From assembly GCA_025936595.1 (NCBI GenBank), contig JAICTB010000002.1, forward strand, positions 1-32,665: 32,665 nucleotides of DNA. Reading direction: 5' to 3'. Shown here in pieces: positions 1-32,665 of the stretch; position 1 is the stretch's first letter; each line of letters opens with the position of its first letter. The notes under the pieces were generated by a model. It was not told where the DNA came from and ran no database searches. It saw only the letters and a list, made by a program, of their open reading frames with translations. Position numbers and translations under genes: made by a program. This DNA comes from Thermoleophilia bacterium (GTDB lineage Bacteria; Actinomycetota; Thermoleophilia; Gaiellales; Gaiellaceae).

Positions 1-168
1 CAGCTCGACAACGGTCACGAGACTCTCGGGTACACGGCCGGCAAGATGCGCCGGTTCCGCATTCGCATGAACCCGGGTGACCGCGTGCGGATCGAGCTGT
101 CGGCGTACGACCTCGATCGCGGCCGCATCGTCTACCGGCTTCGGCCGGGCGACGAACGCCCCGAGTAG
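1..168 (+). CDS. infA: Translation initiation factor IF-1, C-terminal part (truncated by window edge)
   Basis: The window opens inside a reading frame in frame 1 that ends with TAG. The 55 visible residues contain [21 protein letters not shown] and then [11 protein letters not shown], which is the second half of the S1-like OB fold of IF-1, a small protein that binds the ribosomal A site during initiation. Full-length IF-1 is about 72 residues, so roughly 20 are missing upstream. The tail GDERPE is slightly longer and more acidic than usual. Only 9 bp separate it from mutS2, so the two are probably co-transcribed. This is not the usual ribosomal-protein neighbourhood for infA, so it may be a second paralogue; the start and upstream genes are outside the window. 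Confidence 0.9.
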
Positions 169-177
169 AGCTCCGGT

Positions 178-2487
178 ATGGACACGGAGACGCCAGCTGC
201 TCTCGAGCTGCCGGCGATCGTCGCGCGGCTTGCTGCCTCCACGGCAACCGAGCGCGGATCCGCGCTCGCCTCGTCGCTCGTGCCCTCCGACGAAGTGGGG
301 GAGGTGGCGCGCCGGCAGGCGCTGACCGCGGAGGCGGTCGCGCTGCTCGACGCGGGCACCGCGCCCGAGCTCGCGGGCATCCGCGACCTCCGCGGATCGG
401 TTGAGCGGAGCGAGCGCGGCGGAATGCTGCGCCCGGACGAGCTGCGCGCCGTCTCCATCGCCGTGCGCGCGGCGCTCGAGGCGAAGCGCGTGACGGCCGC
501 GCCGTTGCTCGCTGCGCTGCTCGAGCCGATCGACGAAGAGCTTCGCCTGCTCGCCGACGAGATCGAGCGCTGCGTCGAGGACGACGGCGCCGATCTGCGC
601 GACACCGCGTCGCCCCGGCTGCGCAAGCTGCGCGCCGAGGTACGGAACGGCGGAGCGCGCGTGCGCGACGAGCTTGCGCGGGTCGCGCGCTCCTCCGACG
701 TCCGCGACGCGCTGCAGGAGACGTTCCTTGCAGAACGCGGCGGCCGGCCCGTGCTCGCTGTGCGCGCCTCGGCGCGCGCCGCGGTGCCGGGCATCGTCCA
801 CGACGCCTCGAGCACCGGCCAGACCCTCTTTGTCGAGCCGTTCGAGGTCGTCGAGCTGAACAACAGGCTCGCGGAGGCGGCGGCCGACGCACGTGAGGAG
901 GCGGAGCGGATCCTTCAGGAGCTGTCAGCCTCGGTCGCCGCGCGCGGCCTCGCACTCGTGCTGCTCGTCGAGGCAACGGGGGCGGTCGACCTCGCGCTCG
1001 CGTGCGGCACCCTCTCGCGTGGCTGGCGCGGAGCGCCGATCTCGATCGGCGACGAGGTGCGACTGCTCGGTGCGCGCCATCCGTTGCTCGACCCGGCGAC
1101 GGCGGTGCCGATCGACCTCGACCTCGGGACGATCCGCGCGCTCGTGATCAGCGGGCCGAACACGGGCGGCAAGACGGTCGCGCTGAAGACCCTCGGCCTC
1201 GCCGCGCTGCTGCACCAGTGCGGCCTGCGCCCGCCGGCGGACGAGACGACGCTGCCGGTGTTCGATCAGGTGCTCGCCGACATCGGTGACCGCCAGTCGA
1301 TCGAGATGAGCCTGTCGACGTTCTCCGGCCACGTGCGCACGCTCGTCTCCGTGCTCGAGTCAGCGACCGAGCGCTCGCTCGTGCTACTCGACGAGGTCGC
1401 GGCGGGAACCGATCCGGAGGAGGGTTCCGCGCTCGCGCAGGCCCTCGTCGCGCGGCTGGCGCGGCAGGCGCGGCTGACCGTCGTCACGACGCACTACGGC
1501 GCGTTGAAGGAGTGGGCGAGCGCCACGGAGAGCGTTGCCAACGCGGCGACGGGCTTCGACCCGGAGACCGATGCGCCGCTGTACCGGATCGCGCTCGGCC
1601 GGCCGGGCACGTCGCACGCGCTGCGGGTCGCCGAGCGGCTCGGGCTCGACTCCACGGTCGTTGCCGACGCGCGCTCGCGCGTCGCTCCCGAGCGGCTGCG
1701 CATGACGGAGCTGCTCGCGGAGGCCGAGGCGGCGGAGCGCGCAGCGTCCGCGACCCGTGCCGAAGCCGCCACGGCTCTCTCGGCGGCCCGCGATCGTGGG
1801 GCGCGGCTCGAGCGCGAGCTCGAGCGTGTGACCGCGTCCGCCGAGCGGGTGAAGGCCGAAGCGTTCGCAGCGGCACAGCGCGAGCTCGCAGAGGCACGGG
1901 GCGAGTTGCGGGCGTTGCGCGACGAGCTGAAGCGTGCGCGGCGTGTGCGCCGCGAGAGCGACCAGGACCGCGCACTCGGAACCGCGACGGAGCGTGCAGG
2001 TCGCGCGGAGCGCGCCCTCGCCGATCTGAGCGCGCCGCTGCCGCTGCTCGCTCCGCTCGCAGAGGGCGACCCCGTCGAGGCCCCCGAGGTCGGCGTGCGC
2101 GGGACGATCGCGTCGATCCGCGGCGACCAGGCGGAGGTCGTCGGTGCGGCAGGTCAGCGCGTCCGCATCCCGCTCGCCCGCCTGCGGCCGTCCCGCGAGC
2201 GCGCGTCCGAGGAGCGTGAGCCCGCCGTGCGCGTGCGAACCTCGGCGAGCGGCGACGTTTCCGATCAGCTCGACGTGCGCGGCCTGACGGCGCAGGAGAC
2301 GCGTGAACGGGTGCGGCGGCTCGTCGACGACGCGGCGCTCGCAGGGCTCGCGGAGGTGCGCGTCGTGCACGGCCGTGGCACCGGTGCCCTGCGCAAGGCG
2401 GTGCGCGAGGAACTGGCGTCGCATCCGCTCGTCGAGCGCCACGCACCGGACGCCGAGGACGGCGCGACGCTCGCGACGATCGGCTAG
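178..2487 (+). CDS. mutS2: Endonuclease MutS2 (MutS family with C-terminal Smr domain)
   Basis: The 769-residue protein has the size and order of MutS2: an N-terminal helical clamp/lever region, an ABC-type ATPase core with Walker A GPNTGGKT near residue 326 and Walker B LVLLDEVAAGTDPEEG near residue 400, a long Ala/Arg/Glu-rich coiled coil (about 505-610), a small beta domain with GVRGTIASIRGD, and a C-terminal Smr domain (about 696-769) with LDVRGL and HGRGTGALR. It lacks the mismatch-recognition domain of MutS. Family members limit recombination or rescue collided ribosomes, the latter fitting the neighbouring IF-1 gene, though that link is inference. The ATG follows the IF-1 stop by 9 bp with no strong ribosome-binding site. 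Its stop shares the tetranucleotide CTAG with the convergent transporter gene. Confidence 0.95.
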   Translation: MDTETPAALELPAIVARLAASTATERGSALASSLVPSDEVGEVARRQALTAEAVALLDAGTAPELAGIRDLRGSVERSERGGMLRPDELRAVSIAVRAALEAKRVTAAPLLAALLEPIDEELRLLADEIERCVEDDGADLRDTASPRLRKLRAEVRNGGARVRDELARVARSSDVRDALQETFLAERGGRPVLAVRASARAAVPGIVHDASSTGQTLFVEPFEVVELNNRLAEAAADAREEAERILQELSASVAARGLALVLLVEATGAVDLALACGTLSRGWRGAPISIGDEVRLLGARHPLLDPATAVPIDLDLGTIRALVISGPNTGGKTVALKTLGLAALLHQCGLRPPADETTLPVFDQVLADIGDRQSIEMSLSTFSGHVRTLVSVLESATERSLVLLDEVAAGTDPEEGSALAQALVARLARQARLTVVTTHYGALKEWASATESVANAATGFDPETDAPLYRIALGRPGTSHALRVAERLGLDSTVVADARSRVAPERLRMTELLAEAEAAERAASATRAEAATALSAARDRGARLERELERVTASAERVKAEAFAAAQRELAEARGELRALRDELKRARRVRRESDQDRALGTATERAGRAERALADLSAPLPLLAPLAEGDPVEAPEVGVRGTIASIRGDQAEVVGAAGQRVRIPLARLRPSRERASEEREPAVRVRTSASGDVSDQLDVRGLTAQETRERVRRLVDDAALAGLAEVRVVHGRGTGALRKAVREELASHPLVERHAPDAEDGATLATIG

Positions 2488-3344
2488 AGCACCGCTTCGG
2501 GCGCGGGTCTGCGTGCCTGCACGAGCACCGCGCCGAGAACGACGGCGCCGCCGAGAAACGTCGCCGCGCCGGGCTGCTCGGAGAGCGCGAGCCAGACCCA
2601 GAGCGGGCCGAGCACGATCTCCAGCAACGTGATCAGCGCGACCTCGCCTGCCGGGATGAGGCGGCCGCCGATCGTCAGGAAGACGAAGCCGAGACCGATC
2701 TGGCAGATGCCGAGCGTCACGAGGAGCGAGACGTCGAGCGGCCCCACGTCGGCGACGCCCGCGAACGGCGCTGCCAGGACGAACACGAGGGCCTGCGAGA
2801 GACACGTGGCAGGCGCCATCGACACGTCGCGGTAGTGGCGCGTCAGCACGATGATGCCGGCGAACGACGTCGACATCAGGAGCGAGAGGACTTGCCCGAG
2901 CGGGCCGGCGCCGCCGGGACCGCCGACCATGATCGCGACACCGGCGACGGCAACGCCCATCGCGATCCACGTCCGGCGCGAGACCGGCTCGCCGAGCATC
3001 GTTCCGAGTGCCGCCGCGATGATCGGGGCGAGCGCCTGCATGAAGAGCACGTTCGCGACCGGGGCGTAGTTGAGCGCGATCAGGAACGCGCCGGACGAGA
3101 TCGCGAGCAGCGCCACGATCGCGAGACCGCCGCCCCCGATCGCACGGAACGCGCGCCAGACGCCTCGGCGCTCGGTGACGACGACGTATACGAAGAGCCC
3201 GGCGGCGGCGAACAGTGCGCGGCCTCCGAGTTGCGCCGCGACGTCGACCGACAGCTCGCGCTGCAGGACACCCGCCGTCGACCAGGCGGCTGCGGCGAGG
3301 GCGACGTACGCGCGCCCCCGCCGGTTCTGTGCTGCGCGATCCAC
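2484..3344 (-). CDS. EamA/DMT-family transporter
   Basis: This 286-residue protein is almost entirely hydrophobic, with about ten predicted membrane helices arranged as two repeats, the hallmark of the EamA (drug/metabolite transporter) family. Motifs such as WSTAGVLQRE in helix 1, ALNYAPVANVLFMQALAPIIAA in the first half and GEVALITLLEIVLGPLWVW in the second half fit that family. The substrate cannot be read from sequence; relatives export amino acids or other small metabolites. The GTG start at 3344 is chosen because it gives a normal N-terminus before helix 1. The gene follows the small charged protein on the same strand by 25 bp and may be read through from the cspA cluster. It ends on the CTAG shared with mutS2. 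Confidence 0.9.
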   Translation of the reverse strand: MDRAAQNRRGRAYVALAAAAWSTAGVLQRELSVDVAAQLGGRALFAAAGLFVYVVVTERRGVWRAFRAIGGGGLAIVALLAISSGAFLIALNYAPVANVLFMQALAPIIAAALGTMLGEPVSRRTWIAMGVAVAGVAIMVGGPGGAGPLGQVLSLLMSTSFAGIIVLTRHYRDVSMAPATCLSQALVFVLAAPFAGVADVGPLDVSLLVTLGICQIGLGFVFLTIGGRLIPAGEVALITLLEIVLGPLWVWLALSEQPGAATFLGGAVVLGAVLVQARRPAPEAVL

Positions 3345-3369
3345 GACCGCGCAGTCTGCATTGCTCGTC

Positions 3370-3540
3370 CTACTCTGGCTCGGGCGACTCGATCGGCTCG
3401 TCTGCCTCGACCGACTCGTTCGCCGGCGCGAGCTTCTCCGCGGCCCGCGCTTCCTTCTTCTGCTGCTTGCGCTCCCGGCGCTCGCGCAGCGCCTGCTCGC
3501 GCGCCCGCTTGACCATGGTCTCCGGCCTTCTGGAGCCCAT
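3370..3540 (-). CDS. Small highly charged protein, basic N-terminus and acidic tail
   Basis: This 56-residue frame is too short for the ORF track. It begins MGSRRPETMVKRAREQALRE, continues with an Arg/Lys/Gln-rich stretch (RRERKQQKKEARAAEK), and ends in an acidic Glu/Pro tail (EADEPIESPEPE). An internal ATG at 3516 gives a 48-residue alternative. The start at 3540 is only 3 bp beyond the stop of the cold-shock-like gene, implying one transcript and translational coupling. The composition suggests a helical nucleic-acid- or ribosome-binding peptide. I remember similar short MGS+RP-type proteins from high-GC actinobacteria but cannot verify this. No function is assigned; its position next to two cold-shock-domain genes suggests an RNA-related role. 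Confidence 0.65.
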   Translation of the reverse strand: MGSRRPETMVKRAREQALRERRERKQQKKEARAAEKLAPANESVEADEPIESPEPE

Positions 3541-3543
3541 CGT

Positions 3544-3771
3544 CTAGCGATGCCTCAGGCGGGCACGGCGCGGCTCGCTGTAGGAGACGACCGATACGCG
3601 CACTGCGCGCTCGTCCTCGCGATCGAAGGTGAGAGGAGTGCCCGCCATTCGATCGCCGCAGAGGTGCCCCGGCTCGAATCCCGACTCTTCGACGCGGAGG
3701 CGCTCGCCGTCCTCGGTGAGGATGAAGCCGTGCCGCTTGTCCGGGTTGAACCAGATCAGCTTTCCTTGCAT
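3544..3771 (-). CDS. Divergent cold-shock-domain protein
   Basis: The track gives a 150-residue frame, but the real start is the ATG at 3771, preceded by GGAAGGGG at good spacing; this gives 75 residues beginning MQGKLIWFNPDKRHGFI. That segment matches beta-1, beta-2 and RNP1 of a cold-shock domain (K-W-F-N then KRHGFI in place of KGYGFI). RNP2 is degenerate: the aromatic, basic DLFVHHS of true Csp proteins is replaced by LRVEESGF. The C-terminus is basic (PRRARLRHR). It lies between cspA and the small charged gene on the same strand. Loss of RNP2 aromatics suggests altered or weaker single-stranded nucleic-acid binding; this is inference. Confidence 0.8.
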   Translation of the reverse strand: MQGKLIWFNPDKRHGFILTEDGERLRVEESGFEPGHLCGDRMAGTPLTFDREDERAVRVSVVSYSEPRRARLRHR

Positions 3772-3801
3772 ACGAACCCCTTCCCGTTCAGGTTGTGCTG
3801 C

Positions 3802-3821
3802 GCGGGGGCTCGCGCCCCCGC
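3802..3821 (-). terminator. GC hairpin between cspA and the cold-shock-like gene
   Basis: A perfect 8-bp stem (GCGGGGGC / GCCCCCGC) with a 4-nt loop lies 11 bp beyond the cspA stop codon. There is no U-tract. It could terminate most cspA transcripts or act as an attenuator or 3' stabiliser that sets the ratio of the abundant CspA to the downstream genes. Confidence 0.5.
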
Positions 3822-3832
3822 ACACGCGCGGG

Positions 3833-4039
3833 CTAGCCCGCGACGACGACGTTCTTCGCCTCGGGCCCCTTCGCGCCCTCGGCCGCTTCGAACTCGACCT
3901 TCGCGCCCTCGGGCAGCGACTTGAAGCCGTCACCGGCGACAGCGCTGTGATGAACGAACAGGTCCTTGCCGCCTTCGTCGGGGGTGATGAAGCCATACCC
4001 CTTCGCGTCGTTGAACCACTTCACGATTCCAGTTGCCAT
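3833..4039 (-). CDS. cspA: Cold shock protein CspA family
   Basis: This 68-residue protein is a canonical single cold-shock domain: [18 protein letters not shown] contains RNP1 (KGYGFI), and DLFVHHSAV is RNP2. These aromatic and basic residues bind single-stranded RNA/DNA, and the family acts as RNA chaperones that melt secondary structure. The start at ATG 4039 is fixed by a strong AGGAGGTG ribosome-binding site. The 5' leader folds into a hairpin that reaches into that site (separate entry). The gene is followed by a GC hairpin and then by a divergent cold-shock-like gene, suggesting a small RNA-metabolism operon. Confidence 0.95.
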
Positions 4040-4046
4040 AAAAAAA

Positions 4047-4094
4047 CACCTCCTCTGCCACTCCAAGAACGGGCAGAGGCGGTGCACTGTGCAC
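4047..4094 (-). promoter_or_regulatory. cspA 5' leader: Shine-Dalgarno, hairpin and short palindrome
   Basis: Reading the minus strand, a perfect 8-bp stem CCTCTGCC / GGCAGAGG with a 12-nt loop (4052-4079) ends inside the ribosome-binding site AGGAGGTG (4047-4054), so three bases of the site are paired in the folded form. Just upstream is GTGCAC-T-GTGCAC (4082-4094), an inverted repeat that could be part of the leader fold or an operator. Long structured leaders are usual for csp mRNAs; occlusion of the site by this hairpin is inferred. Confidence 0.55.
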
Positions 4095-4155
4095 GACCGG
4101 TACTCGCTCGACTTGCCTCCAATCCTACCATTGCTGCGCAAAAAATGCCTGCGTC

Positions 4156-4350
4156 TTAGCGCCTCGACCGGCGCACGCGGCGCACGTGCAGCGCATACGA
4201 CGGCAAGCCGACGATCAGGAACAGGAAGACGAAGCTCGCCCACGCGGACGGGTGGCGGATGCGGTGTCGCTCTGCGTGGAAGAAGACCGCCGTTCCGGCC
4301 GCGGCGGCGACCAGGAAGGCGACCAGGAACTCCGCGGACGAGAGGCTCAC
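4156..4350 (-). CDS. Small membrane protein, two helices
   Basis: The track frame (109 residues) is too long because its N-terminal part overlaps the start of the divergent PAP2 gene. A GTG at 4350 gives a 64-residue protein, [19 protein letters not shown]..., with two hydrophobic segments (about residues 5-22 and 35-52) separated by a His/Arg-rich loop and ending in a very basic tail ([10 protein letters not shown]), which should be cytoplasmic. I do not recognise the family. It is divergent from PAP2 with only 40 bp between starts, so the two promoters must overlap. No clear ribosome-binding site is seen. Confidence 0.55.
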
Positions 4351-4378
4351 CGCTGCACGGTAGCGCCGAGGAGCCAGG

Positions 4379-4384
4379 GATAAT
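4379..4384 (+). promoter_or_regulatory. Leaderless -10 box of the PAP2 gene
   Basis: GATAAT ends 6 nt before the GTG start at 4391, so transcription should begin at or next to the start codon. No ribosome-binding site precedes the GTG, which supports a leaderless mRNA. A good -35 is not evident. Confidence 0.5.
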
Positions 4385-4390
4385 CCGGAT

Positions 4391-5023
4391 GTGGCCGCCG
4401 CTTCGACGAAGGAGGACGTCGTCGCGGTCGCCGGCGCAGCCGTCTTCCTGGCTCTCGCCGTGCTCATCGCGGCGGGCGCGTTCACGAGGTTCGACGAGTA
4501 CGCCGTTGCTCACTGGATGCCGTGGCTACGGGAGTCGACGCCACGGTTGATCCACGTGTCGTCGGTGTTCGTGCCGCAGACGCGTTCCACACTCGGCGGG
4601 ACGCTCGTCGGCCTGTGGACCTATCCGGCATCGCCGTTCGTCTCCGCGCTCGTCGTCGCCGGCTGCGCATACGTCGCTGTTCGCCGTGGCCGGCTGCGGG
4701 CGGCGGTGAGCGTCTGCGCGTTGTGGATCGTTGCCAACGCGGCCGAATTGATCAGCAAGGTCGTGATCTCGCGGCCGTCGGTGGGCGTCGCGGGCTTCCG
4801 CCACTCCTATCCGAGCGGTCACACGATTCGCGCGTGCGTGGTCGCGGCGGTGATCGCGTGGACCTGGCGCCGCGCGGGTGCGGCCGCAACAGCATGGGCG
4901 TTGCTCGTCCCGGTTGCGCTCGTGCTGCTCGGCGACCACACGCCGACCGACGTGGTCGGCGGCGTCGCGCTCGCGGTGTGCCTGATTGCGCTCTGGCAGC
5001 GGCGTCTCACGAGCGCGCCGTGA
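4391..5023 (+). CDS. PAP2-superfamily membrane phosphatase
   Basis: The 210-residue protein carries the three-part phosphatidic acid phosphatase signature: KVVISRP (motif 1, slightly compact), YPSGHTIRA (motif 2, with the conserved SGH), and [11 protein letters not shown] (motif 3, with the nucleophilic His and its Asp partner). About five to six membrane helices surround these motifs. Relatives dephosphorylate lipid phosphates such as phosphatidate or undecaprenyl diphosphate on the outer face of the membrane. The substrate cannot be told here. GTG 4391 is taken as start because of the -10 box immediately upstream. It converges with the large membrane glycosyltransferase gene, with 15 bp between stops. 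Confidence 0.88.
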
Positions 5024-5038
5024 AGTGCTCGCGCATCC

Positions 5039-7261
5039 TTACTCCTTAGGGTTACAGGCCTTTCCGATCTCGTCGGCGAGGCCGATCTGCGAGAGGAAGA
5101 CGCCGCCCGAGCGCGGCCGGAGCGAGGTGGCGAGGCTGGCGAGGTCGCCGGGGATCGGCGAGGTCTCGGGCGTCGTCAGCGCGACGTCTGCGTAGCCGCC
5201 TGCCGGGACGCACACGTGGATCCCCTCGAAGAGCGTGTCCGCCGACGCGACACCGTGCACGGTGCCGCGGTTCGAGGTCAGCTCGAAGGGACGCGACGGC
5301 ACACCGTCGGGCGCGCGCACCCCGAAGGTGATTCCGCGGAGAACGGCGGTGCGCTGACCGGGCACGGCGAAGACGCGCACGCGGGCGGTCACGCCGGGAC
5401 GCGTCCAGCCGTCGTCGTAGAGCCCGAACGAGAGCCAGTCTGTACGCCACGGCCGGTCGGCGCGTATCAGCCTGAGCCCTTGCTGACTCTCGATCTCGCG
5501 GCCGGAGACGCGGAAGCGCGACTCCTGGTCTGCCTGGAGCACGTACCGGGTCAGCGTGACGTCGGCACGACCGGTCGTCGGGTCGAACTTCCAGTAGACC
5601 TTCGGGAACCAGAAGCTGCTGAAGGTGAAGACGCCGCGCGGCTGCTCGACGTTGCGGTCGATCGACGCGTTCCAGTACTGGTAGTCGCGCCAGACGCGGA
5701 AGTTGACGAACCAGTTCGAGGAAACCGGATAGGTGGCGATCGTGACGTCGGAGTTCCTGCCGACCGTCCTGTCGACCCATGTGAACTGCTGGAGCTGCGG
5801 GTTCGTGATCGGCCGGCTCGCCCAGTCGTCCGTGCCGAAGAACCGGGCGAACACGTAGGCGGTCGACGCGGGCAGCGCGAGGGCGACGATCAGTGCGAGC
5901 ACCGCGGAGCTGCGAAGCCGCGGAACCAGGCGGCCGGTGAGCAGCAGGATCCCTGCGCCGAGGAGCGTGAAGAGGACGAGCGCGATGCGCGCGCCTGACA
6001 GGCCGCCGAACGCGCTCGCAAGTGGGCGATAGATCGCCGAGACGGGCGAGTCGTCGTCGATCGTCTCGAACTGGCCCCAGGTCGCGAACGGGATCGCGCC
6101 GACCGCGAACCCGAGTGCGACAAGCACGGCGGGGAGCGGCAGCGACCAGCGCAGTGGCAACGCATCGAGCATCGCGCAGAGGACGGCGATCACGATCACC
6201 GGCACGAGGTAGAGGAGAAAGCGGTCGTGGACGAACGTGTTGTAGAGCACGTCGAAGTTGGTGCCGTCGAAGACGAGCGCAGCGACCGTGATCGACCCGA
6301 TCCACGCAAACGCGTGCCGCTCGCTGTTCGCGGGTGGCTTTGCGGCGTTCGCGAGCAGCCAGGCGACTCCGCCGACGAACGGCAGCACCCCGAACGCGAG
6401 CGAGAAGGTCGCCAGGTGCTCGACGAACGAGCCCGCGATGCCGTGCGGGAGGAGCTGTTCGTGCTTCGCGTACCCGCCGTACACGCCCGCGATGTTCGAG
6501 AGCGCTCCGGCGGCGGCGAGAGCGACGGCGGCCAGGACGATCACGCCGAAGGCGACGGCGAGCAGATCGTGCCGCCGGAGCAGGCGACGGATACTCCGCT
6601 CGCCCCCGCGGAGCTCGTACCCGACCACCGCGAGCGGGAACACGGCGAGCAAAACGAGCAGCTCGCCGCGCGCGAAGTATGCGAGTGCGACGGCGGCGAG
6701 CGCGACCAGGTCGTTGCGCCGCGACGGCGACACGGTCGAACGCTGAATCGCGAGGAGCGCCCAGACGGAGGCCGGGTAGGAAGCGACCTCCGTCATCATC
6801 ATCGCGGAGAGGACGATCCAGGGCATGGCGACGGTGAGCGCTGCCGTGAGGTACGCGGCGGAGCGCCGACCGGTCACCCGCCGCGCGAGGAAGAAGGCGG
6901 GGATGCACGCCGAGGACATGATCCAGGCGTTCGCGAGGTGCACCGTCTTGACGTCGTCCGGCAGGAGCCCGTGCCGGAAGAACGGCGCGATCAGGAGCGG
7001 ATAGAGCTGCGAGTAGCTCTCGATGTTGACGCCGTGGATGCGCGGCACGAGCGAGTGCGTGCGGGCGATGCTGATCGCGAGCCGCTCGTAGCGAAGCTCG
7101 TCATCCTTCGCGAACCAGTCGAGCGCGCGTGTCGTCAGCGCCGCGAGCGCCGTCGCCGCACCGACCCAGAGCATCCCGAGGAAGACGACGTCGCGGACGC
7201 GGGCTGACAGCAGCCAGCCGGCGCCGCGCTCGGCAGGCTTCGCGGCGGCCGGAGCGTGCAC
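5039..7261 (-). CDS. GT-C-like integral membrane glycosyltransferase (family 39-like)
   Basis: The frame runs to 7390, but that overlaps the divergent lipase promoter; the GTG at 7261 gives 740 residues starting VHAPAAAKPAERG. After helix 1 comes the acidic loop DWFAKDDELRYERLA, typical of GT-C enzymes that take sugar from polyprenyl-phosphate carriers outside the membrane. About ten to twelve helices follow to roughly residue 465. The remaining C-terminal ~270 residues are soluble and beta-rich with Trp/Tyr-rich strands (e.g. VSSNWFVNFRVWRDYQYW), probably an extracytoplasmic sugar-binding or lectin-like domain. The precise acceptor is unknown. The assignment to GT39/PMT-like rests on topology and the DDE loop, not on a specific match. 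Confidence 0.7.
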   Translation of the reverse strand: MHAPAAAKPAERGAGWLLSARVRDVVFLGMLWVGAATALAALTTRALDWFAKDDELRYERLAISIARTHSLVPRIHGVNIESYSQLYPLLIAPFFRHGLLPDDVKTVHLANAWIMSSACIPAFFLARRVTGRRSAAYLTAALTVAMPWIVLSAMMMTEVASYPASVWALLAIQRSTVSPSRRNDLVALAAVALAYFARGELLVLLAVFPLAVVGYELRGGERSIRRLLRRHDLLAVAFGVIVLAAVALAAAGALSNIAGVYGGYAKHEQLLPHGIAGSFVEHLATFSLAFGVLPFVGGVAWLLANAAKPPANSERHAFAWIGSITVAALVFDGTNFDVLYNTFVHDRFLLYLVPVIVIAVLCAMLDALPLRWSLPLPAVLVALGFAVGAIPFATWGQFETIDDDSPVSAIYRPLASAFGGLSGARIALVLFTLLGAGILLLTGRLVPRLRSSAVLALIVALALPASTAYVFARFFGTDDWASRPITNPQLQQFTWVDRTVGRNSDVTIATYPVSSNWFVNFRVWRDYQYWNASIDRNVEQPRGVFTFSSFWFPKVYWKFDPTTGRADVTLTRYVLQADQESRFRVSGREIESQQGLRLIRADRPWRTDWLSFGLYDDGWTRPGVTARVRVFAVPGQRTAVLRGITFGVRAPDGVPSRPFELTSNRGTVHGVASADTLFEGIHVCVPAGGYADVALTTPETSPIPGDLASLATSLRPRSGGVFLSQIGLADEIGKACNPKE

Positions 7262-7282
7262 CGCGCCATGGTAGTCGCGGCG

Positions 7283-7335
7283 GTTACATCGGCTCCCGCT
7301 CCTGCGTTGTAACTCGCCAGAGGTAGGCGTATCCT
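7283..7335 (+). promoter_or_regulatory. Promoter of the patatin gene with overlapping inverted repeat
   Basis: TTGTAA (7307-7312), a 17-bp spacer and TATCCT (7330-7335) form a good sigma-70-type promoter 54 bp before the ATG. The words GTTACA (7283-7288) and TGTAAC (7308-7313) are an exact inverted pair; the second overlaps the -35. In this 127-bp divergent region such a pair could be an operator affecting both the lipase and the glycosyltransferase gene. Confidence 0.5.
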
Positions 7336-7388
7336 GAGACCTTCTCTGCGGCGGTTCCGGCAAGGACGGTTCAAAAGGAGTTCGCCGC

Positions 7389-8579
7389 ATGGAGTGGATC
7401 GACGAAGCAGACGGAGTCTTCCGCGGCGGCGGGGTGAAAGGCCTCGGCCTCGCCGGCGCGCTCGTCGGGTTCGCCGATCACCCGGAGAAGCCGGTCAGGC
7501 GATGGGTGAACGTCGCGGGTGCGTCCGCGGGCGCGATCATCGCCTGCTACCTGGCGGTCGGCCACGATGCGAAGGACATCGCCGCGCTGATGGATGAGAC
7601 CCGGTTCGGCGACTTCCAGGACTTCCCGTGGCCGGGCAAGGTCGTCGGCGGCGGCGTGAACCTGCTTCGCCGGAGGGGGCTCGCGCGCGGGGAGGCGTTC
7701 CGGCGCTGGTTCAGCAAGGAGCTCGAAGGCAAGACGTTCGCCGCGGCCAAGGCCGAGGACGGCTCGAGGCGCTACCGGCTGAAGCTGATCGCCGTCGATG
7801 CGACCAACCGCGCGCTCCTGGTGCTGCCCGACGACCTGCGCCGCTATCGACTGCCGGGTGCGAGTGCGGCGATCGACCCGGATCAGTTCGAGATCGCGGA
7901 TGCCGCGCGGATGAGCATGTCCATTCCGTACTTCTTTGAGCCGGTGACGCTGATCCGCGACCGCGTCTTCGTGGTCGATGCCGGCGGCACGGACGGTCTC
8001 GTCAGCGGTCAGCCGGCAGACCGGATCGACGTGGAGCAGCAGAACGAGGTCGCTCAGCATTTCGGTGTCAAGGAGGCGGGCTTCCGCGAGTTGACCGCGA
8101 GCGAGCTGGCGACCCAGCGGGCGACGATCATCGACGGCGGCACATTGTCGAACTTCCCGGTCTGGCTGTTCGACGTGGACGCGCCGACCCTCGAGCTGAA
8201 GCGGCCGACGTTCGGCTTCACGCTCACCGGCGGCCGGGGCGTCGGCGCGGGCCTCAACGCAGTCGTGCGCCGGCTGCCGTGGGCGCTGCGCTTCGGATTC
8301 GACATCTTTCATACGTCGCAGGAGGCGTGGGATTCACGATTCGTCTCGCACTCGACGCGCGTGCGGACGGTCGCAGTCGACGCCGGGGACATCGGGACGA
8401 CGCAGTTCAACCTGGGCAAGGACGACCGCGAGTTCCTGCTCGGCAGCGGCCGTGACGCCGCGAAGCGGTTCCTCGACCGCTTCGACCTGGCGGACTACGA
8501 GAACACGTTCCACCGTGGCTTCGGCGATGCACCTGTCGAATCGGGCGAGCCCGAGCCGGTGGCGGCGGTCGGCCGGTGA
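7389..8579 (+). CDS. Patatin-like phospholipase
   Basis: This 396-residue protein has the complete patatin catalytic set: oxyanion loop GGGVKGLGLAGA (about residues 13-24), nucleophile elbow GASAG with Ser46, and the dyad aspartate in DGG (IIDGGTLSNFP, near residue 249). Patatins are Ser-Asp lipid acyl hydrolases; bacterial members include housekeeping lipases, toxins and defence effectors. There is no signal peptide or membrane helix, so it should be cytosolic. The ATG has a clear AAGGAG site 9 nt upstream. It lies 124 bp before an unknown membrane protein on the same strand, separated by a 12-bp-stem inverted repeat. No nucleotide cyclase or other sensor of known patatin defence systems is adjacent. 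Confidence 0.92.
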   Translation: MEWIDEADGVFRGGGVKGLGLAGALVGFADHPEKPVRRWVNVAGASAGAIIACYLAVGHDAKDIAALMDETRFGDFQDFPWPGKVVGGGVNLLRRRGLARGEAFRRWFSKELEGKTFAAAKAEDGSRRYRLKLIAVDATNRALLVLPDDLRRYRLPGASAAIDPDQFEIADAARMSMSIPYFFEPVTLIRDRVFVVDAGGTDGLVSGQPADRIDVEQQNEVAQHFGVKEAGFRELTASELATQRATIIDGGTLSNFPVWLFDVDAPTLELKRPTFGFTLTGGRGVGAGLNAVVRRLPWALRFGFDIFHTSQEAWDSRFVSHSTRVRTVAVDAGDIGTTQFNLGKDDREFLLGSGRDAAKRFLDRFDLADYENTFHRGFGDAPVESGEPEPVAAVGR

Positions 8580-8636
8580 TGACGACGTCGGCGTCGGGAG
8601 CCGTTGTTCCGAGCTGCGAATTCTGCGGCGGTCAGA

Positions 8637-8679
8637 CGGTGCGCGCAGGCGGTCAGAGAGGGGGAGTCTGCGCGCACCG
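8637..8679. repeat. 12-bp perfect inverted repeat between patatin and membrane protein genes
   Basis: CGGTGCGCGCAG (8637-8648) and CTGCGCGCACCG (8668-8679) are exact reverse complements with a 19-nt loop. No T-run follows, so this is either an intrinsic hairpin terminator of weak type or a processing/stability element inside a two-gene transcript. It ends 24 bp before the next ATG. Confidence 0.6.
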
Positions 8680-8703
8680 CAAAGCTTGCCCGGCGGTGCA
8701 GCG

Positions 8704-9693
8704 ATGAGCGAGGCGCCGACTGCCGTGCCGACGCCGGACGGCGCAACCTTCGCAGAGGTGGTCTACGCCCACTACGACTGGTGGAAGGCCGCCCGGAACG
8801 GCGGCTCGGCGGGCACGAGCGAGCACGCCTACCAGCAGCTGCTGCGCCGCTTCGAGCATCAGCACGGGAAGCTGATCAGCGCCTACTGGTGCTCGCACAT
8901 CGAGAGCAGCGTCGCGCTCAGCGAGCAGCCGCGCCGCTTCCCGTTCCACCCCCGCCTCGCGTTCCACCGCGAGACGGACTGGGCGACCAAGCGCTACCCG
9001 GAGATCGCCGCCCAGCTGCATCACCTCGACGACCTGGCGATTCGCGCGCGAACCGTCCTCACCGGCGTCCGTCAGCAGATCTGCCTGCATCGCGTCGCCT
9101 CCTCTGCAGGTCACCTCCTCAGCCTGGTCGACACCGCGAGCGCGCCGCCGAACCGCGAGCAGCTGACCGCAGCGCTCGAGGAAGAAGCGACGCGGATCGA
9201 CGACATCCAGCACTACTACGACGACGCCGCGAACGGACAGGCACAGATCGTCTACTTCAGCGGCATGGCCGCGGGCGTCATCCTCATCTCGCTGCTGGCG
9301 GGGCTCTTCCTGATCCACGTCGACACCTGGCAGGCAGGCGTCGCGGCCCTGGTCGCCGGCGCCGTCGGTGCGGTCGTCAGCGTCATCCAGCGGATCAACA
9401 ACCGCCACTTCCAGGTCGCCTATGACGTGGGCCGGCCGTATGCCTTCTTCCTCGGCGGCCTTCGCCCGCTGATCGGCGGCGCCTTTGCAATCGCCGTCAG
9501 CTTCGCGTTCGACAGCGGCATCATGCACCTCCCGATCACGAGCGCGAAAGCCGAGGACAAGCATCTCGCCCTCGTCGTCGTCAGCTTCCTGGCGGGCTTC
9601 AGCGAGCGCTGGGCGCAGGACACCCTCGCCACGGCCCTGCCGCAGGCAGCCGCGGACCCGCCGGCGGCGCCGGCGCAGCAGTCGCCGACGTAA
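8704..9693 (+). CDS. Uncharacterised membrane protein with C-terminal four-helix bundle
   Basis: The ATG at 8704 gives 329 residues. The first ~180 are soluble and helical, rich in His/Trp/Tyr (e.g. VYAHYDWWKAAR, YWCSHIESS). Four hydrophobic helices follow: around 181-205 (FSGMAAGVILISLLAGLFLI), 209-230, 247-270 and 283-300, then a Pro/Ala-rich tail. The last helix carries SFLAGFSERWAQDTL; I recall a similar GFSER motif in bacterial four-helix membrane proteins from conflict-related loci, but this is unverified. The track frame starting at 8452 overlaps the patatin gene and is rejected. It is probably co-transcribed with the lipase. No function assigned. Confidence 0.75.
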   Translation: MSEAPTAVPTPDGATFAEVVYAHYDWWKAARNGGSAGTSEHAYQQLLRRFEHQHGKLISAYWCSHIESSVALSEQPRRFPFHPRLAFHRETDWATKRYPEIAAQLHHLDDLAIRARTVLTGVRQQICLHRVASSAGHLLSLVDTASAPPNREQLTAALEEEATRIDDIQHYYDDAANGQAQIVYFSGMAAGVILISLLAGLFLIHVDTWQAGVAALVAGAVGAVVSVIQRINNRHFQVAYDVGRPYAFFLGGLRPLIGGAFAIAVSFAFDSGIMHLPITSAKAEDKHLALVVVSFLAGFSERWAQDTLATALPQAAADPPAAPAQQSPT

Positions 9694-9727
9694 GGCGAGC
9701 GGAGCCTAGGTCGGGAGTTTTCTTCGA

Positions 9728-10381
9728 TCAGCCGCCGGGCTGCACGAGGCCGCACTCGTAGGCCAGCACGACCGCCTGGGCGCGGTCGTGGAGGTCGAGC
9801 TTGGCGAAGATGCGCGCGACGTGCGTCTTCACGGTGGCGTCGCCGACGACGAGCTCGGCCGCGATGTCGGCGTTGGAGAGACCGCGCGCGACGAGGCGCA
9901 GCACCTCGAGCTCGCGCGGGGTCAGCTCGGCGAGCGGCGCGGGGTGCGGCGCCGGCGGCGGATGGCGGGTGTAGCTCTCGATCAGGCGGCGGGTGATCGT
10001 GGGTGAGAGGAGCGCGTCGCCGGCTGCGACCATGCGGACCGCATTGCGCAGCTCGTCGGCGCGGGCGTCCTTGAGCAGGAAGCCGCTGGCTCCGGCGCGG
10101 AGCGCTTCGTACACGTAGTCGTCGAGGTCGAAGGTGGTGAGGATCAGGACGCGCGGGGATCCGTCGGCGGCGGCGATTCGTCGCGTCGCCTCGATCCCGT
10201 CGAGGTTCGGCATGCGGATGTCCATGAGGACGACGTCGGGGTGCAGCGTCTGGACGGCTTCGAGCGCGTCGAGCCCGTCGGTGGCCTCGCCCACCACCTC
10301 GAGGTCGGGCTCGGCGTCGAGGACGACTCGAAATCCGGTGCGGACGAGCTCCTGGTCGTCGGCGATCAGGATGCGGATCAC
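9728..10381 (-). CDS. NarL/FixJ-type response regulator
   Basis: The 217-residue protein has a receiver domain (residues 1-120: acidic pocket in ILIADDQELV, phospho-acceptor Asp in VVLMDIRMPN, conserved T/Lys region LTTFDLDDYVYEALRAGASGFLLKDA) and a LuxR-type helix-turn-helix (about 148-210: LTPRELEVLRLVARGLSNADIAAEL...VKTHVARI). The start is a GTG inside a GTGA overlap with the stop of the upstream kinase gene, so the pair is translationally coupled. Its targets are not evident; the divergent membrane protein gene at 11729 is a candidate. Confidence 0.95.
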   Translation of the reverse strand: MIRILIADDQELVRTGFRVVLDAEPDLEVVGEATDGLDALEAVQTLHPDVVLMDIRMPNLDGIEATRRIAAADGSPRVLILTTFDLDDYVYEALRAGASGFLLKDARADELRNAVRMVAAGDALLSPTITRRLIESYTRHPPPAPHPAPLAELTPRELEVLRLVARGLSNADIAAELVVGDATVKTHVARIFAKLDLHDRAQAVVLAYECGLVQPGG

Positions 10382-11547
10382 GGCGCGTCTCCGAACGGGA
10401 GCCGTGCGCGCACGGCGTAGCCGTGGCCGTCGCCGCGGGAGCCTGCCTCGAGCGTCCCGCCGTAGAGGGCGACGCGCTCGCGCATCCCGATCAGGCCGTG
10501 GCCGTCGCCGTTGACGCCGCCGTTGGCGCCGCTGCCGTCGTCCACGACCTCGAGCTCGAGCGCGCGGGCGCCGTAGCGGACGACGATCTCGGTAGCCGCG
10601 TTCCCTGCGTGCTTGACGACGTTCGTCAACGCCTCCTGCACGATGCGGTAGGCGGAGAGGTCTATCCCGGCCGGCAGGTGCAGGGGCTCGCCTTCGACCC
10701 GCAGAACGACGCGCAATCCCGACGTTTGCAGCTGCTCGACGAGGGACTGGAGCGAGTCGAGCCCGGGCTGCGGCCCGATGGCGAGCTGCTCGTCGCCGGA
10801 GCGGAGGATCCCGAGCAGGCGACGGAGCTCGACGAGCGCGTCGCGCCCGCTCGACTCGATCGCGCGAAAGACGCCGGTCGCGCGCTCCGGGTCTCCCATG
10901 AGATGCGGTCCGGCTTGCGCCTGCACGACGATGACGCTGACGCCGTGCGCGATCACATCGTGCAGCTCGCGGGCGATGCGCGCCCGCTCCTCGGCGACCG
11001 CGAGTTGCGCCTTCTCCTCCCGCTCGTGCTCGAGTCGCGCGGCGTGCTCCTCGAGGTCAGAGACGCGCTGGCGTCGTCGCCGCAGATCGCGGCCGACGAG
11101 CCACGCGAGCACGAACGCGAGCCAGGCGGAGGGTCGCGAGCCGGTGGAGCTGAAGAGGCCCGGGCGGGCTAGGTCCGCGGCTGCGATCGCGCCCACCGCC
11201 ACGGCTCCCACGACCGGTGCGCGGCGCTCGTCACAGTTCGCGCCGACCGAGTAGAACGCGAGCAGCATGGCGAGGAAGACCCCGAGCGGGATCCCCGCCG
11301 AGTGGCTGCCGAGCAACGCCACCAGGACGAGGGCGCTCGCGGCGGACAGGAGCGTCGCCTCGGGCGCGCGCCTCCGCACAGCGAGTGGCAGCGTGACGAA
11401 CAGCAGGAGCACGACCAGGACGCCACGGCTTCCCGCAGCGCGCATCGTCCCGGGCTCGTGCTGCCACAGATCGAGCTGAACCCAGATCGCGAGCGCGAGT
11501 GCGACAATCGGGTCAGCCCAGCGGTCGAGAATGGCGCGAGCGCGCAT
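10378..11547 (-). CDS. DesK-type sensor histidine kinase
   Basis: Starting at ATG 11547 the protein has 389 residues; the longer track frame is rejected. The first ~150 residues contain about five membrane helices with very short loops, so the sensor probably reads membrane state or an intramembrane ligand. A short coiled coil (LEEHAARLEHEREEKAQL) leads into the HisKA_3 dimerisation box ERARIARELHDVIAHGVSVI, with the phosphorylated His, and then an HATPase domain with LTNVVKHAGNA (N box), VVDDGSG (G1) and GHGLIGMRERV (G2). A TACGTT -10 box (11555-11560, minus strand) ends 7 nt before the ATG, indicating a leaderless transcript. The gene overlaps the response regulator gene by 4 bp. Confidence 0.93.
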   Translation of the reverse strand: MRARAILDRWADPIVALALAIWVQLDLWQHEPGTMRAAGSRGVLVVLLLFVTLPLAVRRRAPEATLLSAASALVLVALLGSHSAGIPLGVFLAMLLAFYSVGANCDERRAPVVGAVAVGAIAAADLARPGLFSSTGSRPSAWLAFVLAWLVGRDLRRRRQRVSDLEEHAARLEHEREEKAQLAVAEERARIARELHDVIAHGVSVIVVQAQAGPHLMGDPERATGVFRAIESSGRDALVELRRLLGILRSGDEQLAIGPQPGLDSLQSLVEQLQTSGLRVVLRVEGEPLHLPAGIDLSAYRIVQEALTNVVKHAGNAATEIVVRYGARALELEVVDDGSGANGGVNGDGHGLIGMRERVALYGGTLEAGSRGDGHGYAVRARLPFGDAP

Positions 11548-11728
11548 GGAGGCAAACGTACTGCGCGCCCCCCACGGGCGCATCAGCCCGCCGCACGATC
11601 TGCGTCCCCCTGCAGGGCTACGACGAGATAACGTCGCCGGGCGACGAAGGATCGCCACCACGGCCGACGACAGCGCCACGGCATCGCCCTAGCGTGCTGC
11701 GCAGATCCTCGACCTGAAGGAGAACACG

Positions 11729-12325
11729 ATGGACAAACCGATGCTGCCGCGGCTCGCAGCGGCTTGCGGGATCGTCTTCCCGATCACCATGTTCCTCGCC
11801 GCCGGCGACGGCAGCCACTTCGTCGCGTGGCGGGCGGTGGCCGCAACGTGGGCGCTCGTCCTCTTCCTGCCGTTCCTCGGCTACCTCTACAGCGTGCTTC
11901 GCGACGCAGAGGGCGACCGCGGCTGGCTCGCGACCACCGCGCTCGCCGCCGGCCTCATGGGCGTTATCGTCAAGATCGCCAGCCACGCGCCCGAGATCGC
12001 GATCCACCACGAGCACCTTGTCAAAGGCACGCCGCTCTACAAGGCACTCGACGACAGCGCCGCGGGAGCGACCGTGGTGAGCCTCTACCCACTCGCCATC
12101 TGCTGCGCAGCCGTCGCCATGGTCGCATTGCGCGAGCAGCTCATGCCACGCTGGTTCGGCATCTTTGCTGCGATCACGGCCGCTGCGCTTGCGGTCAACG
12201 GCGCGTTCCTCTTCGCAAGCTTCGTGCCCGCCTTCCTGCTCTTCCTCCTCTGGACGCTCGTCACCGGCGTCGTTCTGTTTCGGCGCAGCACGAGCGCCGT
12301 ACCGCGCGTCGCGTACTCGACCTGA
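11729..12325 (+). CDS. Small integral membrane protein, about six helices
   Basis: The 198-residue protein begins MDKPMLPRLAAACGIVFPIT and has about six hydrophobic helices with few charged loop residues; one loop contains ASHAPEIAIHHEHLVKG. The overall look resembles actinobacterial DUF4386-like membrane proteins, but I cannot confirm the family. The start is well supported by AAGGAG 6 nt before the ATG. It is divergent from the histidine kinase with 181 bp between starts and may be a target of that two-component system. A strong GC hairpin follows its stop. Confidence 0.75.
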   Translation: MDKPMLPRLAAACGIVFPITMFLAAGDGSHFVAWRAVAATWALVLFLPFLGYLYSVLRDAEGDRGWLATTALAAGLMGVIVKIASHAPEIAIHHEHLVKGTPLYKALDDSAAGATVVSLYPLAICCAAVAMVALREQLMPRWFGIFAAITAAALAVNGAFLFASFVPAFLLFLLWTLVTGVVLFRRSTSAVPRVAYST

Positions 12326-12335
12326 ACAGCAGATC

Positions 12336-12365
12336 GGGGCCGGCTCGAACTCGCGAGCCGGCCCC
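12336..12365. terminator. Strong GC hairpin, likely bidirectional terminator
   Basis: GGGGCCGGCTCG (12336-12347) and CGAGCCGGCCCC (12354-12365) form a perfect 12-bp stem with a 6-nt loop. It lies 10 bp after the stop of the membrane protein gene and is also downstream of the convergent cyclase gene. There is no U-tract in either direction, as is common in very GC-rich genomes. Confidence 0.75.
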
Positions 12366-12387
12366 GCCCACGTCGTGGCGCAGAGCG

Positions 12388-12410
12388 AGTGCCCGACAAG
12401 AATCGAACTT
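12388..12410 (-). pseudogene. tRNA 3'-end fragment (T-arm and partial acceptor)
   Basis: The plus strand reads AGTGCCCGACAAGAATCGAACTT. This matches the 3' end of the tRNA-Arg gene at 24440-24511 except for two missing C residues in the acceptor run, and carries the antisense of the universal T-loop GTTCGATTC. To the right the similarity stops, and the T-stem cannot form, so it is not a functional tRNA. Its orientation equals that of the intact tRNA. It may be a remnant attachment site of a tRNA-targeted element or a remnant of another tRNA; a short match to conserved tRNA sequence cannot decide. Confidence 0.45.
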
Positions 12411-12423
12411 TGCGATCGCAGTG

Positions 12424-15400
12424 CTAACCGGCCAGGACGGCTGATCCCGCGGCGTGCTGCCGCGCGCGCGCGAGCCACGCGGTCGCGCCCAGCCGCTCGA
12501 GCGTCTCGACGGCGCTCGCCGGGATCGCCTCGCCCGCCACCTCGGCCCGCTCGAGCTGCGCTACCGCCACCCAGAACGGCATCTCGAGCTCGCCGAACCG
12601 CTGTGCTGCCGCCGCGAAGCGCACGGGGCTCGCCTCGAGGCGTCCACGAAGGCGTAGCGCCTGCGCCTCCATGAACGGCGGCCGCTGCCCCGGCGCCGCG
12701 GTCTCGACGCGCCCGAGCAGGCTCTCGACGTCAGACGTCCGGCCGAGCGCGAGGGCGGCCTCTGCCGCGTGCCAGAACGCCTGCTTCGCTTGCTGGTAGG
12801 AGAGCCCCGCGGTCCCGCCGAGCAGCTCGAGCGTCTTCAGCGCGGCCGCGAAGGCCTCCTCGAGCCGGCCCTCGGCGTGCAGGACGGCGGTGTCGGCCGC
12901 CGCGACCGACGTCCGCTCCTGCACGTCCGGCGAGTCGGCCGGGTAGAGCCCCAGAAGGCGCCGCGCCTCTGGCGCGTTGCCGCGCGCGATGTGGATCTCC
13001 ACCACCGAGCTGAGCAGACTCAGCGTCACGCTCTCGTTCAGACGGTCCTCCGGGATCTCGGCGGCCGTCGCAAGGCACTCGTCCCAGCGGCCGAGCATGT
13101 AGAGCGGGTACGTCGACTCGGCGAGCGTCGCGCGCTCGTGCGGGCGGATGCCGCGGCGCCGGCTCACCTCGAGCGCCGATTCGAGGTAGCCGAGCGCGTC
13201 CGCATAGCGGTCGGCGTGGAAGCACTGGTCCGAGAGGTTGAACTGGATCGTCGCGAGCTGCTCGAGCAGCTCGTGCTCCTCGGCGATCAGCAGGGCCTCG
13301 CGCAGATATGCGGTAGCCACGTGCGCGTGACCGCGGGCGCGCGAGAGGTGCGCGCGCCCGAGGAAGGCGCCGGCGAGCACTTCCGCGGCACCGAGTGATT
13401 CTCCGAGCTCGACTGCCCGGTCGACCAGCGCGCCGGCGCGGTCGTCGCCGGCGAAGACGTAGCCGCCCGCGAGGCGCATCGCGAGCATCCCAAGATCCTC
13501 GTCGGGCTCGTCGTCCTTGAGTAGCTCGTAGGCACGCTCAGTCATGCCGATCGCCTCGTCGAACCGCCCCTGCCAACGGACGACGAACGCGAGACGCGCC
13601 GAGACGCGTGCAGCGCGATGGCTCTCGCCGGCTCCGTCGTAGAGGGCGATGGACTCGCCGAACAGGCGCTCGGCGCCTTGGAGATCCGCCGCGCCCTGGG
13701 CGGCAGTGCCGGCCTCGTAGAGGAGCTGCGCCCGCTCCAGCGGCTCATCGGTTAGCTCCGCCGCCTGCATCAGATACCGCTGCGCCTCTCCGGACGCGGC
13801 GAGCGACTGCGCGCGCGCCGCCGCCCGGACGACCGCGTCGCGCGCACGTGCCCTCAGCTCGTCGTCAGGCACCGCCGCGTAGGCATCGAGCAGGTGCGCG
13901 GCCATTACCTCCGCCACCTCGTCGTCCCCGGCGAAGGCGCGCTCGAGATGGGAGGCAGCTGCGAGGTGGCGCGCCCGTCGCTCCCGCTTGGAGAGCGACT
14001 CGTAGGCGACGTGGCGGACGAGGTCCTGGAGGAACGCGTACTGCCCGTGCTCGGGCGAGCGCGCGTCCGCCTGCAGGCCAAGTACCTCCTTGCGGACGAG
14101 CGAGCCGAGCAGCAATTCGAGCTGGTCGTCCTCCTCGGCCAGCGCCGCGAGCGCGTCGCGCGTGAAGCTCTTGCCGAGGACGGCGCCGTCCTGGAGCAGG
14201 CGCCGCTCCTCCGGCGGAAGGCCGTCGAGCCGTGCGGCGATCAGCGCGTGCAGCGTCTCCGGCACGTCGAGCTCGCCGATCTCCCCGACCGGCTGGTACG
14301 TACTTCCTCGCTCCGCGATCAGCCTGCGATCGACCAGCATGCGTACGGTCTCCACCGCGTACAGTGGGACGCCCTCGGCGCGCTCGAGGATCTGGCGGCG
14401 CGTCGTGTCCGGGAGCCCGGGGACGAGGCCGTTCAGCAGTTGCTCCATCGCGTCGCGGTCGAGCGGCTCGAGGTAGAGGGAGGTGAAGTTGCGGTGGCCT
14501 GCGCCCCACGTCGGCCGGCGCTCGAGGAGCTCCGGCCGCGAGAGCGTGACCACGTAGAGTGGCGAGTTGCGCGACCATTCGAGCAGGTATTCGATGAAGT
14601 CGAGCAGGCTCGAGTCCGCCCACTGCAGGTCTTCGAACGCGAGCACCGTCGGGTATGTGTCGGCGAGCCGCTCGAAGAACAGGCGCCAGGCTGCGAACAG
14701 ATCCTGCCGGTCGCGCGCGGCGTGCTCGGCGAGGGCGAGCAGGTGCGCGAGCCGCGGCTCGACGAACGCACGCTCGTCGGCATCGACGATGTGCTCCTCC
14801 AGTGTGGCCCGCAGCTTCTCGAGCGCGACACCGGGCTCGTCGTCCTCGCCGATGCGGCAGCGCATCCGCACCATGTCGGCGAGCGCCCAGTAGGTGACGC
14901 CGTCGCCGTAGGAGAGGCAGCGGCCGCGGTGCCAGTACGTCAGCTGAGGCAGGCCGTCGAAGTACTTGTAGAACTCCCACGCGAGACGCGACTTCCCGAT
15001 CCCGGCGATGCCTGTGACCGAGACGAGATGTGCCTTGGCACTCTCGGCGCAGGCATGGAAGAGGTCCTTGATCTGCCGGAGCTCACGGTCGCGGCCGACG
15101 AACGGCGCCTCGAGCCCGTGCGACTTGAGCGTCCCGCGCGCCCCGGATACGACGCGCAGCGCGCGGGCGAGCGCGACCGGCTCCTCCTTCCCCTTCAGCT
15201 CATGGGTGCCGGCGTCCTCGTAGACAACCGACTGCTCCGTCGCGCGGCGGGTCGCGTCCCCGACGAGCACCGTCCCGGCGTCGGCGGCCGTCTGGACGCG
15301 CGACGCGGTGTTGACGAGGTCGCCCGCGACCATCCCCTGACCCTGCGCCCCGACCGTGACCGCCGCCTCGCCGGTGACGACGCCGGCCCGAGCGCGCAGC

Positions 15401-15867
15401 TCGGGCACGCCGATCTCGTCGCCGAGCGCCGACACCGCCGCCACCAGGTCGAGCCCTGCGCGGACCGCGCGTTCGGCGTCGTCCTCCGTCGCGGTCGGTG
15501 CTCCCCACACCGCCATCACGGCGTCTCCGATGAACTTCTCGACCGTCCCGCCGTAGAGCTCGATCAGCCGGCGGCACGTCTCGAAGTAGCGCGTCAGGAG
15601 CTCGCGCACCTCCTCCGCGTCGCGCACCTCCGACAGGCGGGTGAAGCCGACGAGGTCCGCGAACAGCACCGAGACCAGTCGCCGCTCGGCTGCCGGCTGG
15701 ACATGTTCCGCGCGAGCCGCCACGGCACTCCCGCACTCGCCGCAGAACTTGACGCCGTCCTCGAGTGCGGCGCCGCACGAGGCGCACGCGACCGTCAGGC
15801 CGGTTCCGCACTCGCTGCAGAACTTCTTGCCCGCCGGGTTCTCGGTGCCGCAGCCGGGACAGAGCAT
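12424..15867 (-). CDS. Zinc-ribbon / class III adenylate cyclase / STAND ATPase / TPR regulator
   Basis: This 1147-residue protein starts with two zinc ribbons (CPGCG...CSECG and CASCG...CGECG, residues 3-47). A class III nucleotidyl cyclase domain follows, with metal-binding aspartates in LFADLVGFTRLSE (Asp71) and FIGDAVMAVWGAP (Asp115), both intact, so it could make cAMP or cGMP. Next is an AAA/STAND ATPase with Walker A GIAGIGKS near residue 290 and Walker B VLAFEDLQWAD. The C-terminal half (about 640-1140) is alpha-helical TPR-like repeats. Such proteins couple protein-protein sensing to ATPase switching and cyclic nucleotide output; substrates and partners are unknown. A TATGGT box ends 9 nt before the ATG, so the mRNA is probably leaderless. 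Confidence 0.92.
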   Translation of the reverse strand: MLCPGCGTENPAGKKFCSECGTGLTVACASCGAALEDGVKFCGECGSAVAARAEHVQPAAERRLVSVLFADLVGFTRLSEVRDAEEVRELLTRYFETCRRLIELYGGTVEKFIGDAVMAVWGAPTATEDDAERAVRAGLDLVAAVSALGDEIGVPELRARAGVVTGEAAVTVGAQGQGMVAGDLVNTASRVQTAADAGTVLVGDATRRATEQSVVYEDAGTHELKGKEEPVALARALRVVSGARGTLKSHGLEAPFVGRDRELRQIKDLFHACAESAKAHLVSVTGIAGIGKSRLAWEFYKYFDGLPQLTYWHRGRCLSYGDGVTYWALADMVRMRCRIGEDDEPGVALEKLRATLEEHIVDADERAFVEPRLAHLLALAEHAARDRQDLFAAWRLFFERLADTYPTVLAFEDLQWADSSLLDFIEYLLEWSRNSPLYVVTLSRPELLERRPTWGAGHRNFTSLYLEPLDRDAMEQLLNGLVPGLPDTTRRQILERAEGVPLYAVETVRMLVDRRLIAERGSTYQPVGEIGELDVPETLHALIAARLDGLPPEERRLLQDGAVLGKSFTRDALAALAEEDDQLELLLGSLVRKEVLGLQADARSPEHGQYAFLQDLVRHVAYESLSKRERRARHLAAASHLERAFAGDDEVAEVMAAHLLDAYAAVPDDELRARARDAVVRAAARAQSLAASGEAQRYLMQAAELTDEPLERAQLLYEAGTAAQGAADLQGAERLFGESIALYDGAGESHRAARVSARLAFVVRWQGRFDEAIGMTERAYELLKDDEPDEDLGMLAMRLAGGYVFAGDDRAGALVDRAVELGESLGAAEVLAGAFLGRAHLSRARGHAHVATAYLREALLIAEEHELLEQLATIQFNLSDQCFHADRYADALGYLESALEVSRRRGIRPHERATLAESTYPLYMLGRWDECLATAAEIPEDRLNESVTLSLLSSVVEIHIARGNAPEARRLLGLYPADSPDVQERTSVAAADTAVLHAEGRLEEAFAAALKTLELLGGTAGLSYQQAKQAFWHAAEAALALGRTSDVESLLGRVETAAPGQRPPFMEAQALRLRGRLEASPVRFAAAAQRFGELEMPFWVAVAQLERAEVAGEAIPASAVETLERLGATAWLARARQHAAGSAVLAG

Positions 15868-15990
15868 CGAGCACCCACCATACGTTCGCCGGGGTCCGCC
15901 GCAAAGGTCGCCGCTCGGATCGCGGCTCCGCTACAGGTGTCGAAGCTCCCGCCCGCGGCTGCAGGCCGGCCGTGGAAGATTCACGCAAAC

Positions 15991-16007
15991 GCCGCTTCCG
16001 AAGCGGC
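15991..16007 (-). terminator. Hairpin downstream of the LuxR-type HTH gene
   Basis: GCCGCTT-CCG-AAGCGGC is a perfect 7-bp stem with a 3-nt loop, 48 bp beyond the stop of the small HTH gene on the minus strand. It is followed by only a short GTTT. It probably separates that gene from the cyclase gene, which has its own -10 box. Confidence 0.45.
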
Positions 16008-16055
16008 CTCACCGGTTAAAAGTGACACGCCTTGGTTCGAGCGTGGTTATCACGT

Positions 16056-16250
16056 TCAGCGGCCCCGCCCGTCCTTCGCGCTCTGCCGAAGAGCACACAT
16101 CTGGTCGAGCTTCCGGTTGGCCCGCGAAAGGTGCCATTCGACGGTCGGCTCGTCGAACTTGACGAGCCGCGCGATCTCCTGCGTGGATTTTCCGGACGCG
16201 GCAAGCAGGACGATGCGCTTCTCGGTGAATGTCAGTTCGGGGACACTCAC
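16056..16250 (-). CDS. Small LuxR-type helix-turn-helix protein
   Basis: The 64-residue protein consists of little more than a LuxR C-terminal HTH: LTFTEKRIVLLAASGKSTQEIARLVKFDEPTVEWHLSRANRKL matches the 'T..E..VL.L.A.G.S..EIA..L..S..TV..H......KL' pattern. It has no receiver or sensor domain. The GTG start at 16250 has AAGGGAG upstream at good spacing. Orphan HTH proteins of this size act as DNA-binding co-regulators or compete with full-length regulators. It lies between the cyclase-ATPase gene and two secreted-protein genes, all on the minus strand. Confidence 0.8.
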   Translation of the reverse strand: MSVPELTFTEKRIVLLAASGKSTQEIARLVKFDEPTVEWHLSRANRKLDQMCALRQSAKDGRGR

Positions 16251-16291
16251 GACGCTCCCTTATGGTCGTTTGTTCGTTTTTAGCCGAGTGA

Positions 16292-16329
16292 GCGGGCGGG
16301 CCGGGAGACGCCGCTCCCCGCCCGCCCGC
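16292..16329. terminator. Long GC hairpin between HTH gene and secreted protein gene
   Basis: GCGGGCGGGCCGGGAG (16292-16307) pairs with CTCCCCGCCCGCCCGC (16314-16329) over 16 bp with one mismatch and a 6-nt loop. It is 31 bp past the stop of the secreted protein gene (minus strand) and likely ends that transcript. The T-rich run lies on the plus-strand left side, so it is not a classical U-tract terminator for the minus strand. Confidence 0.6.
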
Positions 16330-16360
16330 CGGCGACTACGGGGCCACCCGCAACCGGCTG

Positions 16361-16975
16361 TTAGCCGTAGTACATGACGCCTTCGTAGCTTTGGATCTGC
16401 TTCGTGAAGTGCAGCTTCGGCCCGGTGAGCGTGAGCCCGTCGCTGGCGTGGCCGGCCGGCTTCGGGGTACCCGGCATCAGGCAGTAGAGCTTCAGCACGC
16501 CCGTGCCGAGCCCGCTGAGCTGCACGTTCAGCGTCAGGATGCCGGAGTAGGACGGCGACCCCCTCGACCCCTGCCAGCCGACCTCCTTGAAGCCTTTCGG
16601 CCACCAGCCTGCGAGCTGGAGAAACGAGACGAAGCGCGTCGGATGCCACGTCCCATGGGCAGTCATGGCGCCCGCTGCGCTCGTGACGGCATAGGTGCCG
16701 CCGCCGGTGGCGCTCCCGGCGGCCGGATCCCAGCCGCCCCGGCCGGTGAGCACGACGGTGGAGCCGTTGGCGGCTTGGGCCGATGGCCGGCCGTTGTCTT
16801 GGTAGCGGACGCCCGTCGGGCTGTTCGGGTCATTGCCGAGCAGGGTGTAGTGGGTCAGGAAGAACGTGAACGGCCTTGCCGTCCCACGGTCGGTGGCACC
16901 CGCGCCGAGCGAGCTGGCGGCGAGGACCGCGGTGGCCGCGACGACGAGCGCCGCCACGAGTGAGAGCTTCTTCAT
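16361..16975 (-). CDS. Secreted protein of unknown function
   Basis: Of two possible ATGs the inner one at 16975 is preferred because it stands at normal distance from GGAGGA; this gives 204 residues starting MKKLSLVAALVVAATAVLAAS, a clear signal peptide with probable cleavage near ALGAGA/TDRG. The mature part is rich in Gly, Ser, Thr and aromatic residues (e.g. FTFFLTHYTLLGND, GGWDPAAGSATGGGTY), as expected for a secreted beta-sandwich or beta-barrel; it vaguely resembles dirigent/allene-oxide-cyclase-like barrels, which I cannot confirm. It has one Cys. The gene is 27 bp downstream of another secreted-protein gene and probably shares its transcript. Confidence 0.75.
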   Translation of the reverse strand: MKKLSLVAALVVAATAVLAASSLGAGATDRGTARPFTFFLTHYTLLGNDPNSPTGVRYQDNGRPSAQAANGSTVVLTGRGGWDPAAGSATGGGTYAVTSAAGAMTAHGTWHPTRFVSFLQLAGWWPKGFKEVGWQGSRGSPSYSGILTLNVQLSGLGTGVLKLYCLMPGTPKPAGHASDGLTLTGPKLHFTKQIQSYEGVMYYG

Positions 16976-17002
16976 GATCATCCTCCTCCGGTGCCTCTGG
17001 TG

Positions 17003-17224
17003 TCAGCAGCCCGAGGCTGCGACGGCGCCAAACATGCCGGCGTTGCCGTTGCCGCGAACGTCCTTCGTCATCGCGTTTGCCATGCCGCCGCCTGCGAGCA
17101 GCATGTTGCAGGCTCCTGTGACGCCCGTCCCGGGCGCCGGTCCGGTCGCGGCCGAGCCGGTACCTGCCGCGATGGTGAGACCGGCGACGACGGCGACGGA
17201 GACGAGTGCGATCCCGCGCTTCAC
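17003..17224 (-). CDS. Small secreted protein with two cysteines
   Basis: The 73-residue protein starts at GTG 17224 with GAGGAGG 7 nt upstream. MKRGIALVSVAVVAGLTIAAG is a signal peptide, with probable cleavage after GSA. The mature part of about 48 residues is Gly/Ala/Met/Asn-rich (NMLLAGGGMANAM, GNGNAGMFG) with two Cys (TGACNM and the C-terminal SGC), which could form a disulphide. The family is not recognised. Its start is 96 bp from the divergent SARP gene, whose predicted operator lies in between, so it may be controlled by that regulator. Confidence 0.7.
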   Translation of the reverse strand: MKRGIALVSVAVVAGLTIAAGTGSAATGPAPGTGVTGACNMLLAGGGMANAMTKDVRGNGNAGMFGAVAASGC

Positions 17225-17274
17225 TTACGACCTCCTCTGTGTTGTGGACAGCTGCGACCACGATCCCGCGGCCC

Positions 17275-17314
17275 GCTAACGTGCGGCTGACGTTGCGCTA
17301 ACGCGTGCGAGAAT
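17275..17314 (+). promoter_or_regulatory. SARP-type heptameric direct repeats and -10 box
   Basis: GCTAACG (17275-17281), GCTGACG (17286-17292) and GCTAACG (17297-17303) are separated by exactly 4 bp each, giving an 11-bp period. This is the known geometry of SARP/OmpR-like operators. GAGAAT (17309-17314) is a likely -10 box 6 nt before the GTG start, and the second repeat occupies the -35 position at 17-bp spacing. The arrangement suggests direct activation of the SARP gene by itself or a related protein. Confidence 0.6.
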
Positions 17315-17320
17315 CGCCGT

Positions 17321-20300
17321 GTGGAGCTCCGGTTGCTCGGCACGCTCGAGGTCGAGGCCGACGGTCGCGATCTCACGCCGGCGCGCCCGAAGCAGAGGGC
17401 GCTGCTTGCGCTGCTGCTGCTGAACGCCGGTGCCGTCGTGCCCATCGACGACCTCGTCGACGCACTCTGGGGACCGCGGCCGCCGGAGACGGCGCGGACG
17501 GCGCTGCACGGCCACGTGTCCGCGCTGCGCAAGCGGCTCGGCGCGGGGCGCATCGAGACGCGGGCGCCCGGCTACCTGTTCCGGCTCGCCGACGGAGACC
17601 AGCTCGACCTGCACCAGCTCGAAGAACTCGTGGCCAAGGCGCGTTCGGCGGCGGACGCGTCGCTGCGGGTGGATGTGTTCGGTGAAGCGCTCGAGCTCAT
17701 CCGCGGCGAGCCGCTTGTCGACTTCCGCTATGAGCCGTTCGCGCGGCAGGAGGCGTTGCGTCTCGAGGAGCTTCGGCTCTCGGTGCTCGAGGAGCGGCTC
17801 GCCGCCGAGCTGGAGCTCGGCCGCCACACGGGGGCGATTCCGCAGCTCGAACGGCTCGTTGTCGAGCACCCGCTGCGCGAGCGCCTCCGCGCCCAGTTGA
17901 TGCTCGCCCTGTACCGGGCCGGCCGCCAGGCCGACGCCTTGCGTGTCTTCGAGGACGCTCGCCGAGTGCTGATCTCGGAGCTCGGGATCGAGCCCGGGCT
18001 GTCCCTCCAGCAGCTCGAGCGCCGCATCCTCAACCACGACGCGTCGCTCGCCGGTGTCGCCGAGAAGCCATCCGGCGTCGTCACGTTCCTCGCAGCCGAT
18101 CGGCCCCCGGACGAGGCGCTCGTGCACGGCGCGATCGCACGGCACGGCGGCTTGGAGCTGGAGCCGAGCAGGGAGGTGCCGCTCCTGGTTGCGTTCGCGC
18201 GAGCAGGCGACGCGGCCGCGGCCGCCGTCGAGCTACAACGGTCGGCGGCCACGGACGGATTGCGCATCGGAGTCGCCTCGGCGGAGGCGGGCTTCACCAC
18301 AACCGGCTACGCGGGCCTTCGGGTGCGCGATGCGGAGACGGTCCGCGCCGCCGCCCACCGTGGCCAGACGCTCGTATCGCAAAGTACGCGCGACCTCCTG
18401 CGCGAGTTGCCATCTGAGGAGATCGACGTGCGCGACGTGGGGAAGCACGTGCTCACCGACCTTGCGCCTGCGCGACGGCTCTTCCAGCTCGTCATTCCGG
18501 GCTTGCGATCCGAGTTTCCGCCGCCCCGCAGCCTTGCGGGAAGCGCGACGAACCTGCCGCACCAGCCGGCGCCGCTGGTGGGCCGGAAGCGTGAGCTCGA
18601 GGACCTTGCCGGGCTGCTTCGGCGGGACGAGGTCCGGCTCGTCACGCTGACCGGCGCCGGGGGGACTGGCAAGACACGGCTTGCCGCACAGGTCGGAGCC
18701 CTCCTGCTCGACGAGTTCCCCGACGGCGTCATCTTCGTCGACCTCGCTCCGCTGATGAATCCGGCGCTCGTGCTGGAGGAGGCCGCGCACACCCTCGGTG
18801 TCCCGCGGACTGCGGCCGAATGCCCCGTCGGAGAGGACGTGATTCGGCACCTGCGGCGGGGCCGCTACCTGCTCGTGCTCGACAACTTCGAGCATCTCCT
18901 CGACGCCGCGCCTGCGGTCCTGGAGGTCGCCGCTGCGGCGAAGCTACTCGTCACGAGCCGCGCGCCCCTGCGCGTTACAGGCGAGCTCGTCTACCCCGTG
19001 TCACCGCTCGAGACGGCGGTCGGCGACGACGTGGAGGCGCTGGCGTCAGTCGACTCGGTGGCGCTGTTCGTGGCGCGGGCCCAGGCGGTGCGGCCCGAGT
19101 TCGCGCTCAGCGCCGGCAACGCAGCGGACGTCGCAGGCATCTGCACGGCGCTCGACGGACTGCCGCTTGCGATCGAGCTTGCGGCGCCGCGGGTCACGGT
19201 GCTGCCGCCTGCTTCGCTGCGCTCCCGGCTCGACGCGCGTCTGAAGCTCCTCACGCATGGGCCGCGCAGGCTGCCGGAGCGCCACCGGGCGCTGCGCACC
19301 ACGATCGAGTGGAGTTACGACCTGCTCGAGCCTGAGGAGCAGCGGCTCTTCGAGCGGCTTGCGGTGTTCGTCGGAGGATGCAGCCTCGAGGCCGTCGAGT
19401 GCATTTGCGGCGACGACGTCGAGCACGTCGCGGCGCTCTCGTCGCTGGTCGATGCCAGCCTCGTCCGCAGCGAAGGCAGCGACGATGCACCGAGGTTCCC
19501 GATGCTCGAGACCATTCGCGAGTACGCGGCCGAGCGGCTCGAGCAGTCGGGAGACGCCGAAGCGATCCGGCGCCGTCACGCCCAGCACTTCCTGGCGCTC
19601 GCGGAGGACGTCGAGCCGCAGCTCCGCGGAAGCCCGGGCGTGTGGCTCGAGTCGCTCGAGTGGGACAACGACAACCTCCGCGCCGCACTCGATCGTCTCG
19701 ATGCGGCGGGCGAAGACGAGCTCACGCTTCGATTCGCCGGCTCGCTCTGGCGGTACTGGTATCTGACGGGTCGCTGCGCAGAGGGCTCGGAGCGACTGGA
19801 GCGCGCTCTTGCTGCGGACGATCGCCCGACGGCGGCCCGTGGCAAGGCGCTGATCGGCGCGGCCGTGATGGCTGCCAACCGCGGCGACACCGGGCTCGCA
19901 CGGCGCCGCGCTGAGGAGGCTATCGACCTCCACCGAGCGCTCGGGGACGCCTGGGGTGAGACCTACTCGCTGTTCATGCTCGGCGCCGCCGTCGGCGACG
20001 ACGGCGAGCTCGAGCGGGCCGTGGAGCTCGACGAGGAGAGCGCGCGGCGCTTCCGGGAGCTGGGAGACGAGCACTCGGCGCTGCTCGCGACACGCAACCT
20101 CGCGCGCATGTTCGCCGCTCTCGGCGACCGTGGCCGAGCACGGGAGCTGCACGAGCACAACCTGCGCAGCGCCCGGCTCACCGACAACCAGCGGATCGCC
20201 GCGAGCGCGCTCAGCGCGCTGGCGATGATCGCCGTCGCCGATGGGCGCGTCGAGGACGCGTATCCGATGTTGACGGAGAGCCTCTCGATTCATCGCGACC

Positions 20301-20587
20301 TCGGCGACTTCCTCGACAGCGCCGTCGATCTCTGTCGCTTTGCGTTCGTGCTGGCATTCGACGGCCACGTCGAGAAAGCCGTCCGTCTGCTCGCCAGCTT
20401 CGACGCGCACGCCGACGAGGTCGGTGGGCGCCGCGCCTGGGTAGCCGAGATCAACGACGATACGCTGACGACGGTTCGCACGCGGCTCGACGACGATGCG
20501 TTCGCGAGCGCGTGGCAGGAGGGAGCGGGGTTGACGATCGGGGAGGCTGTCACACTCGCGCTCGATGGCGCGGACGGGGCGCTCTGA
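17321..20587 (+). CDS. AfsR/SARP-type regulator with degenerate cyclase domain, NB-ARC ATPase and TPRs
   Basis: The 1088-residue protein starts with an OmpR-like winged helix (1-95: MELRLLGTLEVEADGRDL, PKQRALLALLLLNAG, DLVDALWG), then a bacterial transcriptional activation domain (about 97-240: VDFRYEPFARQEALRLEELR, LIDELGIEPG-like LISELGIEPG). Residues about 245-405 resemble a class III cyclase domain but have lost its catalytic residues. Then VGRKRELEDL introduces an NB-ARC ATPase with Walker A TGAGGTGKT (near 450) and Walker B LLVLDNFEHLL, and from about 700 to the end TPR-like helices. AfsR-type proteins integrate signals and activate transcription at direct repeats. The GTG start is supported by the -10 box 6 nt upstream. 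Confidence 0.92.
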   Translation: MELRLLGTLEVEADGRDLTPARPKQRALLALLLLNAGAVVPIDDLVDALWGPRPPETARTALHGHVSALRKRLGAGRIETRAPGYLFRLADGDQLDLHQLEELVAKARSAADASLRVDVFGEALELIRGEPLVDFRYEPFARQEALRLEELRLSVLEERLAAELELGRHTGAIPQLERLVVEHPLRERLRAQLMLALYRAGRQADALRVFEDARRVLISELGIEPGLSLQQLERRILNHDASLAGVAEKPSGVVTFLAADRPPDEALVHGAIARHGGLELEPSREVPLLVAFARAGDAAAAAVELQRSAATDGLRIGVASAEAGFTTTGYAGLRVRDAETVRAAAHRGQTLVSQSTRDLLRELPSEEIDVRDVGKHVLTDLAPARRLFQLVIPGLRSEFPPPRSLAGSATNLPHQPAPLVGRKRELEDLAGLLRRDEVRLVTLTGAGGTGKTRLAAQVGALLLDEFPDGVIFVDLAPLMNPALVLEEAAHTLGVPRTAAECPVGEDVIRHLRRGRYLLVLDNFEHLLDAAPAVLEVAAAAKLLVTSRAPLRVTGELVYPVSPLETAVGDDVEALASVDSVALFVARAQAVRPEFALSAGNAADVAGICTALDGLPLAIELAAPRVTVLPPASLRSRLDARLKLLTHGPRRLPERHRALRTTIEWSYDLLEPEEQRLFERLAVFVGGCSLEAVECICGDDVEHVAALSSLVDASLVRSEGSDDAPRFPMLETIREYAAERLEQSGDAEAIRRRHAQHFLALAEDVEPQLRGSPGVWLESLEWDNDNLRAALDRLDAAGEDELTLRFAGSLWRYWYLTGRCAEGSERLERALAADDRPTAARGKALIGAAVMAANRGDTGLARRRAEEAIDLHRALGDAWGETYSLFMLGAAVGDDGELERAVELDEESARRFRELGDEHSALLATRNLARMFAALGDRGRARELHEHNLRSARLTDNQRIAASALSALAMIAVADGRVEDAYPMLTESLSIHRDLGDFLDSAVDLCRFAFVLAFDGHVEKAVRLLASFDAHADEVGGRRAWVAEINDDTLTTVRTRLDDDAFASAWQEGAGLTIGEAVTLALDGADGAL

Positions 20588-20780
20588 CCAGTCGTCTGAA
20601 CCGGATCCGTGGGTCTCCTTCGTCGTCCGGCTCGATGGAGATCAACTCCATCGGATGGCTTTTGGTGATCGCGAAGGGTGGCTGATCAAGCGCGATGGGC
20701 GGTTCCTCGAGCGCGATCTCGTTTGCGTTCGGCTGCGACAGGGCGATCGCCAACGCACCCTGCAAACTTGCGGGTTCTAG
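20565..20780 (+). CDS. Possible small protein overlapping the SARP 3' end
   Basis: A 71-residue frame starts at an ATG 23 bp before the end of the SARP gene. The middle part (WVSFVVRLDGDQLHRMAFGDREGWLIKRDGRFLERDLVCVRLR) has coding-like codon use with mostly G/C third positions and alternating hydrophobic/charged residues, but there is no clear ribosome-binding site, and no family is recognised. An antisense frame covers almost the same bases. A 7-bp hairpin (GATGGAG / CTCCATC, 20634-20652) falls inside and might instead be a terminator for the SARP gene. Treat as tentative. Confidence 0.35.
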   Translation: MARTGRSDQSSEPDPWVSFVVRLDGDQLHRMAFGDREGWLIKRDGRFLERDLVCVRLRQGDRQRTLQTCGF

Positions 20781-20939
20781 CAGGACAGTCGAGAGTGCTC
20801 CCAGTCGGTCATAACCCGAACCAAGACGCGCGTGTGGTTGGCGATCGGTTCAAGCTTTCACGTCGCAATGCCCGAAACGGCGGCTCGACGGGACGATGAA
20901 CTGTTACCCCGGTGCGGGCCGAAGCTATCTTCGGGGCGT
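20781..20939 (+). promoter_or_regulatory. Intergenic region with leaderless -10 box for the next gene
   Basis: No gene is visible here. TATCTT (20926-20931) ends 8 nt before the ATG at 20940 and TGTTAC (20902-20907) stands 18 bp upstream as a weak -35. The absence of a Shine-Dalgarno sequence fits a leaderless mRNA. Confidence 0.4.
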
Positions 20940-21251
20940 ATGAAGACCGCGGATAAGGCTCGCAAAGACCGCTATCGGCGATACGCGCCGGAGCTAGGCC
21001 TGCTCCTGTGGGCGGTTTGGGATCCAATCGCCGCCGGAGTCCCAATCGACGAGTACGACAACTACGTCCCGGTCATCTGGAAGCTGCTGGAGGAGCACGC
21101 TGGCGCGGAGGCTGTTGCCGCCGAACTGACCCGGATCTGCACGGATCGCATCGAGATGGACGCCGGGACGAACGAGACCGCTGCCGAGCTGCTCACGGCG
21201 TGGTGGCACTGGCGCTTCGATTTCCCGGTCGAGTTCGAGGCCAGCTCGTAG
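20940..21251 (+). CDS. Small hypothetical protein (WDPI...DEYD-type)
   Basis: The ATG at 20940, just after a -10 box, gives 103 residues. The sequence contains LLLWAVWDPIAAGVPIDEYDNYVPVIWKLLEEHA, a pattern I recognise from a widespread family of short uncharacterised proteins with 'WDPIG...DEYD.Y.P....LL..GA' followed by a helical region and a Glu/Met-rich end; no function is known to me. It may be an immunity- or antitoxin-like protein by size and acidity, which is speculation. It opens an accessory stretch that leads to the recombinase module. Confidence 0.7.
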   Translation: MKTADKARKDRYRRYAPELGLLLWAVWDPIAAGVPIDEYDNYVPVIWKLLEEHAGAEAVAAELTRICTDRIEMDAGTNETAAELLTAWWHWRFDFPVEFEASS

Positions 21252-21330
21252 CGTCTGGCGGGCGGGCCGGCTACGTGCCCGAGCGGTCCGTAAGACATCC
21301 GACGGCGGAACTCTGGAATGCTGAACGAGC

Positions 21331-21741
21331 ATGAGCTTCATCCTCGAACTCGACGCGCCGGACGTTGATCCGGAGACGGCAGAACGACTGGAGCGGGCGA
21401 CCCAGGAGGCGGGATATCTGCCTGTGCGTGCGCGGCGAGGACGGCGCTGGCGACGCCGCGCGGAGATGGGGTTGTCGATCTTCGACGGGCGCGACGACGT
21501 CCACGTTCTCTCGGACGACGCCGATTGGTCGGAGGACGCCTTCACATTCGACGAGCGCGGCAGGGAGCTACTTGCACAGACGGTCTCGCTGCTGGCGCAC
21601 GAGCTTGAGCCCGGGTGGGCGCTGCGCGCGTATTGGGTCGGGGACCCGTGCAAGGACGAGCGCACCGTGACGGGTGATGAGCTGGCCGAACTTGTCCGCA
21701 GCTCGGCTCTCGAACGCACTGCGCGCTACCGGGTCGCTTGA
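21331..21741 (+). CDS. Hypothetical acidic protein
   Basis: The 136-residue frame starts MSFILELDAPDVDPETAERLERATQEAGYLP and contains a short very basic segment (RARRGRRWRRRAEMG) within an otherwise acidic sequence, then LSDDADWSEDAFTFDERGRELLAQTVSLLAHELEPGWALRAYWVGDP. The mixture of helices and strands looks like a real alpha/beta protein and codon use is coding-like, but the family is not recognised. It lies 79 bp after the previous small gene on the same strand. The short hairpin GGGGCG-ACGG-CGCCCC at 21742-21757 directly follows its stop. Confidence 0.65.
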   Translation: MSFILELDAPDVDPETAERLERATQEAGYLPVRARRGRRWRRRAEMGLSIFDGRDDVHVLSDDADWSEDAFTFDERGRELLAQTVSLLAHELEPGWALRAYWVGDPCKDERTVTGDELAELVRSSALERTARYRVA

Positions 21742-21802
21742 GGGGCGACGGCGCCCCGGACTGCGCGAGCGTCCCGTCGCGGGAGCTCCGCTGCTTTTCT
21801 AA

Positions 21803-21838
21803 GGTTTTCTATCGAGCCGTGTTGGTTCGATAGAAACC
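21803..21838. repeat. Imperfect inverted repeat, candidate recombinase site
   Basis: GGTTTTCTATCGAGCC (21803-21818) and GGTTCGATAGAAACC (21824-21838) are inverted copies with one mismatch and one extra T, around a 5-bp centre GTGTT. About 36 bp with dyad symmetry is the size and form of a serine-recombinase attachment or crossover site. It could equally be a terminator or an operator. Confidence 0.35.
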
Positions 21839-22106
21839 ATGAGAATCGCGTTCGGGTGCAGCTCGGGCCGGGACTCTCGGCGCTTCCGCAGAGATGCTGA
21901 TCTGACGTGTGTCTGAGCAGGGAAATGTCCGAAAGTCGCTGTCGAAGGTCCTTACATAGAGGTGGAGACTTCTATGCGTCTGGCACCGAGCACGGCAGCC
22001 TGCTCTGACCGGTGCGTCTTCGGCGCCGGCCGAGGTCATTGCCGTTAGCGCTGTCATCGTTGCTGGCAGCGGGTGTCAGCAACGTCGCCAGTAGCAGGGT
22101 GCCGTG

Positions 22107-22273
22107 CGCGTGCCCGCCTTCCCGTTTTGTGGTGCGGGTTTGCGGGGCGCTCCCGTTTCCTCCGTCTTCGACTCCGGATTCCTGACCACCCGCACACTTC
22201 GTGAGCTTGCGCGGGTGGTCAGGAACCACGGGAGCGCTGAGGTTTCTGGTGTGAGCGGGAACGCGGGCACGCG
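22107..22273. repeat. Large nested inverted repeat 1 (167 bp)
   Basis: Three blocks pair in nested order: outer CGCGTGCCCGCCTTCCCG (22107-22124) with 22256-22273, 17 of 18 bp; middle GCGCTCCCGT (22147-22156) with 22228-22237, 10 of 10; inner TTCCTGACCACCCGC (22179-22193) with 22211-22225, 15 of 15. The loop is 17 nt. The left arm has an extra 20 nt between middle and inner blocks. As RNA it would be a long rod; as DNA a potential cruciform. Confidence 0.8.
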
Positions 22274-22496
22274 ATCGGAGACCGGACACCGAACAGTGCG
22301 AATACCGGGTCCGAAGCAGGACCTGTGAAGAAGAGCGGGAGTGCGGGCTGCCGGCCTGGTGAAGAGATGACGGCTGGCGGGCGGCCATGGGTTGCCAGCT
22401 CAGTGGGCAGCGGGTGGCGAGTTGGCGGGCAGTGGGGGACGCGATCATTCGGCCGCCTGTCGTTGCAGCCTGCGAGCTGAGGTCAGGTTCGTCGGC

Positions 22497-22629
22497 GGGG
22501 CGGGCTTCGCGGGTTTGGGTGTGCGGGCTGCGCGCCGGCCGTCAAGCCGCCTTTGGCGGCTCTTCGCTCGCTGCGCTCGTGACTGCCGGCTCTCCGCAGC
22601 CCGCGTGAGCGGCGCTCGAAGCCCGCCCC
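22497..22629. repeat. Large nested inverted repeat 2 (133 bp)
   Basis: Outer GGGGCGGGCTTCG (22497-22509) pairs with 22617-22629, 13 of 13; next GCGGGCTGCG (22523-22532) with 22595-22604, 10 of 10; next GCCGGC-C-GTCA (22534-22544) with TGAC-T-GCCGGC (22580-22590), 10 of 11; at the tip AGCCGCC-TTT-GGCGGCT (22545-22561) forms its own hairpin. The structure ends 22 bp before the leader peptide's AGGAGG, so in the mRNA it forms a structured 5' leader for the recombinase operon. Confidence 0.8.
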
Positions 22630-22663
22630 ACCGTCGATCTCAAACTCAATCAGGAGGTTGCGC

Positions 22664-22711
22664 ATGATGCACGTCGTCGTTCGTCCCGATGCAGCGGGTA
22701 GCGGCGCTTGA
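22664..22711 (+). CDS. 15-residue leader peptide of the recombinase operon
   Basis: A near-consensus AGGAGG (22652-22657) stands 6 nt before ATG ATG, one of the best ribosome-binding sites in the window. It opens a frame MMHVVVRPDAAGSGA followed by TGA. The TTG start of the next frame overlaps this stop as TTGA, so ribosomes that finish the peptide could re-initiate. The short, efficiently initiated frame just after a large hairpin suggests a regulatory leader. Alternatively the peptide is the true N-terminus of the next protein separated by a frameshift. Confidence 0.5.
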   Translation: MMHVVVRPDAAGSGA

Positions 22712-22974
22712 GCGTCCGGTCGAAGCACGTCCGTCGCGCTGACGATCGTCGCCGAGGCGAAGCGCCGTCCCGGCGGCGGCCTGTCCGGCGGCGGGAGCCG
22801 GTAGCGGCTGCGGGCGACGGTCGGCTGCGTGTTCGGGCGCCGCGGTTCGTCGACCGTTCCGATGCTCAGCGGACGGAGGTGGTCCGTTCGTTGCGTGTGC
22901 TGTACTGCGATTTCATCGCGGGCGGCGGCCTGGAGGAGCTTCGCCGCCGTCGCGATCGGGGAGGAGACCGTTAG
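22708..22974 (+). CDS. Small recombinase-associated protein
   Basis: The frame encodes 88 residues from a TTG that overlaps the leader stop. The N-terminal half is very Arg-rich (VRRADDRRRGEAPSRRRPVRRREP), the C-terminal part ordered: RTEVVRSLRVLYCDFIAGGGLEELRRRRD. Its TAG stop is immediately followed by the GTG of the recombinase (no gap), so expression is tightly coupled. The family is not recognised with certainty; the basic nature and position suggest a DNA-binding accessory factor (directionality factor) or a regulator. The N-terminal half may be low-information sequence if the real start is further in. Confidence 0.5.
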   Translation: MSVRSKHVRRADDRRRGEAPSRRRPVRRREPVAAAGDGRLRVRAPRFVDRSDAQRTEVVRSLRVLYCDFIAGGGLEELRRRRDRGGDR

Positions 22975-24477
22975 GTGAGGATCGCGACCTACACCCGTAT
23001 CTCGACCGACGAGGAGCACCAGCCTTACTCGCTCGAGGCTCAGGCCGTGCGTCTCGCGGCCTATGTGGAGAGTCAGGAGGGCTGGCGGATCACGCGCCGC
23101 TTTACCGACCAGGCATCCGGCGCGAGCCTCGAGCGGCCCGGCCTGGAGCGGGCGTTGAAGGAGGCGGACGCGAAGCGGTTCGACCTGCTGCTCGTCTACC
23201 GCGTCGACCGCCTGTCGCGGTCGGTGCGCGGGCTCGCGCATGTGCTTGAGCAACTCGACCAGGCCGAGGTGCTCTTCCGCTCGGCGACGGAGCCGTTCGA
23301 CACCTCTAGTTCGGCGGGGCGGATGATGGTGCAGATGCTCGGCGTGTTCGCGGAGTTCGAGCGGGCGACGATTGTCGAGCGGGTGATCGCCGGCATGGAA
23401 CGCAAGGCCGCCCGCGGCGAATGGAACGGCGGCTCCGTGCCCTTCGGCTACCGCCTCGACGCCGAACGCCGCTACCTCGAACCCGAACCGGCCGAAGCAG
23501 CCGTCGTCGAGGAGATCTTCGAGCGGTACGTCGAGCGACTGCACGGCACGCAAGCGATCGCTCGCTGGCTCAGCGGGCGCGGTTACCGGACGAAGCAGAG
23601 TAAGCCGTTCAATCCGCAAGCTGTGCTGACGATCCTGCGCAACCGCGCTTATCTCGGCCAGATCAGTTTCCGCGGCACCCATCACGCCGCACCCCACACG
23701 CCGCTGATCGAGGCGGCGTTGTTCGAGCGGGCGCAGGCGATCTTGCGCGAGCGCGGCGAGGATCACTCGTTGCGCCGCTCGAACCAGTCCGACTACCTGC
23801 TCACGGGGCTCGTGAAGTGCGTCCGCTGCGGCAAGCGCTACCTCGGCGCCGCCGCGAACGGCAACGGCGGCCGCTACCGCTACTACGTCTGCTTCTCACG
23901 GCAACGCTACGGCCGAGGGACCTGTGACGCGGACAGCCTCCCCGCCGACGAGCTCGAGCAGGCAATCCTGGAGCAGCTGCAAGACCTACTCGCGCGCGAG
24001 GACGACGTGCGCGAGGCGATCAGCGTCGCCTTCGCCGACCTCACCAAACAGCAGCCGAAACGCGACGCCGAACTCACTCGCATCGACGCGGACATCCGGA
24101 AGGTCGACGAGGCGCTCGATCGCTACTTCCGCGCCTTCGAGAACGGCTCGATGCCCGAGCAGGCGTGCGCGCCCCGAATCGCCGATCTCACCAAGCGGCT
24201 CTCAGAACTTCAGGCCCGTCGCGACGAACTCGCCGCGGACGCCGCCGACACCCCTGAACCTTTGAGCGAGGACGACCTCCACGCTCTCCAAGCACACGTC
24301 GCCCAAGTGATCGCCGACGGCGAGCCCGCCGCTCGCAAGGCACTGCTGCAAGCACTCGTCGACGAGATCCGCGTCGCAAGCCGCGACGAGATCTATCCCT
24401 TCTTCACATTGCCGACGGTTCGACCACCGTACGGATCAGTGCCCCCGACAAGAATCGAACTTGTGCACACGGTTTAG
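22975..24477 (+). CDS. Large serine recombinase (resolvase/recombinase/zinc ribbon)
   Basis: The 500-residue protein opens with MRIATYTRISTDEEHQPYSLEAQ, in which the Ser of YTRIS (Ser10) is the nucleophile. The resolvase domain (1-150) has LLVYRVDRLSRSVRGL and MMVQMLGVFAEFERATIVER. A recombinase domain (about 165-265) follows with a linker helix and ARWLSGRGYRTKQSKPFNPQAVLTILRNRAYLG. A zinc ribbon begins near residue 282 (CVRCGKRYLG...YVCFSRQRYGRGTC), then a coiled coil typical of large serine integrases. The last ~13 codons read through the antisense strand of the tRNA-Arg gene, and the TAG lies opposite its anticodon arm, so the true original C-terminus may have been altered at the junction. 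Start GTG follows the preceding stop directly. Confidence 0.93.
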   Translation: MRIATYTRISTDEEHQPYSLEAQAVRLAAYVESQEGWRITRRFTDQASGASLERPGLERALKEADAKRFDLLLVYRVDRLSRSVRGLAHVLEQLDQAEVLFRSATEPFDTSSSAGRMMVQMLGVFAEFERATIVERVIAGMERKAARGEWNGGSVPFGYRLDAERRYLEPEPAEAAVVEEIFERYVERLHGTQAIARWLSGRGYRTKQSKPFNPQAVLTILRNRAYLGQISFRGTHHAAPHTPLIEAALFERAQAILRERGEDHSLRRSNQSDYLLTGLVKCVRCGKRYLGAAANGNGGRYRYYVCFSRQRYGRGTCDADSLPADELEQAILEQLQDLLAREDDVREAISVAFADLTKQQPKRDAELTRIDADIRKVDEALDRYFRAFENGSMPEQACAPRIADLTKRLSELQARRDELAADAADTPEPLSEDDLHALQAHVAQVIADGEPAARKALLQALVDEIRVASRDEIYPFFTLPTVRPPYGSVPPTRIELVHTV

Positions 24478-24511
24478 GAAACCGTTGCTCTATCCACTGA
24501 GCTACGGGGGC
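24440..24511 (-). tRNA. tRNA-Arg (anticodon CCT)
   Basis: On the minus strand the sequence folds into a complete cloverleaf of 72 nt: acceptor GCCCCCG / CGGGGGC with discriminator A, D stem GCTC/GAGC, anticodon stem ACGGT/ACCGT with loop TTCCTAA (anticodon CCT, reading AGG), short variable loop, and T stem ACAAG/CTTGT with loop TTCGATT. CCA is not encoded. The 3' half overlaps the last codons of the serine recombinase on the opposite strand, marking it as an integration site. Confidence 0.93.
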
Positions 24512-24535
24512 GCGTCGGCCCCAGCGTAACCGCCT

Positions 24536-26101
24536 CTAGTCCTCGATCGTGACGAGGGTGCCGATCGGGGTGTACGGCCACACTTTCGCGGCCGAGGCGA
24601 GCGGGAGCTCGACGCAGCCGAGGCTCTGCGGCGTGCCGAAGGAATTGCGATTGAACGCGTGCAGCGCTTCGCCGCCGTGGAAGTAGCTGATCCAGCGGAT
24701 CCCCGGATCGTTGTAGTGCGAGCCGTCGGGATTCGTGCCGCTCATCGTGCCGACCGGGATGTGCTCGAACACCGGGAACGTCCCGAGCGCGGTCGGCGCC
24801 GCCGGCACGCCGGTGTTGCCCGGCGAGGTGAGCACCACGTCGCCGTTGTGCCACAGCGTCAGGAGCTGCGGCACGTTTCGGTGCACGAAGACATAGCTGT
24901 AGCCGTCCCGGCGCTGCTTGCCCGCGACCGCGTCGACGAGCAGCGCGTGCCAGACATCGGCCCCGGCGATGCCGTCGACCGTCAGCCCGTGCTCGTCCTG
25001 GAACATCATCACCGCGCCGCGGACGATCGTGTTCGGCTCGCCGAGCCGCCAGAGCTCCTGCAGCTCGTGCGGTGTATTCGGGTAGCGCCAGGTGAACTCG
25101 CCGGCCGGCGGATCGACCGCGGCGGTGAGCTGCGCGCCCGCCGTTCGCGCAACCTCGTCGTCGTCCGGTGACCACGCGAGCGGCAGGTAGCCCTGCTCGG
25201 CGAGCAGCTGCTGCAGCCGCAGGAACGAGGCGGGCGCGACGGTCCAGCCGATCGCGCGCGACGCATCGACCGTGTCGCCGGTCGCGCTGCTGACGGCAAC
25301 CGTGTGCGGGAAGCGAACGTGCAGGCGGCTCGCGAAATGCGCGCCGAAGCCGGACGAGCGGAACTCGAGCGTGTGGCTGTCGGTCTGCAGCCAGCGGCCC
25401 GGGACGCCGGGCGAGAGCGTCGGCTGCGTCGAACCGAGCACCTCCGAGATCGGGTGCGAGAACGTGAGCCGCAGCGACGCTGACGGGTCGATCTGGGCGC
25501 CGGGCGCCGGGCTCGCGAGGACGACCGGCTCGCTCGCCGGCGGGAACCACGTCACCTTCACCGGCGCGCCGAGCCGCTCCCACGAGCGTGCGGCGACGGC
25601 TATGTCGATCGACCCCGCACGTGACTTCGCAGGCAGCGCGACGGACGTGCCGCCCACCGAGACACGGCCGTGGCCGAACGAGACCGAGCTGACCGCGGTG
25701 TCGAAGCGCACGCGCGGCGGTGCCCCCGGGCGAGCAGTCGGCCAGCGGTTGCGCACGTGCGCGACGGGCGCGTGCACCGTCAGCGTCTCGCGCCGCTCCT
25801 TGCCGAGCAGCCAGCTCGACCAGCCCGGGCGCCTGACGACGACCGCCACCGAGACCTCTTCTCCGGGTGTGACGCGTGTCGTCGGCGTCAGGCGCCCGCC
25901 GGCGACGTCGAGCCGGATCGGGCGACCTCCTGGGCCGGTCGCCCGGACGCGCTCGACCGAGCCCGCGAACGGCTGCAGGTCGATGCGCGCGAGCGCCGAG
26001 GCGTCGCCGGCGAGCGTCGCGCCCGACCAGAGATAGACGGCACCGGCGGCAGCCGCGAGCAGCGCGGCAACGGCGACGGCGGCAATCGCGGCCCGTGTCA
26101 C
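24536..26101 (-). CDS. L,D-transpeptidase (YkuD) with Ig-like and peptidoglycan-binding regions
   Basis: The 521-residue protein starts with a membrane anchor/signal (AAIAAVAVAALLAAAAGAVYLW), followed by Ig-like beta domains (about 45-290), a helical peptidoglycan-binding-like segment (LQQLLAEQGYLPLAW... and VRGAVMMFQDEHGLTVDGIAGADVWHALL, about 295-385), and a YkuD catalytic domain to the end. The active site reads HAFNRNSFGTPQSLGCVEL: His and Cys are present at normal spacing, while the usual SHGC is SLGC. It should act outside the membrane, cross-linking peptidoglycan or attaching proteins to it. A TATTCT box ends 6 nt before the GTG start, so it is leaderless. It is just 24 bp downstream of the tRNA 5' end. 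Confidence 0.9.
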   Translation of the reverse strand: MTRAAIAAVAVAALLAAAAGAVYLWSGATLAGDASALARIDLQPFAGSVERVRATGPGGRPIRLDVAGGRLTPTTRVTPGEEVSVAVVVRRPGWSSWLLGKERRETLTVHAPVAHVRNRWPTARPGAPPRVRFDTAVSSVSFGHGRVSVGGTSVALPAKSRAGSIDIAVAARSWERLGAPVKVTWFPPASEPVVLASPAPGAQIDPSASLRLTFSHPISEVLGSTQPTLSPGVPGRWLQTDSHTLEFRSSGFGAHFASRLHVRFPHTVAVSSATGDTVDASRAIGWTVAPASFLRLQQLLAEQGYLPLAWSPDDDEVARTAGAQLTAAVDPPAGEFTWRYPNTPHELQELWRLGEPNTIVRGAVMMFQDEHGLTVDGIAGADVWHALLVDAVAGKQRRDGYSYVFVHRNVPQLLTLWHNGDVVLTSPGNTGVPAAPTALGTFPVFEHIPVGTMSGTNPDGSHYNDPGIRWISYFHGGEALHAFNRNSFGTPQSLGCVELPLASAAKVWPYTPIGTLVTIED

Positions 26102-26107
26102 TCCAAA

Positions 26108-26113
26108 AGAATA
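26108..26113 (-). promoter_or_regulatory. Leaderless -10 box of the L,D-transpeptidase gene
   Basis: On the minus strand TATTCT is followed by TTTGGA and then the GTG start at 26101, so transcription begins at or next to the start codon. The -35 region is GC-rich without a clear match. The MITE-like element begins 45 bp upstream. Confidence 0.5.
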
Positions 26114-26158
26114 TGGCCGTTTTCCGCCGGGGACGAATCGCGCGTGTGCAAGCGTTTA

Positions 26159-26321
26159 GAAGCTCTCACAGAATGAGCGTTGTGCCGCCCGGCCGCGCTC
26201 GGCGCGGCGCGATGCTGTGTCCTCGGTCGTCCCGATAGTCTTGACTATCGGGAAGCCCTGCGTCCTGGCCTCGCACCACCGATCGCACCCGGATCGACGA
26301 ACGTCATTCTGTGAGAGCTTC
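26159..26321. mobile_element. 163-bp MITE-like element with 18-bp perfect terminal inverted repeats
   Basis: GAAGCTCTCACAGAATGA (26159-26176) and its exact reverse complement (26304-26321) bound a 163-bp element. Both ends are flanked by TTA (26156-26158 and 26322-26324), a 3-bp target duplication of the TNA type seen with some IS5-family elements. In the centre CCCGATAGTC-TT-GACTATCGGG (26231-26252) is a perfect 10-bp stem. It contains no transposase gene, so it must have been moved in trans. Confidence 0.75.
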
Positions 26322-26332
26322 TTACCCCACTC

Positions 26333-27565
26333 GTGGCGAACCTCGGCGTCATCCGCGGCGGTGCCCTCTACGTCGGCGCGCTGGTCGGCCCCGGCCTGCT
26401 GCTCGTACCCGCGCTCGCAGCCCAGGCGGCCGGCGCGGCGTCGATCGTCGCGTGGGGCGCCCTGCTCGTCCTCTCTGCGCCGCTCGCCGTCACCTTCGCC
26501 GCGCTCGGCGTGCGCCACCCCGTCGCAGGCGGCGTCTCGGCCTACGTCCGCGAAGGGCTCGGCGACGATGCCGCGGCCGTCACCGGCGGCTGGTTCCTCG
26601 CCGCGGTCGCACTCGGCGCGCCGGCGGTCTCGCTCATCGGCGGCTACTACGTCGCCGATCTCACCGGCTCCGGCACTCCGGTCGCCGCGGCCGTCGGCCT
26701 CGCGATGTTCGCCGCCGTGCTCGCCGCGAACCTCTTCGGCGTGCGCGTCTCGTCCGGCTTCCAGCTCGCGCTCTCGTCGGCGCTGATCGTCGTCGTTGCC
26801 GTGGCGGTCGTCGTCGCGCTGCCGTCGCGCGGCGGGGACAACTGGTCGCCGTTCGCCCCGCACGGCTGGTGGGCGATCGGCACCTCGGCCAACATCCTCG
26901 TCTGGCTGTTCGTCGGCTGGGAGGCGGTCGCCCAGCTCGCCGGCGAGTTTCGCCGGCCGGGCGTCGACCTGCCGCGGGCCGCTGCGCTCGCGTTCGGCGT
27001 CGTGACGATCCTCTACGGCGGCGTCGCGGTCGCGACGATCGGCGTCACGGCCGGTACGCACTCGCGCGTGCCGCTCGCCGACCTCATCTCCGTCGGGTTC
27101 GGCCGCGCCGGGCGCGACGCGACGGCGGTGCTCGCGGTCGCGCTCACGATGGGGACGATGAACGTCTACCTCGCCGGCACGGCGAAGCTGACCGCGGCGC
27201 TCGCCGCCGAGGGTGCGCTGCCGCTCTGGTTCGCCGGCGGCCGCGAGCGCTCGATCCCGCGCCGCCCGCTGCTCGTCTACGCGCCTGTCGTCTTCGCCGT
27301 CATCGCCGTCGTGCTCGCGGGGGTCGGGACGACGTCGGAGTTGATCCGCGCGACGTCCGCCTGCTTCATCGCCGTCTACGTGATCGCGCTGCTCTCTGCG
27401 GTACGCATCCTCGACGGGCCGGTGCGCGCCGCCGCCGCCGTCTCGCTCGTGCTCTCCGGACTCGTCGCCGTCTTCTCCGCCGCGTATCTCGCCGTCCCGG
27501 TGGTCGCCGGCGTGCTCGCGTTCGCGCTCCGGCGCCGGCTCCAGCCTCGCGCCGTCGCGGTGTAG
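26333..27565 (+). CDS. APC-superfamily amino acid/amine permease
   Basis: The 410-residue protein begins GTG (26333), giving MANLGVIRGGALYVGALVGPGLLLVPALAAQAAG. The Gly-rich GALVGPGLLL in helix 1 is the substrate-binding unwound segment of APC-type transporters, and the second repeat has GWEAVAQLAGEFRRPGVDLPRA, matching the 'E...NP.R..P.A' motif after helix 6. About 11-12 membrane helices are present. The substrate is likely an amino acid or amine but is not determined. The MITE-like element ends only 9 bp before this start, so the native promoter has been displaced and the gene may be read from within the element or be poorly expressed. Confidence 0.88.
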   Translation: MANLGVIRGGALYVGALVGPGLLLVPALAAQAAGAASIVAWGALLVLSAPLAVTFAALGVRHPVAGGVSAYVREGLGDDAAAVTGGWFLAAVALGAPAVSLIGGYYVADLTGSGTPVAAAVGLAMFAAVLAANLFGVRVSSGFQLALSSALIVVVAVAVVVALPSRGGDNWSPFAPHGWWAIGTSANILVWLFVGWEAVAQLAGEFRRPGVDLPRAAALAFGVVTILYGGVAVATIGVTAGTHSRVPLADLISVGFGRAGRDATAVLAVALTMGTMNVYLAGTAKLTAALAAEGALPLWFAGGRERSIPRRPLLVYAPVVFAVIAVVLAGVGTTSELIRATSACFIAVYVIALLSAVRILDGPVRAAAAVSLVLSGLVAVFSAAYLAVPVVAGVLAFALRRRLQPRAVAV

Positions 27566-27574
27566 CGTCGGGCC

Positions 27575-27955
27575 GTGCACGAGACGCGCATCCAGACACG
27601 CTGGACCGACTTCGACGCGCTCGGCCACCTCACGCACGTCGCCTACCCCGTGCTCCTCGACGAGGCGCGCGACTCGTTCCTCGCGAGCAGGATCGGCTCG
27701 TTCGCCGAGTGGCCGTCGGTGATCGTGCACCTCTCGGTCGACTACAAGCGGGAGATCGCGCACCCTGCGCCCGAGCTCGTGGTGCGTACGCGGGTCGCCG
27801 AGTTGGGGCGGACGAGCGTGACGTTTGAGCAAGAGGTCGTCGGCCCGGACGGCGCCGTCGCGGCGAGCTCGCGCTCGGTGCTCGTCGCCTGGGACGCCGG
27901 CGCGCGGGGCGCGCGCTCGATCGCGGACGACGAGCGCGCGAAGCTTGTCGGCTAG
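27575..27955 (+). CDS. Acyl-CoA thioesterase, 4HBT hotdog fold (FadM/YbgC-like)
   Basis: This 126-residue protein starts MHETRIQTRWTDFDALGHLTHVAYPVLLDEARDSF, the typical hotdog entry with catalytic Asp in TDFDALGHLTHVAY and the long central helix. VIVHLSVDYKREIAHPAPELVVRTRV and TSVTFEQEVV are the following strands. Members hydrolyse acyl-CoA or hydroxybenzoyl-CoA thioesters in the cytosol. The GTG start is 9 bp after the permease stop, so the two are co-transcribed, though no shared pathway is obvious. Its TAG stop overlaps the convergent nagA stop on the tetranucleotide CTAG. Confidence 0.9.
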   Translation: MHETRIQTRWTDFDALGHLTHVAYPVLLDEARDSFLASRIGSFAEWPSVIVHLSVDYKREIAHPAPELVVRTRVAELGRTSVTFEQEVVGPDGAVAASSRSVLVAWDAGARGARSIADDERAKLVG

Positions 27956-29043
27956 ACCGCGACGCGGACTTCGCCCCCGACGAAGACGCGCTCGATCTCG
28001 ATGCGGTCGTTCAGGACGACGATGTCCGCCGGCGCACCGATGTCCAGCCGGCCGAGCTCCGGATCGCCGAGCACACGTGCCGGCGTGGACGTCGCGGCCT
28101 CGAGCGCGTCCTCGATCGGCACGCCGAGGTCGTGCAGGTTCCGCACCGCCTCGATCATCGTCAGCACACTGCCCGCGAGCACGCCGTCGGGACCGCGCAC
28201 GGTTCCCTCGCTCACGTGCACGTCGAGGTTGCCGAGGCTGTACGAGCCGTCCGCGACGCCGGCGCCCGTGATCGCGTCGGTGACGAGTGCGAGCCGGCCG
28301 CGCGCCGCGCGCGCGGCGACGAGGACGGTCTCCGGCGCGAGATGGATGCCGTCGACGATCACGGAGACCACGACGTCGTCGCGTGCGAGCGCCGCACCGA
28401 TGATGCCAGGATCGCGGTGCAGGAACGGTCGCATCGCGTTGAAGAGGTGAGTAACGCTGCGCGCGCCGCGGTCGAAGGCGGCGTTCGCCTGCGCAGCCGT
28501 CGCGTCGCTGTGCCCGAGTGAGACGGCGACGCCACGCTCGAGCAGCCGGTCGATCAACTGCTCCGCACCCGCAAGCTCCGGCGCGAGCGTCATCAGGCGG
28601 ACCGGCCCCGCATCGAGCAACCGCTCGAGCAGCGCCGCGTCGGGGTCGCGCCGCGACGACGCCTCGTGCGTGCCGAGCCGGTTGGGCGAGAGGAAAGGCC
28701 CCTCGAGGTGCATGCCGAGGATCCGCGGTCTCGCCTCGCCCACCGGCACCTCGCGCATCGCCGCGAGGAGTTGCTGTTCGGGGCTCGTGATCAGCGTCGG
28801 GAGGTACGCCGTCACACCAGTCTCGAGCAGCGCCTCCCCGGCGCGGCGATAGCCGGCGACGTCGGCGTCGAGGAAGTCGACGCCGCCGAAGCCGTTCACC
28901 TGGAGATCGACGAAGCCGGGCACGGCAATGCCGCGGCCGCCGGGCGACGAGACCGCGACGGCGACGACCCGGCCGTCCTTCACCTCGACGTCGCCGGCGA
29001 CGAGCAGGCCGTCGACGAGCGCCGCTTCGACTCCGAGTTTCAT
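27952..29043 (-). CDS. nagA: N-acetylglucosamine-6-phosphate deacetylase
   Basis: The 363-residue amidohydrolase has the NagA set of motifs: PGFVDLQVNGFGG (42-54), metal ligand Glu114 in MHLEGPF, His178 in LGHSDA, His199 in THLFNAM, and the catalytic Asp256 in LVTDAITGAG. It converts GlcNAc-6-phosphate to glucosamine-6-phosphate and acetate. The ATG at 29043 is preceded by TAGACT 6 nt upstream and TTGACC at 18-bp spacing, i.e. a leaderless transcript. A DasR-like operator overlaps the -35. It is divergent from the ABC ATPase-GntR operon, which places it in an amino-sugar catabolic regulon. nagB and a GlcNAc kinase are not in the window. Confidence 0.93.
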   Translation of the reverse strand: MKLGVEAALVDGLLVAGDVEVKDGRVVAVAVSSPGGRGIAVPGFVDLQVNGFGGVDFLDADVAGYRRAGEALLETGVTAYLPTLITSPEQQLLAAMREVPVGEARPRILGMHLEGPFLSPNRLGTHEASSRRDPDAALLERLLDAGPVRLMTLAPELAGAEQLIDRLLERGVAVSLGHSDATAAQANAAFDRGARSVTHLFNAMRPFLHRDPGIIGAALARDDVVVSVIVDGIHLAPETVLVAARAARGRLALVTDAITGAGVADGSYSLGNLDVHVSEGTVRGPDGVLAGSVLTMIEAVRNLHDLGVPIEDALEAATSTPARVLGDPELGRLDIGAPADIVVLNDRIEIERVFVGGEVRVAV

Positions 29044-29049
29044 CGCGCC

Positions 29050-29084
29050 AGTCTAGAAGTGGTCCTACCCGTTGGTCAATACCA
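29050..29084 (-). promoter_or_regulatory. nagA promoter with GntR operator
   Basis: On the minus strand TTGACC (plus 29074-29079) and TAGACT (plus 29050-29055) are separated by 18 bp. TGGTCAATACCA (29073-29084) is close to the DasR/NagR-type operator TGGTCTAGACCA and covers the -35, so binding of the GntR protein would block transcription. The word TGGTATTGAC, read on the minus strand, recurs exactly at the solute-binding protein promoter. Confidence 0.65.
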
Positions 29085-29111
29085 GTAATCCAATTCGTGG
29101 CGAGAGCGGGC

Positions 29112-29140
29112 TTGTATCCGCCCGAGCTGGTCTATACCAT
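29112..29140 (+). promoter_or_regulatory. Promoter and GntR operator of the ATPase-regulator operon
   Basis: TTGTAT (29112-29117), 17-bp spacer, TACCAT (29135-29140), then 8 nt to the ATG: a leaderless promoter. TGGTCTATACCA (29128-29139) differs from the DasR consensus TGGTCTAGACCA at one base and lies over the -10, so the regulator should repress its own operon. Confidence 0.65.
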
Positions 29141-29148
29141 CGCACGCG

Positions 29149-30303
29149 ATGGCGGAGATCCGGCTCGACCAGGTGACGAAGGCGTTCGGCTCGGTCACGG
29201 CCGTGGACGACGTCTCCGTGACGATCGCCGACGGCGAATTCCTCGTCCTCGTCGGGCCGTCCGGCTGCGGCAAGTCGACCCTGCTGCGGATGATCGCCGG
29301 CCTCGAACAGGCGACCGCGGGCGCGATCTGGATCGGCGAGCGAGACGTCACCGAGCTGCCGCCGCGGAGCCGCGACGTCGCAATGGTCTTCCAGACGTAC
29401 GCCCTCTATCCACACATGACGGTGCGCCAGAACATGGGCTACGGGCTGAAGGCGCGACGCACGCCGAAGCCCGAGATTGCGCGGCGCGTCGACGACGTCG
29501 CCGAGCTGCTCGGGATGAGCGATCTCCTCGACCGCCGGCCGGCGCAGCTCTCGGGCGGCCAACGCCAGCGGGTGGCGATGGGCCGCGCGATCGTGCGCCA
29601 GCCGCAGGCGTTCCTGCTCGACGAGCCGCTCTCGAATCTCGATGCGAAGCTGCGCGTCGGCATGCGCGCGTCGCTCGCACAGCTGCACCAGCGACTCGGC
29701 GTGACGACCGTCTACGTCACGCACGACCAGACAGAGGCGATGACGCTCGGCCAGCGCGTTGCCGTGATGCGGGACGGGCGCATCCTCCAGTGCGACCGGC
29801 CGCAGGCGCTCTACGGACGGCCGGAAAATCTCTTCATCGCGGCCTTCATCGGCTCGCCGGCGATGAACCTCGTCGAGGCTGCGATCGAGGGCGACACCGT
29901 GCGCTTCGGGCAGTACCGCATCCCGCTCGCGACTCGGCCTGACGCCGGGCGGGTCGTGCTCGGGATCCGGCCCGAGAGCTTCGAGGACGCGGCCTTCGCG
30001 CCGGGCCGTCCCACGATCTCCGTTCACGTGGAGGTGCTCGAGGAGCTCGGCTCGGATGCGCACGTCTTCTTCCACGTCGACGCGCCACCGAAGACCGCCG
30101 AGGTGCTGGAATCGGCTTCGGAAGGCGGTTTGCTGGCCGCCGACCGGGCACTCTTCACGGCCCGCGTCGACGCGCGCACCGCCGCCCGCGTGGGCGGCAC
30201 GCTCGCGCTCGCGGTCGACCCGGCGCGCTTCCACTTCTTCGACCCCGAGACGGGAGACCGGCTCGAGGCCGCCGCCGCTCCACAGCTCGTGGGCGCTCGT
30301 TGA
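29149..30303 (+). CDS. Sugar ABC transporter ATPase, MsmK/UgpC (MsiK) family
   Basis: The 384-residue protein has all ABC ATPase motifs: Walker A GPSGCGKST (about 37-45), Q-loop, signature LSGGQRQRVAMGRA, Walker B FLLDEPLSNLD, and the switch His in VTHDQTEAM. The C-terminal ~140 residues are the MOI/TOBE-like regulatory domain found in carbohydrate importers. Such ATPases often serve several sugar transporters. Here it is in an operon with the GntR regulator and 0.9 kb upstream of the solute-binding protein, so it probably powers that importer. The ATG at 29149 follows a leaderless promoter. Confidence 0.93.
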   Translation: MAEIRLDQVTKAFGSVTAVDDVSVTIADGEFLVLVGPSGCGKSTLLRMIAGLEQATAGAIWIGERDVTELPPRSRDVAMVFQTYALYPHMTVRQNMGYGLKARRTPKPEIARRVDDVAELLGMSDLLDRRPAQLSGGQRQRVAMGRAIVRQPQAFLLDEPLSNLDAKLRVGMRASLAQLHQRLGVTTVYVTHDQTEAMTLGQRVAVMRDGRILQCDRPQALYGRPENLFIAAFIGSPAMNLVEAAIEGDTVRFGQYRIPLATRPDAGRVVLGIRPESFEDAAFAPGRPTISVHVEVLEELGSDAHVFFHVDAPPKTAEVLESASEGGLLAADRALFTARVDARTAARVGGTLALAVDPARFHFFDPETGDRLEAAAAPQLVGAR

Positions 30304-31043
30304 CGAAGCAGCGCGAGACACGCGAGCGCGTGCTCGAGCTGATCGAGCCGCTCAGCGTCGGCGACGCGATCCCGTCGGAGCGCCAGCTCGGCATCGACCT
30401 CGGCGTCTCCCGCCTGACGGTGCGCGCCGCCCTCGACGAGCTCGTGCGCGAGGGCTACCTCGTCCGCCGCCGCGGCGCCGGCACCTTCGTCGCCGAGCCC
30501 AAGGTCGCAAAGGGCATCGACATCACGTCGTTCAGCGACGACATGCGCGCCCGCGGCCTCAACCCCGGCAGCCGCACGCTCGACCTGCGCGACATCCCGG
30601 CGGGGGCGCGGCTCGGCCGCATCCTGCACGTCTCGCCGTCGGAGAGGATCGTCGCGATCAAGCGACTCCGGCTCGCCGACGGTGAGCCGATGGCGATCGA
30701 GCTCCTACACGTTCGCGGCTCGCTCGTCCCCGGGCTCACCGGCCGCGACCTGGAGGAGAACTCGTTCTACGACCTGCTCGCGAGCCGCTACGAGATCTCG
30801 ATCGTCGGCGGCACGCAGACGGTCGAGCCGACGGTGACGAACGACGAGGAGTCGGCGGCGCTCGGCGTTCCCCTCCATTCGCCGGCGCTCCTCTTCGAGC
30901 GGGTGACGCGGTCTTCCGACGGCGACGTCGTCGAGTACACGAGCTCGACCTACCGGGGCGACCGCTACCGGCTCGTCACGGAGATCGGCCTCGGCGGCAA
31001 GCCGCTCCAGCCGCTCAGCGTGGCCGGACTGGACCAGTTCTGA
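30300..31043 (+). CDS. GntR-family regulator, HutC/UTRA type (DasR/NagR-like)
   Basis: The 247-residue protein has an N-terminal winged helix (about 1-70: VGDAIPSERQLGIDLGVSRLTVRAALDELVREGYLVRRRGAGTFV, the GntR signature) and a UTRA ligand domain (about 80-240: ITSFSDDMRARGLNPGSRTL, AIKRLRLADGEPMAIE, LLFERVTRSSDGDVVEYTSSTYRGDRYRL). Relatives sense glucosamine-6-P or GlcNAc-6-P and release TGGTCTAGACCA-type sites. The TTG start overlaps the ATPase stop as TTGA, implying coupled translation at low level. Matching operators lie at nagA, at its own operon and at the solute-binding protein gene. Confidence 0.92.
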   Translation: MTKQRETRERVLELIEPLSVGDAIPSERQLGIDLGVSRLTVRAALDELVREGYLVRRRGAGTFVAEPKVAKGIDITSFSDDMRARGLNPGSRTLDLRDIPAGARLGRILHVSPSERIVAIKRLRLADGEPMAIELLHVRGSLVPGLTGRDLEENSFYDLLASRYEISIVGGTQTVEPTVTNDEESAALGVPLHSPALLFERVTRSSDGDVVEYTSSTYRGDRYRLVTEIGLGGKPLQPLSVAGLDQF

Positions 31044-31046
31044 GAT

Positions 31047-31109
31047 TGGTATTGACTTCTCTGTGACCACTGTGAGACTATCCGCCGGAATGGGAAGTGG
31101 TCTGTACCA
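31047..31109 (+). promoter_or_regulatory. Promoter and GntR operators of the solute-binding protein operon
   Basis: TTGACT (31052-31057), 18-bp spacer, GACTAT (31076-31081) form the likely promoter. TGGTATTGAC (31047-31056) over the -35 is the same word as at nagA, and TGGTCTGTACCA (31098-31109), two changes from the DasR consensus, lies just after the start point. Two operators flanking the promoter imply tight repression. Confidence 0.6.
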
Positions 31110-31166
31110 AATTCGCGGCGCCGTCGCTCTTTCCGAGCCGGGCCGCCTGACTCTGGGGGCATCCAG

Positions 31167-32411
31167 GTGAAGAGACGCAGCATCGTCGCGCTCTCGATTG
31201 TCGCCGTGACGGCGGCAGCGGTCATGGCCGCGACGTCGGGAGCGGCAACCAGGCACGCGACGGCCAACAGCATCACCGTCTGGCTTCAGGTCGACGCACA
31301 GTCCGGCTGGCCGGACCTCGTCGCCTCTACGAACCAGAAGTTCCAGTCCGACCATCCCGGCACCACGGTGAGCGTGCAGTACCAGAACTGGGGCGACCAC
31401 CTGCAGAAGTTCGACGCGACGCTCGCCGGCGGCGGCGGGCCCGACGTGATCGAGATGGGCAACACCGAGATGACGAAGTACATGGCGGCCGGTGCGTTCG
31501 CGTCGCTCGACCGCTCGTCGTTCGACAACTCGGCGTCGTGGCTGAAGGGCCTCGCCGCATCCGGGGCGTTCGGCGGCAAGACCTACGGCGTGCCGTACTA
31601 CGCAGGCTCGCGCGTCGTCACCTACCGTACCGACCTGTTCAAGAAGGCGGGCATCAGGAAGCTGCCGACGACGACGGCCGCGTACATGGCCGACGCGAAG
31701 CGGCTGCTTGCGAAGAACCCGAAGAAGGGCTTCTCGCCGATCTACATCGCGGGCACCGACTGGTACGTCGCGATGGGCTTCGTCTTCGACTACGGCGGCG
31801 GGATCGCGCAGCAGATCAGCGGCAAGTGGAAGGGCCTCCTCGACTCGAAGAAGTCGATCGCCGGCCTGACCGCGTTCAGGAACTTCTACCTCGCGACCTC
31901 GCGGGCGTCGAAGACGACGGACGAGACGCATCCGAACCCGTACGACGTGTACGCACAGGGCCAGGCCGCGTCGATGATCGGCCCGAGCTGGTTCACCTGC
32001 TGCGTCGGGAAGGCCTACACGGGCTCGACCGCGCAGTTCGTGATGCCCGGTCACGTGAAGGGCCAGGCGATCCCGGGCTTCCTCGGCGGCTCCGATCTCG
32101 CCGTTCCCGCGACCTCGAACTCGAAGTCGCTCGCCGCCGACTGGATCAAGGACTTCACCTCGACGAGTGCGGAGAAGACCCTCCAGGCGAAGGGCAACAT
32201 CCCGAACGCGACCAACCTGCTCGGCTCGAGCGTCAACGAGCGCGCGGCCGCCCGGAGCTGGTTCGTCCCGACGGCGAAGCACTGGGTCGACGTCGAGAAC
32301 GGCAACATCCTCCGCAACATGCTGGCGCAGATCCTCACGAACAAGCTGTCGATCAGGCAGGCAGCGTCGTCCGCCAGCGACAACATCGCGTCGGTGCTGA
32401 ACCAGCCGTAA
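31167..32411 (+). CDS. Extracellular solute-binding protein, sugar ABC importer (family 1)
   Basis: The 414-residue protein starts at GTG 31167 with a signal peptide (MKRRSIVALSIVAVTAAAVMAATSGAA). The mature part has the family-1 pattern: ITVWLQVDAQSGW, LVASTNQKFQSDHPGTTVSVQYQNWGDHLQKF, GGGGPDVIEMGNTEMTKYMAAGAFASL, and GKTYGVPYYAGSRVVTYRTDLFKKAGI. Relatives bind oligosaccharides; the context (nagA, GntR) suggests GlcNAc or chitobiose, as for NgcE-like proteins. There is no lipobox Cys after the signal, so it is not an obvious lipoprotein, although most Gram-positive binding proteins are. It is followed 21 bp later by a permease gene. Confidence 0.92.
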   Translation: MKRRSIVALSIVAVTAAAVMAATSGAATRHATANSITVWLQVDAQSGWPDLVASTNQKFQSDHPGTTVSVQYQNWGDHLQKFDATLAGGGGPDVIEMGNTEMTKYMAAGAFASLDRSSFDNSASWLKGLAASGAFGGKTYGVPYYAGSRVVTYRTDLFKKAGIRKLPTTTAAYMADAKRLLAKNPKKGFSPIYIAGTDWYVAMGFVFDYGGGIAQQISGKWKGLLDSKKSIAGLTAFRNFYLATSRASKTTDETHPNPYDVYAQGQAASMIGPSWFTCCVGKAYTGSTAQFVMPGHVKGQAIPGFLGGSDLAVPATSNSKSLAADWIKDFTSTSAEKTLQAKGNIPNATNLLGSSVNERAAARSWFVPTAKHWVDVENGNILRNMLAQILTNKLSIRQAASSASDNIASVLNQP

Positions 32412-32432
32412 CGCGTGCAGGAAAGCAGTCCC

Positions 32433-32665
32433 ATGGCTGTCGCCGCCGAGACCATGATCGACCGGTCTCGGCGGCGCCGCCGTTTCGGGGGGCGTGCGCT
32501 GCGCGCATCGATCCCCTACGGGCTGATCGCGCCGGTCGTCGTCGTGACCGCCGTCATCCTCGGCTATCCGATCTACTGGCTCGTCAAGCTCTCGACGCAG
32601 CAGTACGGCCTGTTCGAGCTGATCCGGCACAAGGGCATCGGCGTCGGCCTGCGCAACTACCACTC
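32433..32665 (+). CDS. Sugar ABC transporter permease, MalF/UgpA-type (N-terminal part, cut by window edge)
   Basis: The frame starts at ATG 32433 with GGAAAG upstream and runs off the window after 77 codons. After a basic N-terminus (MIDRSRRRRRFGGRALRAS) comes the first helix, IPYGLIAPVVVVTAVILGYPIYWLVKLSTQQYGLFELI, which is the standard opening of a MalF/UgpA-type permease, and then GVGLRNYHS, matching the usual 'FVGLDNY' segment. It is the first membrane component of the importer whose binding protein lies directly upstream; a second permease is expected beyond the window. Confidence 0.9.
   Translation, partial: MAVAAETMIDRSRRRRRFGGRALRASIPYGLIAPVVVVTAVILGYPIYWLVKLSTQQYGLFELIRHKGIGVGLRNYH

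Follow-up and report, generated by a model that had tools for sequence, protein, structure and literature searches.

A MobC-linked family of nested palindromes as the probable oriT of relaxase-less genomic islands

A 167-base palindrome at positions 22107-22273 of a 32,665-nucleotide stretch of DNA from a Thermoleophilia bacterium (contig JAICTB010000002.1, positions 1 to 32,665; hereafter the window) is, to judge from sequence, very probably the oriT of a small integrative mobilizable island that has no relaxase of its own and would be mobilised in trans by MOB_C elements. We found that the palindrome is a conserved DNA structure that covaries between relatives, that in ICEs, and in IMEs with a relaxase, it is linked to MobC genes on the same strand, and that further copies lie on integrase islands devoid of a relaxase. 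Recognising an oriT is difficult, and this is the main reason why the movement of most genomic islands is not understood. If our reading is correct, the family described here, which occurs in Thermoleophilia, in Bdellovibrionales and on one IMG/VR contig, would offer a DNA signature by which relaxase-less islands could be searched for and matched to MOB_C helpers in the two bacterial groups.

Structure of the palindrome

The palindrome is built of three nested tiers, and its arms, computed from the sequence, are exactly those described in an earlier note on this DNA (17/18, 10/10 and 15/15 pairs, with a 20-nt insertion on the left). Its parts are as follows.

22045..22106, plus strand: left flank with TGGCA and GCCAGTA motifs, partly conserved with the G055 element in an alignment
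22107..22124, plus strand: outer stem, left arm, 17/18 complementary to 22256-22273
22147..22156, plus strand: middle stem, left arm GCGCTCCCGT, pairing 10/10 with 22228-22237 and covarying between relatives
22157..22178, plus strand: left linker of 22 nt, with a mini-hairpin GTC-TTC-GAC at 22164-22172
22179..22193, plus strand: inner stem, left arm TTCCTGACCACCCGC, the conserved core common to different phyla
22194..22210, plus strand: terminal loop region, with the motif CTCACGA on the minus strand; relatives have C[CT]C[AT]ACGA-like loops
22211..22225, plus strand: inner stem, right arm, 15/15 pairing
22226..22227, plus strand: right linker of 2 nt, from middle to inner stem
22228..22237, plus strand: middle stem, right arm, 10/10 pairing, covarying
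22256..22273, plus strand: outer stem, right arm, pairing 17/18 with 22107-22124

The asymmetric insertion of 20 nt is thus the difference between the 22-nt left and the 2-nt right linker, and the middle stem of the window copy is the equivalent of the variable stem in relatives. Folding of positions 22090-22290 beat that of each of 200 dinucleotide shuffles, both under DNA parameters (z = -5.0) and under those for RNA (z = -5.4), which bears out the view that this much pairing is beyond chance; the structure is also, as had been said of it, far larger than a terminator. A search of Rfam returned no family at the site, in agreement with the earlier statement that no named element with this layout is known. 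The left flank may possibly be an accessory binding region.

The loop motif of the window copy lies on the minus strand, opposite to that of relatives, while on the plus strand its flanks and the asymmetry of its linkers agree with theirs. Because motif and asymmetric linker are thus on different strands, the loop of this copy may be inverted, decayed or degenerate. Downstream of the oriT-like palindrome, and before the integrase gene, comes a second nested palindrome (positions 22480-22640, z -5.6), which was not seen in the relatives looked at.

The probable host island

The surroundings of the palindrome are probably those of an integrated element.

12392..12410, plus strand: probable left attachment-site repeat, an exact 19-nt repeat that gives an island of ~12.05 kb
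22975..24477, plus strand: large serine integrase (Pfam Resolvase, Recombinase and Zn_ribbon_recom)
24439..24511, minus strand: tRNA-Arg(CCT), the integration site, called by ARAGORN and overlapped by the 3' end of the integrase gene
24444..24462, plus strand: attachment-site repeat CCCGACAAGAATCGAACTT within the tRNA gene, an exact 19-nt direct repeat with 12392-12410

Since a 19-nt piece of the tRNA-Arg gene recurs at 12392, the palindrome probably lies inside an island of about 12 kb that is integrated at tRNA-Arg; the left edge, placed solely by this repeat, is likewise probable. No empty site for the island was found among relatives: they have tRNA-Arg and some of the right flank (G008) in common with the window, not the left flank. 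Partial 3'-half copies of tRNA-Arg(CCT), 41-48 nt long, were seen ~4-8 kb from the full gene in three relatives of the genus (G002:C391, G008:C281 and G011:C497), which suggests that elements of this genus often integrate at this gene.

The palindrome is located 0.7 kb upstream of the serine integrase gene, the serine recombinase of the earlier note. The tie to mobile DNA is right, but the link to a serine recombinase is indirect, as relatives adjoin serine or tyrosine integrases and the constant partner in helper elements is MobC. The best NCBIfam score of the integrase was for the cassette chromosome recombinase CcrB, far under the cut-off. A relaxase search over all window ORFs of at least 80 aa, which covered the MobC class, gave no MobC or T4CP match, and Pfam found no relaxase, T4CP or T4SS on the main ORFs. 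No Replic_Relax gene was found in the window's genome, which is 69% complete.

Distribution of the palindrome family

An initial search with the whole 1.2-kb region gave mostly weak matches, the one useful match being genome G055. This genome (80% identity) and G160 (76%) carry the palindrome without the neighbouring genes of the window. Both copies lie on islands with a tyrosine integrase and 44-nt tRNA repeats at both ends, of 10.2 kb at tRNA-Thr in G055 and of 9.1 kb at tRNA-Met in G160. The three Thermoleophilia islands (at tRNA-Arg, -Thr and -Met) therefore have different integrases and cargo, and the palindrome alone in common. In the window's own genome, at the completeness given above, the palindrome is present in one copy, and its relatives have no common transposon ends, which speaks against the MITE that had been among the first suggestions.

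Scanning ~85,000 genomes with the exact core pattern yielded 11 stretches, 8 of which are in Bdellovibrionaceae MAGs. The Bdellovibrionaceae copies have the same layout, with a conserved inner hairpin, a left mini-hairpin and a variable outer stem, and mini-hairpins like the left one of the window were found in many relatives. Moreover, a covariance model made from four Bdellovibrio copies only retrieved the window copy on the plus strand (30 bits, E 0.002) as well as that of G160 (E 0.03). Several of the Bdellovibrionaceae loci are full ICEs with VirB4, VirB6, VirB8, VirB9 and VirB10-like genes, a VirD4-type coupling protein and a 265-aa protein, followed by the palindrome, small genes, an integrase and, in several, a tRNA. 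In genomes G168 and G166, relaxase-less copies of the palindrome occur alongside ICE copies in one genome.

Two exact-core scans of viral contigs gave 0 and 0 matches. With a looser pattern there were 37 matches, and one of them looks real. This match (L139, IMGVR_UViG_2713896875_000003, positions 3386-3445) is the sole one of the 37 with an adjoining MobC gene, and the only one to combine this with a T4CP and a long extended stem. On this 'viral' contig T4CP, palindrome and MobC stand in a row, so that it probably represents an element capable of conjugation or mobilisation, not a virus. Searches of a plasmid collection with DNA and protein gave only a weak Spiroplasma MobC-like match and short chance matches.

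Two further matches were considered individually. One in G361, from a scan of the class, lies inside a long ORF without an extended stem and was taken as chance. In the actinobacterium Kiruna2_bin-0700 (L051, 19939-19987), a perfect TTCCTGACCACCCAATCA... hairpin lies by a methyltransferase-like gene and another ORF, cut by the contig end, and it may be a further copy of the palindrome. At three Bdellovibrionaceae loci (L052, L053 and L054) the contig breaks right at the palindrome. This suggests that the palindrome interferes with assembly, and that counts of its copies in MAGs are too low.

The MobC relaxase as partner of the palindrome

All 27 MobC homologues in palindrome loci are encoded 33-232 bp from the palindrome and on the same strand, mostly with an adjoining T4CP gene. 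The position relative to mobC varies, the palindrome being 5' in some elements and 3' in others. By the profile and fold comparisons below, the constant partner of the palindrome in the putative helper elements is a MobC relaxase. The 265-aa Bdellovibrio proteins had no Pfam match even at E 5. With the NCBIfam 'MobC family replication-relaxation protein' two of them matched at E 9e-8 and 7e-6 and a third at 0.045, and E 4e-5 was also reached among palindrome-linked proteins. Matches to PF13814, which is the MobC superfamily (PMC5357655), were likewise present among the palindrome-linked MobC proteins, and a profile derived from these MobC proteins matched reading-frame fragments of CloDF13 MobC (E 6e-6 and 2e-4). 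The catalytic core P133 D134 E152 E154 K158 R162 is invariant in 27 of 27 homologues; MOB_C relaxases are of the PD-(D/E)XK type (PMC12857230). For the 265-aa protein a winged helix and a nuclease-like domain were predicted (pLDDT 86). A sequence search of the PDB gave no match, and matches of the predicted fold were weak (E 0.007 at best), among them MarR-type winged helices and restriction-endonuclease-like folds such as YaeQ and EcoO109I.

We also examined MobC genes that had not been selected by way of the palindrome. A profile search of 12 genomes returned 16 mobC genes above 100 bits, of which 10 adjoin a palindrome of the exact pattern. The other six all have a variant-core palindrome with the loop motif kept, and these six were searched for only after they had been predicted, at the predicted place. 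Changes in the variant cores are compensated across the arms (TTCCTGTCC/GGACAGGAA, TTCGTGACC/GGTCACGAA, TTCGTAACC/GGTTACGAA and CTAGTGACC/GGTCACTAG). Weaker MobC-like matches were not all accompanied by a palindrome (L216, L217).

Of 129 genomes of the window's order, 13 have PF13814, and the two other genomes with the palindrome (G055 and G160) are among them. The PF13814 loci of these two (L088 and L089) have no such palindrome adjoining, so that their Replic_Relax elements either belong to another subfamily or do not act as helpers. As most other Replic_Relax loci of the order also have no such palindrome, it would go with one MobC subfamily. In G102, which belongs to this order, two Replic_Relax genes are paired with two palindromes lying 33 and 95 bp upstream. 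One of these loci is ICE-like, with T4CP and VirB4-like genes, and the other is an IME with a tyrosine integrase by tRNA-Met. A separate scan of the class (399 genomes) gave these two as the only other credible palindromes.

Covariation of the arms

In an alignment of 11 copies with hand-registered arms (A8), pairing holds in 95% of cells, and changes on both sides were seen at 15 of 24 pairs; this alignment was built by hand from equal-length arms with the register set by eye, and its covariation count leans towards structure. In the control, 0 of 500 shuffles reached the observed value, and slid registers gave at most 0.106 against 0.464. Two other alignments did not enter the counts: A7 (R1-based), which mixes both strands, was unused, and A9, whose inner arms were partly picked for complementarity, was left out. 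The outer stem varies freely yet with compensation, and arms that change without compensation, which the earlier note had named as contrary evidence, were not what we found. The asymmetry of the linkers is kept as well, the left one being longer than the right in 27 of 30 distinct relatives.

Alternative functions of the palindrome

Among the functions suggested before, a recombination or replication site came nearest to the one proposed here. An sso or double-strand replication origin of the excised or transferred circle, rather than a nicking site, nevertheless seems unlikely. Such sso sites are known on ICEs, for instance ICEBs1 (PMC4595007), and MobC proteins are annotated as 'replication-relaxation' proteins. 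However, the occurrence of the same core and loop motif across phyla with one relaxase subfamily fits a cognate protein better than a host polymerase. Moreover, the relaxase-less islands share this site alone, and an sso without an oriT elsewhere would give them no mobility.

An RNA element of a mobilisation or integrase operon (a leader, attenuator or small RNA) is less probable still. The RNA fold is strong and covaries, the palindrome is often upstream of an integrase gene or mobC on the same strand, and a mobilisation sRNA is known from SGI1 (PMC9299015). Yet among 30 distinct outer stems, selected by Watson-Crick pairing alone, G.T mismatches (5) are rarer than A.C mismatches (15). Since a transcript tolerates G.U but not A.C, selection on DNA rather than RNA is favoured, and the structured RNA offered in the earlier note loses ground accordingly, also for want of an Rfam match. 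In addition, the palindrome is 5' or 3' of mobC depending on the element, and in G055 it is opposite to the integrase gene.

An attachment or accessory site of the neighbouring recombinase, as the serine integrase 0.7 kb downstream and the integrases near many relatives might suggest, is highly improbable, because the neighbouring integrases belong to two unrelated families (serine and tyrosine), the putative attachment repeats are elsewhere, in tRNA genes, and near some of the copies linked to mobC there is no integrase at all.

A model for mobilisation

With the palindrome as an oriT, the serine integrase would excise the island from tRNA-Arg as a circle. A MOB_C-type relaxase (MobC/Replic_Relax, with a winged helix and a PD...ExE...K nuclease) from a co-resident conjugative element would then recognise the extruded or melted palindrome and presumably nick one strand in or near it. 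This strand would be exported via the coupling protein and type IV secretion system of the conjugative element, and would be recircularised and then integrated in the recipient. Nicking, transfer and the identity of a helper for this island are inferred. Both stems vary but the loop motif does not, which makes this motif the best candidate for a sequence-specific contact; as the nic site it would be a guess.

In a wider form of this model, the MobC subfamily would read the shape and a C[CT]C[AT]ACGA-like loop, not a fixed stem sequence. The three-way-junction palindromes found across phyla would then be its recognition site. Many islands of uncultured bacteria that lack a relaxase would have this site alone, and it would be usable as a search handle for such hitch-hiker islands. 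We consider this wider form to have an even chance of being right. The oriT reading itself, if it holds, would already provide a relaxase family that seems to recognise its site by structure, and it predicts specific helper-hitcher pairs within single genomes (G166, G168 and G475).

Comparison with known systems

The MOB_C oriTs of CloDF13 and pAD1 are alike in that the relaxase is of the same class and the site adjoins the relaxase and T4CP genes. In pAD1, however, the TraX binding site is a set of five direct repeats at a distance of 70-120 bp from nic (PMC12857230). The CloDF13 plasmid has no CTGACC...GGTCAG palindrome, whereas the family described here has a three-way-junction palindrome of 90-170 bp. 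Plasmid records gave no convincing match to it.

An oriT on an island without a relaxase is an iOriT in the terms of PMC11389934. The MGI islands, such as MGIVflInd1 with SXT (PMC5704250, PMC11389934), resemble the window island in having a site-specific integrase, no relaxase or T4SS found and an oriT-like site in common with conjugative elements. They differ in that their helper oriT is MOB_H and their hosts are gammaproteobacteria, while the window type is MOB_C-linked, occurs in Thermoleophilia and Bdellovibrionales, and is not accompanied by any helper seen in the window's genome. Mobilisation of the island SGI1 (PMC6414798, PMC9299015) is also atypical, and its oriT is close to its mobilisation genes, but it encodes the tyrosine-recombinase-like MpsA and the sgm-sRNA, neither of which was seen in the window.

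In the published literature searched, the palindrome family is not described and no oriT is reported for Thermoleophilia or Bdellovibrionales. Thus, oriTs and oriT-only islands are already known kinds, but the palindrome family looks new, as it is absent from CloDF13 and the plasmid records, the oriT of pAD1 is organised differently and no published description was found. It lives beside one nickase class in predatory bacteria and soil actinobacteria, and alone on islands.
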